NCBI RefSeq assembly: GCF_002954615.1
Contig: NZ_MSCJ01000001.1
Coordinates: 186,001 to 250,000 of the forward strand
Length of the DNA: 64,000 nt
Direction of reading: 5' to 3'
From: Photobacterium angustum
Lineage (GTDB): Bacteria; Pseudomonadota; Gammaproteobacteria; Enterobacterales; Vibrionaceae
Shown piece after piece: positions 1-64,000 of this stretch. The translations under genes were made by a program, and so were the position numbers. Every line of letters begins with the position of its first letter. The first letter of the stretch is position 1. The notes below the pieces were generated by a model. It searched no databases. It was not told the DNA's origin and saw only the letters and a list, made by a program, of their open reading frames with translations.

Positions 1-1
1 A

Positions 2-448
2 TTACTTGCCTGTTTAACAACAGCGATAGGTTTGATCAGTGCATGTGCAGATTACTTCAGCTCTTTAACATCATTGTCTTACAAAAAGTGGGCGGTGATC
101 TTAGCGGTAATATGTGCAGTGGTAGCCAATGTGGGTTTAAACCAGTTGATTGCGTTATCTGTACCTGTGTTATTTGCATTGTATCCAGTCGCTATTGCGC
201 TGGTCGCATTAACCTTAGTACGTAAATGGTTACCTAATCCACGCTTAGCATACCGTGTTGTGCTGTTGGTTTCTTTTATCTTTAGCATGATTGATGTGGC
301 GAAGTACTTGAAGTTTGATGTATCAATGTTCAGTGATTTACCACTATTTAATTATGGTATGGGGTGGGTATTACCGACTTTAATTGCACTTGCGATCACA
401 CGCTTCGTCGGTGGGAAATCGATGGGTTCACAAGATAAGCTAGCGTAA
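2..448 (+). CDS. brnQ: Branched-chain amino acid transporter BrnQ, 3' part
   Basis: This is the C-terminal ~148 residues of a BrnQ/LIVCS-family carrier, an inner-membrane symporter that imports leucine, isoleucine and valine with Na+ or H+. The reading frame is open from the first bases of the window, so the start lies upstream. An internal TTG at 32 is not the real start. The protein shows several hydrophobic helices and family-typical stretches such as LSYKKWAV, the conserved SVPVL before the YPVAIALV helix, and a final GWVLPTLIALAI helix. A terminator follows the stop. The family call rests on similarity of the last third to E. coli BrnQ; the substrate is inferred from the family. Confidence 0.85.
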   Translation, partial: LLACLTTAIGLISACADYFSSLTSLSYKKWAVILAVICAVVANVGLNQLIALSVPVLFALYPVAIALVALTLVRKWLPNPRLAYRVVLLVSFIFSMIDVAKYLKFDVSMFSDLPLFNYGMGWVLPTLIALAITRFVGGKSMGSQDKLA

Positions 449-470
449 TTCACTGTTGAAATAGAGATAG

Positions 471-498
471 AAAAGGGATGCCATGTGCATCCCTTTTT
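471..498 (+). terminator. Intrinsic terminator after brnQ
   Basis: Stem AAGGGATG / CATCCCTT around a short loop, followed by a run of T. It lies between brnQ and the convergent fldB stop codon. Confidence 0.75.
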
Positions 499-521
499 GT
501 CGATATACGATTTGTGATTGA

Positions 522-1043
522 TCACAAGGTCTCGGCGTACTCAAGCATAATTTGCTCACACCATTGGGTGATTCGCTGGTCGGAGAGTTCATATTGACCA
601 TCTTCATCTAACGCTAAACCAACAAAAAATTGTTTATCTTCTGTAAGGGCTTTTGATGCTTCAAATTGGTAGCTATCATCATTAGGCCAATAGCCAATAA
701 ATTGAACGTCTGCTTCTAATAGTTTGTCATGCAGCATTCCCATCGCATCAAGGAACCACTCGGTATAACCTTCCTGATCGCCTAAGCCAAACAATGCAAT
801 GGTTTTATTGGTTAAACGTAATCCATCAAGCTGCTGCCACACGGCTTCCCAATCTTCTTGCAGTTCACCAAAGTCCCAAGTTGAGATACCTAAAATAAGC
901 ATATCAAACTGGTTCATCTCATTGATGTCTGCTTCTTTAATATTACGCAGTTCAATCAGTTCAGTACCAATACAATCACGGATCTTTTCTGCTGCCATTT
1001 CGGTATAGCAGGTGGTTGAGCCATAAAACAAACCGATTTTCAT
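522..1043 (-). CDS. fldB: Flavodoxin FldB
   Basis: A 173-residue long-chain flavodoxin, a soluble FMN-binding electron carrier. The N-terminal phosphate-binding loop [12 protein letters not shown] is typical of FldB. The aromatic FMN-stacking loop STWDFGELQ and the [14 protein letters not shown] segment are also present. Length matches E. coli FldB (173). It is transcribed away from xerD. fldB also neighbours xerD in E. coli, which supports FldB over FldA. The ATG at 1043 gives the expected N-terminus MKIGLFYGS. Confidence 0.92.
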
Positions 1044-1257
1044 GCTGAGTATCCTAGTATTTTTATTTATTGTTTGAGTGTACCTGTAATGACCTTATAA
1101 GCTCAATAAAGTGAATAAAAGCATCCGATATTTTTTTACGTATTTTCTGTTGTAATAAGCCTCGTTACTTTTGCTTTAAAATACCCTATGATGAATAAAA
1201 GTACTGTGTTTTTATCCATGTGTTTGAGCTTTGCTAACACAGGTTTTGGAGTGATAA

Positions 1258-2154
1258 ATGGAAAACGATGACGTTATTATCGAACGTTTTCTGGATGCGA
1301 TGTGGATGGAGCGAGGATTATCTGAAAATACCTTGTCGTCTTACCGCAATGATCTAACCAAGCTATTACGCTGGTTAAAACAAGAGTCGCGTAATGTCAT
1401 CAGTGTTTCAGTTGATGATTTACAGCGTTATCAGCAATGGCTATTTGATAAAGATTATAAGCAAACCTCACGTGCACGTATGGTTTCTGCGATTCGTCGT
1501 TTATTTCAATATTTACATCGTGAAAAGATGCGCGACGATGATCCGAGTGCGATGCTAGTGACACCTAAATTACCTAAACGCTTACCCAAAGATTTAAGTG
1601 AAGCGCAAGTCGATGCGTTATTAGAAGCGCCCGATGTTAATGATCCGATTGAACTACGTGATAAAGCGATGCTTGAATTATTGTATGCGACAGGCTTGCG
1701 TGTAACCGAGCTTGTGACATTAACAATGGAAAATATTAGCTTGCGCCAAGGTGTAGTGAGGATCACTGGTAAAGGTGATAAAGAGCGATTAGTCCCGATG
1801 GGAGAAAATGCCGTCGATTGGATTGAACAATTTATTGAAACTGGGCGTCCGCAACTACTAGGAGAAAAAAGCTCTGATGTGTTATTTCCTAGTCGCCGAG
1901 CAAGACAAATGACCCGTCAAACCTTTTGGCATCGGATTAAACACTATGCTGTTTTAGCGGGAATTGACGCAGATACATTATCACCTCACGTGATGCGTCA
2001 CGCTTTTGCAACGCACTTATTAAATTACGGTGCGGATCTTCGTGTGGTACAAATGTTGCTTGGACATAGTGACCTATCAACCACACAAATTTATACCCAT
2101 GTTGCAACGGAAAGGTTAAAACAATTACACCAAACTCACCATCCTCGCGCATAA
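1258..2154 (+). CDS. xerD: Site-specific tyrosine recombinase XerD
   Basis: XerD acts with XerC at dif near the terminus to resolve chromosome dimers, activated by FtsK. The 298 residues match the E. coli length. An N-terminal SAM-like core-binding domain (about 1-90) is followed by the catalytic domain. All six catalytic residues are present at the E. coli positions: R148 (TGLRVTEL), K172 (TGKGDKE), H244 and R247 (PHVMRHAF), H270 (LLGHSDL) and nucleophile Y279 (QIYTHV). The ATG at 1258 gives a normal N-terminus. dsbC and recJ follow in the same orientation, the arrangement known from E. coli. Confidence 0.97.
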   Translation: MENDDVIIERFLDAMWMERGLSENTLSSYRNDLTKLLRWLKQESRNVISVSVDDLQRYQQWLFDKDYKQTSRARMVSAIRRLFQYLHREKMRDDDPSAMLVTPKLPKRLPKDLSEAQVDALLEAPDVNDPIELRDKAMLELLYATGLRVTELVTLTMENISLRQGVVRITGKGDKERLVPMGENAVDWIEQFIETGRPQLLGEKSSDVLFPSRRARQMTRQTFWHRIKHYAVLAGIDADTLSPHVMRHAFATHLLNYGADLRVVQMLLGHSDLSTTQIYTHVATERLKQLHQTHHPRA

Positions 2155-2314
2155 TTGTGAGAGAGTGTTAGGTAAATTAGTGAATACTATTTGCGTTCCG
2201 TTAGAGTTAACTTATTCTTGCCTAACAAATGATAGTAGAAAATTTGAAACTATTTTACGATGGATTAGGTCTCATAAAGATTGAGAATATCATCATTAAT
2301 TAAGGATAAATTAA

Positions 2315-3043
2315 ATGCACTTTATCAGCCGAACAATTGTGGCAACAGCGGTTGCTTTAACGGCTTTTTCAGCGGCAGCGAAGCCAGATGAAGCGGCGAT
2401 TAGTCAGCAACTTGCTAAAATAGGCTTAACCCCTTCATCGATTGAAGCGTCTCCGATTTCAGGATTAAATGAAATCATGACAGAGCGTGGCATTGTTTAT
2501 GCTTCTGATGATGGTAAGTATTTTGTCGTTGGCCACTTATACGAAAATAATGGTGCGCAGCCTGTTAACTTAACAGAGCAAAAAATGGCAAAAATGAACA
2601 AGGATAAAATTGCAGCGATGGAAAAAGACATGATTGTCTATCCTGCAAAGAACGAAAAATATGTCGTTACCGTGTTCACAGATACAAGCTGTGGTTACTG
2701 CCGTAAATTACATAATGAGATTAAAGGATATAATGACGAAGGTATTACTGTTCGTTATTTAGCTTTCCCTCGTGGTGGTGAGCGTTCTAGCAACTTTAAT
2801 CAAATGAGTGCGATCTGGGGTGCTAAAGATCGTGCAAAAGCGATGGATGATGCGAAGAGTGGCAATTTTGATACAAGTAAGATCACACCTCGTCCTGATT
2901 TAGTGCGTGCACAATACGAGCTTGGTGTCGCAATGGGTGTGAACGGTACGCCTGCTATTGTTCTCGCTGATGGTACGATGATCCCTGGTTATCAGCCGCC
3001 TGCGGCATTACGTCAGCTACTTGATAGCCAACCAAAAAGCTAA
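2315..3043 (+). CDS. dsbC: Periplasmic disulfide isomerase DsbC with only the active-site cysteines
   Basis: DsbC is a dimeric periplasmic isomerase that reshuffles wrong disulfides and is kept reduced by DsbD. The 242-residue precursor starts with a signal peptide (about 1-22, ending FSAAAKP), then an N-terminal dimerisation region and a thioredoxin-like domain with the CGYC active site at 126-129 and a cis-proline loop (NGTPAIV). The PGYQPP segment near the end is typical. Unusually, the precursor has only these two cysteines. E. coli DsbC has a second structural pair in the catalytic domain; here the matching positions read IWG and TSK. It lies between xerD and recJ, as in E. coli. Confidence 0.95.
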   Translation: MHFISRTIVATAVALTAFSAAAKPDEAAISQQLAKIGLTPSSIEASPISGLNEIMTERGIVYASDDGKYFVVGHLYENNGAQPVNLTEQKMAKMNKDKIAAMEKDMIVYPAKNEKYVVTVFTDTSCGYCRKLHNEIKGYNDEGITVRYLAFPRGGERSSNFNQMSAIWGAKDRAKAMDDAKSGNFDTSKITPRPDLVRAQYELGVAMGVNGTPAIVLADGTMIPGYQPPAALRQLLDSQPKS

Positions 3044-3073
3044 TTTATCGTAGCCGATGATGGAATAATAGAA

Positions 3074-3102
3074 AGCCTGAGCATTATGTTCAGGCTTTTT
3101 TG
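3074..3102 (+). terminator. Intrinsic terminator after dsbC
   Basis: AAGCCTGA / TTCAGGCTT stem with a short loop and a following T-tract. It separates dsbC from recJ. Confidence 0.75.
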
Positions 3103-3157
3103 TTATAGGCTATTTCGGTACTATGAAAAGATAATAATACTGATAAGAAGCCTGATT

Positions 3158-4882
3158 ATGATTGAAATTAAACGTCGCCCTTTAGCTGATACTGAGGGGT
3201 TCTCAGATCAAATCCCTCCGATCTTACAACGTATTTATGCTAGCCGTGGGATCAAAAATGATGCTGAGTTAGAGCGTAGTGCCAAGGGGCTACTTAATTA
3301 CAATCAGCTTCATGGTATGACTAGTGCAGTTCAGTTGTTAGTGGATGCACTTTCGCAAAACACACGAATTATCATTGTTGGTGATTTTGATGCTGATGGT
3401 GCAACAAGTTCAGCATTATCTGTGTTAGCGCTTCGTATGCTCGGCTGTAAAAATGTTGATTATTTAGTGCCTAACCGTTTCGACGATGGATATGGCCTTA
3501 GCCCTGAAGTGGTTGAACAAGCCATTGAACGTGGCGCAGAACTAATTATGACCGTGGATAACGGAGTCTCTTCGATTGCTGGCGTTGCGGTAGCGAAAGA
3601 AAAAGGCTTGACCGTATTAGTTACCGATCACCATTTACCAGGTGATTGTTTACCGATCGCTGATGCGATTGTTAATCCAAATCTGAATGAGTGTGGGTTT
3701 CCATCTAAAGCGCTGTGTGGTGTCGGGGTTGCTTTCTACCTCATGTTGGCACTACGCGCTGAATTGCGTCAGAGAGGCTGGTTTGAACAGCAAGGCATCG
3801 CCATGCCTAATCTGGCTGAATTACTCGATTTAGTCGCACTGGGAACTGTAGCTGATGTCGTTGCACTCGATGGTAATAATCGTATTTTAGTACATCAAGG
3901 CTTACAACGTATTCGTGCGGGTAAGTGTCGTCCTGGTATTCAAGCGCTAATTGAGGTTGCCAATCGCGATCCAGCACGTTTAGTGACCAGTGACTTAGGG
4001 TTTGCTTTAGGGCCTCGTATTAATGCCGCAGGACGATTAGATGATATGTCGTTTGGGGTTGAACTCCTGTTGTGTGACAACATTCAATCAGCGCGTCGTA
4101 TGGCATCAGAGCTAGATGGCTTAAATCAGACTCGAAAAGAAATAGAGCAGGGCATGAAAGATGAGGCCTTAGCGATTTGTGAGCGTTTGAAGTTTAATCA
4201 GCAAGATATGCCTTATGGTTTAGTGCTATTCCAGCGCGATTGGCACCAAGGTGTGATTGGTATTTTAGCCTCACGTATTAAAGATAAATATCATCGTCCA
4301 GTGATCGCATTTGCCGATGCGGGTAACGGTGAAATTAAAGGCTCATGTCGCTCAATTTCAGGATTACATATGCGTGATGCGCTAGATCTTGTCGATACTC
4401 AAAATCCTGGGATGATTTTGAAATTTGGTGGTCACGCGATGGCGGCTGGGCTTACTATCCCTGAAGATAAACTAGATGCTTTTAGTAAAGCTTTTGATGC
4501 GGTGGTACGTAATGTACTTGATGAAGAAGCGCTAAAAGGGGTATTGATGACAGATGGTGAGTTAGGCAGTCATGAATTAAACCTAGATGTCGCTGAAATT
4601 CTTCGTGCTGGTGGTCCTTGGGGGCAACAATTCCCTGAGCCAACCTTTGATGGCACTTTTCGATTATTACACCAAAAGTTAGTGGGCGGTAAACACCTTA
4701 AGATGATGGTAGAGCCCCTAAGTGGCGGTAGTGTGATTGATGCGATTGCTTTTAACGTGGATGTGAAACGTTGGCCTGATGCATCGGTCCAGCAAGTTGG
4801 ATTGGTTTACCGGTTAGATGTAAACGAGTACCGAGGCAATCGCAGTGTGCAACTGATGGTTGAAGATTTAATCGCGAAATAA
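3158..4882 (+). CDS. recJ: Single-stranded-DNA-specific exonuclease RecJ
   Basis: RecJ degrades single-stranded DNA 5'->3' in RecF-pathway recombination, mismatch repair and base-excision repair. At 574 residues it is close to E. coli RecJ (577). DHH-family motifs are clear: DFDADGATSS (motif I), the TVDNGVSS stretch, and TDHHLPGD (the DHH). The C-terminal DHHA1 nucleic-acid-binding part carries GSCRSISGLHMRDAL and KFGGHAMAAG. An upstream in-frame ATG at 3086 falls inside the dsbC terminator, so ATG 3158 with the purine-rich AAGAAG site before it is preferred. A terminator separates it from prfB. Confidence 0.96.
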   Translation: MIEIKRRPLADTEGFSDQIPPILQRIYASRGIKNDAELERSAKGLLNYNQLHGMTSAVQLLVDALSQNTRIIIVGDFDADGATSSALSVLALRMLGCKNVDYLVPNRFDDGYGLSPEVVEQAIERGAELIMTVDNGVSSIAGVAVAKEKGLTVLVTDHHLPGDCLPIADAIVNPNLNECGFPSKALCGVGVAFYLMLALRAELRQRGWFEQQGIAMPNLAELLDLVALGTVADVVALDGNNRILVHQGLQRIRAGKCRPGIQALIEVANRDPARLVTSDLGFALGPRINAAGRLDDMSFGVELLLCDNIQSARRMASELDGLNQTRKEIEQGMKDEALAICERLKFNQQDMPYGLVLFQRDWHQGVIGILASRIKDKYHRPVIAFADAGNGEIKGSCRSISGLHMRDALDLVDTQNPGMILKFGGHAMAAGLTIPEDKLDAFSKAFDAVVRNVLDEEALKGVLMTDGELGSHELNLDVAEILRAGGPWGQQFPEPTFDGTFRLLHQKLVGGKHLKMMVEPLSGGSVIDAIAFNVDVKRWPDASVQQVGLVYRLDVNEYRGNRSVQLMVEDLIAK

Positions 4883-4915
4883 GTATTATTTTCAACTTTT
4901 GACGGTCAATATCAT

Positions 4916-4964
4916 AATGGCGAGATGTTCAAGGCAGATAAAGTCTAGAATCTCGCCATTTTAT
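4916..4964 (+). terminator. Long-armed terminator after recJ
   Basis: Perfect 11-bp inverted repeat AATGGCGAGAT / ATCTCGCCATT (4916-4926 and 4950-4960) with a 23-nt loop, followed by TTATTATTAA. The T-tract is interrupted, so termination may be partial. Confidence 0.55.
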
Positions 4965-5000
4965 TATTAATTTTCTTATAACCTTTCTCTCCCTCTGTAT

Positions 5001-5024
5001 ATTCTATCTACAATTCGATAGAAT
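5001..5024 (+). repeat. Small inverted repeat in the prfB leader
   Basis: ATTCTATC (5001-5008) and GATAGAAT (5017-5024) are perfectly complementary with an 8-nt spacer, 38 nt before the prfB start. There is no T-tract, so it is not a terminator. It may be an operator or leader hairpin, or chance in AT-rich DNA. Confidence 0.35.
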
Positions 5025-5061
5025 CTTTCGGTTATGTCCATTTCGACAATGAAGAGTGGCA

Positions 5062-6160
5062 ATGTTCGAGATTAATCCTATTAAAAACCGACTTGAGGAT
5101 GTGTCAGCACGTACTGATACCCTTAGGGGGTACCTTTGACTACGATGCTAAGAAAGAGCGTCTAGAAGAGGTAAACGCAGAATTAGAGCAACCAGATGTA
5201 TGGAATGAACCTGATCGCGCACAAGCGTTAGGTAAAGAGCGTGCATCACTGGAAGCTGTAGTTGAAACCATTGACCTACTAGATCAAGGCGTTGAAGACG
5301 TTGAAGGTTTATTAGAACTGGCGGTGGAAGAAAACGATCAAGAAACATTTGATGAGATTGAACCTGAGTTAGCTGAGCTTGAAGCTAAGTTAGCTAAGTT
5401 AGAGTTTCGTCGTATGTTTGCAGGCGATCACGATGCCTCTGATTGTTACCTTGACCTTCAAGCAGGTTCAGGTGGTACAGAAGCACAAGATTGGACTTCA
5501 ATGATGCTACGCATGTATTTGCGTTGGGCTGATGCCAAAGGTTTTAAAACCGAAATCATTGAAATCTCAGATGGTGATGTTGCTGGTCTGAAATCAGTTA
5601 CCGTTCGTATCAGTGGCGAGTATGCTTATGGCTGGTTACGTACTGAAACAGGTGTTCACCGTTTAGTGCGTAAGTCACCTTTTGATTCAGGTGGTCGTCG
5701 TCATACTTCTTTTGCTTCAGCATTCGTTTATCCTGAAATTGATGACAATATCGTGATTGATATTAACCCATCAGATCTACGTATTGACGTATACCGTGCA
5801 TCAGGCGCGGGTGGTCAGCACGTTAACACCACGGAATCTGCGGTACGTATTACCCACCTTCCAACTAACATTGTGGTGCAGTGTCAGAACGATCGCTCTC
5901 AGCATAAAAACAAAGATCAGGCAATGAAGCAGTTAAAAGCGAAATTGTTTGAATATGAAATGCAGAAGCAAAATGCTGAAAAGCAAGCCAGTGAAGATAC
6001 CAAATCCGACATTGGTTGGGGTAGTCAAATTCGTTCATACGTATTAGATGACTCCCGCATTAAAGATTTACGTACTGGGGTGGAAAATCGTAACACCCAA
6101 GCAGTACTGGACGGTGATTTAGACCGTTTTATAGAAGCAAGCCTGAAATCAGGTCTTTAA
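5062..6160 (+). CDS. prfB: Peptide chain release factor 2, made by programmed +1 frameshift
   Basis: RF2 recognises UGA and UAA stop codons and triggers peptide release. The ATG at 5062 opens a 25-codon frame ending at an in-frame TGA (5137-5139). It is preceded by the classical shift site: an internal Shine-Dalgarno AGGGGG, then CTT TGA C. A +1 slip on CTT resumes at GAC 5138 and reads to 6160, giving join(5062..5136,5138..6160) and 365 residues, the E. coli length. The anticodon-like SPF tripeptide (RKSPFDSGG) and the GGQ motif ([10 protein letters not shown]) are present. The residue equivalent to E. coli K-12 Thr246 is alanine, the variant found in most bacteria. A plain open-frame call would start wrongly at 5093. 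lysS follows 32 nt later, as in E. coli. Confidence 0.97.
5124..5140 (+). promoter_or_regulatory. prfB autoregulatory frameshift site
   Basis: AGGGGG-TAC-CTT-TGA-C: an internal Shine-Dalgarno-like AGGGGG three bases before the slippery CTT and an in-frame TGA followed by C, a weak termination context. When RF2 is scarce the ribosome pauses at TGA and slips +1; when RF2 is plentiful it terminates. The element is nearly identical to the E. coli site. Confidence 0.96.
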
Positions 6161-6192
6161 CCGAATTCCGGTAAAAATTTAAGGGTTACCCC

Positions 6193-7698
6193 ATGACTGA
6201 TCAATTACAAGATGAGAATAAGCTGATTGCTGAGCGTCGCGCTAAATTAGATATGATCCGCGAGAACTGCAAAGCAAATGGCCACCCCAATGATTTCCGT
6301 CGCGATAGCTTAGCGGCAGATCTAAATGCAAAATACGGCGAAATGACCAAAGAAGAGCTTGAAGAAGCGGGTCATGTATTTGCAATCGCGGGTCGTATTA
6401 TGGCTAAGCGTGGTCCTTTCTTAGCTATTCAAGATGTATCTGGTCGTATTCAAGCTTACGCATCAAAAGATGTGCAGAAAGAGCTAAAAGAGAAGTATTC
6501 AGGCTTAGATATCGGTGACATTATCGGTATTAAAGGTGCCCTTCATAAGTCAGGTAAAGGTGATCTTTACGTGAATATGGATGAGTACGAGCTGCTAACA
6601 AAAGCACTGCGTCCTTTACCTGAAAAATTCCATGGCTTAACTGACCAAGAAATGCGTTACCGTCAGCGTTACGTTGATCTTATTGTTAACGACGATTCAC
6701 GTCATGCCTTTGTGGTTCGTTCAAAAGTGGTATCTGCGATCCGTAGCTTCATGGTAACGAAAGGCTTCATGGAAGTTGAAACACCAATGATGCATGTGAT
6801 CCCTGGTGGTGCAACAGCACGTCCATTTATCACACACCATAACGCACTAGATATCGATATGTACCTACGCGTTGCACCAGAGCTTTACCTTAAGCGTCTA
6901 GTGGTTGGTGGTTTTGAGCGTGTATTCGAAATCAACCGTAACTTCCGTAACGAAGGTCTATCTCCTCGTCATAACCCTGAATTCACCATGATGGAATTCT
7001 ACATGGCGTACGCAGATTACAACGATCTGATGGATCTGACAGAAGAAATGCTAAGTAGCATTGCGATTGACGTTCTTGGTTCTTCTAAAATGCCATACGG
7101 TGAGTTTGAAGTTGAATTTGCAGGTCCATACACACGTATGAGCATGTTAGATGCTATCAAGCAATACAACCCAGAGCGTGCAGAGATCCAAGCATTAACT
7201 TACGAAGGCGTTGCTGATCGTGAGCTAATGGTGAAGATTGCTAAATCTGTACACGTTGATGTTGAAGATTTCTGGACTTGTGGTCAGCTGCTAGAAGAGA
7301 TCTTTGGTGAAACCGCTGAACCTCAACTAATGCAACCAACCTTCATCACTGAGTACCCAGCAGATATTTCTCCACTTGCTCGTCGTAACGATGAAAACCC
7401 ATTCATTACTGACCGTTTTGAATTCTTCATCGGTGGTCGTGAAGTAGCGAATGGTTTCTCTGAGCTTAATGATGCACAAGATCAAGACCAACGCTTTAAA
7501 GCGCAGGTTGATGCTAAAGATGCAGGTGATGATGAAGCAATGTACTACGATGCAGACTACATTACTGCACTAGAGCACGGCTTACCACCAACAGCGGGTC
7601 AAGGTATTGGTATCGATCGCCTAGTGATGTTATTTACCAATACACATACTATCCGTGACGTGATCCTATTCCCAGCAATGCGTCCTCAAAGCAACTAA
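6193..7698 (+). CDS. lysS: Lysyl-tRNA synthetase (class II)
   Basis: Charges tRNA-Lys with lysine in the cytoplasm. The 501 residues match class IIb LysRS (E. coli 505). An N-terminal OB-fold anticodon-binding domain (about 60-150, [11 protein letters not shown]) precedes the catalytic core with motif 1 ([18 protein letters not shown]), motif 2 ([14 protein letters not shown]) and motif 3 ([13 protein letters not shown]). It follows prfB by 32 nt and is probably cotranscribed. A strong terminator follows. Confidence 0.97.
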
Positions 7699-7714
7699 TT
7701 CTAAGCCCTGATAT

Positions 7715-7745
7715 AAAAACCACCGTTTAGCGGTGGTTTTTTTTG
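7715..7745 (+). terminator. Intrinsic terminator after lysS
   Basis: AAAACCACCG TTTAG CGGTGGTTTT with an eight-T tail: a strong rho-independent terminator ending the prfB-lysS operon. Confidence 0.9.
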
Positions 7746-8035
7746 CTAAAAACAAATTTGCATAACAGTTTCCTTACATTTAGTAGTACTATTTTTTAAT
7801 TTGTTGCATTAAAAATGAATGTGATTTTTAGAATAATTCATTAAGATTGTGATGTATTTCGACAAAATGTAACTTTTAAGATAAAAATTAGATGCATAGT
7901 TTGAATTTGATAGTAAACATGTTGCGCACTGGCGTGGCGTACATATAGTATTGTTAAGTATTTGGTGCGGTTACTATTAATACACATTACAACAACAGTC
8001 GTGCTACGTAATAACGTTATCAAGGGCGATTAGGG
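7746..8035. other. AT-rich intergenic region before the VpsR-like gene
   Basis: About 290 bases of AT-rich DNA beyond the lysS terminator. I see no convincing gene, and the open frame at 7841-8023 on the minus strand has no family features. An AAGGG ribosome-binding site at 8022-8026 serves the next gene. No clear -35/-10 pair was found. Confidence 0.5.
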
Positions 8036-9355
8036 ATGGATAAACGAAATAAGATCGGGGCAGCGAATTCAATTGTTGTCTTTGGCGGAGTGAATCAAAA
8101 GTGGCTTCCATCAATGGAGGCGGCTGGATGGTCATGTCACCGTTGTTATGATTTACGCGCAGCAGAATCTTTATTGTTAGAAATGGGCCCCTGTGTAGGT
8201 GTTGTAGATCTAAGTAATGATGATTTCAGTTTGCATAGCTTAGCCGCACTTGTGAATCGTAATAAGCAAGTGCGCTGGATAGCGATTGTGCGTGATGAAC
8301 AATTAAATAATGAAGCTATCAGCCAATTTATTGTGAATTTTTGCTTAGATTATTTTTCTACTCCTGTTCCTTGTGAGCGACTAAAGCAAACCATTGGTCA
8401 CCAAAGTGGAATGTTAGCGTTAGAACGCCAAGTTTGGCCTCAGCTAGGCCAATTTGGACAACAAGGCTTGCAAGGCAATACGCCGGTGATGAAGAAGCTT
8501 CGTGATCAAGTTAAGCGTGTTGCATTAAGTGATGTACCTGTTTTGATCAATGGTGAAATCGGTACCGGAAAATTGGTAGTAGCAGAAGCATTACATCAAG
8601 CTTCGGTTCGAGCCAAAAAGCCGCTAGTACGCGTTAATTGTGAAAATTTACAAGCCGGATGGATAAATGAGGTTGGACAAAACTCTTATCTCGATTTTGC
8701 TAATAACGGTGTGTTAGTGCTTAATGAGTTTACTTTACTTGCAGATGACCGAAAAAAAGAAGTACTGAAAATACTCAGTGATGGTGTCTATTATCATCCT
8801 GATGGCAGTATTTTAACGTTAGATATCCGTTTTATAGCCACCAGTAGCCACAATTTTGAAGATCTATCAGAGTTAGATACATTAACCCGAGATTTATATT
8901 TTAGATTAAATGTGGTGTCACTAACGGTACCGGCCTTACGTGAAAGAGGCAGTGATATTGTATTACTAGCAGAATTTTTACTCTTAAAATATGCAAGGCA
9001 ATATAATAGTGTTGCTAAAACGTTTTCTGAACAAGCCAAAGCGATGTTGCTTCAATATCAATGGCCTGGCAATGTCCGTGAATTAATTAGCCAAATTAAG
9101 CGTTCAGTATTACTGGTTGAAACTAAGTGTATTGAAGCGGAGCATCTAGATATTCCTCGGGTTACTGAAGATAAGCAAAGTTTAAAGAAAATTCGTGAAG
9201 AATCGGAACGAACGGCGCTATTAACCGTATTAGAAAATAACAAAGGTCAAATCTCAGCTGCAGCGAGAGAGCTAGGTGTATCTCGCGCCACTATGTATCG
9301 ATTGCTGAATAAACATGACTTGATCCCACCTCCTCGTTGTTTCCGCCAAACTTAA
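8036..9355 (+). CDS. vpsR: VpsR-like transcriptional regulator with degenerate AAA+ core
   Basis: A 439-residue relative of VpsR, the c-di-GMP-responsive activator of biofilm polysaccharide genes in Vibrio cholerae; vpsR also follows lysS there. An N-terminal receiver-like domain (about 10-135) keeps the aspartate of VVDLSNDDFS. The AAA+ domain retains a Walker A (GEIGTGK, about 173-179), LTRDLYFRLN and PGNVREL, but where GAFTGA should be (about 205-225) there is a short unrelated stretch. Walker B reads LVLNEF instead of LxxDE. A C-terminal Fis-type helix-turn-helix is intact (AARELGVSRATMYRLL). Loss of the sigma54-contact loop and the Walker B aspartate suggests activation with sigma70 RNA polymerase, as reported for V. 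cholerae VpsR. The gene symbol rests on overall similarity and position. Confidence 0.85.
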   Translation: MDKRNKIGAANSIVVFGGVNQKWLPSMEAAGWSCHRCYDLRAAESLLLEMGPCVGVVDLSNDDFSLHSLAALVNRNKQVRWIAIVRDEQLNNEAISQFIVNFCLDYFSTPVPCERLKQTIGHQSGMLALERQVWPQLGQFGQQGLQGNTPVMKKLRDQVKRVALSDVPVLINGEIGTGKLVVAEALHQASVRAKKPLVRVNCENLQAGWINEVGQNSYLDFANNGVLVLNEFTLLADDRKKEVLKILSDGVYYHPDGSILTLDIRFIATSSHNFEDLSELDTLTRDLYFRLNVVSLTVPALRERGSDIVLLAEFLLLKYARQYNSVAKTFSEQAKAMLLQYQWPGNVRELISQIKRSVLLVETKCIEAEHLDIPRVTEDKQSLKKIREESERTALLTVLENNKGQISAAARELGVSRATMYRLLNKHDLIPPPRCFRQT

Positions 9356-9382
9356 TATCAGTTAGCTTTTATTGATTAATAT

Positions 9383-9410
9383 AACAGCGACCGAAAGGTG
9401 GCTGTTTTTG
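9383..9410 (+). terminator. Intrinsic terminator after the VpsR-like gene
   Basis: AACAGC-G-ACC GAAA GGT-G-GCTGTT with a GNRA-type tetraloop, one internal G/G mismatch and a five-T tail. Confidence 0.75.
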
Positions 9411-9697
9411 TTTTAGAACTAAATATCATTCTCTCTATCAATACCATATAAACTTTTATGCTGATATTGAATGGACATATTGGTTTTAAATTAGTCTATA
9501 ACAAATAAAAATAGAATCTTATAGCATAAAAACATGTAGTTACACTGGTGGCGTAAATTTACTTGTTATGTGTTAATGATTAGTTAATATTGGTTTTAAG
9601 CATATCTCACCAATTTGAAAATGTCGGATTCTTTAGTAAAAGAAGAATGACATGGTTAGAGTGCGAATCTTAATTTAAAACCAAGGAGAATGTCATT
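9411..9697. other. AT-rich spacer with a leader hairpin before the 80-residue gene
   Basis: Mostly AT-rich DNA without coding signals. At about 9620-9655 the arms ATGTC(GG)ATTCTT and AAGAATGACAT can pair with only a two-base bulge. The hairpin lies about 45 nt before the next start codon, which has a strong AAGGAG ribosome-binding site. It could be a leader structure or an operator. Confidence 0.4.
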
Positions 9698-9940
9698 ATG
9701 CGCCAGTCTGTGTATATCCGATTTGCTATTTTTTTAATCCAACAAGATGTTAAACGAGAAGAGGCGTTATGGCGACATCAGCAACGTCGAGTCAGTGTAT
9801 ATTTACCTGTGTTTTCTCCTCACTTATTGCGTGATGTGGGTGTTGAGAGTGATGGACGTATTGCATTAAGTCATCTTGTTCATGCCGAGCGTAAAGTTCG
9901 CCATCTCAGACGAACATTAAGGTTTAGACACAACACGTAA
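9698..9940 (+). CDS. Small basic conserved protein, DUF1127-like
   Basis: An 80-residue basic protein whose function I do not recognise. Its middle carries LLRDVGVESDGRIALSH, resembling the short C-terminal motif of DUF1127-type proteins (LLRDIGL followed by an acidic helix). Arg and His are abundant at the C-terminus (RKVRHLRRTLRFRHNT). There is no signal peptide and no membrane span. A very good Shine-Dalgarno (AAGGAG, spacing about 8) precedes ATG 9698, which argues for real translation. It sits alone between the VpsR-like gene and tas. Confidence 0.7.
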   Translation: MRQSVYIRFAIFLIQQDVKREEALWRHQQRRVSVYLPVFSPHLLRDVGVESDGRIALSHLVHAERKVRHLRRTLRFRHNT

Positions 9941-9998
9941 GGAGTTAGGCCAGTAAGTATTTTTACTTGCTGGCCAACCTTTACGTGGTACTCAAACA

Positions 9999-11033
9999 CT
10001 AAGGGCAAGGGTTTGAGTATTGAATACCAACTTGCTCTAAATCTGTCATGACTTCTTCAGAAAGCATGAGATCAATACTGTTTATATTGTTTTCTAGCTG
10101 CTTCAGTGTAGTGGCACCGATAATATTTGCCGCAACAAAAGGACGTTGGTTAACAAATGCGAGTGCCATTTGGGCTGGATCGAGCCCGTGCTTATTAGCA
10201 ACATCAATATAAGTTTGCGTAGCTTGAATACCTTGCTGATTGAAATAGCGTGAAAAGCGAGGAAACTCAGTGCATCGCGCCCCTTTAGGCTTGGCATTAT
10301 TTAAGTATTTACCACTTAATGCGCCAAAAGCTAACGGGGAATAGGCGAGTAGCTCTACGCCTTCATGATGGCTAATTTCAGAAAGTCCGACTTCAAAACT
10401 ACGGTTAAGTAAATTGTAGGGATTTTGAATAGATACGATTCTTGGTAGATTATGTTTTTCTGCGAGTTGCAGGTAAGACATGACTCCCCAAGGGGTTTCA
10501 TTGGAGACTCCGATATATCTGATTTTTCCTGCTGTGACTAACTCACTTAATGCCTCTAGTGTTTCAATTAACGTAACACCAGAATGATCTTCTTCATAAT
10601 GGTAGTTTAACTTACCAAAACAATTGGTTTGCCGTTGAGGCCAGTGCAGTTGGTAGAGATCGATATAATCGGTTTTTAACCGTATTAAACTATCATTCAG
10701 TGCGTCATGAATATGACGTCGATTAAGCGACATATTGTCACGAATATAAGGTACGTTGCGTGGACCAGCCACTTTAGTTGCAATAACAACTCTATCTCGT
10801 AATTGTGTTTTTTCTAGCCAGTTACCAATGTAACTTTCTGTTAATCCTTGGGTATTAGCATTCGGTGGTACGGGATACATTTCAGCGGTATCAATAAAAT
10901 TTATACCGTGCTCGACGGCCAGATCTAATTGGCTATGGGCTTCAGTCTCATTATTTTGTTCACCAAATGTCATGGTACCGAGGCAGATCTTACTGATCTC
11001 TAAACTAGAATGCGGGATCGTATGGTATTTCAT
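9999..11033 (-). CDS. tas: NADP(H)-dependent aldo-keto reductase Tas
   Basis: A 344-residue aldo-keto reductase very close to E. coli Tas, which suppresses tyrosine auxotrophy under starvation; its natural substrate is not well known. The TIM-barrel family residues are visible: D48 and Y53 (IDTAEMYP), K87 (IATKVAG) and a histidine in YQLHWPQR. NADPH-binding segments near the C-terminus include NIIGATTLKQLENNI. Length and the Tas-specific YPVPPN and NETPWGVMSY segments separate it from other family members. It is monocistronic by spacing. Confidence 0.92.
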   Translation of the reverse strand: MKYHTIPHSSLEISKICLGTMTFGEQNNETEAHSQLDLAVEHGINFIDTAEMYPVPPNANTQGLTESYIGNWLEKTQLRDRVVIATKVAGPRNVPYIRDNMSLNRRHIHDALNDSLIRLKTDYIDLYQLHWPQRQTNCFGKLNYHYEEDHSGVTLIETLEALSELVTAGKIRYIGVSNETPWGVMSYLQLAEKHNLPRIVSIQNPYNLLNRSFEVGLSEISHHEGVELLAYSPLAFGALSGKYLNNAKPKGARCTEFPRFSRYFNQQGIQATQTYIDVANKHGLDPAQMALAFVNQRPFVAANIIGATTLKQLENNINSIDLMLSEEVMTDLEQVGIQYSNPCP

Positions 11034-11197
11034 TCGCTGTCCTTGCCATTAATGTCTTTGATTTGACTATAGCTTGAAGCGTTTGGACTGAGAAGTGTAA
11101 TTAAATATGAAATTAATATTATATTACGAACTTGATAGGAGGAGAAAACTGACACATAGTTAATGTTAGATCTTTTATTTTTTAGTGTGGATAAACA

Positions 11198-11500
11198 ATG
11201 AAGCTATCTCAATTGAAGCCATGGCTTAAAGCGTCGCCAGATAAGATCCCACATTGTGTACTAACCTGTTATGCGGGGTATTCTGATTATCTGATGGAAA
11301 TTGAATATAAGCATCAGTTACAACCCCTTAAAGATGAGCAAGATAATTTACTGCATTTTAAGACGATTGAGCAGGCACAGGTACTATTGAAATCTTTTGG
11401 GATCAGTAATATGACATTACGTTTAACTGATCCCTATGATGAATTCTTACCTGAAGGGATCACGGCTGCTTGTGAAGAAGATATGGTGCTGCATTTTTAG
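11198..11500 (+). CDS. Conserved hypothetical protein, possibly DUF6482
   Basis: A 100-residue soluble protein of unknown function. It resembles short vibrio proteins I associate with DUF6482 (an initial LSQLKPWL helix, a central YLMEIEY strand and a LLKSFGI helix), but this is recollection and not a search. No signal peptide, metal site or catalytic motif is evident. It lies between tas and mutH. The ATG at 11198 is preceded by a weak ribosome-binding region. Confidence 0.6.
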   Translation: MKLSQLKPWLKASPDKIPHCVLTCYAGYSDYLMEIEYKHQLQPLKDEQDNLLHFKTIEQAQVLLKSFGISNMTLRLTDPYDEFLPEGITAACEEDMVLHF

Positions 11501-11526
11501 TCCTGCGGTGTAACGCAGTATACTTT

Positions 11527-12207
11527 TTAAATAAAGTATCGAGCTAAAATTTCTGCGGTAAAGTGTGTTTTTAAATAAAAACCACGAGGTAATGTTTTGA
11601 TAGGCTGTCCATTTGCGCCGTAGGCTTCTGTTAGTACTTTACTATTTGCCGCTTTTGGTCGTAATTGCAGCACTTCGCCATGGCGTGCTGTGATGTGCTC
11701 GACTTGGCCGAGTACGATCATATCCATTAACTCTTCCCAGTCTTGTTTTAATTGCGCATCTTCGTCAATCGACGGACTCCACATTAACGGCGATCCAACA
11801 TGGCGATCTGCTAAGGGAATATCTCGCTCACCTTCGACTGGGATCCATAATACCCGTGAGAGCTTATGACGAATATGGCTCGTTTCCCAACGTAATCCTT
11901 GTACCCCAATTAAAGGAGCGACACAGACAAAAGTTGTTTCTAGTGGTTTACCATTATAGCCAATAGGGATCGTTTTAAGCTCAATACCAAGATCGATAAA
12001 GTCAGGAACGGGTTTACTTCCCGCTGTTGCACCTAAATGCCATTCCAACAATTGCCCAACCCATCCTTTATCTCTTTTTAGATCAGCAGGTGGAACAATG
12101 CCAGCAAGATCGGCTAATTCTCCAAGCGTTAAACCTGCTAGCTGTTGGGCACGATTGAGGAGTTCTTGTTCAGTGAGGGGGGGCGAAGGTTGCTCTGGTT
12201 TTGGCAT
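11527..12207 (-). CDS. mutH: DNA mismatch repair endonuclease MutH
   Basis: MutH nicks the unmethylated strand at hemimethylated GATC sites when activated by MutS and MutL. The 226 residues match E. coli (229). The restriction-enzyme-like metal site is intact as D69, E76 and K78 ([13 protein letters not shown]). It is divergent from rppH, as in E. coli, with about 620 bp between them. The presence of mutH implies Dam methylation in this organism, which matters for reading the GATC cluster next door. Confidence 0.95.
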
Positions 12208-12830
12208 AGTGCTAGGTGATGATCATGATCTAAAAATAAGAAGAGTAAAGATCATAACATAGCTTTTTCCTGTTTGAGTGGGTAAATAGAGAGAAAAGGA
12301 TCATTTTAAAAGATATCCACAGAATATTTTTATGAAATATTTTTTTTGCTGTGAACTGGTTAAATAGACAGGCTTAAGTTGGTGTTTTATTCATCTTGGC
12401 TATCTTGTGTTCGATCATTTTTTTTGTATGGTGTGGATAAAACCAGAATTGATTGATCTTTGACCGATCGTTTTTTTGAGATGTGAATATTCTATTTATT
12501 TAAATTTATTATGTACTCTTAATGATTTTAAATTATTGATTATTAATGCTTTTGTGTTTTTATTTTTGATTTTTTATTGCTGTCTATCAAGCGATAATTA
12601 TATATAAAATCGAGGTTTTTTTATTTTCTGCACAAATCTATCCACAGAAAGAGTGAATAAATGTGGGGAATGTCTCATTTAGATGTTTATAACCTCTGGT
12701 TGGGAGAGGAGTTATCCCAAATTTGAGGTTTAGTTAGGAAAATATCACGATCTGATCGAATCTTTGTTTACCGATCACCTCTACTATGAAAAAATCACTA
12801 TTAATAGATATTTATACTTGAGGTCGTCCA
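12208..12830. other. DARS2-like intergenic region: DnaA-box, GATC and IHF-site cluster
   Basis: A 620-bp non-coding region between mutH and rppH. It holds one perfect DnaA box (TGTGGATAA, 12432-12440, reverse of TTATCCACA) and three one-mismatch boxes: ATATCCACA 12313-12321, TGTGAATAT 12482-12490 and CTATCCACA 12638-12646. Ten GATC sites fall at 12221, 12227, 12250, 12299, 12413, 12455, 12466, 12749, 12754 and 12773. There is a very AT-rich core (12483-12630) and a match to the IHF consensus at 12529-12541 (minus strand AATCAATAATTTA). In E. coli the DnaA-reactivating sequence DARS2 lies beside mutH, to my recollection in this same mutH/rppH intergenic region. Sites are seen; function is inferred. 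Confidence 0.6.
12689..12715 (+). promoter_or_regulatory. Hairpin upstream of rppH
   Basis: ATAAC-CTCT, loop GGTTGGG, AGAG-(GA)-GTTAT: nine pairs with a two-base bulge, no T-tract. It may lie in the rppH leader or belong to the DARS2-like region. Confidence 0.35.
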
Positions 12831-13349
12831 GTGATTGATGGCGATGGATACCGCCCTAATGTAGGGATCGTTATCTGCAATAGCCATGGCCAGGTATTTT
12901 GGGCTCGACGATATGGACAACATTCTTGGCAGTTTCCGCAAGGTGGTATTGATGATGGTGAAACACCTGAGCAAGCCATGTTTCGTGAATTGTACGAAGA
13001 AGTAGGATTAACCAAAAAAGATGTCAGGATAATTGCGTCAAGCCGTCATTGGCTACGTTATAAATTACCTAAACGTTTAGTGCGGTGGGATTCGAAACCT
13101 GTTTGTATCGGGCAGAAACAGAAATGGTTTTTGTTGAGCTTGGAGTGCGATGAGTCCAAGGTCAATATGCAGCGAGGTGCTACTCCTGAATTTGATGGAT
13201 GGCGATGGGTAAGTTATTGGTATCCAGTCCGACAGGTCGTTTCGTTTAAGCGTGATGTTTACCGTCGCGCACTTAAAGAATTTGCACCTGTAGCCATGCC
13301 TTTTAAAGAATGGAAAGAGCGAAAATTCAAGCGTAATAATAAAAAGTAA
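12831..13349 (+). CDS. rppH: RNA pyrophosphohydrolase RppH
   Basis: RppH removes pyrophosphate from 5'-triphosphorylated RNA and opens it to RNase E decay. The 172 residues carry a perfect Nudix box at 38-60 (GX5EX7REXXEEXG, around [12 protein letters not shown] and RELYEEVGL). Strongly conserved stretches follow: [23 protein letters not shown] and [16 protein letters not shown]. The start is GTG at 12831, giving the family N-terminus (M/V)IDGDGYRPN. ptsP follows 51 nt downstream, the conserved rppH-ptsP pair. Confidence 0.96.
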
Positions 13350-13400
13350 ATAAGGTAATATAGAGGTTATTGGCAATATAGAAGGATAATAAGGCTCGTT

Positions 13401-15647
13401 ATGCTGACACAGCTTAGAGAGATAGTTGACAAGGTTGTCAGCGCCCAGACCTTGATAGAAGCGCTAGATCAATTAGTGATGAGCACTTGTCAGGCAATGA
13501 AAACAGATTGTTGTTCGGTCTATATTGCTAATCATGAGCGTCAGCTTTATACATTGATGGCAACGCAAGGGCTGCATAAATCGCAGCGGCGTGTGAGTTT
13601 ACGCTTTAACCAAGGTCTAGTCGGCCTTGTGGGGCGTAGTGCTGAGCTCGTTAATGTTGCTGATGCTCGTGTACACCCTCATTTCAAACATCTCCCAGGG
13701 ATCGGAGAAGAATCCTTTCGATCGTTTTTTGGCACGCCTATCATTCATCAGCGCCAAGTACTTGGTGTCCTTGTTGTACAGCAACGAGAAAAGCGGGAAT
13801 TTAATGAAAGTGAAGAATCTTTCTTAGTCACCCTTGCAGCTCAATTATCAGGTATTTTAGCTCATGCGAAAGCACAAGGAATGTGGTTTGAGCAAGGTAA
13901 TAAATTGCACCTTACTGGATCAGCGGCTTCTGCTGGTGTTGCTGTTGCTAAAGCATGGTGGGACGATACCCAACCATTATTAGAACATGTAGCTCCCACA
14001 TCTTGTCTTGATGTCAATTTTGAGCAAGAACGTTTAACTATCGCGATAGAAGCGGCCAGTACAGAGTTTCGACGTTTACGTAAACGTTTTGATAGTGAAC
14101 TGCAAAAAGAAACCCTCGCCATTTTTGATTTATTCAGCCATTTACTCAATGATCCTATGCTGCGCAAAGATCTGAAAGCCCGTATTGCTTGTGGTGATCA
14201 GGCCGAATGGGCAGTTCGTCAAGTGGTTGAATCTTATTCCGCCCGTTTTGCGAATATGAAAGATCAATACCTCAAAGAGCGTGCACAAGACATTCGCGAG
14301 TTAGGCCAGCGCTTATTGTTCTTTTTACGTGATGAAGAAGTCGATGAGTTGCAGTGGGATGAACCTGTGGTGTTATTAACCCGAGAGTTAACAGCAGCGA
14401 TGCTTGCAACAGTTCCTTTGGGAAAGTTAGCTGCGGTTGTTGCTCAAGAGGGGGCCGCCAACTCACATGCTGCTATTTTGTCTAGGGCACTCGGTATCCC
14501 TGCTATTATGGGGGTCGATTTTGTTCCTCATATGGTACATAACAATTTAGTTATTGTTGATGGTTATCGTGGTGATTTTCTCGTTAACCCTAATCGTCAT
14601 GTATTAATTGAATATCGCCGCTTATTACGTGAAGAGCACGAGCTAGCCAAAACGGTTGAAGGTGATCTAGATAAAGAAGCCTATACCAAAGATAATCAAC
14701 GGATCATGGTTCACTTAAATGCAGGTTTAAGTGCTGATACCAGTATTGCGGTTAATAAAGGGGTTGATGGGGTTGGCTTATATCGCACCGAAGTGCCTTT
14801 TTTACTGCAACGTAGCTTTCCTTCAGAAGATGAACAAATTAATCAATATCGTTCTATTTTGCAGACTTATCCTGATCAAACCGTTGTGATGCGAACGCTC
14901 GATATTGGAGGCGATAAGCCGTTACCGTATTTAACGATAGAAGAAGACAATCCCTTTTTAGGTTGGCGTGGGATCCGTTTTACCTTAGATCATCCTGAGA
15001 TTTTTTTAATTCAAGTAAGAGCGATGTTACGTGCCAGTATTGGCTTGAATAATATGGACATATTGCTCCCTATGATTTCAGGGATAGCAGAGCTTGATGA
15101 AGCTAAAGTATTAATTGAGCGCGCCTATCAGGAAGTGGCAGCTCAATATGATGGCGAGTTAAGAAAACCCCGCTTAGGTATCATGATTGAAGTACCGTCA
15201 ATGCTTTATCAGCTCCATGCGTTAGCCGATAAAGTTGATTTTATTTCAGTGGGTAGTAATGATTTAACTCAATATTTGCTTGCCGTTGATCGTAATAACT
15301 CTCGTGTCGCTAGTGTTTATGATGCGCTTCATCCTGCGGTTTTAAATGCGTTAAAACATATTATCGATAGTGCAGAGCGTTACCAAATTCCAGTTTGCGT
15401 TTGTGGTGAGTTAGCCGGAGATCCGATTGGTGCAATTTTATTAGTCGGAATGGGGTATCGATCATTGAGTATGAATACCCGTAATGTAGCCAAAATAAAA
15501 TATATATTACGCCATGTGTCAGCACTTGATATGACGCAATTGGCGGATGATGTTCTCGCGGTACATTTATCTTGTGAAGTAAGAGAGAGAACAACGTTAT
15601 TTGTCGAGCAGCATGGTCTAGGTGGATTTATCCGCGCGGGTAAGTAG
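13401..15647 (+). CDS. ptsP: Nitrogen phosphotransferase enzyme I, EI-Ntr
   Basis: PtsP takes phosphate from PEP and passes it to NPr and then EIIA-Ntr, a regulatory phosphorelay for nitrogen and K+ status. The 748 residues match the family. An N-terminal GAF domain (about 1-165) is followed by the EI domains, with phosphorylated H356 in ANSHAAILSRALGIPA. The C-terminal PEP-binding barrel shows GLYRTEVPF, IGSxGxRG-type sequence (FLGWRGIRF), VGSNDLTQYLLAVDR and the cysteine of VCVCGELAGDP. It is probably cotranscribed with rppH. Confidence 0.96.
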   Translation: MLTQLREIVDKVVSAQTLIEALDQLVMSTCQAMKTDCCSVYIANHERQLYTLMATQGLHKSQRRVSLRFNQGLVGLVGRSAELVNVADARVHPHFKHLPGIGEESFRSFFGTPIIHQRQVLGVLVVQQREKREFNESEESFLVTLAAQLSGILAHAKAQGMWFEQGNKLHLTGSAASAGVAVAKAWWDDTQPLLEHVAPTSCLDVNFEQERLTIAIEAASTEFRRLRKRFDSELQKETLAIFDLFSHLLNDPMLRKDLKARIACGDQAEWAVRQVVESYSARFANMKDQYLKERAQDIRELGQRLLFFLRDEEVDELQWDEPVVLLTRELTAAMLATVPLGKLAAVVAQEGAANSHAAILSRALGIPAIMGVDFVPHMVHNNLVIVDGYRGDFLVNPNRHVLIEYRRLLREEHELAKTVEGDLDKEAYTKDNQRIMVHLNAGLSADTSIAVNKGVDGVGLYRTEVPFLLQRSFPSEDEQINQYRSILQTYPDQTVVMRTLDIGGDKPLPYLTIEEDNPFLGWRGIRFTLDHPEIFLIQVRAMLRASIGLNNMDILLPMISGIAELDEAKVLIERAYQEVAAQYDGELRKPRLGIMIEVPSMLYQLHALADKVDFISVGSNDLTQYLLAVDRNNSRVASVYDALHPAVLNALKHIIDSAERYQIPVCVCGELAGDPIGAILLVGMGYRSLSMNTRNVAKIKYILRHVSALDMTQLADDVLAVHLSCEVRERTTLFVEQHGLGGFIRAGK

Positions 15648-15674
15648 AACACTTTTTAATATTGGTTACGTATT

Positions 15675-16478
15675 ATGTATGAAACAACACTTTGGCTATT
15701 TAGCATGTGTTTGCTATTGGGATCTGTCGTCGGACTATTGGCTGGTTTATTAGGCATTGGCGGAGGCTTATTGGTTGTACCTGCTCTAGTTTGGTTATTA
15801 CCGAAAGCCGGAATTGCATCGCATCTTGTGATGCATATTGCGTTAGCGACCTCACTTGCCAGTATTGTTATGACGTCAACGGCCTCAGCTCGTAATCACT
15901 TTAAGCTTGGAAATATTGATTTTTCAATGGTAAAAATGCTAGCCCCAGGGATCATTGTTGGTGGATTGGGGGGAAGTGTTGTTGCTGAGATCATTCCTTC
16001 ACATTATTTACCTAAAATTTTTGCTGTTATCGTATTGTGTCTAGCAATTCAGATGCTGCTATCGATGAAAGTGATAAACAGTAAGCCCCTGCCAAACTCA
16101 TTAGCATGTGTATCAAGTGGTGGCATTATTGGTTTGATCTCAAGTCTCGCTGGCATTGGTGGAGGATCATTAACAGTACCGTATTTAACTTATTATGGTA
16201 TTGAGATGCGACGTGCCATTGGTACCTCTTCGCTCGTAGGTTTATTAATTGCTGTTTCTGGAATGATTGGCTTTATTTACGCCGGTGTCGGCAGTGAAGC
16301 GTTACCAGCGTTTAGTGCGGGTTATGTGTATTTACCGGCCTTGTTCGGTATTGCTGCAACATCGATGATTGCAACTCGTTATGGCGCGGCGTTAGTGAGT
16401 CGACTACCGACGCCGACACTGAAAAAGCTATTTGCAGTATTATTGCTAGTGATCAGTATAAAAATGTTTTTAAGTTAA
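15675..16478 (+). CDS. TSUP (TauE/SafE) family membrane permease
   Basis: A 267-residue integral membrane protein of the sulfite/organosulfonate exporter (DUF81) family, predicted to move sulfur-containing or small organic anions. The two internal repeats each start with the diagnostic glycine-rich motif: GLLGIGGGLLVVP near residue 25 and SLAGIGGGSLTVP near residue 158. About eight hydrophobic segments are visible. It starts 27 nt after ptsP and probably belongs to the rppH-ptsP operon. The substrate cannot be assigned from sequence. Confidence 0.88.
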   Translation: MYETTLWLFSMCLLLGSVVGLLAGLLGIGGGLLVVPALVWLLPKAGIASHLVMHIALATSLASIVMTSTASARNHFKLGNIDFSMVKMLAPGIIVGGLGGSVVAEIIPSHYLPKIFAVIVLCLAIQMLLSMKVINSKPLPNSLACVSSGGIIGLISSLAGIGGGSLTVPYLTYYGIEMRRAIGTSSLVGLLIAVSGMIGFIYAGVGSEALPAFSAGYVYLPALFGIAATSMIATRYGAALVSRLPTPTLKKLFAVLLLVISIKMFLS

Positions 16479-16524
16479 CAGCAGGGTCAACAGGCTTCTG
16501 ATAGAATAACGATTACTAATTTTC

Positions 16525-16546
16525 GCGCCTAGCTTTTGCTGGGCGC
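16525..16546 (+). promoter_or_regulatory. Stable hairpin in the thyA leader
   Basis: GCGCCTAGC TTTT GCTGGGCGC: a 9-bp stem with one G-T pair, ending 21 nt before the thyA ATG. No T-tract follows, so it is more likely a leader structure or operator than a terminator. Confidence 0.45.
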
Positions 16547-16567
16547 ATTCAATTTACGAGTAGGACT

Positions 16568-17419
16568 ATGAAACAATATTTAGCCTTATGCCAACGCATC
16601 GTGGATGAAGGTGTGTGGATTGAAAATGAACGTACAGGTAAGCGTTGTTTAACGGTTATCAATGCTGATCTGACTTATGATGTTGCTAATAATCAGTTTC
16701 CGTTGATCACTACTCGTAAAAGTTTCTGGCAAGCGGCAATCGCAGAGCTTCTCGGTTACTTACGTGGCTATGATAATGCAGCGCAATTTCGTGCAATTGG
16801 TTGTAACACATGGAATGCTAACGCCAATGACAACCAAGCATGGCTGAACAATCCTCATCGTAAAGGTGAAGATGACATGGGACGTGTTTATGGTGTTCAA
16901 GGTCGTCGTTGGCAAAAATCAGACGGTACGCCAATTGATCAATTAAAGAAGATTGTTGATGATTTAACCAAAGGTATTGATGATCGCGGTGAAATATTAA
17001 CGTTTTACAACCCAGGTGAGTTTGATATGGGCTGTCTGCGTCCTTGCATGCATACACATACATTTTCACTACTGGGTGATACGTTATATTTAACGAGCTA
17101 TCAACGTTCATGTGATGTACCGCTAGGGTTAAACTTCAATCAAGTACAAGTGTTTACCTTACTCGCGTTAATGGCGCAAATAACAGGTCATAAAGCGGGT
17201 CAGGCTTACCACAAAATTATCAACGCACATATCTATGAAGATCAGTTAGAGCTTATGCGTGATGTGCAATTAAAGCGTACTCCATTTGCCTCTCCACAAC
17301 TTAAAATCAACCCGAAGATCAAGTCATTAGAAGATTTAGAAACATGGGTAACGTTAGATGATTTTGAAGTGGTGGGTTACGAGCATCACGATCCGATTCA
17401 ATACCCATTTTCTGTTTAG
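16568..17419 (+). CDS. thyA: Thymidylate synthase
   Basis: ThyA methylates dUMP to dTMP with methylenetetrahydrofolate. This is the 283-residue form found in vibrios, not the 264-residue enterobacterial form. The catalytic cysteine is C160 in [10 protein letters not shown]. The folate/dUMP pocket is seen in [15 protein letters not shown] and [13 protein letters not shown], and the Arg-rich phosphate site includes [10 protein letters not shown]. The start is ATG 16568. lgt, often found just upstream of thyA in related bacteria, is absent here. Confidence 0.95.
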
Positions 17420-17476
17420 ATTCATCAATAACATATACTAAAAAGTAAATGTAATCAGAATCAGAATGGTAAGAAA

Positions 17477-17507
17477 TAAAAAAGCCCAGCATAAGCTGGG
17501 CTTTTTC
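17477..17507. terminator. Bidirectional terminator between thyA and nptA
   Basis: AAAAAGCCCAGC ATAA GCTGGGCTTTTT: a strong GC stem with A- and T-tracts on both sides, serving both convergent genes. Confidence 0.9.
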
Positions 17508-17522
17508 GTAGCGCGGTATTAA

Positions 17523-18671
17523 TTAAGCAGTTAATGCTAAAATTGCACCTGGGATAGCGATGAATACTAAGCCAAGGTAACCTGCGACTGCTACTTTGTT
17601 TTTAGTTGCTAAGTCACTTAAGAAGAATGCGCACTTCAACGGAATTTCACGTAAGAATGGAATACCGTAAATCAGTACAGTTGCCATTACATTGAAACAT
17701 AAGTGTACCAGTGCAATCTGTAATGCAAATACTGCGTTATCGCCTGATACTGCTGTTGCTGCTAATAGTGCAGTGATACATGTACCGATGTTTGCACCAA
17801 GCGTGAATGGGTATACATCACGTACTTTTAATACACCTGTACCTACTAGCGGTACCATCAAGCTTGTTGTTGTTGATGATGATTGTACTAAAATCGTTAC
17901 TGCTGTACCTGATGCAATACCATGCAGTGGACCACGACCAATTGCACTTTTTAGAATATCACGAGCACGACCAACCATTAGGCTACGCATTAGCTTACCC
18001 ATAACCGTAATCGCGAAGAAGATTAATGCGATACCGATGAAGCTAAGCGCGACACCACCCATAGAACCAAATGCTTCTAGAGGACCTTTTACTAGCTCTA
18101 CTGCAGGTTTAGTTAATGGCTTCATAAAGTCCATTCCCTTCATGCTCATATCACCCGCACTTAAGAATGGAGACACTAACCAACTAGACATTTTATCTAG
18201 CAGACCAAACATCATCTCTAGTGGCAAGAAAATTGCTACAGCTAGTAGGTTGAAGAAATCATGGACGGTTGCACTGGCAAAAGCACGACGGAATTCATCC
18301 TTACAACGCGCATGCCCTAAGCTCACTAACGTATTGGTTAGTGTAGTACCAATATTTGCACCCATTACCATTGGGATTGCTGTTTCAACAGGCAAGCCAC
18401 CGGCAACAAGACCAACAATGATTGACGTTACCGTACTTGAAGACTGAATTAATGCTGTTGCGATTAAACCAATCATAAGCCCTGCTACAGGGTGAGAGGC
18501 AAATTCGAATAAGGTTTTAGCTTGTTCGCCAACAGACCATTTAAAACCGCTGCTGATCATAGATACAGCAACAAGTAAAAGATAAAGCATGAACGCTAGA
18601 TTGGCCCAGCGGACCCAACGCATAGAGCTGAACTTAGATACAGCAGTAGTGGCTTGGGTAGTCATAATCAT
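17523..18671 (-). CDS. nptA: Na+/phosphate cotransporter, NptA type (NaPi-II family)
   Basis: A 382-residue inner-membrane Na+-coupled phosphate transporter of the SLC34-like family, known as NptA in Vibrio cholerae. The two inverted repeats each carry the signature QSSS motif: ALIQSSSTVTS in the first half and ILVQSSSTTTS in the second. The associated GANIGTTLTN and GANIGTCITAL motifs are also present. About eight hydrophobic segments are visible. It does not have the C-terminal PhoU-like domain of the longer bacterial paralogues. It lies next to thyA; I found no convincing Pho box. Confidence 0.9.
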   Translation of the reverse strand: MIMTTQATTAVSKFSSMRWVRWANLAFMLYLLLVAVSMISSGFKWSVGEQAKTLFEFASHPVAGLMIGLIATALIQSSSTVTSIIVGLVAGGLPVETAIPMVMGANIGTTLTNTLVSLGHARCKDEFRRAFASATVHDFFNLLAVAIFLPLEMMFGLLDKMSSWLVSPFLSAGDMSMKGMDFMKPLTKPAVELVKGPLEAFGSMGGVALSFIGIALIFFAITVMGKLMRSLMVGRARDILKSAIGRGPLHGIASGTAVTILVQSSSTTTSLMVPLVGTGVLKVRDVYPFTLGANIGTCITALLAATAVSGDNAVFALQIALVHLCFNVMATVLIYGIPFLREIPLKCAFFLSDLATKNKVAVAGYLGLVFIAIPGAILALTA

Positions 18672-19184
18672 TTCTCCATGACAATAGTATGTCGTTTTGG
18701 TGTCATTTTGTTGAAATCTGTGTGGATAGTAGATTGCTTTTATTTCAGAAATATTACACTGATTGTCACAAACATGATTTGTCGCTTTTTTGTGATAGCA
18801 AGCGATTAACTGGCACTAATATATTTTTGTTTTTATATGTTTAACTATCTGTTATATATGGATTATTAAGAGGATTTTGATAAAAAAGGAAATTTGAGTT
18901 TTTTTTAATGTGGTATACGGAAAGGTTGTCTTTTTTTACGATAAATCGTAAAAATCGGTCAATTATGACAGTTTGCCTATATTTAATAGGGAAGCACATG
19001 ACAGGGAAATGCGCGCTAATGTCAAAGGTTCGTTAGTACAGCACGGTTATTATATTGTTATAGCTCTAATTATTCGGTATTTCCGAGTTATTGCATCTAA
19101 ACAAACGATTTCACAAGTGCTGAGAATGACGTTTACACTGCATTTAATTGATTAATTCATATTGTTTTATAGGAGTGACGGTCG
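18672..19184. other. Divergent nptA/nhaA intergenic region
   Basis: A 513-bp AT-rich region with the promoters of nptA (minus) and nhaA (plus). A 14-base palindrome TACGATAAATCGTA sits at 18937-18950. A 60-codon open frame at 18973-19155 has no family features and is not accepted as a gene. AGGAG at 19171-19175 serves nhaA. I could not place -35/-10 elements with confidence. Confidence 0.5.
18937..18950. promoter_or_regulatory. Palindrome, possible operator upstream of nhaA
   Basis: TACGAT-AA-ATCGTA is a perfect dyad about 235 bp before nhaA. It is a candidate site for a dimeric regulator; the identity is unknown. Confidence 0.3.
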
Positions 19185-20354
19185 ATGACCGATGCTATTC
19201 GTAAGTTTCTTAAATTAGAATCAGCAGGTGGAATTGTGCTGATTATTGCTGCGCTTATTGCGATGATCATTGCTAATTCACCGCTAGCATCAGTGTATAC
19301 CGATACATTGCACAGTTATGTTGCTGGCTTATCTGTTTCTCATTGGATTAATGATGGTCTAATGGCTGTTTTCTTTTTGCTTATTGGCTTAGAAGTAAAG
19401 CGTGAGCTAATCGAAGGAGCGCTAAATACTAAAGAGAAAGCGATTTTTCCTGCTATTGCGGCAGTAGGCGGTATGGTTGCACCAGCATTAATTTATGTTG
19501 CGTTTAACTATAACGATCCAATGGCTATTAAAGGTTGGGCAATTCCTGCTGCGACAGATATCGCATTTGCATTAGGTGTGATGGCACTACTGGGTAATCG
19601 TGTACCTGTAAGCTTGAAAGTATTCTTGCTTGCACTTGCGATTATTGATGATTTAGGTGTGATCGTCATTATCGCGCTGTTTTATAGCTCTGATTTATCA
19701 ACGGTTGCTCTTGCGGTTGCTTTTGCTGCTACAGCGACGCTGTTCATCATGAATGCGAAGAATGTTACTAAGCTTTCTTGGTACTTAATTGTTGGTGCTA
19801 TTTTGTGGTTTAGTGTATTGCAATCAGGCGTTCACGCTACGTTAGCTGGTGTTATTCTTGGTTTTACTATTCCACTAACGGGCAAAGATGGTCGTTCAGA
19901 TAAACACTCACCATTGAAGCATTTAGAGCATGTATTACACCCGTATGTTGCTTTCTTGATTCTACCTATCTTTGCATTCGCTAATGCGGGGATCTCATTA
20001 GATGGCGTGTCTGTAGAAAGTTTGTCATCAATGTTACCTGCAGGTATTGCAGCTGGTCTGTTTATTGGTAAACCATTAGGTATATTTACTGCATGTATTA
20101 TCGCTGTGAAATGTGGTTTTGCGAAACTGCCTGATGACATTAACTTTAAACATATTTTTGCGGTATCGGTACTGTGTGGTATCGGCTTTACGATGTCGAT
20201 TTTCATCTCATCGTTAGCATTTGTTGGGGCCGGTGAAAGCTTTGCAACTTACTCACGATTAGGAATATTGTTAGGCTCAACAGTAGCGGCAGTTGTGGGT
20301 TACGTGTTACTGAGTCGTTCTCTTCCAAAGGAAGCACAAAAAGTAGAGGCGTAA
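19185..20354 (+). CDS. nhaA: Na+/H+ antiporter NhaA
   Basis: An electrogenic inner-membrane antiporter (2 H+ in, 1 Na+ out) for Na+ and pH homeostasis. At 389 residues it matches E. coli NhaA (388). The ion-binding aspartates are present in TDIAFALG (Asp133 equivalent) and [10 protein letters not shown] (Asp163/Asp164). The pH-sensor histidine is in [10 protein letters not shown] (His225 equivalent). It is followed after one base by a small exported-protein gene and then by its probable activator nhaR. Confidence 0.96.
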
Positions 20355-20355
20355 T

Positions 20356-20610
20356 ATGTATAAATACCTATTAGCTATACTGTTTTCAACTTTCGCAACC
20401 TCAAGTGTTGCAGCAATGAACTATCAACATTGTACAATGGCTGACAGAACTGAGATTTGTCAGGCTTATCTGCAAGGTTTAAATGATGGGAAAAAAGAGG
20501 AAAAAAAAGTAATCAGCTCTAAACCATCATTCCAAGATCGAGCACTTGAGCAGCGAAGCGGTGAGCTATATCGCAACCTTGAACGATTTAATCGTCAACC
20601 TGCGAGTTAA
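20356..20610 (+). CDS. Small exported protein linked to nhaA, unknown function
   Basis: An 84-residue precursor that starts one base after the nhaA stop codon, so translational coupling is likely. It has a clear signal peptide (about 1-20, MYKYLLAILF to SSVAA). The short mature part has two cysteines (HCTMADRTEICQAY) that could form a disulfide, followed by a charged, lysine- and arginine-rich tail. I do not recognise a family. Position between nhaA and nhaR suggests co-expression with the antiporter; any role in Na+ tolerance is speculation. Confidence 0.75.
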   Translation: MYKYLLAILFSTFATSSVAAMNYQHCTMADRTEICQAYLQGLNDGKKEEKKVISSKPSFQDRALEQRSGELYRNLERFNRQPAS

Positions 20611-20655
20611 TAGGTTTCTATTACGCGTTTATTAGAAATAATAAGATAAAGATTG

Positions 20656-20702
20656 AAGACCCCAGTGGCACTGCGTAAGCTTTGTCGTTGGGGTTTTTTT
20701 TA
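20656..20702 (+). terminator. Terminator between the nhaA operon and nhaR
   Basis: ACCCCA (20659-20664) pairs with TGGGGT (20689-20694), with further pairing possible in the 24-nt loop, followed by a run of T. It lies just before nhaR, so nhaR is read by leakage or by its own promoter. Confidence 0.65.
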
Positions 20703-20717
20703 TGGGTTGGTAAGGGT

Positions 20718-21605
20718 ATGTCTCACTTAAATTATAATCACTTATATTATTTTTGGATGGTGTGTAAACAAGGCTCTGTGACCAAAGCTGCGGATGCTTT
20801 ATTTTTGGCACCACAAACGGTAACAGGGCAGATCCGTGCTTTAGAAGATCGTTTAAAAGGGCGATTAACTAAACGTGTAGGACGCCAGATTGAACCAACT
20901 GAATTAGGACAAATGGTGTTTAAGTATGCCGATAAAATGTTTGATTTAAGTTATCAAATGCTGGATCGGATCAACTATACCCAGCGAGATAATCAGCTTT
21001 TTGAAGTGGGTGTTGCTGATGCGTTGTCTAAACGATTAGTTAGCCAAGTGTTATTAGAAGGCATGCCTGATGATCAGAGAATTCATTTTAGCTGTTTTGA
21101 GTCAACCCATGAAATGCTACTAGAACAACTATCCCAGCATAAGCTTGATATGATCCTTTCTGATTGTCCCGTAGATTCAACCCAAAGCCCTGGTTTATAC
21201 AGCAAGAAATTAGGGGAGTCTGGAATGAGTTTTTTCTGTTCAGATAAACTATCAGAATCGACGTTTCCCGCATGTATTGAAGATTATAAATTGTTAGTAC
21301 CAAGCCGCCGCTCTGCGATGGGGAGAAAACTGCATCAATGGTTTGATCAGCAAGGGATCACGCCTAATATTTTAGGTGAATTTGATGATTCAGCTCTAAT
21401 GAAAGCGTTTTCGTCTTATCAACAATCTATGTTTATAGCTCCCTCTAGCTATGCAGATGAGTTAAAGGAATCATGCCAAGTGCATGAGGTAAAAAGAGTG
21501 AGTGATATTTCAGAAGAATATTATGTCATTTTTGCGGAGCGGATGATAATGCACCCATCGGTCACGCGTATCTGTGAGGCGGATTTTAGTCGGTTATTCG
21601 CTTAA
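20718..21605 (+). CDS. nhaR: LysR-type activator NhaR
   Basis: NhaR is a Na+-responsive LysR-family regulator that activates nhaA. The chosen start, ATG 20718, gives the family N-terminus [13 protein letters not shown] and 295 residues. An upstream TTG at 20682 lies inside the preceding terminator. The winged helix-turn-helix is clear ([25 protein letters not shown] when read in parts, residues about 18-42). The rest is the LysR substrate-binding fold. It directly follows nhaA and its small partner, as nhaR follows nhaA in E. coli. Confidence 0.93.
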
Positions 21606-21676
21606 GTAGCCTCATACCCATTTATGAGGCTAAAGTTGCAGACAGATGGATAGCGCGCTTATTAGAGGCTTATTTA

Positions 21677-22303
21677 TCAGTTATCAGAGAGCGTGTCTGT
21701 TTCTTCTTTTGTGTTTTTATCGTTCTTTCCCTTAGGAGTAGAGATACCTGCGGTGAGATTGTAGCGCATTGCCTCTTCGAATGACCAATCAACAAGTGTT
21801 AAGTCTTCACGCTTAACCAAGGTTGTCACTCCAGCAATTTGATAGCTAAGTGGGAATAATACGGGAACCCAATCCCCCTCAGGAAGCGCATTAGCGAGCG
21901 GTTCAGGCATGTCATCAGACATAATAAAGCCGATTACATAACTATCATTGGCTTGATGCACTAAAACCGTTTGCTGTCCTTTATTTTTATTATCACTGCT
22001 CATAAGTGAGGCAATGTCATTGATGCTGCTGTATACCGTTTTAAAGAACGGAAAACGCATCAATTGTCGAATAATGAAATCATACAGCCAAGCAATAGGG
22101 CTAACAGAGAAAAGAAGGCCAGCAATAAACAATAAAGTCAGGATCAATAAAAACCCAGCGCCTTTGAATAACTCAGTTATATGGAATAAACCAAATAAAA
22201 AGTTACCGACTTTGTCTAATGACTCAAATAATGACCAAAATAGCCATATGCTCAAGACTAAAGGCAGGACGTTGAGCAAACCTCGTAACAGCGTTTTTTT
22301 CAT
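21677..22303 (-). CDS. DUF502 family membrane protein
   Basis: A 208-residue inner-membrane protein of the DUF502 family, whose molecular function is not established. Two N-terminal hydrophobic segments (about 8-27 and 48-70) are followed by a soluble part with family stretches such as RFPFFKTVYSSINDI, VIGFIMSD and GDWVPVLFPLS. The C-terminal ~25 residues are charged and low in complexity (Lys, Asn, Thr, Glu, Asp). It is downstream of rpsT on the same strand, with a terminator between. Confidence 0.85.
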   Translation of the reverse strand: MKKTLLRGLLNVLPLVLSIWLFWSLFESLDKVGNFLFGLFHITELFKGAGFLLILTLLFIAGLLFSVSPIAWLYDFIIRQLMRFPFFKTVYSSINDIASLMSSDNKNKGQQTVLVHQANDSYVIGFIMSDDMPEPLANALPEGDWVPVLFPLSYQIAGVTTLVKREDLTLVDWSFEEAMRYNLTAGISTPKGKNDKNTKEETDTLSDN

Positions 22304-22388
22304 GTTTTGCTCTTAATGAAGATAAGAATAAGAAGACAGTGTGCCACAAAGATGGCAGCAGAGAGTCAGAGGAATATAAATTTCAGAT

Positions 22389-22420
22389 ATAAAAAAACCG
22401 ACTCGAGGTCGGTTTTTTTA
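22389..22420 (-). terminator. Intrinsic terminator after rpsT
   Basis: AAAAAACCGAC TCGA GGTCGGTTTTTT: perfect stem with T-tracts in both directions. Confidence 0.88.
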
Positions 22421-22443
22421 AATCTAAACTCAAAAATTAAAAA

Positions 22444-22704
22444 TTAAAGAGCTTTGATTTTAGCAGCTAGACGAGCTTTATGACGTGCAGCTTTGTTTTT
22501 GTGGATCAGGCCTTTAGTAGCCATGCGATCCATAACAGGTTGCATTTCAACGAAAGCTTGTGTTGCAGCTTCTTTATTACCAGCTTCAATAGCGATAATT
22601 ACTTTCTTGAAGAAAGTGCGCATCATAGAACGACGGCTAGCGTTGTGCTGGCGACGTTTTTCTGAAGTTAGTGCACGTTTCTTAGCAGATTTGATATTTG
22701 CCAA
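22444..22704 (-). CDS. rpsT: 30S ribosomal protein S20 (TTG start)
   Basis: S20 binds 16S rRNA early in 30S assembly. The protein begins (M)[17 protein letters not shown] and has 86 residues, as in E. coli. It starts at TTG 22704 with GGGAG (complement of 22711-22717) seven bases upstream. The open frame continues upstream to 22812, but that extension is not part of S20. E. coli rpsT also starts with UUG, which is linked to its translational autoregulation. It is divergent from murJ. Confidence 0.96.
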
Positions 22705-22750
22705 GGGTGTAACTCCCAAATCTTGGTACGGTGACAATTTAAGGCCGAGG

Positions 22751-22779
22751 ACTATGCCTTGGTTCTTTGTAATTGTCAA
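22751..22779 (-). promoter_or_regulatory. Sigma70 promoter of rpsT
   Basis: On the minus strand, TTGACA (22779-22774), a 17-bp spacer and CATAGT (22756-22751). This predicts a start near 22744 and a leader of about 40 nt to the TTG codon. Confidence 0.65.
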
Positions 22780-22912
22780 ATGATTTGTGCGAATAACCGC
22801 CAGACCAATCAAGTTGGCACTTGCGGATTAACACGGTTAATATGGCGGCAGATTTTACCAGCATTTGGAATCAGAAGTCACCTTTCTGAGCCATCTTTTA
22901 TGAGGTTTTTTT

Positions 22913-24472
22913 GTGAGTAAGCGTCTTTTACGCTCTGGAATGATAGTTAGCGCCATGACTTTGGTCTCTCGCGTACTCGGTTTAGTCCGAGATGTGGTGG
23001 TTGCTAACCTTATGGGAGCAGGGGCTGCGGCCGATGTTTTTTTCTTTGCAAATAAAATTCCCAACTTTCTGCGTCGTCTTTTTGCCGAAGGGGCTTTTTC
23101 GCAAGCATTTGTACCTGTATTGACTGAATACCATGCAGCAGGTGATGTTGATCGAACACGAGAGTTGATTGCAAAAGCAGCAGGTACGCTAGGCGGCATT
23201 GTGACGATCGTGACATTGTTTGGGGTGTTAGGCTCTGGCGCTGTGACGGCTTTGTTCGGTTTTGGTTGGTTTTGGGATTGGCTACACGGTGGGGCTGATG
23301 CAGAAAAATTTGAACTTGCAAGCTTGTTACTAAAAATCACTTTCCCATATTTGTGGTTTATCACCTTTGTTGCTTTATCTGGCGCGATATTAAATACGTT
23401 AGGTAAATTTGCGATATCGTCGTTTACTCCGGTTTTTTTAAACATATCTATTATTGGTTGTGCGTGGTTTGTATCTCCACATCTTGCTCAACCTGAGATT
23501 GGTTTAGCTATCGGTGTTTTCGTTGGTGGCTTAGTGCAGTTTGGCTTTCAATTGCCATTTTTGTATCGTGAAGGATATTTAGTTCGCCCTAAATGGGGCT
23601 GGAATGATCCGGGTGTGACAAAAATTCGCAAACTGATGTTACCTGCGCTATTTGGTGTGTCTGTTACCCAAATTAACTTATTGCTTGATACCTTCATTGC
23701 CAGTTTCTTAATGACGGGTTCTATCAGTTGGCTGTATTACTCTGATCGTTTATTAGAGTTTCCTCTTGGTTTATTTGGTATTGCTATTGCAACGGTGATA
23801 TTACCTGCGCTTTCACGTAAACACGTTGATAAATCGCCAGAACAATTCGCCCAAACGATGGACTGGGGAGTTAGAATGGTGCTACTGCTTGGCATTCCCG
23901 CCATGCTTGGCATGATCACATTGGCGAAACCTATGTTGATGGTAATGTTTATGCGCGGCGAATTTAGCGTTTACGATGTGAATCAAACTGCAGCATCATT
24001 ATGGGTTGTATCAGCTGGTCTATTAAATTACATGCTGATTAAAGTCTTTGCGCCCGGCTACTACGCACGTCAAGATACTAAAACACCTGTAAAAATTGGT
24101 ATTATTGCGATGGTGAGTAATATGGTGTTTAACGGTATGTTTGCACCATTTTACGGTTATGTGGGTTTATCTATTGCCAGTGTTTTATCGGCATTGTTAA
24201 ACGCTGCGCTATTGTACCGAGGCTTGCATGTAGGCAATATTTATCGCATTAGCCGTCAAACATTATTTTTTGTTCTGCGACTTGCTGTGGCTGGCGTTTT
24301 AATGGTGGCAAGCTTGTTATGGTTAAGCCCAACAATGGAACAGTGGTTAGGTTTTCATTTGCTTGAACGTGTCGGCTGGTTGTTTGGTTTAATTGCAATA
24401 GGCAGTGGTGTTTATCTAATAATTGCGATGATTTTAGGCATTCGCCCACGACATCTGCGTACAGATAGCTGA
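22913..24472 (+). CDS. murJ: Lipid II flippase MurJ
   Basis: MurJ moves the peptidoglycan precursor lipid II across the inner membrane and is essential in most bacteria. The 519 residues form about 14 transmembrane segments. Family stretches are clear: SRVLGLVRDVVVA, FFFANKIPNFLRRLFAEGAFSQAFVP, SRKHVDKSPEQF, and APGYYARQDTKTPVKI. The start is GTG 22913, giving MSKRLLRSG, with GAGG nine bases upstream. It leads the murJ-ribF-ileS-lspA-fkpB-ispH gene series. Confidence 0.95.
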   Translation: MSKRLLRSGMIVSAMTLVSRVLGLVRDVVVANLMGAGAAADVFFFANKIPNFLRRLFAEGAFSQAFVPVLTEYHAAGDVDRTRELIAKAAGTLGGIVTIVTLFGVLGSGAVTALFGFGWFWDWLHGGADAEKFELASLLLKITFPYLWFITFVALSGAILNTLGKFAISSFTPVFLNISIIGCAWFVSPHLAQPEIGLAIGVFVGGLVQFGFQLPFLYREGYLVRPKWGWNDPGVTKIRKLMLPALFGVSVTQINLLLDTFIASFLMTGSISWLYYSDRLLEFPLGLFGIAIATVILPALSRKHVDKSPEQFAQTMDWGVRMVLLLGIPAMLGMITLAKPMLMVMFMRGEFSVYDVNQTAASLWVVSAGLLNYMLIKVFAPGYYARQDTKTPVKIGIIAMVSNMVFNGMFAPFYGYVGLSIASVLSALLNAALLYRGLHVGNIYRISRQTLFFVLRLAVAGVLMVASLLWLSPTMEQWLGFHLLERVGWLFGLIAIGSGVYLIIAMILGIRPRHLRTDS

Positions 24473-24491
24473 TTGCAAGCGTTGAGTAGTA

Positions 24492-24497
24492 TATAAT
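24492..24497 (+). promoter_or_regulatory. -10 box upstream of ribF
   Basis: A perfect TATAAT with a GC-rich discriminator (CCGCC) just after murJ, 132 bp before ribF. No good -35 at 16-18 bp was found, so only the -10 is claimed. Confidence 0.4.
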
Positions 24498-24628
24498 CCG
24501 CCAGCTTTACTGTAGAAAAGCAACATTTTCCGCAATAATAGCGGCGGAGTTTTTAGCTTTAAAGACGGATTTTGATTGTTTGCATCTTTTAGCGTGTGAA
24601 TATTGATGAGTGGTAAGTAACAGAGCGC

Positions 24629-25591
24629 ATGGAATTAATTCGAGGTATACATAATATTCAACCCCAGCATCATGGCTGTGTGTTGACTATCGGCAACTTT
24701 GATGGTGTTCATTTAGGGCATCAAGCATTGCTACGTCAAGTGGTAGCTAAAGCCCATGCGATGCAACTTTCCGCAACGGTAATGACATTTGAGCCTCAGC
24801 CGTTAGAATTGTTCGCAGGAGATAAAGCGCCAGCACGCTTAACCCGTTTTAGAGATAAATATTTACAGCTAAAAAAGGTCGGTATTGATCGTTTATTGTG
24901 CGTAAATTTTAATCATCATTTTGCTACCATGAGTGCTGAAGATTTCGTTGAGTGCTTGTTGGTTAAGCAATTGGGTGTTAAGTTTCTTGTTATTGGCGAT
25001 GATTTTCGCTTTGGACAAGGTCGTAGTGGCAGTTTTGATATGTTAGTTGCCGCTGGTCTAAAACATGGCTTTGAGGTGGTAAGTACCCAAAGCTTTTGTG
25101 TTTCGGAGCAGCGTGTAAGCAGCACTGCCATTCGTCAAGCACTGGCAAATAACGAACTTGAACAAGCGGAGATGATGCTTGGTCGGCCTTACAGTATTCG
25201 CGGACGTGTCTCACACGGACGCAAGCTCGGTCGAACTATTAATTTCCCTACCGCCAATATACCTTTAAAGCGACGTGTAGCGCCGGTAGCTGGTGTTTAT
25301 GCTGTTGAAGTGTATGGTGCAGATAGTCGCCCTGTGATGGGGGTGGCTAATGTTGGTCATCGACCAACCGTAAAAGGTGTACGCCAACAACTTGAAGTAC
25401 ACTTATTTGATTTTAATGCTGATCTCTACGGACATCAGCTAGAAGTCGTGTTACGCCATAAATTGCGTGACGAAAAGAAATTTGAATCCTTCGATGCGCT
25501 TAAACGCCAAATCGAGCGAGATGCTCAAACAGCACGGGTGTGGCTGTCTGAGCGTAATAATGTCCAACTTCGCCCAAGTAACGGAATCTAG
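24629..25591 (+). CDS. ribF: Bifunctional riboflavin kinase / FAD synthetase
   Basis: RibF phosphorylates riboflavin to FMN and adenylates FMN to FAD. The 320 residues match the family. The N-terminal nucleotidyltransferase domain shows [16 protein letters not shown] and [12 protein letters not shown], and SSTAIRQAL is the ISST-like motif. The C-terminal kinase domain shows [11 protein letters not shown] and AGVYAVEV. ileS starts only six bases after its stop codon, indicating one operon, as in E. coli. Confidence 0.95.
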
Positions 25592-25596
25592 AATCA

Positions 25597-28437
25597 ATGA
25601 GCGACTATAAAGATACCCTGAACCTGCCTGAAACAGGGTTTCCGATGCGAGGCAACCTAGCTCAGCGTGAGCCTGCAATGCTTAAGCGTTGGTATGATGA
25701 AGATCTTTACGGTGAAATCCGTAAAGCAAAGAAAGGTAAAAAATCTTTCGTATTACACGATGGCCCTCCATACGCTAACGGTGATATTCACATTGGTCAC
25801 GCACTAAACAAGATTCTTAAAGACATTATTATTAAGTCAAAGACTCTGTCTGGTTTTGACTCACCGTATATCCCTGGTTGGGACTGTCACGGTCTACCTA
25901 TCGAATTGATGGTAGAGAAAAAAGTGGGTAAGCCGGGTCAAAAAGTGACAGCAGCTGAATTCCGTGAAAAGTGTCGTGAATATGCTGCAGGTCAAGTTAA
26001 TGGTCAAAAAGAAAGTTTCATTCGTTTAGGTGTACTAGGTGAATGGGACAAGCCTTACCGCACAATGGACTTCGATACCGAAGCCAACATTATTCGTGCA
26101 TTAGGTAAAATTGCAGATAACGATCACTTGTTGAAGGGGTTTAAACCTGTTCACTGGTGTACTGACTGTGGTTCAGCACTGGCTGAAGCTGAAGTTGAAT
26201 ACCAAGATAAAGTATCGCTATCTATCGATGTGAAATTTAAAGCGGTAGATGAAGCGGCTGTATTAGCTAAATTTGGTTGTGTGGCTGATCAAGGTCAAGG
26301 CGATGTATCGATTGTTATTTGGACAACAACGCCTTGGACAATGCCTGCTAACCGCGCAGTAGCTGTAAGTGCTGATCTTGAGTACGCATTAGTACAAACA
26401 CCAGTTACAGAAGCACATCCTCAGCCGCAACGTTTAATCGTAGCGGCAGAGCTTGTAAAAGATGTAATGGGTCGTGTTGGTTTTGAAGAATCAGAAATCC
26501 TGGGTTTCTGTAAAGGTGAAGAGCTTGAGCTACTTCGCTTTAACCACCCATTCTACAGCTTTGATGTGCCAGTAATTTTAGGTGATCACGTAACGACTGA
26601 ATCAGGTACAGGTTGTGTACATACCGCTCCTGGTCACGGTCAAGAAGACTTCGTGGTAGGTCAAAAATACAATCTTGAAATTGCAAACCCTGTGGGCAGT
26701 AATGGTGTTTACCTACCAGATACTGAGATCTTTGCTGGTCAACACGTATTTAAAGCAAATGAAGCTGTTGTTGAAGTACTACGTGAGCACGGCTCACTAT
26801 TGAATTTCTCAAAAATCACACACAGCTACCCACACTGCTGGCGTCATAAAACGCCAATTATCTTCCGTGCTACGCCGCAATGGTTCATTTCTATGGACAA
26901 AGCAGGTCTACGTACGAAAGCATTGGGCGAAATCAAAAATGTTCAATGGATGCCTGAGTGGGGTCAAAGCCGTATTGAAGGTATGATCGAAGGTCGTCCT
27001 GAGTGGTGTATCTCGCGCCAGCGTACGTGGGGCGTGCCAATTGCACTATTCATCCATAAAGAAACGCAAGAACTTCACCCTCAAACCTCTGAGCTAATTG
27101 AAAAAGTAGCACAGCTTGTTGAGCAAAAAGGTATTCAAGCTTGGTGGGATCTAGAACTTACTGATGTAATGAACGCAGAAGATGCCGCAAATTACGAAAA
27201 AGTACTAGATACACTAGACGTATGGTTTGACTCTGGTGTTACGCACTTCTCAGTGGTTGATAGCCGTCCAGAATTTAACGGTCACTCAGCGGATCTTTAC
27301 CTTGAAGGTTCAGACCAACACCGCGGTTGGTTCCAGTCTTCATTGATTTCATCGGTAGCGATGAAAGATAAAGCACCGTACAAGCAAGTGTTAACACACG
27401 GCTTCGTTGTTGATGGTCAAGGCCGTAAGATGTCTAAATCTATCGGTAACGTTGTTGCACCAAAAGATGTAACGAATAAGCTTGGTGCTGATATTTTACG
27501 CCTATGGGTTGCTTCGACTGATTACACTGGCGAAGTGGCTGTATCTGATGAGATCTTAAAGCGTTCAGCCGATGCTTACCGTCGTATTCGTAACACAGCA
27601 CGTTTCTTCTTAGCTAACTTAAGCGGTTTCAACCCTGAAACTGACTGTGTTCCAGCTGAAGAAATGGTCGCACTTGATCGTTGGGCTGTTGGTCGCGCAA
27701 TGGCGGCTCAAGAAGAAATCATCAAAGATTACGAAGATTACAACCTGCACTCAGTAACACAGCGCTTAATGCAGTTCTGTTCTATTGAGATGGGTTCATT
27801 CTACTTAGATGTAATCAAAGACCGTCAATACACAGCAAAACGTGGAAGCCATGCTCAACGTAGCTGTCAGACAGCGCTTTACTACATTGTAGAGGCATTA
27901 GTTCGTTGGATGGCACCTATCATGTCATTCACAGCAGATGAAATTTGGAATGAAATGCCAGGTCAACGTGACAAGTTCGTGTTTACTGGTGAGTGGTTCG
28001 ATGGCCTATTTGGTCTTGCTGATAACGAAGAACTAAGCAACGAATTCTGGGCTGAAATCCAACAAGTTCGTGGCGCAGTGAACAAGTTACTTGAAACAGC
28101 ACGAAGCGAAAAAGTGATCGGTGGCTCACTACAGGCAGAGGTTATCCTTTCTGCTAATGCTGAGCTGGCTGAGAAGCTGAATAAGTTAGAGGACGAACTA
28201 CGTTTTGTTCTATTAACATCTAAAGCTCAAGTTGTTGTTGCTGATAGCAAGCCTGAAAATGCGCAAGAAACCGATATCGAAGGTTTATTCGTAACGGTTA
28301 AAGCATCTGAAGCGGCGAAGTGTGAGCGTTGTTGGCACCATGTTGCTGATGTTGGCACAATCGCAGGCCATGAAGAAATTTGTGGTCGCTGTGCAACTAA
28401 CATCGACGGCGAAGGCGAAAAGAGAAAGTTTGCATAA
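25597..28437 (+). CDS. ileS: Isoleucyl-tRNA synthetase
   Basis: A 946-residue class I synthetase charging tRNA-Ile, with an editing domain that removes valine. HIGH is at residues 65-68, KMSKS at 611-615 ([11 protein letters not shown]). The editing site shows [14 protein letters not shown]. The C-terminal zinc finger is intact with C909, C912 (CERCW) and C929, C932 (CGRC). The stop codon overlaps the lspA start by one base. Confidence 0.97.
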
Positions 28438-28958
28438 TGACAAGTACAGCACTGAAGCAATCGCTAACAGTTAAACAATCTGGCATCCGTTGGCTATGGC
28501 TAGCGGTTCTGGTATTTATCATCGATAACGGCACTAAGCTGTTAGTGATGGACACGATGGGCTATGGCTGGCCAAACCGGATCGAAGTATTGCCGTTTTT
28601 TAATTTACTTTATGTGCACAACACAGGTGCAGCATTTAGTTTTTTAAGTGACGCAAGTGGCTGGCAGCGTTGGTTATTTGCAGCTATTGCCTTTGGTGTT
28701 TGTGGTTTATTAATGTACTGGATGCGTCGCACACCAGCGACAAATAAAATCGCTAATATTGCTTATGCATTAATTATTGGTGGCGCATTAGGTAACTTAT
28801 TTGATCGTATGTATCATGGTTTTGTGGTTGATTTTCTAGACCTTTACTATGGTAGCTACCATTGGCCTGCATTTAATATTGCTGATAGTGCAATATGTGT
28901 TGGTGCGGCTTTGTTGATACTTGATGGTTTTAAATCAGACAAGCAAGCTAAGTCGTAA
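28437..28958 (+). CDS. lspA: Lipoprotein signal peptidase (signal peptidase II)
   Basis: LspA is an inner-membrane aspartyl protease that removes signal peptides from prolipoproteins after Lgt modification. The 173-residue protein has four transmembrane segments. The catalytic aspartates lie in [10 protein letters not shown] and [11 protein letters not shown], and the NTGAAFSFL motif is present. The start ATG 28437 overlaps the ileS stop (TAATG). Linkage to ileS is conserved. lgt, its partner enzyme, is not in this window. Confidence 0.96.
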
Positions 28959-28996
28959 TTAGTTACCTTTATCGGTATTAATAACACGTCAATATT

Positions 28997-29028
28997 AAAC
29001 GCAGTTCATTTATGAGCTGCGTTTTTTT
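28997..29028 (+). terminator. Intrinsic terminator after lspA
   Basis: AAACGCAG / CTGCGTTT stem with a 12-nt loop and seven T. fkpB-ispH may therefore also have their own promoter. Confidence 0.78.
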
Positions 29029-29201
29029 ATTTGTGCGTGTTGACGCCTTATTCTTAATTTAACAAATCGAGTGATACAAATGTAAAACCTTAGTGCCTGT
29101 CCGTTGATACGCACGATGGTTTATTGTTAAATGGGAACATTAAAATAAAAGTGAGCGACTTGTTGTTAGATCAATAAGACGATCATACAAAAGGATGTGC
29201 T

Positions 29202-29636
29202 ATGTCGGTGATTAAAGATAACAGCGAAGTGTTGATGCATTTTGCCATTAAACTTGATGATGGATCGGTTGCGGAATCTACTTATGCCGCAGGTAAGCCT
29301 GCAATGTTTCGCATGGGAGATGGCAGTTTAACTGACAATTTTGAAAAGTGTTTATTAGGGTTAAGTATTGGTGAAAAAGGTTCATTTGAATTATCACCAG
29401 AAGATGCGTTTGGTTTACCTAACCCCGATAATATCCACCACCTTGATTTAGCTAAATTTGGTGCTGATGCTCCCGCTGAAGTGGGCAATATTATCGCCTT
29501 TGCTGGTCCCGATGGACATGATATTCCGGGAATAATTACAGCCGTTGTGGGTGACTCTGTTACTGTTGATTTCAATCATCCACTTGCAGGGCAAGCTGTC
29601 ACCTTTGAGGTGGAGGTTGTCTCCATTGAAAGTTAA
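29202..29636 (+). CDS. fkpB: FKBP-type peptidyl-prolyl isomerase FkpB (SlpA)
   Basis: A 144-residue SlyD-like cytoplasmic prolyl isomerase with chaperone activity. FKBP-fold segments MHFAIKLDDGSVAEST and LLGLSIGEKGSF flank the inserted chaperone domain (about 70-120, GLPNPDNIHHLDL). No His-rich tail, unlike SlyD. It sits between lspA and ispH, as in E. coli. The following ispH starts 12 nt later. Confidence 0.93.
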   Translation: MSVIKDNSEVLMHFAIKLDDGSVAESTYAAGKPAMFRMGDGSLTDNFEKCLLGLSIGEKGSFELSPEDAFGLPNPDNIHHLDLAKFGADAPAEVGNIIAFAGPDGHDIPGIITAVVGDSVTVDFNHPLAGQAVTFEVEVVSIES

Positions 29637-29648
29637 GAGCAATTGTTG

Positions 29649-30596
29649 ATGAAAATCTTACTCGCAAACCCACGTGGTTTTTGTGCTGGTGTTGATCGTG
29701 CGATCAGCATTGTCGAGCGTGCGTTGGAAATGTACCAACCGCCTATTTATGTTCGCCACGAAGTCGTACATAACCGTTTTGTTGTTGAAGGGCTAAAGCA
29801 GCGAGGCGCAATTTTTGTTGAGGAACTCAGTGAAGTACCTGACGACAATATCGTTATCTTTTCCGCTCATGGTGTTTCACAAGCGGTGCGTAATGAATCT
29901 AAACAACGTCAGTTAACGGTGTTTGATGCAACGTGTCCATTGGTGACAAAAGTACATATGGAAGTGGCTCGTGCCAGTCGAAAAGCGATGGAAGTCGTGC
30001 TGATTGGGCACGCAGGACATCCGGAAGTTGAAGGCACAATGGGGCAATATGCTAACCAAGATGGCGGCATGTACCTTGTTGAAACACCGAATGATGTTGA
30101 TAAGTTAAAAGCAATTGTTAAAGATCCAACCAACTTACACTATGTTAGTCAAACAACCCTGTCAGTTGATGAAACGGCAGATGTGATTGATCGCTTGCGT
30201 ATCGTGTTCCCTGAGATCCAAGGGCCACGTAAAGATGATATTTGTTACGCAACTCAAAATCGTCAAGATGCTGTGCGTGAAATGGCTGAAACAGTTGATG
30301 TAATGATTGTTGTTGGCTCAAAAAATTCCTCTAACTCTAACCGTTTACGTGAATTGTCGGAAAAATTAGGAACGCCTGGTTATCTGACCGATTGTGTTGA
30401 AGATATAGAAGCAAGTTGGTTTGAAAATAAAACAAAAGTTGGAGTCACCGCTGGTGCATCTGCGCCTGAAGAGTTGGTGAACCAAATTATTCAACAAATT
30501 CAGACAATCACTGGCTCTGATGTTGAAGAATTATCAGGTCGCGAAGAAAACATGTTCTTTGAAGTACCAAAAGAGTTACAAGTTAAGAATATCTAA
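29649..30596 (+). CDS. ispH: 4-hydroxy-3-methylbut-2-enyl diphosphate reductase
   Basis: IspH makes IPP and DMAPP in the last step of the MEP isoprenoid pathway, using an iron-sulfur cluster. The 315 residues start at ATG 29649 with [18 protein letters not shown]; a TTG two codons earlier is less likely. Cluster cysteines are in RGFCAGVD (C12), [10 protein letters not shown] and DDICYATQ. The [21 protein letters not shown] and [11 protein letters not shown] motifs are typical. It is the last gene before a terminator. Confidence 0.96.
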
Positions 30597-30617
30597 TAGC
30601 GTATTGATTTGTGCAGA

Positions 30618-30649
30618 ATAAGCCTCAGTGAAAGCTGGGGCTTTTTTAT
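30618..30649 (+). terminator. Intrinsic terminator after ispH
   Basis: AGCCTCAG TGAAAG CTGGGGCT followed by TTTTTT. One G-T pair in the stem. Confidence 0.82.
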
Positions 30650-30658
30650 CGTCTGTAA

Positions 30659-31519
<861 letters not shown>

Positions 31520-31524
31520 TCGAG

Positions 31525-31555
31525 ACAAAAACCTGCTAATAAGCAGGTTTTTTTA
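31525..31555 (+). terminator. Intrinsic terminator after dapB
   Basis: AAAAACCTGCT AATA AGCAGGTTTTTTT. Confidence 0.9.
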
Positions 31556-31787
31556 TATCTGAACAAAGTGCGAATAAATATTGTAAATACAAATAGAGCT
31601 GAATTTATTCGTGTTATATCGGTATATTTTGGTGGTGGTTAAATATCGCACTGAGCTGGATATCTTTACTGTATAAAATGGATGGTTGGTTGTGTTTTTT
31701 TTGTTAGATGGTTATTTATGTTTGTTTGGGTGTCAATTTTGGCTTTTTTGATGGGTGTTTGTATTTGTTAATGGTTTGGTTTTGATT

Positions 31788-31799
31788 GCAATCGGTTGC
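31788..31799. promoter_or_regulatory. PurR-box-like site upstream of carAB
   Basis: GCAATCGGTTGC, flanked by T and GT, matches 12 of 16 positions of the E. coli PurR consensus ACGCAAACGTTTGCGT, including the GCAA and TTGC arms and the central CG. It lies about 155 bp before the predicted start of transcription. The E. coli carAB promoter is also under PurR from an upstream site. Confidence 0.55.
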
Positions 31800-31915
31800 G
31801 TTATTTTTTGGTTTGATGTTGATACTAAAAAATACAACTAAACATGTTGTTTTCGCATTTAGGATGCTTAATTGTGTTGAAAGAGTTATTTTTTGGATTT
31901 ATTTCTGGTCTTATG

Positions 31916-31944
31916 TTGACAGGTTGCTAACAGATCAATAGAAT
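31916..31944 (+). promoter_or_regulatory. Sigma70 promoter of carAB
   Basis: TTGACA (31916-31921), 17-bp spacer, TAGAAT (31939-31944). The predicted start near 31951 gives a leader of about 100 nt. Confidence 0.7.
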
Positions 31945-32002
31945 TTGCGCAATTTGTCAAAAATCAGTAAGACGTGGTTTTTGATATGAAAAGGAATGGG
32001 TA

Positions 32003-32041
32003 ATTGCAAGTTTATCTGTTTTAATTGCATTTTTATTTAAT
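32003..32041. promoter_or_regulatory. Tandem ARG-box-like ArgR operator of carAB
   Basis: The downstream box ATTGCATTTTTATTTAAT (32024-32041) differs from the ARG consensus WNTGAATWWWWATTCANW at two of the specified positions. A weaker copy, ATTGCAAGTTTATCTGTT, lies at 32003-32020. The two are exactly 21 bp apart (18-bp boxes, 3-bp gap), the spacing used by hexameric ArgR. E. coli carAB has such boxes at its arginine-responsive promoter. Confidence 0.55.
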
Positions 32042-32052
32042 TGGAGGTTGTC

Positions 32053-33192
32053 TTGAGCAAATCTGCGCTATTAGTCCTTGAAGATGGGACTGTGTTCCGC
32101 GGCGTGTCCATTGGAGCAGATGGTTCGGCCGTTGGTGAAGTCGTTTTTAATACTTCGATGACGGGGTATCAGGAAATTCTCACTGACCCTTCCTACTCAC
32201 AACAGATCGTTACCCTTACTTATCCCCACATTGGCAATACCGGTACTAATACCGAAGACGAAGAATCCACGGCTATTCATGCACAAGGTCTGGTTATTCG
32301 TGATCTCCCTCTTATCGCTTCAAACTTCCGCTCTGAACAATCTCTTTCTGAATACCTAAAATCACAAAACATCGTTGGTATCGCTGATATCGATACCCGT
32401 AAGCTAACCCGTATTCTTCGTGAAAAGGGTGCGCAAAACGGTTGTATCGTCGCAGGTAACAATATCGATGAAGGTTTTGCACTTGAGCAAGCAAAAGCAT
32501 TTCCAGGTCTAAAAGGCATGGATTTAGCGAAAGAAGTGACAACAAGCGAAACTTACAGCTGGAAGCAAGGCTCTTGGACATTAGAGAACGGCTTACCAGA
32601 AGCACAAGAAGATAAAGAACTGCCTTACCATGTCGTGGCTTATGACTTTGGTGCTAAACGTAACATCTTACGTATGCTGGTTGATCGTGGTTGTCGCTTA
32701 ACGGTTGTTCCTGCACAAACGTCAGCAGAAGACGTGCTTGCGTTAAATCCAGATGGCGTTTTCTTATCAAATGGACCTGGCGACCCAGAGCCATGTACTT
32801 ACGCGATTGAAGCAACTAAAACGTTCCTTGATAAAAATATTCCAATCTTCGGGATCTGTTTAGGTCACCAAATTCTAGCCTTAGCAAGTGGTGCAAAGAC
32901 TGTGAAAATGAAGTTTGGTCACCACGGTGCTAACCACCCAGTTAAAGATTTAGATCGTGATGTTGTAATGATCACCAGCCAGAACCACGGTTTTGCTGCT
33001 GACGAAACAACGTTACCTGAAAATTTACGTGCGACACACAAATCCCTGTTTGATGGCTCGCTACAAGGTATCCATCGTACCGACAAGCCTGCATTCAGTT
33101 TCCAAGGCCACCCAGAAGCGAGCCCTGGTCCACACGATGCAGCACCATTATTTGATCACTTTATCGAATTAATTAAGAAACACAGCGCCTAA
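32053..33192 (+). CDS. carA: Carbamoyl-phosphate synthase small subunit (TTG start)
   Basis: CarA is the glutaminase subunit: it releases ammonia from glutamine and channels it to CarB for carbamoyl phosphate, used in arginine and pyrimidine synthesis. The 379 residues start at TTG 32053 with GGAGG five bases upstream, giving [12 protein letters not shown] as in E. coli. An in-frame TTG at 32041 overlaps the ribosome-binding site and is rejected. The class I amidotransferase triad is present: nucleophile Cys in FGICLGHQ, and His and Glu in [10 protein letters not shown]. carB follows 17 nt downstream. Confidence 0.96.
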
Positions 33193-33209
33193 GCCGGGAG
33201 TAGTAAGAA

Positions 33210-36200
33210 ATGCCAAAACGTACTGACATTAAAAGTGTATTAATCTTAGGTGCTGGACCGATTGTTATCGGGCAAGCCTGTGAGTTCGATTACTCTGGTG
33301 CACAAGCTTGTAAAGCACTTCGTGAAGAGGGTTACCGCGTTATTCTGGTAAACTCTAACCCTGCCACTATCATGACTGATCCAGACATGGCTGATGCAAC
33401 ATACATCGAGCCAATTCACTGGGAAGTGGTACGTAATATCATTGCTAAAGAGCGCCCTGATGCAGTACTACCAACCATGGGCGGTCAAACAGCATTAAAC
33501 TGTGCATTAGATCTTGAAAAATATGGTGTATTAGAAGAATTCAATGTTGAGATGATCGGTGCAACAGCTGATGCAATTGATAAAGCTGAAAACCGTTCTC
33601 GTTTTGACAAAGCAATGAAAGCCATCGGCCTTGAGTGTCCTCGTGCTGATACTGCAACCACGATGGAAGAAGCTTACAAAGTTCTCGAAATGGTTGGCTT
33701 CCCTTGTATTATTCGCCCGTCATTTACTATGGGTGGTACAGGTGGTGGTATTGCTTACAACAAAGAAGAATTTGAAGAAATTTGTTCGCGCGGTATCGAC
33801 TTATCACCAACCAATGAATTATTGATTGATGAATCACTAATTGGTTGGAAAGAATATGAGATGGAAGTTGTTCGAGATAAGAACGACAACTGTATCATTG
33901 TGTGTGCGATTGAAAACTTCGACCCAATGGGTATTCACACCGGTGACTCAATCACAGTAGCACCTGCGCAAACGCTAACAGATAAAGAATACCAATTAAT
34001 GCGTAATGCATCGCTTGCAGTACTGCGCGAAATTGGTGTTGAAACGGGTGGTTCAAACGTCCAGTTTGGTATTAACCCGAAAGATGGCCGTATGGTTATC
34101 ATCGAGATGAACCCGCGTGTATCTCGTTCATCGGCATTAGCATCAAAAGCAACAGGCTTCCCGATTGCAAAAATCGCGGCAAAACTGGCGATTGGTTTCA
34201 CCCTTGATGAACTGATGAATGACATCACAGGTGGCGCAACACCGGCATCATTTGAACCAACTATTGATTACGTAGTAACGAAAATTCCTCGCTTTAACTT
34301 CGAGAAATTTGCTGGCGCTAACGATCGCTTAACGACACAAATGAAGTCGGTAGGTGAGGTTATGGCGATTGGCCGTAACCAACAAGAATCATTACATAAA
34401 GCACTACGTGGCCTAGAAGTTGGCGCGAACGGCTTTGATGAAATGGTTGATCTTGATGATCCAAATGCGATGAGCAAGATCCGACATGAACTGAAAGAAG
34501 CAGGTGCTGAGCGTATTTGGTACATCGGTGATGCTTTCCGTGCTGGTATGTCGGTTGACGGCATCTTCAACCTAACTAACATTGATCGTTGGTTCTTGGT
34601 TCAAATTGAAGAAATCATCAAACTTGAAGAGCAAGTGAAAGCTGGCGGTTTTGCAGGTCTTAATGCTGACGTATTACGTAAGCTTAAGCGCAAAGGTTTT
34701 GCAGATGCACGTCTTGCTAAGTTATTGGGTGTTAGTGAAGGCGAAATTCGTAAACTACGTGATCAGTTTGACATTCATCCTGTCTACAAGCGTGTAGATA
34801 CGTGTGCAGCTGAATTCTCATCAGATACGGCTTACATGTACTCATCATACGATGAAGAGTGTGAAGCAAATCCAACGGACAAAGACAAAATAATGGTACT
34901 GGGCGGTGGTCCAAACCGTATCGGTCAAGGTATCGAGTTTGACTACTGTTGTGTTCATGCATCACTGGCGCTGCGTGAAGATGGTTATGAAACTATCATG
35001 GTTAACTGTAACCCAGAGACAGTATCAACTGACTATGACACATCCGATCGTCTGTACTTCGAACCTGTAACACTTGAAGATGTACTGGCTATCGCACGTG
35101 TTGAAAAGCCAAAAGGTGTTATTGTTCAGTATGGCGGTCAAACACCACTGAAACTCGCTCGTGCACTAGAAGCGGCAGGTGTGCCTATTATCGGTACAAG
35201 CCCGGATGCGATTGACCGCGCAGAAGATCGTGAGCGTTTCCAACAAGCCGTTGACCGTTTAGGTTTACTGCAACCAGAAAACGCAACGGTAACCACAATG
35301 GAGCAAGCGATTGAGAAGTCGCGTGATATTGGTTACCCATTAGTGGTACGTCCATCGTATGTACTTGGCGGTCGAGCAATGGAAATTGTTTACGACGAGC
35401 AAGATCTACGTCGCTACTTCAATGAAGCAGTAAGCGTTTCAAATGAATCACCAGTACTACTCGATCGTTTCTTAGATGATGCGGTGGAAGTAGACGTTGA
35501 TGCAATTTGCGACGGTGAGCAAGTCGTGATTGGCGGTATCATGGAGCATATCGAGCAAGCGGGTGTTCACTCAGGTGACTCTGCATGTTCACTGCCAGCT
35601 TATACCCTAAGCCAAGAAATTCAAGATGTGATGCGTGAGCAGGTGAAGAACCTAGCGTTTGAATTAGGTGTTCGTGGATTAATGAATACCCAGTTCGCCG
35701 TAAAAGATAACGAAGTGTACCTTATCGAGGTTAACCCTCGTGCTGCACGTACCGTACCGTTCGTATCTAAAGCGACAGGTGCACCGCTGGCAAAAATTGC
35801 TGCGCGTGTAATGGCTGGTCAATCACTTGAATCACAAGGTTTTACCAAGGAAATTATTCCACCGTATTACTCAGTGAAAGAAGTAGTCCTACCGTTTAAC
35901 AAGTTCCCAGGCGTTGATCCACTGTTAGGCCCTGAAATGCGCTCAACAGGTGAAGTTATGGGTATCGGTAATACGTTTGCCGAAGCATTCGCTAAAGCTG
36001 AATTAGGTTGTGGTAAAGAATACCCTGAAGGTGGTCGTGCGCTATTATCTGTTCGTGAAGGTGATAAGCAACGCGTGGTTGATTTAGCTTCTAAGCTAAT
36101 TAAGCTTGGCTACCAATTAGATGCAACACACGGTACAGCCGTTATTCTTGGTGAAGCTGGCATTAACCCACGTCTAGTGAACAAAGTACATGAAGGTCGT

Positions 36201-36428
36201 CCTCATATTCTTGACCGTATCAAGAATAATGAATATACCTACATTGTAAACACTGCATCGGGTCGTCAAGCGATTGAAGATTCAAAAGTACTTCGTCGTG
36301 GTGCGCTAGCTGAAAAAGTTAACTACACCACAACCCTAAATGCTGGATTTGCAACTTGTATGGGACATACTGCGGATGACCGTAATACCGTGTCTTCAAT
36401 TCAAGAGCTTCACGCACGTATTAAATAA
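33210..36428 (+). CDS. carB: Carbamoyl-phosphate synthase large subunit
   Basis: CarB makes carbamoyl phosphate from bicarbonate, ammonia and two ATP. At 1072 residues it matches E. coli (1073). Two homologous ATP-grasp halves are visible, each starting with a Rossmann-like motif: [20 protein letters not shown] (first) and [18 protein letters not shown] (second). The glycine-rich loops TMGGTGGG and VLGGRAMEI follow. The C-terminal MGS-like allosteric domain (about 935-1072) includes [12 protein letters not shown]. It is cotranscribed with carA and followed by a strong terminator. Confidence 0.97.
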
Positions 36429-36448
36429 GTATCACTAGCTACAAAATG

Positions 36449-36480
36449 AAAAGCCGAACGTTAACGTTCGGCTTTTTTTA
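36449..36480 (+). terminator. Intrinsic terminator after carB
   Basis: AAAGCCGAACG TTAA CGTTCGGCTTTTTTT. Confidence 0.92.
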
Positions 36481-36918
36481 TAGGCAAAACTCTAAAATAT
36501 ATATAACTAATGAAACGTTATATCAATAACTCTAATCAGTTGCTGTTCAGATTTATTAACGTAAGATACTGGCGTCGCAGTAAGCGATACATTCTTTTGG
36601 AGATTTTAGTGAACAATACCGACCATCCCCCGAGTATGAAGGTGGAAAATTAGCCTAGGTAACGGTATTAAATAGTATATTTCGTGCTGCCAGGCTCGGA
36701 GTGATGTCTCGTAACACCCTTTTTTGTCATTATTCATCTTCGACATATCTCCTGTAATTTTCCTCCTATTTACTTATCAATAATATGTGCTTTAAATCTA
36801 TGTTTTCCACAACAGTGCAGCTGTATTGTCATATGGTGCGCTAGGGTTTATTGCAAATGTTAATGTGGTGGTCGTTACCTTCTCTTTTTAGAAGAGACAG
36901 CTAATCGGGAGATTCGCC
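36481..36918. other. Long leader/intergenic region of the MgtE-like gene
   Basis: About 440 bp without a gene. The part 36590-36726 is richer in G and C than its surroundings and can fold (listed separately). The rest is AT-rich. A small CTTCT/AGAAG hairpin lies at about 36879-36894, shortly before the CGGGAG ribosome-binding site (36906-36911). Confidence 0.55.
36590..36727 (+). ncRNA. Candidate structured RNA upstream of the MgtE-like gene
   Basis: AATACCG (36615-36621) pairs perfectly with CGGTATT (36663-36669) and encloses a CCATC/GGTGG hairpin. AGCCT (36652-36656) can pair with AGGCT (36692-36696), giving a possible pseudoknot. CCGAG (36630-36634) can pair with CTCGG (36695-36699), which excludes the AGCCT/AGGCT pairing. 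GG(A)GTG...CACCC followed by TTTTTT near 36698-36726 resembles a weak terminator. I do not recognise the M-box or another known ion riboswitch. It could be a leader element or an sRNA. Confidence 0.35.
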
Positions 36919-37767
36919 ATGGCGGTAATGAACTATGCAGCTTTTTCAGCAACAACCCATATTGCTCAAAAAGAGGCGTTAGCAGCACGTAATGCATTTT
37001 TAAAATATGATCTAGATGAACAAGCGCAATTATTGGCAAAAATGCCAGTTGTAGATGCTTTAGCTGTGTTGCATGAATGTCCATTGCGACATGTACAAAT
37101 TTTATTAGATCGTTTAGATGAATTAGAAGAAGATATACGAGCACGTCAGCTAGCCAGTGGGCTAGGGTTGATTTGCTCAGAGGTTGAACCTACTGGGCAT
37201 TATTTAGAAAATAGTGTCTTAAACCATGTTAAGGAACGCATTGGTTGGATTGTAGGGCTCGCTTTAATGGGCATTGTTTCGGGTTTAATTATCAATCACT
37301 ATGAATATACGTTGAGTCAATTAGTTCTACTCGCGATTTATATGCCAGTGATTGCGGCGGCTGGAGGGAATACTGGCTCTCAGGCTGCAACACTGGTTGT
37401 GCGAGCATTGGCAATGGAAGAAATACACTCAAAAGATTGGCTATTGGTTCTTTGGAAAGAATTTAGAGTTGCGATTATTATCGCGCTGAGTCTTGCTGCA
37501 GTGATCATTGGCCGGGTGATTTTCTTTAGCGGGGATGTGGTGTTACCTGCAGGAATGACACTAGACTCGATCGCATTTGCTATTGGGATCGCCATTGCTA
37601 TTCAGGTGGTTATTTCTACTAGCGTTGGTGGGATTTTACCTATGCTAGCAAGATCATTAAATCTCGATCCTGCGGTGTTAGTCAGCCCTGTATTAGCTTC
37701 CATGGTCGATATCACAGGGATGGTGATTTACTTCAAGACAGTCAATTGGATGCTAGGTTTCGGTTAG
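36919..37767 (+). CDS. MgtE-like Mg2+ transporter lacking CBS domains
   Basis: A 282-residue MgtE-family membrane protein, predicted to carry Mg2+ or another divalent cation across the inner membrane. The C-terminal transmembrane domain (about 108-280, five spans) holds the family signature PVIAAAGGNTGSQAATLVVRALA. The C-terminal SPVLASMVDITGMVIYF motif carries the pore aspartate. The N-terminal ~100 residues are helical and resemble the MgtE N domain, but the pair of CBS domains that gate classical MgtE is missing. The call is solid for family, less so for ion and gating. Confidence 0.87.
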   Translation: MAVMNYAAFSATTHIAQKEALAARNAFLKYDLDEQAQLLAKMPVVDALAVLHECPLRHVQILLDRLDELEEDIRARQLASGLGLICSEVEPTGHYLENSVLNHVKERIGWIVGLALMGIVSGLIINHYEYTLSQLVLLAIYMPVIAAAGGNTGSQAATLVVRALAMEEIHSKDWLLVLWKEFRVAIIIALSLAAVIIGRVIFFSGDVVLPAGMTLDSIAFAIGIAIAIQVVISTSVGGILPMLARSLNLDPAVLVSPVLASMVDITGMVIYFKTVNWMLGFG

Positions 37768-37783
37768 TAAGACTGCTTGGATT

Positions 37784-37842
37784 AAAAAAGCCGCTATTTC
37801 TCGAATGTTTCAAGTTGAAAGTATTTAATAGCGGCTTTTATC
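37784..37842. terminator. Bidirectional terminator between the MgtE-like gene and dacB
   Basis: Perfect 13-bp inverted repeat AAAAGCCGCTATT (37786-37798) / AATAGCGGCTTTT (37827-37839) with a 28-nt loop and T-tracts on both strands. Confidence 0.75.
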
Positions 37843-37857
37843 TAGCTAGTCTCTTAT

Positions 37858-39261
37858 TTAGTAGCTTTTATAGAGTGAGTTATAAAGCTGCTTTTCAAAT
37901 TGGTAAATCGGCGGTAGTGCTGCTTTTTTGCCATCATGCATATGTGGATAGTAATTTGTCACTAACTGCACAAATAATAGCGGTTTGCCGTTGTGGGTCT
38001 TAATCACACCTGCAAGGTTATAGGTACCGAATAAAGAACCGCTCTTGGCAATTATCTCACCTTTCAACGGAACATCACGAATACTACGACGGTACTGTAA
38101 CGTGCCACTTTTCCCTGAGACTGGTAGATCATTCATTAACCCAAGTTGTGGATGACGGTAAATGTAAGTCACTACTTTCATTAAATCATTTGCCGTTAAA
38201 CGGTTATTACGCGATAAGCCTGAACCATCCACCATCACGGTATCAGAAAGATCGATACCAGCTTTATCTTTTAGTATCGCTTTAATTGCTTCAATGCCAT
38301 TGGTGTAACTACCTGCTTGGTTGTAATACTTGGCACCAATGGTTTTGGCAATGTTATCGGCAAATAAGTTATCAGAGCGCTTCAGCATAATATCAAGTAG
38401 CGTTGATAGTGGTGCTGAACGGTGTGTTGCGATGATTTTTCCGCTAACTTTATCGTTACGAAGTACCTTACCGTTTAATTTTATATCTGCGCGCTTAAGC
38501 TCTTGTTGAATAACCTCGGTTGAATACAAGGTGGTGTTCTGTACTGCAAATTTAAGTGGTAGAGGCTCTTTACGAGGTTGGATACAGCCACTAATTTGAT
38601 ACATATTACGGTCGTTAGATGTCATTGAAAGTTGACAGTGCAGCTCTTTCTGCTGTGCTTTCGACACCACAATCGCAGAGGTTTTTGCTTGAATTGGCTG
38701 GTGGCTAGGCACATTTACGCGTGTTACATCACCAAAAGATTTATTGCTGTATAGCGCACCTTGAACACAGTTGTGCTCTAAGCTGATGCTACTTGATGGC
38801 GCACTATAACAAGAGCCTAAAATATCCCAAGGCCAACCAATAGCACGCTCGTAACCAGTAAAATGCCCCCCATTGAGGTATAGGTTGCCTTTAATTGTGA
38901 TAACCCCTTGCTGTTTTAGTTGGCGAAGTAAATTGGCAATATCGCTGCGTTTAAGTGTTGGATCGCCATTAAATTTCAAAATTACATCATTACCTTTAGT
39001 CTCAAGGTAAGTATCAAAGCGGAAGTTATTACCGAGATATAGCTTTGCAGCAAGTGCTGTGATCGTTTTTTGGGTACTTGCGGGGGCTTGCAATTCATCT
39101 GCACGTTTATTGTATATAACTTTTTTGGTGTCTGGGTTAACAATAAGAAGCGCGACATCACTCCCTTTTGGGAGGTGTTCTATAGCTTGCTGAGGTGAGA
39201 ACGCAGCGAAAGAAGAGAAGCTGGTGGTAATTAATGCGGAGCAAAGCAGTTTTTTAAACAT
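37858..39261 (-). CDS. dacB: D-alanyl-D-alanine carboxypeptidase/endopeptidase DacB (PBP4)
   Basis: A periplasmic class C penicillin-binding protein that trims and cleaves peptidoglycan cross-links. The 467-residue precursor has a signal peptide (about 1-19). The three active-site motifs are present: SxxK as S62-T-Q-K65, SxN as SRN in DGSGLSRNN, and KSG in SGKSGTLQYR. The large insertion between SxxK and SxN (about 70-300) is typical of PBP4. It is convergent with the MgtE-like gene and shares its terminator. Confidence 0.93.
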   Translation of the reverse strand: MFKKLLCSALITTSFSSFAAFSPQQAIEHLPKGSDVALLIVNPDTKKVIYNKRADELQAPASTQKTITALAAKLYLGNNFRFDTYLETKGNDVILKFNGDPTLKRSDIANLLRQLKQQGVITIKGNLYLNGGHFTGYERAIGWPWDILGSCYSAPSSSISLEHNCVQGALYSNKSFGDVTRVNVPSHQPIQAKTSAIVVSKAQQKELHCQLSMTSNDRNMYQISGCIQPRKEPLPLKFAVQNTTLYSTEVIQQELKRADIKLNGKVLRNDKVSGKIIATHRSAPLSTLLDIMLKRSDNLFADNIAKTIGAKYYNQAGSYTNGIEAIKAILKDKAGIDLSDTVMVDGSGLSRNNRLTANDLMKVVTYIYRHPQLGLMNDLPVSGKSGTLQYRRSIRDVPLKGEIIAKSGSLFGTYNLAGVIKTHNGKPLLFVQLVTNYYPHMHDGKKAALPPIYQFEKQLYNSLYKSY

Positions 39262-39365
39262 ATCAAGGCATAATCTTGGTTAAGAGATAGACCTTAATCA
39301 TAACGTTTATATGGGATGGGGTAAAAAGAGAGAGGAAATAAAGACTAAAAATGACATAAAAATAA

Positions 39366-39400
39366 TAAAAAAGCGCCGACCTAAGTCGACGCTTCATCTG
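39366..39400 (-). terminator. Terminator after the porin gene
   Basis: On the minus strand, AAGCGTCGAC TTAG GTCGGCGCTT followed by TTTTTATT, with one mismatch in the stem. Confidence 0.8.
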
Positions 39401-39420
39401 TTCTACTTTAATCGCAAGGA

Positions 39421-40473
39421 TTAGAAGTCGTAACGAGCACCTAGAACGAATTCATCAGATGCTGCAACTTTACCTACTTTGTTCTTATCAAGCATGTTGA
39501 ATGTGTAAGAAGCGTAAGTGCGGAAGTTGCTGTTGAAGTAGTAAGTAGCATCAACTGCAGCTGCGTTTGCTAGCTCATCGTATACGTTGTGAGCGTTTTC
39601 ATCTTTCATGAAGCCGTAAGTAGTCGTGAATACAGTTTTACCCATAGTGTACGCTGCTGCGAATTCGTAACCTTGAGTATCAGTTACTGCATCAGTTACT
39701 AGGTTTTTACCATCGCGACGGCCAGACTTGTATAGACCACCGAAGTATAGGTCGCCCATTGTGTAAGATGCTGTAGCAAAAGTTTGCTCAGAACGTGCTT
39801 TGTGAGTGTTCACGCCATTTTGGTCGCGTTGCTCGCCGTAACCAGCACCTAGTGCAAGACCAGTATCAGCTACTTTGTATACAGCACCTGTTGAGAAACC
39901 GTGTACGTCTGTTTTGTTACCAGCTGTATCGTAATCAGCACCAGAGAATACGTAGTTAGCTTTGAATGTTAGATCACCAAAGTTACCAGTGTATGCTAGG
40001 TTGTTAGTAGTACGGTCAGCTACTGCTAGTTTAGTACCACCAACTACAGAACCTGCGTATGCCATGATATCAGTGAAATCAGTTAGCATACCTAGAGAGC
40101 CGTCAGCCTTACCGTAAACAATTTGACCGTATTGGTCGCTGTTTACACCAGCATACATGTAACGGTTTTCGTCATCAGAGTTGTCGTCTTTGAACTCGCG
40201 CTCGTAGAAACCAATACCTTGAACGCCATCTGCGATTTGTGTTTTCGCATCAATGTTTACACGTACACGTGAAATATCAGTTACTTCATTTTCAGTTTTT
40301 TGTAGTGTTGGTGCTACTAAATTATTTTCAGCTTGCTCAGAAAGAAGAGCACGAGCTTCTACACGACCGCCAATAGCAAGAGAAGATGTGTCATCTGAGT
40401 AAACTTGTGCTGCTGATGCTGCGCCAGATAGAGTTGCTGCTGTTACTGCTAAAGCAATAAGGTGCTTGTTCAT
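39421..40473 (-). CDS. General outer-membrane porin, OmpU/OmpH-like
   Basis: A 350-residue precursor of a 16-strand trimeric porin. The signal peptide (about 1-21) ends at SAAQVYSD. Alternating beta-strand pattern is seen throughout, and the protein ends in phenylalanine (FVLGARYDF), the outer-membrane assembly signal. The segment GQIVYGKADGSLGMLTDFTD is the usual start of the constriction loop L3 region. It resembles OmpU of vibrios and the OmpH/OmpL porins of Photobacterium, but the exact orthologue cannot be told by eye. Codon use is strongly biased, as expected for high expression. Confidence 0.88.
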   Translation of the reverse strand: MNKHLIALAVTAATLSGAASAAQVYSDDTSSLAIGGRVEARALLSEQAENNLVAPTLQKTENEVTDISRVRVNIDAKTQIADGVQGIGFYEREFKDDNSDDENRYMYAGVNSDQYGQIVYGKADGSLGMLTDFTDIMAYAGSVVGGTKLAVADRTTNNLAYTGNFGDLTFKANYVFSGADYDTAGNKTDVHGFSTGAVYKVADTGLALGAGYGEQRDQNGVNTHKARSEQTFATASYTMGDLYFGGLYKSGRRDGKNLVTDAVTDTQGYEFAAAYTMGKTVFTTTYGFMKDENAHNVYDELANAAAVDATYYFNSNFRTYASYTFNMLDKNKVGKVAASDEFVLGARYDF

Positions 40474-41047
40474 TACCGAATCCTTTTAAAATTTTTATGT
40501 GTTGCATTTCTATGCCAAATGCATGCTGTTCTTTTTACTTGTGTCTACTGATTTATGTTAGTAAAAAAAACTGAAAAATACCTCATAAGTATTCGTTTTT
40601 TGTTTTTTTTAGCTTTTATTTTTAATTTAATCAGTGTGTTATACCAATCAATAAAAGTTCTAAATTAATTTTATTTTTTAGTTGTCTTTAGGTAATCCAC
40701 GAAAAATATCTGAGTGAATATTTGTATAAATATTGTTGAAGTGTGAGGTTATAACTTTTCTCAATGAAAAAAAGATGGTAGGTAAGATGGTTATTCTTGT
40801 GGTGAATATTTTAACTATTGATTTGTTACTATGAACTATTGATATAGTATTTTTAGTGTATCCATTGTTTTTGACTGTTATTAAAACGAAAAACAGATTA
40901 ATGACGTAACGAGGATGATCTCTTGTTCATCTTTGTTTAAAATGATAGACATCGTTACATATACCCTGTTAGCCCAATCACTATTGGGCTAACTTTTTTA
41001 TTACCTGAAATTGGCGTGCGCTATCAGGTTATTGAGGTAATTTATTT
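40474..41047. other. Divergent porin/greA intergenic region
   Basis: A 574-bp region, very AT-rich from 40555 to 40870. The porin promoter is expected on the minus strand near 40500-40560, with AAAAGGA as its ribosome-binding site. The greA side holds a leader terminator at 40968-40999 (listed separately). No gene was found. Promoter elements were not convincing. Confidence 0.5.
40968..40999 (+). terminator. Leader terminator upstream of greA
   Basis: GTTAGCCCAAT CACT ATTGGGCTAAC followed by TTTTTT: an 11-bp perfect stem ending about 50 nt before the greA start codon and on the same strand. No gene precedes it, so it terminates the greA leader itself. In E. coli, premature termination in the greA leader yields the GraL small RNAs. 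Confidence 0.75.
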
Positions 41048-41521
41048 ATGGAAAAAGTGCCAATGACTGTACGTGGCGAACAAAAGCTACGTAGTGAACT
41101 TGAAGTATTGTTGAAGCGTCGCCCTCTTATTTCTCAGGCGATCGCAGAAGCACGTGAGCTTGGCGACTTAAAAGAAAATGCGGAATACCATGCAGCTCGT
41201 GAAGAGCAAGGTATTTGTGAAGCGCAAATTCGTGATATTGAATACAAGCTATCTGTTGCTCAAATTATCGATGTAAAAACAATGCCAAATACAGGTAAAG
41301 TGATTTTTGGTACAACAATCACGTTATTAGATTTAGACACTGATAATGAAGTGACTTACTGTATTGTTGGTGATGATGAAGCGAATATTAAGGAAAACTT
41401 AATTTCAGTGAACTCGCCTATTGCACGTGGTTTGATTGGTAAGATGGAAGGTGATGAAGTTGCGATTACCACACCAGGCGGCCAAAAAGAGTTTGAAATT
41501 GTAGAAGTGAAATATATCTAG
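41048..41521 (+). CDS. greA: Transcription elongation factor GreA
   Basis: GreA enters the secondary channel of RNA polymerase and stimulates cleavage of backtracked RNA. The 157 residues form an N-terminal coiled coil (about 12-76) with the acidic tip in [18 protein letters not shown], and a C-terminal FKBP-like domain containing [13 protein letters not shown] 41048 matches the E. coli N-terminal length. Confidence 0.96.
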
Positions 41522-41617
41522 TAATTTCAATGATGATTATATTAATCAGAAAATGTAATTATTTAAATAGGCGTTATCGATTAGCTGTTAATGCGCGAAT
41601 GTGTATTAATGGTTGAT

Positions 41618-41648
41618 ATAAAAAAGGCCGCTAGGCGGCCTTTTTTAT
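41618..41648. terminator. Bidirectional terminator between greA and yhbY
   Basis: AAAAAAGGCCGC TAG GCGGCCTTTTTT: very stable stem with T-tracts both ways. It overlaps the last codons of yhbY on the minus strand. Confidence 0.9.
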
Positions 41649-41941
41649 TTGCGAGGAAGTTCGATTTTACGATCTTCACTCTGGCGGTAAAGAACCAATG
41701 TTTTACCGATAACCTGCACTTTTTCAGCTTTAGTTTCGCGAACAATAGCGTCGACGATTAAAACTTTAGTTTCACGATCTTCAGTAGCAACTTTAACTTT
41801 GATCAATTCATGATGGTTAAGTGCAATTTCAATTTCAGCCAATACAGCTTCTGTTAGGCCGTTTGCACCCATAAGTACAACTGGTTTTAGATTGTGAGCA
41901 AGACCTTTTAGGAATTGCTTTTGTTTGGTGCTTAGATTCAT
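41645..41941 (-). CDS. yhbY: RNA-binding protein YhbY (CRM domain)
   Basis: A 98-residue CRS1-YhbY (CRM) domain protein that associates with pre-50S ribosomal particles. The chosen start, ATG 41941, gives MNLSTKQKQFLKGLAHNL and the E. coli length (97); the open frame runs on upstream to 41995 but lacks support. The family motif LMGANGLTEAVLAEIEIAL and basic surface residues are visible. It is divergent from rlmE, as in E. coli. Confidence 0.93.
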   Translation of the reverse strand: MNLSTKQKQFLKGLAHNLKPVVLMGANGLTEAVLAEIEIALNHHELIKVKVATEDRETKVLIVDAIVRETKAEKVQVIGKTLVLYRQSEDRKIELPRK

Positions 41942-42153
41942 GATGACTCTATTTTTTTGGTTATTAGGGTTGAAAACGTGACATTCTACCGCCATCTAGA
42001 CTAGAAGACTAATTTGTTTGCATTATGGCAGCATGAAAATTTGTAGTGTTTGAGTTGTACTGCACATTTTGATCGTACATTTTAATGAATTAGATGCGAT
42101 AAAGCCTTTGGCAGACGTATACTTAACAAGTATCTCAACTCATTAGGTTAGAC

Positions 42154-42783
42154 ATGAGTAGAAAAAAACAATCCGGCAGTTCTGGCCGTTGGCTAAAAGA
42201 GCATTTCGACGATAAATACGTTCAGGAAGCACAGAAGCGTGGTTATCGTTCACGTGCTTTCTTTAAAATTGAAGAAATTCAGAACAAAGATAAGTTATTA
42301 AAACCGGGCATGACAGTGGTTGACCTTGGTGCTGCACCAGGTGGTTGGTCACAATATGCGGCAGAAATTGTAGGTAGTGAAGGACAAGTCATTGCTTGTG
42401 ATATTTTGCCAATGGATTCCCTTCCAGGAGTGAGTTTCCTGCAAGGTGATTTCCGAGAAGAGGCAGTGTTAGATGCATTATTGGACCGCATTCAACCAGA
42501 TATGGTTGACGTGGTGATGTCTGATATGGCACCTAATATGAGTGGTAATCTTGCATCCGACCAACCGAGAGCGATGTATCTTGTTGAGCTTGCATTAGAT
42601 ATGTGTCGACAAGTACTTGCGCCGAATGGCAGTTTTACGGTAAAAGTTTTCCAAGGCGAAGGCTTTGACCAATATCTAGCTGAAATTCGTAGTATGTTCA
42701 AAGTGGTTAAAATTCGTAAACCAGATTCCTCGCGAGATCGCTCGCGTGAAGTCTATATTGTGGCTACAGGTTACAAACTGTAG
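42154..42783 (+). CDS. rlmE: 23S rRNA 2'-O-methyltransferase RlmE (FtsJ/RrmJ)
   Basis: RlmE methylates the ribose of U2552 in the A-loop of 23S rRNA late in 50S assembly. The 209 residues match E. coli. The SAM-binding motif [15 protein letters not shown] and the catalytic K-D-K-E residues are visible ([36 protein letters not shown] and SREVYIVA). ftsH begins 40 nt after its stop codon, the conserved rlmE-ftsH pair. Confidence 0.96.
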
Positions 42784-42823
42784 TAATCTACATTCATCTT
42801 TTAGTTATCGCGAGGTTAACACC

Positions 42824-44788
42824 TTGAGTGACATGGCAAAAAACTTGATTTTATGGTTAGTCATTGCCGTTGTTCTTATGTCTGTATTCCAAAGCTTTGG
42901 AACCAACAGTAGTAAAGCAAGTGGTCAAGTAGACTATACGACATTTGTCCGTCAAATCGGTCAGGATCAGATAAAGGAAGTGCGATTCAATGATCGTGAA
43001 ATCACTGTAACCAAACGTGATAATGCGAGCTATGTAACATACTTACCTGTCGCTAATGATCCTAAGCTGTTAGACGATTTAATTAACGCTAACGTAGCTG
43101 TTGCAGGTACACCACCTGAAGAGCCTAGCCTATTGGCTTCAATCTTCATTTCGTGGTTCCCAATGCTTCTATTAATTGGTGTTTGGATATTCTTTATGCG
43201 TCAGATGCAGGGCGGTGGTGGCAAAGGTGCCATGTCGTTCGGTAAATCTAAAGCGCGTATGATGAGCGAAGACCAAATCAAAACAACGTTCGCCGATGTG
43301 GCTGGTTGTGATGAAGCGAAAGAAGACGTTAAAGAACTGGTTGATTACTTACGTGATCCAAGCCGTTTCCAAAAGTTAGGTGGTAAAATCCCAACAGGTG
43401 TGTTGATGGTTGGTCCTCCTGGTACTGGTAAAACGTTACTTGCAAAAGCGATTGCAGGTGAAGCGAAAGTACCGTTCTTTACTATTTCTGGTTCTGACTT
43501 TGTTGAAATGTTTGTTGGTGTTGGTGCATCTCGTGTGCGTGACATGTTTGAACAAGCAAAAAAGGCTGCGCCTTGTATCATCTTTATCGATGAAATCGAT
43601 GCGGTAGGTCGTCAACGTGGTGCTGGTGTAGGTGGTGGCCACGATGAGCGTGAGCAAACACTTAACCAGATGCTAGTTGAGATGGATGGCTTTGAAGGCA
43701 ATGAGGGTATTATCGTTATTGCTGCAACAAACCGTCCTGACGTACTAGACCCTGCATTACTTCGTCCTGGTCGTTTTGACCGTCAAGTAGTGGTAGGTCT
43801 TCCTGATGTACGCGGTCGTGAGCAGATCCTTAAAGTTCATATGCGTAAAGTACCACTAGATGGTGATGTAAATCCGTCATTGATTGCTCGTGGTACACCA
43901 GGTTTCTCTGGTGCTGATTTAGCAAACCTTGTTAACGAAGCGGCATTGTTTGCTGCCCGTGGTAACAAGCGTACTGTTTCGATGGTTGAGTTCGAATTAG
44001 CGAAAGATAAGATCATGATGGGCGCAGAGCGTAAATCAATGGTTATGTCTGAAGATCAAAAAGAATCAACAGCGTATCACGAAGCAGGTCACGCAATTAT
44101 TGGTCGTTTAGTACCGGATCATGATCCTGTATATAAAGTATCGATTATTCCACGTGGTCGTGCGCTAGGTGTAACGATGTACTTACCCGAGCAAGATCGT
44201 GTAAGTCACTCTCGTGAGTTCTTGGAGTCAATGATTTCAAGCCTTTACGGTGGTCGTTTAGCTGAAGAATTGATTTACGGCGTAGATAAAGTATCAACAG
44301 GTGCATCAAATGACATCGAACGCGCAACTGATATTGCACGTAAGATGGTGACTCAGTGGGGCTTCTCTGAGAAGTTAGGTCCATTACTTTATGCTGAAGA
44401 TGAAGGTGAAGTATTCCTTGGTCGTTCAGTTACACAAAGTAAGCATATGTCTGATGACACTGCAAAACTGATTGATACTGAAGTTCGTACCTTAATTGAT
44501 CGTAACTATCAACGTGCTCGTCAAATTCTAGTTGATAATATGGATATCATGCATGCAATGAAAGATGCATTGATGAAATATGAAACTATTGATGCAGGTC
44601 AGATTGATGACTTGATGGAACGTAAAGCAGAAATCCGTGCGCCGAAAGGTTGGTCGGATAATGACGATACAATGAAACCATCAGGTAAAGAAGCACCTGA
44701 AACTGAATTAGCACCTGATGAGCCAATTGGCGATGGTATTGATGCGTTGACGAAAGAAGACGATACCGATACAAAACCTCAGGCTTAA
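42824..44788 (+). CDS. ftsH: ATP-dependent zinc metalloprotease FtsH (TTG start)
   Basis: FtsH is a membrane-anchored hexameric AAA+ protease that controls LpxC, sigma32 and membrane protein quality. TTG 42824, with GAGG eight bases upstream, gives [12 protein letters not shown] and 654 residues. The inner ATG at 42833 is too far from the GAGG. Two N-terminal transmembrane spans flank a periplasmic domain. The AAA+ domain shows Walker A GPPGTGKT, Walker [12 protein letters not shown] and the SRH arginines of RPGRFDR. The zinc site is HEAGH. The C-terminal tail is acidic and less conserved. Confidence 0.96.
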
Positions 44789-44800
44789 TTTAGCGTTGAA

Positions 44801-44833
44801 TAAAAACCCTGGCCTTGGTCAGGGTTTTTTTTA
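44801..44833 (+). terminator. Intrinsic terminator after ftsH
   Basis: AAAACCCTGGCC TTG GTCAGGGTTTT plus further T. folP may be read through or have its own promoter. Confidence 0.82.
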
Positions 44834-44855
44834 TCTTAATAAAATGGAATAGCAG

Positions 44856-45689
44856 ATGCAGTTAACCAGTCGTAATAAAAATTTAGATCTATCTACCCCA
44901 CAGGTCATGGGGATTTTAAATGTTACGCCAGATTCATTTTCTGATGGTGGAAAGTTTAATCGTATCGATTATGCGCTAAATCATGTGGAAAGCATGCTGC
45001 AAGCTGGCACATCCATTATTGATATCGGTGGTGAGTCAACGCGACCTGGTGCTCAAGAGGTAGCACTTAATGAAGAGTTAAATCGCGTCGTACCGATCAT
45101 TGAAGCTATTCGTCAACGGTTTGATTGTTGGATTTCAATAGATACCAGTAAAGCTATGGTCATGAAAGAGGCGGTAAATGCAGGGGCAGATCTGATTAAT
45201 GATGTACGTGCGTTGCAAGAGCCTAATGCACTAGACGTTGCCGCAAAAGCGAATGTGCCGATTTGCTTGATGCATATGCAAGGTCAGCCTCGTACAATGC
45301 AGCATCAACCGAATTATAATCATCTTATTCAAGATGTTTCTGATTTTCTGAGTGAGCGAGTTTCAGCGTGTGAAAATGTTGGAATTTCACGTCAGCAGTT
45401 GATCCTTGATCCTGGTTTTGGATTTGGTAAAACGCTTGAACATAATTATCAAATGTTGGCGAAATTTGAACAATTTCATCAATTCGGATTACCTGTATTA
45501 GCGGGGATGTCTCGTAAATCAATGATATTCAATTTATTAGGTAAGCCACCTGCTGAATGTCTCGCGGGAAGTTTAGCTTGTGCTACCATTGCTGCAATGA
45601 AAGGTGCGCATATTATTCGAGTTCATGATGCTAGAGAAACAGCTGAAGTCATGAAGATTTATAATATGGTACAGCAACAATCGAAATAA
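44856..45689 (+). CDS. folP: Dihydropteroate synthase
   Basis: FolP joins pterin pyrophosphate and p-aminobenzoate to dihydropteroate in folate synthesis and is the sulfonamide target. The 277 residues form the TIM barrel with signature motifs GILNVTPDSFSDGG, DIGGESTRPGA and DPGFGFGKTLEHNY, and the basic phosphate site SRKSMI. The ATG at 44856 has a modest ribosome-binding site. glmM follows after 66 nt. Confidence 0.95.
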   Translation: MQLTSRNKNLDLSTPQVMGILNVTPDSFSDGGKFNRIDYALNHVESMLQAGTSIIDIGGESTRPGAQEVALNEELNRVVPIIEAIRQRFDCWISIDTSKAMVMKEAVNAGADLINDVRALQEPNALDVAAKANVPICLMHMQGQPRTMQHQPNYNHLIQDVSDFLSERVSACENVGISRQQLILDPGFGFGKTLEHNYQMLAKFEQFHQFGLPVLAGMSRKSMIFNLLGKPPAECLAGSLACATIAAMKGAHIIRVHDARETAEVMKIYNMVQQQSK

Positions 45690-45755
45690 AAGTGAATTGT
45701 GGTGTGTCATTAATTGGTGTGCCACTGAAGTATTCAATATAGCTAGGAGCAAAAC

Positions 45756-47093
45756 ATGTCTGAACGTAAGTTCTTTGGTACTGATGGTATTCGTGGTTTA
45801 GTCGGTGAAGCACCGATTACACCTGATTTTGTAATGAAGTTAGGTTGGGCTGCTGGTCGCGTATTATCGCAAACGGGGACTAAAAAAGTCTTAATTGGTA
45901 AAGATACCCGTATCTCTGGCTATATGTTGGAGTCTGCTTTAGAAGCAGGCTTAGCAGCAGCAGGTTTAAAGGCCGCATTTACAGGACCAATGCCAACACC
46001 AGCAGTTGCTTATCTTACTCGTACGTTCCGAGCAGAAGCTGGTATTGTTATTTCAGCATCTCATAACCCGTATTACGATAACGGTATAAAGTTTTTTTCA
46101 GCAAAAGGTACTAAATTACCTGATGATATTGAGCTTGCAATTGAAGCTGAAATGGAAAAACCATTAACCTGTGTAGAATCAGCATTGCTTGGTAAAGCTT
46201 ATCGTATCGATGATGCCGCTGGACGTTACATTGAATTTTGTAAAGGGACATTTCCAACACATTTAAGCCTTGAAGGTTTTAAAATTATTGTCGATTGCGC
46301 TCACGGCGCAACTTACCATATTGCACCTAAAGTTTTTTCTGAGCTTGGCGCTGAAGTTATTGCTATTGGTTGTGAGCCTAACGGTATCAATATTAATGAC
46401 AAAGTGGGAGCTACGGACGTTGCAGCCTTACAAGCTAAGGTATTAGAAGAACAAGCGGATTTTGGTATCGCACTCGATGGTGATGGCGATCGTGTGATCA
46501 TGGTTGATGAACTAGGGAATAAAGTTGATGGTGACCAAATAGCCTATATTATTGCTCGTGATGCATTACGCCGTGGCGAGTTAAAAGGTGGTGTTGTTGG
46601 TACATTAATGACAAATATGGGCATGGAAGTTGCTCTTAAGAATTTAGGTATTCCATTTGTACGTGCCAAAGTAGGCGATCGTTACGTAATGGAAGAGCTG
46701 CAGAAGCATGATTGGTTGATTGGTGCAGAGAACTCTGGCCATGTCATTTTGCTTGATAAAGTGACAACTGGTGATGGTATTGTGGCTGGTCTTCAAGTGA
46801 TGGCATCAATTGTTGCAAGTAAGATGAGCTTGAAAGAACTTTGTGATGGTATGGTTATGTTCCCTCAAGTACTTGAAAATGTACGTTTCAAAGGAACATC
46901 TGATCCACTAAAGTCTGATGCAGTTATTACTGCAACTAAATTAGTTGAAGAAAAGTTAGGTGATAATGGTCGCGTATTGTTACGTAAGTCAGGCACTGAG
47001 CCATTAATTCGTGTTATGGTTGAAGGCCAAGATGCGGCTGATGTTCAGCAATATGCTCTTGATATTGCAAAAGCAGTAAAAGAAAACTGCTAA
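45756..47093 (+). CDS. glmM: Phosphoglucosamine mutase
   Basis: GlmM converts glucosamine-6-phosphate to glucosamine-1-phosphate for UDP-GlcNAc, feeding peptidoglycan and LPS. The 445 residues match E. coli. The phosphorylated serine is S102 in [13 protein letters not shown]. The metal-binding loop is [11 protein letters not shown], the sugar loop GAENSGHVI and the phosphate loop [11 protein letters not shown]. It follows folP as in E. coli (ftsH-folP-glmM-secG). Confidence 0.96.
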
Positions 47094-47142
47094 TTTGCAT
47101 TTCGCGATAAATTTCAACTATGAATTTTATCGAATAAATAAG

Positions 47143-47176
47143 AAGGCAGGGTAGCGGATACTCTGCCTATATTTTT
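47143..47176 (+). terminator. Terminator after glmM
   Basis: AGGCAGGGTA / TACTCTGCCT stem (one G-T pair) with a five-base loop, followed by ATATTTTTAT. The T-tract is broken, so efficiency may be moderate. Confidence 0.6.
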
Positions 47177-47355
47177 ATGTCGACTTCGTTTTGGCTAAAT
47201 GTTGTGCAAGTGGTGTGGTGTAAAGCGTTTTTCATCAAATATTACTTGTCACTACGATAGGGTTTCGCTAGTATGCAGTCGCTCCTTGGAAGATGGAGTG
47301 CGCTGGCCCTGCCTAGAGCAAAGCTGGCATAGCAATTTAACCATAGGTGGAAGCC

Positions 47356-47697
47356 ATGTACGAAATTCTACTTGTGATTTATCTTGTCGCCGCGCTTGGT
47401 GTAATTGGCCTAGTTTTGGTACAGCAAGGTAAAGGCGCAGATATGGGAGCCTCATTTGGGGCTGGAGCATCAGGCACATTGTTTGGCTCTAGCGGTTCCG
47501 GTAACTTTTTAACCCGAATGACAACAGTTTTAGCTGCAATTTTCTTTGTTATCAGCCTTGTTCTTGGCAACATGAGTGCAAAACAAGCAACAGAGGGAAG
47601 TGGTTGGGATAACCTAACTGCACCAGCGACAACACAACCTGTTGTGGAAAAAACAAAAACTGAGAAGGCTCCATCAACGGATGAGATCCCTCAGTAA
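47356..47697 (+). CDS. secG: Protein translocase subunit SecG
   Basis: SecG is the small accessory subunit of the SecYEG channel. The 113 residues start at ATG 47356 with AGGTGG nine bases upstream; an earlier GTG at 47347 overlaps that site. Two transmembrane spans (about 3-21 and 52-72) flank the conserved cytoplasmic loop GKGADMGASFGAGASGTLFGS when read in parts. A variable acidic/proline tail ends the protein. tRNA-Leu starts 11 bases after the stop, as in E. coli (secG-leuU). Confidence 0.95.
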   Translation: MYEILLVIYLVAALGVIGLVLVQQGKGADMGASFGAGASGTLFGSSGSGNFLTRMTTVLAAIFFVISLVLGNMSAKQATEGSGWDNLTAPATTQPVVEKTKTEKAPSTDEIPQ

Positions 47698-47708
47698 TTA
47701 AAGATTTA

Positions 47709-47793
47709 GCCGAGATGGTGAAATTGGTAGACACGCTAGCATGAGGTGCTAGTGCCGCAAGGTGTAGGGGTTCAAGTCCCCTTCTCGGCACCA
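47709..47793 (+). tRNA. leuU: tRNA-Leu(GAG)
   Basis: An 85-nt class II tRNA with acceptor arms GCCGAGA/TCTCGGC, a D-arm with GGTAGACAC, anticodon stem CTAGC/GCTAG around loop ATGAGGT (anticodon GAG), a variable arm, GTTCAAGTC in the T-loop and an encoded CCA end. It is probably cotranscribed with secG. Confidence 0.96.
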
Positions 47794-47806
47794 TTATACT
47801 GGTTAC

Positions 47807-47835
47807 TTGAAAAAGTAACGCCCGAACGATATAAT
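47807..47835 (+). promoter_or_regulatory. Sigma70 promoter of the tRNA-fMet/nusA operon
   Basis: TTGAAA (47807-47812), 17-bp spacer, TATAAT (47830-47835). The predicted start near 47842 is about eight bases before the tRNA. Confidence 0.75.
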
Positions 47836-47849
47836 CGTTAGAATTCGGA

Positions 47850-47926
<77 letters not shown>

Positions 47927-48014
47927 CTTTCCTGAAAATAAACTATTCTTAAATGCGAATGTTTGTTTTCTTACTGAGGCAGATTTATTGAGTCTCGGTA
48001 ATCAGGGTCCAGTA

Positions 48015-48044
48015 ATAAAAAACCCCGTAATTCGGGGTTTTTTA
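48015..48044 (+). terminator. Terminator between tRNA-fMet and rimP
   Basis: AAAAAACCCCG TAATT CGGGGTTTTTT. It must be read through or antiterminated if rimP-nusA-infB depends on the promoter before the tRNA. Confidence 0.88.
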
Positions 48045-48114
48045 TTATCTGAAACATGACCATTCAGGTATCTACTGGGCTTTATGCCCTTTTTTTGTTT
48101 CCAGGGGGGTTGTT

Positions 48115-48570
48115 TTGACAGCTTTAGAGACACAATTAACCGAAATGCTTGAGCCATCAGTATTAGCTTTAGGCTATGAACTGGTAGGTTTAGAGTTCAT
48201 TCGTGCTGGTGAGCACTCCACACTTCGCGTATTTATTGACCATGAAAATGGTATCAATGTTGATGATTGCGCTGAAGTTAGTCGCCAAATTAGTGCAGTA
48301 ATGGACGTTGAAGATCCAATTACTGTTGCTTATAACTTGGAAGTATCTTCCCCTGGATTGGAAAGACCACTATTCAAAGCAGCACATTATCAACAGTTTG
48401 TTGGCCACGAAGCTAACATAGTGTTAAAAATGGCGATGGGTAACCGTCGTAAGTGGAAAGGTGACATTGTCGCAGTTGAAGGCGAATTGATCACACTTAA
48501 AGTAGATGGCAATGAAGAGTCCTTTGCACTGAGCAATATCTCTAAGGCCAACCTGGTTCCAAAATTCTAA
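48115..48570 (+). CDS. rimP: Ribosome maturation factor RimP (TTG start)
   Basis: RimP binds the 30S precursor and helps early assembly. The 151 residues start at TTG 48115, preceded by AGGGGGG, giving [14 protein letters not shown] as in relatives. The N-terminal alpha/beta domain includes [11 protein letters not shown] and [10 protein letters not shown], followed by [12 protein letters not shown] and a C-terminal SH3-like domain with [13 protein letters not shown]. It is the first protein gene of the nusA-infB operon. Confidence 0.95.
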
Positions 48571-48592
48571 CCGCTAAATTGGGGCATTAGAA

Positions 48593-50080
48593 ATGAACAA
48601 AGAAATTTTGGCTGTCGTAGAAGCGGTATCCAACGAAAAAGCTGTTCCTCGTGAGCGTATTTTTGAAGCATTAGAAATCGCACTTGCAACAGCAACTAAA
48701 AAGAAACATGAAGCAGAAATTGATGTACGTGTTGCAATTGATCGTAAAACGGGTGAGTTTGAAACTTTCCGTCGCTGGAAAGCGGTAGAAGAAGTAACTC
48801 AACCAACGCTTGAGATCACTCTTGAAGCGGCACAGTTTGAAGATCCGACAATTGTTGCTGGCGATTACGTTGAAGATGATATTGAATCTGTAACGTTTGA
48901 CCGTATTACGACACAAACTGCAAAACAAGTTATCGTACAAAAAGTACGTGAAGCTGAACGTGCTCAAATTGTTGAGCAATTTATCGATAATGAAGGTGAG
49001 TTAATCACTGGTATCGTTAAAAAAGTAAACCGTGATGCGGTTATTATCGATCTAGGTAATAACGCTGAAGCTGTTATCCAACGTGATGATCAGCTTCCAC
49101 GTGAAAACTTCCGTCCGGGTGACCGTGTACGTGGTCTGCTATACAAAGTTGCGCCAGAAGCGCGTGGCTTCCAGTTATTCATGACACGTTCTAAGCCAGA
49201 AATGCTTTCTGAGCTATTCCGTATTGAAGTGCCAGAAATGGGCGAAGAGCTTATTGAACTAATGGGCGCTGCACGCGATCCTGGTTCTCGTGCAAAAATC
49301 GCAGTAAAAACTAACGATAAGCGTATTGACCCTGTGGGTGCGTGTGTTGGTATGCGTGGTGCACGTGTTCAAGCGGTTTCTGGTGAGCTTGGCGGCGAGC
49401 GTATTGATATCGTGCTTTGGGATGAGAATCCAGCGCAATACGTGATCAATGCTATGGCTCCTGCTGAAGTTGATTCAATCATTGTTGATGAAGATAACCA
49501 TACGATGGATATCGCAGTGCAGAAAGATAATCTAGCACAAGCGATTGGTCGCAGTGGTCAGAACGTACGTCTAGCCTCTCAACTTACTGGTTGGGAACTA
49601 AACGTAATGACGGTTGAAGATCTTCAGAAGAAACACCAAGAAGAAGCGAAAGAGTCAATTGAAGTGTTTACTAAGCACCTAGATATTGATGAAGAGTTCG
49701 CAACGGTATTGGTTGAAGAAGGTTTCACTACATTAGAAGAAATTGCTTACGTTCCAGTAAGTGAGCTAATGGATGTTGATGGTCTTGATGAAGAGATTAT
49801 CGATCAACTACGTAGTCGTGCAAAAGCTGCATTAACTACGCTTGCGCTTGCTAAAGAAGAAACGCTTGACGGTGCTGAGCCAGCTGAAGACTTACTAGGT
49901 CTTGAAGGTTTAGAGCGTGAATTGGCGTTCAAATTTGCAGCGAAAGGTATTTGTACGCTTGAAGATCTTGCTGATCAGGGAACTGATGACTTGACCGACA
50001 TTGAAGGCGTGGACGATGCAAAAGCGGGTGAGCTAATTATGGCTGCGCGTAATATTTGCTGGTTCAGTGACGAAGCGTAA
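48593..50080 (+). CDS. nusA: Transcription termination/antitermination factor NusA
   Basis: NusA binds RNA polymerase and the nascent RNA, and modulates pausing, termination and antitermination. The 495 residues match E. coli. Order: N-terminal RNAP-binding domain (about 1-125), S1 domain (about 135-200, [22 protein letters not shown] in parts), KH1 and KH2 (about 200-345, with [12 protein letters not shown] and [13 protein letters not shown]), then two acidic repeats at the C-terminus that are typical of gammaproteobacteria. infB follows 27 nt later. Confidence 0.97.
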
Positions 50081-50107
50081 TAAAAAATAAAGCAAGGGAG
50101 GAGCATT

Positions 50108-52840
50108 ATGTCAGAGGTTACCGTTAAAACATTGGCGGAAGAAATTGGTACGCCAATTGACCGTTTACTTCAACAGCTCTCAGAGGCAGGTATTGCTAAG
50201 AAAGCTGATGAAAATGTAAGCCAAACCGAAAAGCAGGCGTTACTTAACCATCTCCAAAAAGAGCATGGAGGTAACAGCAATACTGACGGCGCTCCAAATC
50301 GTCTTACTTTGCAACGCAAGACACGCAGTACGCTTAGTGTGTCTGGTAGCGGCGGCAAGAACAAAAATGTTCAAGTAGAAGTGCGTAAAAAGCGCACTTA
50401 CGTAAAACGTTCAGCGTTGGAAGAGGAACAACGCGCAGCGGAAGAAGCTGTGAAGCGTGAAGCCGAAGAAGCCGCAAAACGTGAAGCGGAAGCTACTGCC
50501 AAAAAAGCAGCTGAAGAAGCTGCAAAACGTGAAGCTGAAGAAGCAGCTAAGCGTGCCAAAGAAGAGCAGAGTAAAGCAGAAGAATCTGCAAAACGAGAAG
50601 CGGAAGAAAAAGCAAAGCGAGACGCAGAGGAAAAGGCGAATCGTACCAAACAGGATAAGCGTAAAGCTGAAGAGAAAGCTTTACGCGCTGTTGCTGACAA
50701 ACAGGCTAAACTAGATGCTGAGGCACTACAGCGTCGTCTGGAAGAGGAAGCCAAGCGAAAAGCCGAAGAAGAAAGTCAGCGCCAGCTAGAAGAGGCTCGC
50801 AAGATGGCAGAACAGAATGAAAAGAACGGGGTAAAACCTGATCAAAACGTAAGTATGGAAAAATCTGATTACCATACAACGACATCAACTTACGCACGTG
50901 CTGCGGAAGATGAACAAGACCGCAAAGAAGAAACTTCTCGCCGTCGTAAGAAGAAAAAACCAGCTGCTAAGCAAGATGAGCGCGGTGGCCGTGGTGGCCG
51001 TAACCAACGTGGTCGCGGTAAACCTCAAATGAACAAGCCAAGCTCAATGCAACATGGCTTCGACAAAACAGCGCAAGTTGCTAAGCAAGACGTTGTTATT
51101 GGCGAAACAATTGTTGTTTCTGAACTTGCTAACAAGATGTCTGTAAAAGGCGTTGAAGTTATCAAGGTGATGATGAAGATGGGCGCTATGGCGACTATCA
51201 ACCAAGTTATCGACCAAGAAACAGCAGCACTTGTTGCTGAAGAAATGGGTCACAAAGTTGTTCTACGTAAAGAAAACGAGCTTGAAGAGTCAGTGCTTTC
51301 TGATCGTAACGCAGATGACCTAGCAAAAGTTTCTCGCGCTCCTGTTGTAACTATCATGGGTCACGTTGACCACGGTAAAACATCAACACTTGACTACATT
51401 CGTAAAGCGCACGTAGCTTCTGGCGAAGCGGGTGGTATTACTCAACACATCGGTGCATACCACGTTGAAACTGACAACGGCATGATCACTTTCCTTGATA
51501 CTCCTGGACACGCAGCGTTTACTGCTATGCGTGCTCGTGGTGCTCAAGCGACAGATATCGTTGTACTTGTGGTTGCAGCTGACGATGGTGTGATGCCACA
51601 AACAATCGAAGCAATCCAGCACGCGAAAGCGGCAGGTGTTCCTTTGATCGTTGCGGTAAACAAGATCGATAAAGAAGATGCTAACCCAGATAACGTTAAA
51701 AATGAGCTTGCTCAATACGACGTTATTCCTGAGGAGTGGGGCGGTGAGAACATGTTTGTTCACATCTCTGCGAAACAGGGTACAAACATCGAAGGCTTAC
51801 TAGAAGCTATTCTACTTCAGTCAGAAGTACTTGAACTAACAGCAGCCTCTGAAGGCATGGCTAAAGGTGTGGTTGTAGAATCACGTCTAGATAAAGGCCG
51901 TGGTCCTGTAGCGACTGTTCTTGTTCAAGAAGGTACGCTTCATAAGGGCGATATCGTTCTTTGTGGTCTAGAGTATGGTCGTGTTCGTGCGATGCGTAAC
52001 GAACTAGGTCAAGAAATCGAAGAAGCGGGTCCATCTATCCCTGTAGAGATCTTAGGTCTTTCAGGCGTACCAGCATCTGGTGACGAAGCGACTGTTGTAC
52101 GTGACGAGCGTAAAGCACGTGAAGTTGCACTTTACCGTCAAGGTAAATTCCGTGATGTTAAACTAGCTCGCCAGCAGAAAGCGAAACTAGAGAACATGTT
52201 CTCTAACATGACAGCTGGTGAAGTTGCAGAGCTTAACGTTGTGCTTAAGGCTGACGTTCAAGGTTCTGTAGAAGCTATCGCAGATTCTCTACGTAAACTT
52301 TCTACTGATGAAGTTAAAGTGAACATCGTAGGTTCTGGTGTTGGTGGTATTACTGAAACTGACGCAGTACTTGCAGCAGCTTCTAACGCTATCGTACTTG
52401 GTTTCAACGTTCGTGCTGATGCGTCTGCGCGTCGTACTATCGAAAATGAAAACCTAGACTTACGTTACTACTCAATCATTTACCAGCTAATTGACGAAGT
52501 TAAAGCGGCAATGGGCGGTATGCTTGCTCCTGAATTCAAGCAAGAGATCATTGGTCTTGCTGAAGTTCGTGACGTATTTAAGTCACCTAAGATCGGCGCA
52601 ATCGCGGGTTGTTTGGTAACTGAAGGTACTATCAAGCGTAACAACCCTATCCGTGTTCTACGTGATAACGTAGTAATCTACGAAGGTGAGCTTGAGTCAC
52701 TACGTCGCTTTAAAGATGACGTTAACGAAGTTAAGAACGGCTACGAATGTGGTATCGGCGTTAAGAACTACAATGATGTTCGCGTTGGTGACCAGATCGA
52801 AGTTTACGAAATTGTTGAAATTCAGCGTACTCTTGATTAA
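50108..52840 (+). CDS. infB: Translation initiation factor IF-2
   Basis: IF-2 is the GTPase that brings fMet-tRNA to the 30S subunit and promotes subunit joining. The 910 residues start with an IF2-N domain (about 1-55), followed by a long Lys/Glu/Ala/Arg-rich helical linker (about 95-240), a second IF2-N-type domain (about 330-380) and the GTPase core. GTPase motifs: GHVDHGKT (418-425), DTPGH, NKID. The C-terminal C2 fMet-tRNA-binding domain ends the protein. A UUCG-capped terminator follows. Confidence 0.97.
50437..50800 (+). repeat. Degenerate tandem repeat in the infB linker
   Basis: The codons for [12 protein letters not shown] units (7-9 residues) repeat many times with small changes, producing a low-complexity purine-rich stretch. 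The protein consequence is a long charged single helix. Unit number may vary between strains. Confidence 0.6.
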
Positions 52841-52874
52841 TTATCAACGTCGCTAACTGATTCAACAACATGAT

Positions 52875-52905
52875 TATGGGGAGCTTCGGCTCCCCATTCT
52901 TTCAA
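52875..52905 (+). terminator. UUCG-capped terminator after infB
   Basis: ATGGGGAGC TTCG GCTCCCCAT followed by TCTTTC. The stem is very stable with the UUCG tetraloop, but the T-tract is interrupted; partial termination or mRNA protection is possible inside the operon. Confidence 0.7.
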
Positions 52906-52933
52906 GAGCCCTATTCTTAGAGAGAGCAACAAA

Positions 52934-53332
52934 ATGGCAAAAGAATTTAGCCGTACCCAACGTGTAGCACAGCAGCTACAAAAAGAATTAGCTGTAATTC
53001 TACAGCGTGAAATCAAAGATCCAGCGATCGCAATGACAACGATTTCAAGCGTTGATGTATCACGTGATATGAATTACGCCAAAATCTATGTGACGTTTTT
53101 CCCAATCGGTGAGCAAACTGCTGAAGGTAGCCTAGAAGCATTACGTGAAATGGCGCCTTACATTCGTTCACTATTAGGTAAAGAGATCCGTTTACGTGTA
53201 ACCCCTGAGCTGAACTTTATTTTTGATCAGTCTCTAACAGAAGGTATGCGTATTTCAAACCTAGTATCGAAAGCGGTACGTGACGATGAAGATCGTCGTG
53301 GTGATGAAGACGAAGAGAAAGGCGAGGAGTAA
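52934..53332 (+). CDS. rbfA: Ribosome-binding factor A
   Basis: RbfA binds the free 30S subunit and is needed for 16S 5'-end processing, especially in the cold. The 132-residue protein is a single KH-like domain. N-terminal [24 protein letters not shown] and the central [19 protein letters not shown] are typical (read in parts). The tail is acidic (DEDEEKGEE). It lies two bases before truB. Confidence 0.95.
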
Positions 53333-53334
53333 GC

Positions 53335-54285
53335 ATGGCACGTCGTCGTAAAGGTCGCCCAATTAACGGTGTCATTTTAGTTGATAAGCCTACGGGAATT
53401 AGTTCAAACGATACCTTACAGAAAGTAAAACGTATCTTTTTTGCTCAAAAGGCGGGCCATACTGGTGCGCTTGATCCTTTGGCGACGGGTATGCTGCCCA
53501 TCTGTTTTGGTGAAGCAACAAAGTTCTCTCAGTTCTTGTTAGATTCTGATAAACGCTATCGTGTGATCGCAAAGCTGGGCGAACGTACAGATACTTCTGA
53601 TTCTGACGGTGAAGTGGTAGAAACACGTGATGTAAACGTTAATCGTGAGCAACTCGAAGCGTGTATTGATAAGTTCCGCGGTACAACTGATCAGATCCCA
53701 TCGATGTATTCTGCGCTGAAGTACAAAGGGCGTAAATTATACGAATATGCGCGTGAAGGCGTCGAGGTTCCTCGTGAATCACGAAAAATCACTGTTTATT
53801 CTGTTGATTTACTGCGTTTTGATAATGATGAAGTTGAAATGGAACTTCATGTATCAAAAGGTACTTATATTCGTACTATTGTTGATGATCTTGGCGAAAT
53901 GTTAGGTTGTGGTGCTCACGTCATTATGTTGCGTCGTACAGGCGTTTCTAACTTCCCGTACGAACGCATGGTTACTATTGAGCAGTTACAAGCGATGCTT
54001 GATGATGCAAAAGCCAATGAGATAGAGCCAGGCTCTGTGTTGGACGCCTTATTGCTACCAACCGATACTGCTGTACAAGATTTGCCTGAAGTGAATATCA
54101 GTGCTGAGATTGCGGTGCATGTGCTTAATGGTAATCCGGTATATGCTGACAATGTTCCTGCAAAAGGGACGTTAGTACGCATTTCTGTTGGTTCTGAGCG
54201 TGAGTTTATTGGTGTGGGTACTATCGATCTCAAAGGTATGCTAGCGCCAAAACGCGTGATGGCGAATGAACATCAGCAAGATTAA
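53335..54285 (+). CDS. truB: tRNA pseudouridine(55) synthase TruB
   Basis: TruB makes pseudouridine 55 in the T-loop of nearly all tRNAs. The 316 residues match E. coli. The N-terminal motif [14 protein letters not shown] and the catalytic D47 in [14 protein letters not shown] are present, along with [16 protein letters not shown] and [14 protein letters not shown]-terminal PUA-like part ends the protein. It begins two bases after rbfA (TAAGCATGG), implying coupled translation. Confidence 0.96.
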
Positions 54286-54300
54286 TTGACAATTGTAGAA

Positions 54301-54329
54301 GCATTCACTGCTTTGTTTTAAATGAATGC
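54301..54329 (+). promoter_or_regulatory. Hairpin after truB
   Basis: GCATTCA (54301-54307) pairs with TGAATGC (54323-54329) across a 15-nt loop. There is no T-tract, so it may be an mRNA 3' stabiliser or processing site. Confidence 0.35.
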
Positions 54330-54381
54330 AATTAAGACTTCTATTTATTGTTTATTATTGCCGTGGTTACTAATTATTCGC

Positions 54382-54410
54382 TTGTAGTTCTCTATATCGA
54401 TCAGTATAAT
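54382..54410 (+). promoter_or_regulatory. Promoter of rpsO
   Basis: A perfect TATAAT -10 (54405-54410) with a GC-rich discriminator (CCGCGG), 17 bp after a weak TTGTAG -35. The discriminator fits a stringently controlled ribosomal gene. The leader would be about 65 nt. Confidence 0.55.
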
Positions 54411-54482
54411 CCGCGGCTTGGGTGCCGGCTGAATCAGAGATTGGCGGCACAAATTAAAACATCTTTGTATTAGGAATGAGTT

Positions 54483-54752
54483 ATGTCTCTGAATGCAGAA
54501 ACTAAAGCAGCAATCGTTGCAGAATACGCACAATGTGAAAATGATACTGGTTCTCCTGAAGTTCAGGTTGCACTTTTAACAGCGCAAATCAACCACCTTC
54601 AAGGTCACTTTGCTAACCACAAACACGACCACCACAGCCGTCGCGGTCTGCTACGTATGGTTTCTCGTCGTCGTAAGCTTCTAGATTACCTAAAAGGTAA
54701 GAACCTAGATCGTTACCAAGACCTAATCAAGCGTCTAGGCCTACGTCGCTAA
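54483..54752 (+). CDS. rpsO: 30S ribosomal protein S15
   Basis: S15 binds the central domain of 16S rRNA and helps form bridge B4. The 89 residues match E. coli: [56 protein letters not shown] in parts. In E. coli S15 represses its own translation through a leader pseudoknot. I did not try to fold the leader here. It precedes pnp, as in E. coli. Confidence 0.97.
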
Positions 54753-54760
54753 GATTGCTT

Positions 54761-54796
54761 TTAGAAAGGAGCCTAATGGCTCCTTTCTTTTTGTTT
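54761..54796 (+). terminator. Intrinsic terminator after rpsO
   Basis: GAAAGGAGCC TAAT GGCTCCTTTC followed by TTTTTG. Confidence 0.88.
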
Positions 54797-55141
54797 TAAA
54801 AAAGATAATACATACCGCAGTTTATATTTTTCCTTCTGTTATTTTCCTCAATTTCGTCTACTATCTGTACCGAAGTTAATCTTATGTTTGTTGTATGCAT
54901 GCTAAGGCAGGAATATGATGGATAAAAAGAGATGCTGTAGTTAATCCCATTTTTATGTATCACGAGTCGTTTTCGTCGACCTTTAGGTCGCGGCTAATAA
55001 AATACCTCATCATGATGAGATATTTCCTTAGTCGCGATACGTGAAATTACATGAAAGTGAATATCATCACATGACGCTGTTGTTTGTCTTAGTTATAATT
55101 AGCAGGCAAATAGAAAGCGGAATATATTTAAGGAAATTCAC
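54797..55141. other. rpsO-pnp spacer and pnp leader
   Basis: About 345 bp without a gene. The first half (54797-54950) is AT-rich with no clear signal. The second half contains the structured pnp leader (54958-55046), and AAGGA before the GTG start of pnp. Confidence 0.6.
54958..55046 (+). promoter_or_regulatory. pnp leader with RNase III-type double hairpin
   Basis: A short hairpin CGACC TTTA GGTCG (54977-54990) is followed by a long stem. Its lower arms GCGGCTAA/TTAGTCGC (54990-54997 and 55028-55035) have one G-T pair, and its upper arms AAATACCTCAT/ATGAGATATTT have one mismatch and a CATG loop. TCACG/CGTGA may close the whole element. In E. coli, RNase III cuts such a pnp leader stem and PNPase then represses its own mRNA. 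Confidence 0.7.
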
Positions 55142-57268
55142 GTGAATCCTATCGTAAAGACTTTCCAGTACGGTAACCACACGGTTACTCTAGAAACTGG
55201 TGTTATGGCACGTCAAGCGACTGCTGCAGTAATGGTTAGCATGGACGACACTTCTGTGTTCGTTTCTGTTGTTGGTAAGAAAACAGCAGTAGAAGGTCAA
55301 GACTTCTTCCCACTAACAGTGAACTACCAAGAGCGTACTTACGCTGCTGGTAAAATCCCTGGTGGTTTCTTCAAGCGCGAAGGTCGCCCTTCTGAAGGCG
55401 AAACTCTAACTGCACGTCTAATTGACCGTCCAATCCGCCCACTATTCCCTGACGATTTCAAAAACGAAGTTCAAGTTATCGCTACTGTGGTTTCTGTTAA
55501 CCCTGCAGTAAGCCCTGACATCGTAACTATGATCGGTACATCTGCAGCACTTGCTATTTCTGGTATTCCATTTAATGGTCCTATCGGTGCGGCACGTGTT
55601 GGTTACATCAACGATCAATTCGTACTTAACCCAAGTAATGTTGAGCTAGAAGAAAGCCGTCTAGATCTTGTTGTTGCTGGTACGAAAGATGCTGTACTAA
55701 TGGTTGAGTCAGAAGCTGACCGTCTATCTGAAGAGCAAATGCTACAAGCTGTTGTATTTGGTCATGACCAACAACAAGTTGCTATCAATGCAATCAACGA
55801 GTTTGCTGCTGAAGTGGCAACGCCAGCTTGGGATTGGGTTGCTCCTCAAGAGAACACAGCACTTAAAAATAAGATCGCAGAGCTTGCTGAAGCTAAGCTT
55901 GTTGATGCTTACCAAATCACTGAGAAAATGGCTCGTTACGACCGCATTCATGAGATTGCTGGTGAAGTTAACGATGCAATTCTTGCTGAAGATGCAGAAG
56001 CAAATACAAAAGAAATCCACACTATCTTCCACGATCTAGAGAAGACAGTTGTACGTGGTCGCATTATTGCGGGTAATCCACGTATTGATGGTCGTGAAAA
56101 AGACATGGTTCGTGCGTTAGATGTACGTACTGGTGTACTTCCACGTACTCACGGTTCTTCACTATTTACTCGTGGTGAAACTCAGGCACTTGTTACTGCA
56201 ACATTGGGTACACAACGTGACGCACAGATCATCGATGGTCTAACTGGTGAGACGAAAGATCACTTCCTACTACACTACAACTTCCCTCCATACTGTGTAG
56301 GTGAGACTGGTTTTGTAGGTTCGCCTAAGCGTCGTGAAATTGGTCACGGTAAACTGGCTAAGCGTGGTATTGCTGCTGTAATGCCATCTGTAGACGAATT
56401 CCCATACACAGTACGTGTAGTATCAGAAATCACTGAATCTAACGGTTCATCTTCAATGGCTTCTGTATGTGGTACGTCTCTTGCTCTTATGGACGCTGGT
56501 GTGCCAATTAAAGCGTCTGTTGCAGGTATCGCAATGGGTCTTGTTAAAGAAGGCGACGATTTCGTTGTTCTTTCTGACATCCTTGGTGACGAAGACCACC
56601 TAGGTGATATGGACTTTAAAGTAGCAGGTACTGATGACGGTATTACTGCACTTCAAATGGATATCAAGATCGAAGGTATCACTAAAGAGATCATGCAGAT
56701 TGCTCTTAACCAAGCTAAAGGCGCGCGTAAGCACATCCTTAGCGTAATGGATAACGCAATCAATACTCCACGTGAAGATATCTCTCAGTTCGCTCCTCGT
56801 ATCCATACGATGAAGATCAACCCTGAGAAGATCAAAGATGTTATCGGTAAAGGTGGTGCTGTTATTCGTGCACTTACTGAAGAAACTGGTACTACAATCG
56901 AGATCGAAGATGATGGCACAGTGAAGATCGCTGCGACTGAAGGTACTGCTGCGAAAGAAGCAATCCGTCGTATCGAAGAAATCACAGCTGACGTTGAAGT
57001 AGGTCGTATCTACACAGGTAAAGTAATGCGTATCGTTGATTTCGGTGCGTTTGTATCTGTGATTGGTACTAAAGAAGGTCTAGTACACATTTCTCAAATC
57101 TCACAAGATCGTGTAGAGAAAGTGTCTGACTACCTACAAATGGGTCAAGAAGTTCAAGTTAAAGTGCTAGAAATCGACCGTCAAGGCCGTATCCGTCTAA
57201 GCATGAAAGAAGCAGTTGAAACACCAGCTGCTGAAGCGCCAGCTCAAAACGAACAGCCTCAAGGCTAA
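55142..57268 (+). CDS. pnp: Polynucleotide phosphorylase
   Basis: PNPase is a trimeric 3'->5' phosphorolytic exonuclease of the RNA degradosome. The 708 residues match E. coli (711). The start is GTG 55142, giving [11 protein letters not shown]. Two RNase PH domains (about 1-140 and 310-540, with [10 protein letters not shown] and [10 protein letters not shown]) flank a helical domain. KH ([15 protein letters not shown]) and S1 (about 620-690, [13 protein letters not shown]) RNA-binding domains follow. The short tail is Ala/Pro/Gln-rich. Confidence 0.97.
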
Positions 57269-57289
57269 GTTTTTTGCTAAAAGCATGAT

Positions 57290-57316
57290 ATAAAGGGGCT
57301 ATCTAGCCCCTTTTTG
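57290..57316 (+). terminator. Intrinsic terminator after pnp
   Basis: AAAGGGGCT ATCT AGCCCCTTT followed by more T. Confidence 0.88.
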
Positions 57317-57399
57317 TTATCTAAAAAACATCATGCAGTGTTCTATGGTGTAGAGTAATACAATAGGACTGTGATTATTAAGCCTTAGGGAGAAGTGCT

Positions 57400-58320
57400 T
57401 TGATAGCAACTCGCTTTAAATTTGCCGTTATGACTGTAGCTATGATGCTAACAGGCTGTTCGGCTATGCCAACAAAGTGGACTCATCCACCGATGGCTAT
57501 TCCATTCCAGCCAACTTTACAGCAGCAAATTCAATTAGCTCGCATTGATCAAATTTTGCAGCGAGACGATATTCCACAGGCAACATTAGCGAAAATATAT
57601 TACGAGCGTGGGCTAGTTAATGACAGCTTAGGGTTACGTGATTTAGCGCGATTAGATTTTAATAAATCTCTCACTTTAGAGCCGAACCAACCCGATTTAT
57701 ATAATGTGTTAGGGGTCTATTTTACCCAAATGGCACATTTTGATGCAGCTTATGAAGCGTTTGATTCTACCTTAGAGTTAGCACCTAACCATCTTTATGC
57801 TCAACGTAATCGCGGTATTGCCCTGTACTACGGTGAGCGCTATGAATTAGCGAATCAAGATCTTTTGCCTCATTACGAACAGGATCATAATGATCCGTAT
57901 CGCGTGATCTGGCTATACCTTAATGATGTTGAATTAAGCCCAGAGAAAGCTCAAGCTCAATTAAAACAGCGCTATGATGCCAGTGATAAAAAAGCGTGGG
58001 GATGGCAATTGGTACGTCTGTTTTTAGGGCAAATTACAGAGCGAGAATTACTCAGTGATATTGCACAGCAGAGCGAAAATAACGATCAACTTGCTGAACA
58101 TTTAACAGAAGCGTATTTTTATCTCGGTAAGCTACATCAGAACAATCAGGATTATTCTACTGCGGTAATGCTCTATAAATTGGCGTTAGCGGGGAATGTG
58201 TATGAGTTTATCGAACACCGATTGTCGCTCCTTGAGCTCAGTCGATTATACTCTGCGTATCAAGATCAATCCCCTGATACACAAAATGAAGAAACCGTCC
58301 CAGTAGTCCCTGGGGGATAA
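57400..58320 (+). CDS. nlpI: Lipoprotein NlpI (TTG start)
   Basis: NlpI is an outer-membrane lipoprotein scaffold with TPR repeats that binds peptidoglycan hydrolases and the protease Prc. The 306-residue precursor starts at TTG 57400 with GGGAGAAG upstream. The signal peptide ends in lipobox LTGC with lipidated C20. TPR-type helices run over about 60-165 (AKIYYERGLVNDSLGLRDLA, LYNVLGVYFTQMAHFDAAYEAF in parts). The C-terminal ~15 residues are low in complexity. pnp-nlpI is the E. coli order. Confidence 0.93.
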   Translation: MIATRFKFAVMTVAMMLTGCSAMPTKWTHPPMAIPFQPTLQQQIQLARIDQILQRDDIPQATLAKIYYERGLVNDSLGLRDLARLDFNKSLTLEPNQPDLYNVLGVYFTQMAHFDAAYEAFDSTLELAPNHLYAQRNRGIALYYGERYELANQDLLPHYEQDHNDPYRVIWLYLNDVELSPEKAQAQLKQRYDASDKKAWGWQLVRLFLGQITERELLSDIAQQSENNDQLAEHLTEAYFYLGKLHQNNQDYSTAVMLYKLALAGNVYEFIEHRLSLLELSRLYSAYQDQSPDTQNEETVPVVPGG

Positions 58321-58351
58321 AAAGAAAAGCCGCATTAGCGGCTTTTCTTAT
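58320..58351. terminator. Bidirectional terminator between nlpI and ubiV
   Basis: AAGAAAAGCCGC ATTA GCGGCTTTTCTT. Confidence 0.88.
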
Positions 58352-58359
58352 TTAAATAA

Positions 58360-59238
58360 TTACTCGCTGATGTTCAATCCAGCTAAGCTATGCCAATAAC
58401 CATTACATTGATGGCTATCCTCTAGTTGATGACGAGTTGCACTTTGTTCATTAGCACGGAAATCATCCACTAAAGATAATGTATCAAGACCCAGTGGACT
58501 TAAACGCACGACATCAACGATATCAGCCATACCCTTAAGATCGTTTATTAGGTTATAGCAGAAGCCTGATTGAGTCTGAATACCATTTAGGGTAAAGACT
58601 TTTTGGTTTTCTTGGCTATTGACCGTTATCCCTTGTGGATACTTGATACAGCAGGTTTCACAGTCATCTTTGGCGCGATTTTCTGCGCGAGCGGTAAAGC
58701 AACGGGCAGAATACGCTAACGGTAGATAGCCATAGCTAAACACTTCCGTTTCAAATTTATTGCGAATGCCAAGTTTTTCACATTCAATTAAGGTGTTATT
58801 TAACCATTCACGTGATAACTCAACTGGCATACACCAGCGGGTCATACCTTGTTTTAAAAACAGGTTTAATGTTTGGGCGTTATAACAGTTAACCGCAGGA
58901 CCAACGACAAAAGGAATTTTTGCTTCAGAGGCTAATTGAATCGCAGAGACGTCGTTAGCTTCAATGATAAAATCACCATTATCGATGTACTTTTTCATGA
59001 TGTTCACTTCGCTTGGCGCTTCGAGTAGCGCCATTGTCGATAGCACGACTTGTTTTCCACTATCGGCAATATCTTTCGCGATATCTAACCATTGTGCAGG
59101 CTTTAGCTCACGACGTTTTGAACACACACTTTCGCCTAAATAAATGATATCAACATTGCTGCTTTTTGCTTGTTGGTAAAACGCTTCAACATCATTTTTA
59201 GGCCAGAAGTAAAGTAATGGGCCAAGAGAATATTTCAT
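58360..59238 (-). CDS. ubiV: O2-independent ubiquinone biosynthesis protein UbiV
   Basis: UbiV and UbiU form an iron-sulfur heterodimer that hydroxylates the ubiquinone ring without O2, with UbiT as partner. ATG 59238 gives MKYSLGPLLYFWP and 292 residues, the E. coli length; the open frame extends to 59319, inside ubiU, without support. It is a U32-peptidase-family fold. The cluster cysteines are present: C39 (GESVCSKRR) and the C-terminal group ARCFTARA / DDCETCCIKYP. It overlaps no neighbour and starts 10 nt after ubiU. Confidence 0.94.
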   Translation of the reverse strand: MKYSLGPLLYFWPKNDVEAFYQQAKSSNVDIIYLGESVCSKRRELKPAQWLDIAKDIADSGKQVVLSTMALLEAPSEVNIMKKYIDNGDFIIEANDVSAIQLASEAKIPFVVGPAVNCYNAQTLNLFLKQGMTRWCMPVELSREWLNNTLIECEKLGIRNKFETEVFSYGYLPLAYSARCFTARAENRAKDDCETCCIKYPQGITVNSQENQKVFTLNGIQTQSGFCYNLINDLKGMADIVDVVRLSPLGLDTLSLVDDFRANEQSATRHQLEDSHQCNGYWHSLAGLNISE

Positions 59239-59248
59239 GGTTTGGCTC

Positions 59249-60256
59249 CTATTGCCATTTACGGTGATAAGCACCGAGTGTGGTTTGTTTACCTTCTGAT
59301 ACATTACCAAGACATGCATTCCAAGCTGGATTTACTTGGTAGCCTTCTGGGTTAGCTAAATAGTGATCAATCGCTGCACGCCATGTACGGGTGACCTGTT
59401 CAACATAAGCAGGACTACGCTGACGACCTTCAATTTTTACTGATGCAATATTAGCTTTAAATAGCTCAGGAAGAATCTCAAGGGTATTTAGGCTCGTTGG
59501 CTCTTCAAGGGCATGATAGCGTTTGTTCTCACCATCGATGTTGATATCAAAGCGACCTTTACAAAGTGTAGGGTAGCCAGCGTTTTCACCATGGCCATAG
59601 CGGTCAATAAGTACTTCGTTTAAGCGAGACTCCAAGCCTTGTGGCGTTTCTTGCCAACGGACAAATTTGGCTGGTGAACAAGCGCCTACAGTATTAGGGG
59701 ATTCACCGGTCATGTAAGACGATAAGTAGCAACGTCCTTCTGACATAATACATAGGCTACCAAAAGCAAAGACTTCAAGCTCCATATCCGTATTACGTGC
59801 CAGCTGTTTTACTTGGTGAATAGATAAAACGCGTGGTAATACGACGCGTTTTATATTGAAATTTTGTTTATAAAAATCAATGGCTGCAGTGTTAGTTGCT
59901 GAAGCTTGTACTGATAGGTGAAGTTCTAAATCTGGATACGTCGTAGCGGCATATTCAAGCACTGCAATATCAGCGACAATCAGCGCATCAACCCCCATAG
60001 CAGCTGCATTATCTACCGCTTTTGTCCAGCGGTTGAAACCATCGGGATGGGCAAAGGTGTTGAGTGCAACATGTAATTTACGGTCGTGATCTTTTACGTA
60101 CTGTACGGCTTTTTCGAGTTTACGGCCTGTAAAGTTTAAACCGGCAAAATGGCGGGCGTTAGTATCATCCTTGAAACCGATATAAACGGCATCTGCACCA
60201 TTATCAATTGCGGTTTTTAAGGCTGGAAGGTTACCAGCGGGGCAGAGAAGCTCCAT
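59249..60256 (-). CDS. ubiU: O2-independent ubiquinone biosynthesis protein UbiU
   Basis: UbiU is the partner of UbiV in anaerobic hydroxylation of the ubiquinone precursor. The 335 residues of this U32-family protein begin MELLCPAGNLPALKTAID. The four cluster cysteines are visible in FGSLCIMSEGRCYLSS, GACSPAKF and TLCKGRFDI. The U32 signature ASVKIEGRQRSPAYV is present. It lies upstream of ubiV with 10 nt between them, one transcription unit. I found no convincing FNR box in the 145 bp upstream. Confidence 0.95.
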   Translation of the reverse strand: MELLCPAGNLPALKTAIDNGADAVYIGFKDDTNARHFAGLNFTGRKLEKAVQYVKDHDRKLHVALNTFAHPDGFNRWTKAVDNAAAMGVDALIVADIAVLEYAATTYPDLELHLSVQASATNTAAIDFYKQNFNIKRVVLPRVLSIHQVKQLARNTDMELEVFAFGSLCIMSEGRCYLSSYMTGESPNTVGACSPAKFVRWQETPQGLESRLNEVLIDRYGHGENAGYPTLCKGRFDINIDGENKRYHALEEPTSLNTLEILPELFKANIASVKIEGRQRSPAYVEQVTRTWRAAIDHYLANPEGYQVNPAWNACLGNVSEGKQTTLGAYHRKWQ

Positions 60257-60357
60257 TATTTTTTATCATCCAGTCTTTGAATAAAATTATGACCTTTGAT
60301 ACTAAAATTCTTTATCTTATGGTGCTTTGATTTTAGGCAGGTTTTCGTTGTTTTTAT

Positions 60358-60389
60358 TAATAAAAAGGAGCCTTATCGCTCCTTTTTTG
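60358..60389 (-). terminator. Terminator after the GGDEF-EAL gene
   Basis: AAAAAGGAGC CTTATC GCTCCTTTTT with T-tracts both ways. It separates the GGDEF-EAL gene from ubiU on the minus strand, so ubiUV must have its own promoter downstream of it. Confidence 0.82.
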
Positions 60390-60402
60390 TGGTGTTTTTG
60401 AC

Positions 60403-62475
60403 TCATTTGTTTTGCAATAAAATGGCTTCTAATTCATGCTTTGGCATGGGGCGATAGAAGTGGAAACCTTGGATATAATCACAATTTAAATTAGATAGCA
60501 GTGTGGCTTGTTGACGGGTTTCAATCCCTTCGGCGACAACACTCATTTTTAGTGATTTACCTAAGTTGATGATGTTTTCAATCAAGGTTACCTGTTTGGG
60601 AATAGTGTCGATATCTTGAATAAACGCGCGATCCACTTTAAGTTCATCTAAGGGAAAACGTGCAAGATAAGAGAGCGATGAATATCCAGTGCCAAAGTCA
60701 TCAATCGACAGTGCAAAGCCAAGTTGCTTAATGGCATTGAGCATTTGGATGGTGTGTTCACCATCACTCATTACCGCACTTTCTGTCAGTTCAAAGGTAA
60801 TGTCTGCTGGGTTGATATCTGTTGATAAACGTAATTTATCAACAAAGTTAATTAAGCCTGAATTACCAAACTGTTGCGGCGATAAGTTAATTGCGACTCG
60901 TCCTGTTAGCAGTTTACGTTTTTTCCACTGACTGACGGTGGTGAAGACTTCACGCATGACCGCGCAGCCTAATTGTTCAATTAAGCCAGAGCTTTCTGCG
61001 ACAGGAATAAATTGAGCAGGGCTAATATAGCCTTCTACAGGGTGCTTCCAACGTACTAACGCTTCTGCGCCGTCAATCGCAAAGTCACGGGCATTAACTT
61101 TTGGTTGATACCAGACTTCAAGACCATTATTTTGCAGCGCTTTTTGTAACTCTATTTCCAGCCATAAACGCATTCTCGCTTCTTTGCTCATGGCATCATT
61201 AAATTCAACTAAGCGGTTTCGACCTCGATGTTTCGCTTCATACATGGCGGTATCGGCATTTTGTAGCATCATGCGCGCATCATTACCGTGTCCTGGAGAG
61301 GTGACCATTCCAATTGAGCAGGCTAAGTGCTTTCTAAAATGACGTAGCTCAAACGGTTGATTAACCAGCGCTATGATTTGCTCTGAAATAATCTCGCCAG
61401 TGCGTTCATGCTCAGGGTTTGGTAATAGGATCGCAAACTCATCACCGCTTAAATAGCCCAAAATGGCCGTTTCAGGCAGTAATCGACGTAAGCGTTGTGC
61501 AATTTCTTGTAGCACTTTATCGCCAATATGGTGACCGAGTGAATCATTGATATTTTTAAAGTTATCAATATCAATATAGAGCATCACAACAGGCGTTTCT
61601 GCTTTCATCAGTTGGTCTAATTGACGAGTAAAACCGTGACGATTGAGTAAGCCTGTTAATGGGTCCATTTGTACTAGCTGTTCAATTTGCCCTTGTTGGC
61701 GCTTATTGTCTTTTTCTTGGATGGTTTCGAGTTTCACCAGTAAGGCTTCAGTACCCATTTGTTTAACAGGAGAGATGGTCAGCTTTAAAGGTTTAGTCTG
61801 TTCGTTATGAATAATCGGAAAGTAATTTATTGTCTCTTTATTATCATTATTTTTTAAGCGGTGACTGGTGCAAGGCTGTTTCTGATTATCGTGCAGTAGC
61901 TGATCCAGTGGACGACCCAGCAGTTCCTTTTTTGAATGTAAACCAAGTTGTATCGCTGCTTGATCATTAGCATTAATAATAATGTTATTTTCAACTAAAC
62001 AAATGCCTTCAGTGATCAAGTTATTCAATTGTGTTAACTGATGTTCTGTCTCTTCTAATGAATGGATCAGGATTTGACGTTCAGAAGTATCAATTGAATG
62101 TAGAATAATATGTTGGACTGCGCCGTTGCTATCTAATAATGGAGCAAGACTAAAATGTAGACTTGATTCATATCGGCTATCGTTAAGCACGACTTCAGCC
62201 TCAATACTCTCGCCATTAAATGCACGTTCATAGTAAGGTTTAAGGGAGTGATAATAATGTTGACCTAAGACATTGGTGTCGTTATTGCCGAGTAATTCTT
62301 CTCGCTCAAGGCCACTGATTTCACTAAAGCGATTATTCACCGCGTGATAGTTATGTTGGCGATCAAGGATGGCAAAAAAGAAGGGGCTATTATCCGTCAG
62401 CAAAGGAAACCAATAATCTAGTTGCTCTGTTGGCATGTCGTCACCATTCTCCATAATTTGTGCAGATATGTGCAT
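60403..62475 (-). CDS. PAS-PAS-GGDEF-EAL c-di-GMP signalling protein
   Basis: A 690-residue soluble regulator of c-di-GMP. Two PAS domains (about 20-130 and 145-250) lie before a GGDEF domain (about 263-425) and an EAL domain (about 440-685). The GGDEF signature reads SGDEF (343-347), a variant found in some active cyclases, and I see no RxxD inhibitory site before it. The EAL domain looks active: EALVRWKHP (from 471), DDFGTGYSSLSYL, ELKVDRAFI and EGIE. Phosphodiesterase activity is therefore likely; cyclase activity uncertain. No membrane span, so PAS domains probably sense a cytoplasmic cue. The start is uncertain: ATG 62475, 62454 or 62436. The last has a GGAG upstream. Confidence 0.88.
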   Translation of the reverse strand: MHISAQIMENGDDMPTEQLDYWFPLLTDNSPFFFAILDRQHNYHAVNNRFSEISGLEREELLGNNDTNVLGQHYYHSLKPYYERAFNGESIEAEVVLNDSRYESSLHFSLAPLLDSNGAVQHIILHSIDTSERQILIHSLEETEHQLTQLNNLITEGICLVENNIIINANDQAAIQLGLHSKKELLGRPLDQLLHDNQKQPCTSHRLKNNDNKETINYFPIIHNEQTKPLKLTISPVKQMGTEALLVKLETIQEKDNKRQQGQIEQLVQMDPLTGLLNRHGFTRQLDQLMKAETPVVMLYIDIDNFKNINDSLGHHIGDKVLQEIAQRLRRLLPETAILGYLSGDEFAILLPNPEHERTGEIISEQIIALVNQPFELRHFRKHLACSIGMVTSPGHGNDARMMLQNADTAMYEAKHRGRNRLVEFNDAMSKEARMRLWLEIELQKALQNNGLEVWYQPKVNARDFAIDGAEALVRWKHPVEGYISPAQFIPVAESSGLIEQLGCAVMREVFTTVSQWKKRKLLTGRVAINLSPQQFGNSGLINFVDKLRLSTDINPADITFELTESAVMSDGEHTIQMLNAIKQLGFALSIDDFGTGYSSLSYLARFPLDELKVDRAFIQDIDTIPKQVTLIENIINLGKSLKMSVVAEGIETRQQATLLSNLNCDYIQGFHFYRPMPKHELEAILLQNK

Positions 62476-62663
62476 TGCTGAATAGTAGGCAATCGTATTT
62501 TTACTTATTTCTGTACTCTAACTCGAATATGCCCAACATAGCGAAAATTATTATCAACTTTGCTGAAACAGAAGCATTTTTTTTGACTCAAGGCATAAAA
62601 CGAAATAGCGATCTTGCCATACAATCGAAGACTAAGTGCGATTTTAAACAGGAATAAATCATA

Positions 62664-63185
62664 GTGATTGCTCAACTTCGAAAACAACTAGTTCAACACG
62701 GTCCTTCATTGCTACGTGTACCTGCCAAACTGACACCCTTTTCACTTCAGAAAAAAGTGATGTTGGATGGCTTAGCTATGGTTTTCAAAGAGGCACTAGA
62801 GGATGGTGATTTTGAGTTTTTAGAAGATCGTTGGCTTAAAGTGGAAGTGCGGGATTTAGGCTTACAGTGGTTTATAAGTTACGAAGATGAAAAGTTAGTT
62901 GTAGCAGAATCTTGTGAACAAGAAGATGTGAGTTTCAGTGGTGAGTGTAATGATTTAGTACTTATTGCTGCACGTAAGGAAGATCCTGATACACTGTTCT
63001 TCCAACGTCGTCTTCGAATTGAAGGGGATACTGAGCTAGGACTAGAAGTTAAAAACTTGATGGATAGTATCGATCTTGATTCTTTACCTGCTCCTGTGAA
63101 ATTTATTTTGCAGCAATCTGCCGATTTCATTCATCAAGGTATGCATGATCGCAGTGCTGCCCAAGAGGCCTTAAATGCTCATTAG
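62664..63185 (+). CDS. ubiT: Ubiquinone biosynthesis accessory factor UbiT
   Basis: UbiT is an SCP2-domain lipid-binding protein needed for O2-independent ubiquinone synthesis with UbiU and UbiV. The 173 residues start at GTG 62664 with AGGA upstream. Conserved parts: HGPSLLRVPAKLTPFSLQ, FEFLEDRWLKVEVRDLGLQWF in parts, ARKEDPDTLFFQRRLRIEGDTELGL in parts, and NLMDSIDL. It is divergent from ubiUV as in E. coli, but here a 2-kb GGDEF-EAL gene lies between them. Its end overlaps yhbS by 11 nt. Confidence 0.94.
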   Translation: MIAQLRKQLVQHGPSLLRVPAKLTPFSLQKKVMLDGLAMVFKEALEDGDFEFLEDRWLKVEVRDLGLQWFISYEDEKLVVAESCEQEDVSFSGECNDLVLIAARKEDPDTLFFQRRLRIEGDTELGLEVKNLMDSIDLDSLPAPVKFILQQSADFIHQGMHDRSAAQEALNAH

Positions 63186-63678
63186 ATCCGAAGCTCCCGC
63201 TGATATCTTAACTATTGATACGCTATTAAAAGCCGTATTTCCCACTGATGCTGAAGCTAAACTTGTTATGGCATTACGCGAAAATGGAAATCGAACCTTA
63301 TCGCTGGTGGCGTGTAATGATGAAGGTGAAGTGGTGGGTTATGCTTTTTTTAGCCCTGTAACGGTTGATGGTGTTGACACCAATTGGCAAGGCCTTGCGC
63401 CTTTAGCGGTTCGTGATGATTACCAAAATCAGGGAATTGGTTTGACGTTGCTTGAAGAAGCAAAAAGTGTACTCGCTGATTTTGACTACCCCGTTATAGT
63501 GGCGGTGGGGAATCCTGAATATTATGAAAAAGCGGGCTTTACAAAAGCCGTATTTCATCAACTAACCGCTACTTTGCCTGATACAGAAAATACGTTTATG
63601 GTTTATGAAGTTCTTCCTGAATCAGTCGCACAATATCAAGGTAAGGTTGAATACTGTAACGAATTTAACTCACTATAA
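63175..63678 (+). CDS. yhbS: GNAT-family N-acetyltransferase YhbS
   Basis: A 167-residue GNAT acetyltransferase that uses acetyl-CoA; its physiological substrate is not settled. The acetyl-CoA pyrophosphate-binding motif is VRDDYQNQGIGLTLLEEA (Q/RxxGxG/A type). The later VGNPEYYEKAGF strand-helix is typical of the YhbS group. The start ATG 63175 lies inside the ubiT end (11-nt overlap), so translation is coupled. The ubiT-yhbS pair is also found in E. coli (yhbT-yhbS). Confidence 0.92.
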   Translation: MLIRSEAPADILTIDTLLKAVFPTDAEAKLVMALRENGNRTLSLVACNDEGEVVGYAFFSPVTVDGVDTNWQGLAPLAVRDDYQNQGIGLTLLEEAKSVLADFDYPVIVAVGNPEYYEKAGFTKAVFHQLTATLPDTENTFMVYEVLPESVAQYQGKVEYCNEFNSL

Positions 63679-63724
63679 ATACAAATATTACGTATTTATT
63701 GATTAATGTTTTAACGTCTGACAA

Positions 63725-63758
63725 TGAAAGCACAGTCATATCACGCTGTGCTTTTTAT
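63725..63758 (+). terminator. Intrinsic terminator after yhbS
   Basis: AAAGCACAG TCATATCACG CTGTGCTTT followed by TT. Confidence 0.82.
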
Positions 63759-63866
63759 GTTTAAAATCATTAGTATTGAGAAGTAAGATATCTAATTTCT
63801 ACATATAGCTAATTACTACATCGTGATAATTTGTTACTCATATAAATATAATTAGGACTGTCACCG

Positions 63867-64000
63867 ATGATCCCTCGCAGCATCACATCGCCAAAAAAAT
63901 TCATTATTGGTCAAGATTTACTTTCTCAACTTGATGTTTTTATAAAAGACTTTGGCAATAATGCCTTATTGATTTGTGATGATTTCATTTTAGAACGCGT
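63867..64000 (+). CDS. gldA: Glycerol dehydrogenase-like protein, 5' part
   Basis: The first ~44 codons of a gene cut by the window end. The predicted start MIPRSITSPKKFIIGQDLL and the following NALLICDDFILER resemble the N-terminus of GldA, an iron/zinc-type alcohol dehydrogenase (glycerol to dihydroxyacetone). The catalytic and metal-binding parts lie beyond the window, so other members of the same superfamily are possible. AGGA lies ten bases before the ATG. Confidence 0.65.
   Translation, partial: MIPRSITSPKKFIIGQDLLSQLDVFIKDFGNNALLICDDFILER

Follow-up and report, generated by a model that had tools for sequence, protein, structure and literature searches.

The intergenic region between mutH and rppH in Photobacterium angustum raises the question of whether a two-chromosome bacterium carries a DnaA-recharging site laid out as DARS2 is in Escherichia coli and, if so, where else in its genome the same architecture is found. 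The DNA analysed here, referred to as the window, is a stretch of 64,000 nucleotides (contig NZ_MSCJ01000001.1, positions 186,001 to 250,000 of the forward strand), in which the locus is arranged as follows.

11527 to 12207, minus strand: mutH (226 aa; Pfam MutH, PF02976, E 5.7e-35)
12208 to 12830: mutH/rppH intergenic region, 623 bp, 29% G+C, the very probable site of the DARS2 homologue
12831 to 13349, plus strand: rppH (172 aa, NUDIX; PF00293, E 1.5e-26)

The protein identities at the locus (MutH, NUDIX/RppH and PtsP, by Pfam) and the order of the genes are those of E. coli K-12. We conclude, with a probability of roughly 0.9, that the mutH/rppH element is the DARS2 of a two-chromosome bacterium of the Photobacterium type. 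This homology, which a sequence-only reading of the same DNA had proposed as a DARS2 equivalent retained together with its gene order, is supported because gene identities, gene order, an exact core, the distance to rppH and the offsets of two distal boxes all match E. coli. A structured RNA of known type was dropped as a candidate, as an Rfam scan of the gap returned no family at E 0.1; a second copy of the gap was likewise rejected, the sole other BLAST match in the genome being 29 bp at C1:449061, inside A+T-rich coding sequence whose surroundings resemble, as judged by eye, a surface-polysaccharide cluster.

With TTWTNCACA as the DnaA box consensus and boxes counted at no more than one mismatch, the gap contains eight boxes, one perfect (12432 to 12440) and seven with a single mismatch (starting at 12313, 12482, 12626, 12638, 12652, 12684 and 12785), as compared to a mean of 2.0 in dinucleotide shuffles, only 2 of 1000 of which reach eight. 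The single perfect box is unremarkable alone, since 89 of 1000 shuffles equal it (mean 0.09); the window as a whole contains five perfect boxes versus 10.5 expected and shows no excess, and the DnaA-box signal is therefore local. The sequence-only reading had described one perfect and three single-mismatch boxes between 12313 and 12646; these boxes are present, but five rather than four lie within that span, which also ends just short of box I (12652 to 12660). The features that define the putative DARS2, with the box V numbering, like that of the E. coli IHF sites (IBS) and Fis sites (FBS), assigned here from published spacing and text, are the following.

12626 to 12660, minus strand: DARS core, TTATTCACT-CTTTC-TGTGGATAG-ATT-TGTGCAGAA
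12652 to 12660, minus strand: DnaA box I, one mismatch
12638 to 12646, plus strand: DnaA box II, one mismatch, opposed to box I with a 5-bp spacer
12626 to 12634, plus strand: DnaA box III, one mismatch, separated from box II by 3 bp
12432 to 12440, minus strand: perfect DnaA box, taken as the box V equivalent, +220 from box I (E. coli, +211)
12313 to 12321, plus strand: DnaA box with one mismatch, corresponding to the distal inverted box, +339 from box I (E. coli, +330)

The three core boxes show 9-5-9-3-9 spacing and the orientation of a DARS core, with box I opposed to boxes II and III; their mismatches total 3, a value of 3 or fewer being reached by 0 of 300 shuffles (lowest, 5). The E. 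coli K-12 DARS2 core, which lies in the same gap, reads TTATTCACC-TTTTC-TGTGGATAG-AGT-TGTGAAGAA, and, counted from the start of rppH, the core begins at base 171 in P. angustum and at base 158 in E. coli. According to the portions of PMC5742627 consulted, the DARS1 and DARS2 cores each consist of three boxes with equal spacing, box I being opposed to boxes II and III; the window element has exactly this arrangement and, as in E. coli, lies beside mutH. When the whole genome was searched with the core pattern, the window site was the only match with zero mismatches.

Candidate sites for the two accessory proteins IHF and Fis were located between the core and the distal inverted box.

12529 to 12541, minus strand: IHF-consensus site (AATCAATAATTTA), perfect match, 119 bp from the start of box I
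12585 to 12597: IHF-like site, one mismatch, offset 63
12446 to 12470: block conserved by alignment column, containing two GATC sites and, at 12451 to 12465, a Fis consensus with one mismatch; candidate FBS2-3
12398 to 12412: perfect Fis consensus (GNNYANNNNNTRNNC), in columns poorly conserved in the Vibrionaceae alignment

The consensus IHF site at 12529 to 12541 had been recognized in the sequence-only reading and is indeed a perfect match. Its offset of +119 differs from that of the E. coli site that we equate with IBS2 (+109) by 10 bp, or one helical turn, while its orientation is the same and its distance to box V is 101 bp, versus 102 bp in E. coli. The E. coli DARS2 has two IHF sites 3 bp apart, with the IBS1-2 region about 93 to 121 bp from the core start, whereas the window element has one perfect site and the tandem partner is absent from its place. 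Among 34 Vibrionaceae gaps, an IHF site with no more than one mismatch is found at +117 to +120 in 15, and 7 have no such site in the tested stretch, where shuffled sequence would contain one in 43% of cases; the IHF-like site at offset 63 recurs in none of the other gaps of this set. With regard to spacing, the sections seen of Kasho 2014 (PMC4245941) report that E. coli DARS2 retained partial activity when the IHF sites were moved 5 bp toward the Fis sites, moderate activity when they were moved 10 bp in that direction and partial activity when they were moved toward the core. The block at 12446 to 12470 resembles the E. coli stretch AAAGATCAACCAAT that precedes box V, the Fis block being the weaker one here; the exact two-GATC form occurs in just 8 of the 34 Vibrionaceae gaps, and its status as a fixed feature of the family is thus unsupported. 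The Fis sites of the window element are weak consensus matches and as such predicted.

Conservation of these features was explored in relatives identified with RppH, of which 80 of 587 were kept. The comparison set comprised 35 other Vibrionaceae loci by title (L004 to L038, with L017 labelled only Vibrionales); the 34 aligned Vibrionaceae gaps are those of the window and L004 to L037 without L017 (L038 being too short), and the 39 aligned Enterobacterales gaps include E. coli and leave aside a Rheinheimera locus (L078) and six loci without an adjacent mutH. Comparison of box positions across Vibrionaceae and with E. coli, which the sequence-only reading had named as a check on its proposal, showed that order, orientation and spacing of the core are kept in 34 of the 35 loci, with the DARS2-geometry core found at no more than three mismatches at base 168 to 172; the sole miss is L017, with 199 bp of upstream sequence and no core. 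At no more than four mismatches, the core geometry is present in all 39 Enterobacterales gaps, and in the Rheinheimera locus three boxes stand in a diverged arrangement at base 136. In the 34-gap alignment, few stretches are conserved as well as the core. Summed over the listed offsets, a perfect box V is found at +216 to +221 in 24/34 Vibrionaceae and at +209 to +211 in 39/39 Enterobacterales gaps, and a perfect distal inverted box at +334 to +339 in 28/34 and at +328 to +330 in 39/39, respectively; in P. angustum itself the distal box has its one mismatch. Of 150 family genomes searched for the core pattern at any position, 149 contain it with no more than two mismatches, and a reversed control pattern matched in none of the 150 at this threshold. 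Within its family, the window element is ordinary.

A gap between divergent genes is expected to hold the promoters of both mutH and rppH, and the boxes could thus serve transcription control, with DnaA repressing or timing mutH and/or rppH and any effect on replication being incidental. We consider this unlikely. Repression of a promoter has no need of head-to-head boxes at a 5-bp spacing, and a core of this geometry is also found in P. angustum between convergent genes (site A, below), where no promoter is expected. In addition, the core remains beside mutH where rppH is elsewhere: at six loci where rppH has no adjacent mutH (three from Providencia and one each from Proteus, Photorhabdus and Morganella), no core is found over 1300 bp upstream of rppH, and in the four of these genomes that were searched whole, all Morganellaceae (L267, L268, L275 and L278), a DARS2-type core lies about 0.5 kb from mutH and rppH is absent from that 3-kb locus; DARS2 therefore travels with mutH and is not a feature of the rppH promoter. 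Even less probable is that the region is a sink that titrates DnaA, or a site of ATP hydrolysis like datA, instead of a reactivating one. One perfect and seven near-perfect boxes together with an IHF site would bind DnaA, and boxes are combined with IHF in datA as well (PMC5742627), yet the arrangement is precisely that of DARS, and E. coli has its DARS2 in the same position.

The gap also contains an unusual number of GATC sites.

12221 to 12776: ten GATC sites, a number reached in 1 of 1000 shuffles

The sequence-only reading had counted these ten correctly, and the mean over 1000 dinucleotide shuffles is 2.7. Across the 34 Vibrionaceae gaps, GATC occurs at 9.0 per kb versus 2.9 expected, an approximately threefold enrichment, as compared to 3.9 per kb in the rppH-ptsP coding flank and to 1.0 to 2.5 per kb for seven other palindromes of the same composition in the same gaps. 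A GATC-rich SeqA/Dam region to which the DnaA boxes are secondary would account for this density but is the least probable of the readings, as the number per gap spans 3 to 10 (the gap of the window being highest) while the core is nearly invariant, and as Enterobacterales gaps have no excess (5.8 per kb versus 6.2 in the coding flank). The Dam/SeqA suggestion is a matter of composition, for which only density was measured, and the cluster may, speculatively, add Dam/SeqA timing to the element.

For the preferred reading as DARS2, E. coli biochemistry provides the likely course of events. ADP-DnaA would assemble on boxes I and II, head to head, with box III beside them; IHF bound at 12529 to 12541 would bend the DNA, and Fis at the block preceding box V would complete the complex. 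ADP would then be released, and the resulting apo-DnaA would rebind ATP, leaving chromosome 1 able to initiate again. Switch-off would follow the E. coli model outlined in the text seen of Miyoshi 2021 (PMC8682772), with ATP-DnaA gathering on box V and the neighbouring weak boxes and displacing Fis.

The same core pattern is found outside the window. Contig C3 of the P. angustum genome is chromosome 2, as it encodes RctB (PF11826, E 6e-195) beside phased TGATCA iterons (RctB iterons at C3:269037); the single DnaA hit is on contig C1. While the window site matches without mismatch, C3:1234038 has one, C3:764961 two and the site at uvrB three mismatches; the reversed control pattern gave one match at three mismatches in the same genome, and hits at that level alone therefore mean little. 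With a threshold of two mismatches, each of 50 genomes of the window's genus has 2 to 4 core matches, and of the other 100 genomes of the family, 91 have one, 8 have more and 1 has none (hand tally). The two sites on chromosome 2 are the following.

C3:1234038 to 1234072 (L137; L085, 1501 to 1535): site A, DARS-geometry core in a convergent gap
C3:764961 to 764995 (L138; L086): site B, DARS1-like core about 110 bp downstream of an nrdG-like gene

Site A, which in most genomes reads TTATCCACA-N5-TGTGNATAA-CTC-TGTGGGAAA, was found in 39 of 40 genomes of the genus among the matches listed, and site B, in most TTATCCACT-GTTTC-TGTGTATAA followed by a weaker third box (two mismatches in P. angustum), in 30 of 40 among the matches listed. 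For each site, 28 loci were fetched (23 non-redundant for A and 24 for B). Among these loci, which were picked by the pattern, box I is perfect in 28/28, box III has one mismatch in 28/28 and box II is perfect in 21/28 at site A, while at site B box II is perfect in 28/28 and box I has one mismatch. As choosing loci by the pattern constrains the boxes, identity was scored on the 13 positions not fixed by it; the pairwise mean was 0.83 at site A and 0.84 at site B, versus 0.29 to 0.33 in the flanks. Similarity at site A extends about 95 bp from box I, and downstream of the core a further 60 bp or so are conserved, whose consensus contains an IHF-like AGTCAATA, with an IHF site of no more than one mismatch at the consensus offset in 7/28 loci. 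In P. angustum, the neighbours of site A are an lplA-like gene (by Pfam) and a protease-like gene, and the flanking genes differ between the species whose genes were listed; at site B, an nrdG-like gene is found at 28/28 loci, its match ending 43 to 120 bp before the site in 27 and overlapping it in one. At the chromosome-2 origin itself (L185, 6997 to 7022), the sequence ATTCC-TGTGGATAA-CTC-TGTGAGTAA adjoins the RctB iterons; it has the same spacing as boxes II and III of a DARS core but lacks box I, and it has a stretch in common with E. coli DARS1.

Sites A and B are not the whole story of a single, special genus, an idea rejected as Vibrio-type genomes have a chromosome-2 site and a chromosome-1 pair of their own, in addition to DARS2 and to DARS1 upstream of uvrB.

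Site C (e.g., L243 to L251 and L287 to L290): core with DARS geometry, located on chromosome 2 wherever the replicon could be assigned
Site D (L255 to L260): palindromic pair of perfect boxes with a 5-bp spacer, on chromosome 1, near an napC-like gene in most

In most cases, site C has an oxidoreductase-like gene on one side and a large permease-like gene on the other (both named by eye); it is on the contig that carries ori2 in five genomes (G012, G020, G100, G150 and G151) and on a contig of 1.4 to 1.8 Mb in two (G025 and G035). Read on the reverse strand, it has 9-5-9-3-9 spacing with a third box of 1 to 2 mismatches in 16/16 loci entered, all picked by pattern; pairs at L253, L254 and L283 to L285, outside this 16-locus test, showed no convincing third box in the orientation shown, and at site D (L255 to L260) no third box was seen. 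Of 68 distinct places with facing pairs at 1 to 30 spacer positions in 16 related genomes, 48 have DARS spacing, as do 19 of 20 on chromosome-2 contigs (hand tallies); these places are not independent because the genomes are related. Separately, a facing pair with a 10-bp spacer recurs on the larger contig of several genomes (e.g., G025:C1:264004, G012:C1:273842, G150:C1:322311 and G151:C1:229676). As a single-chromosome control, seven Enterobacterales genomes all had DARS1 at uvrB and DARS2 at mutH, and in two of them, both Providencia, a single further pair was present, which in one of the two lay on a second contig.

In 18 of 20 genomes, namely those with iteron rows among the matches listed, the sites share a contig with the iterons. 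With contigs taken as full circles and for genomes of known contig span, replichore distance from ori2 was 0.63 to 0.86 for site A (8 genomes), 0.49 to 0.67 for site B (7 genomes) and 0.90 to 0.99 for site C (5 genomes), that is, near ter2. Pairs in two genomes of group g6 were at 0.82 to 0.84 and 0.27 to 0.30, and one pair in group g11 was at 0.13; a late position on chromosome 2 is therefore not universal. Nor is the presence of a chromosome-2 site in every two-chromosome genus supported: genomes of group g10 (Aliivibrio-like, name inferred) have two pairs each, on one contig in the six long assemblies; among the matches listed, one of these is DARS2 and the other, in G065, lies at uvrB. Eight group g9 genomes have no pair of the strict form. 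For this genome, we also rejected the idea that sites A, B and C represent crtS or part of oriC2, with crtS at C1:2156800 and the RctB iterons at C3:269037.

DARS-type cores thus exist on chromosome 2 and are conserved beyond their flanks, and they are likely to be bound by DnaA, judging from their sequence. They may also recharge DnaA and in this way report the completion of chromosome 2: on this reading, sites A, B and C would double only late in the replication of this chromosome and act when it is nearly finished. It is conceivable, at what we judge to be rather less than an even chance, that Vibrionaceae chromosome 2 has its own DARS-type sites (A and B in the genus of P. angustum, C in Vibrio-type genomes) that recharge DnaA near chromosome-2 completion and so couple it to the next initiation on chromosome 1. 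In the open-licence PubMed Central literature, we found no publication on DARS-type cores on chromosome 2.

Among known systems, E. coli DARS2 (PMC4245941 and PMC8682772, in the text seen of each) shares with the window element its gene position, core, box V and distal box offsets and IHF orientation; the two differ in that E. coli DARS2 has two GATC and the window element ten, and in that the window element is A+T-richer. Boxes IV to VI, in the E. coli overinitiation tests described in the part seen of Kasho 2014 (PMC4245941), were dispensable. E. coli DARS1, in the bioD-uvrB gap (L118), has a 9-5-9-3-9 core too, at a different locus, and is independent of IHF and Fis according to the excerpted text of PMC8682772; its counterpart here (C1:659939 to 659973; L087) lies about 1 kb upstream of uvrB, with two perfect facing boxes and a weak third. 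Vibrio cholerae is among the species with DARS2-homologous sequences in the legend of Figure 8 of Miyoshi 2021 (PMC8682772), and a 2018 review (PMC6090056) mentions, in the passages seen, V. cholerae DARS-like sequences at uvrB and mutH; this homologue is of the same family and, by the published text, at the same position, the likeness being one of description rather than sequence. The window element is less new because the V. cholerae homologue has already been published, and it adds one species to a known kind of element, with DnaA recharging at DARS2 probably laid out much as in E. coli in a bacterium with two chromosomes.

A further known system is crtS, a non-coding site in Vibrionaceae that acts on the replication initiator RctB (Kemter 2018, PMC5854411, from the text seen) and that has been likened to DARS2 (PMC6139311, in the extract seen); the published crtS consensus matches C1:2156800 with one mismatch, far from the window. 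As reported in the parts of PMC5854411 that were read, P. profundum has among the longest delays from crtS to ori2, and a P. profundum ori2 mini-chromosome was unresponsive to three crtS sites in E. coli. In the portions seen of the papers cited here, coordination of the two chromosomes is described one way, from chromosome 1 to chromosome 2 via crtS. The chromosome-2 sites, if they act as proposed, would constitute a return signal opposite in direction to crtS, and the conserved 35-bp cores make this opposite direction, from chromosome 2 to chromosome 1, testable.
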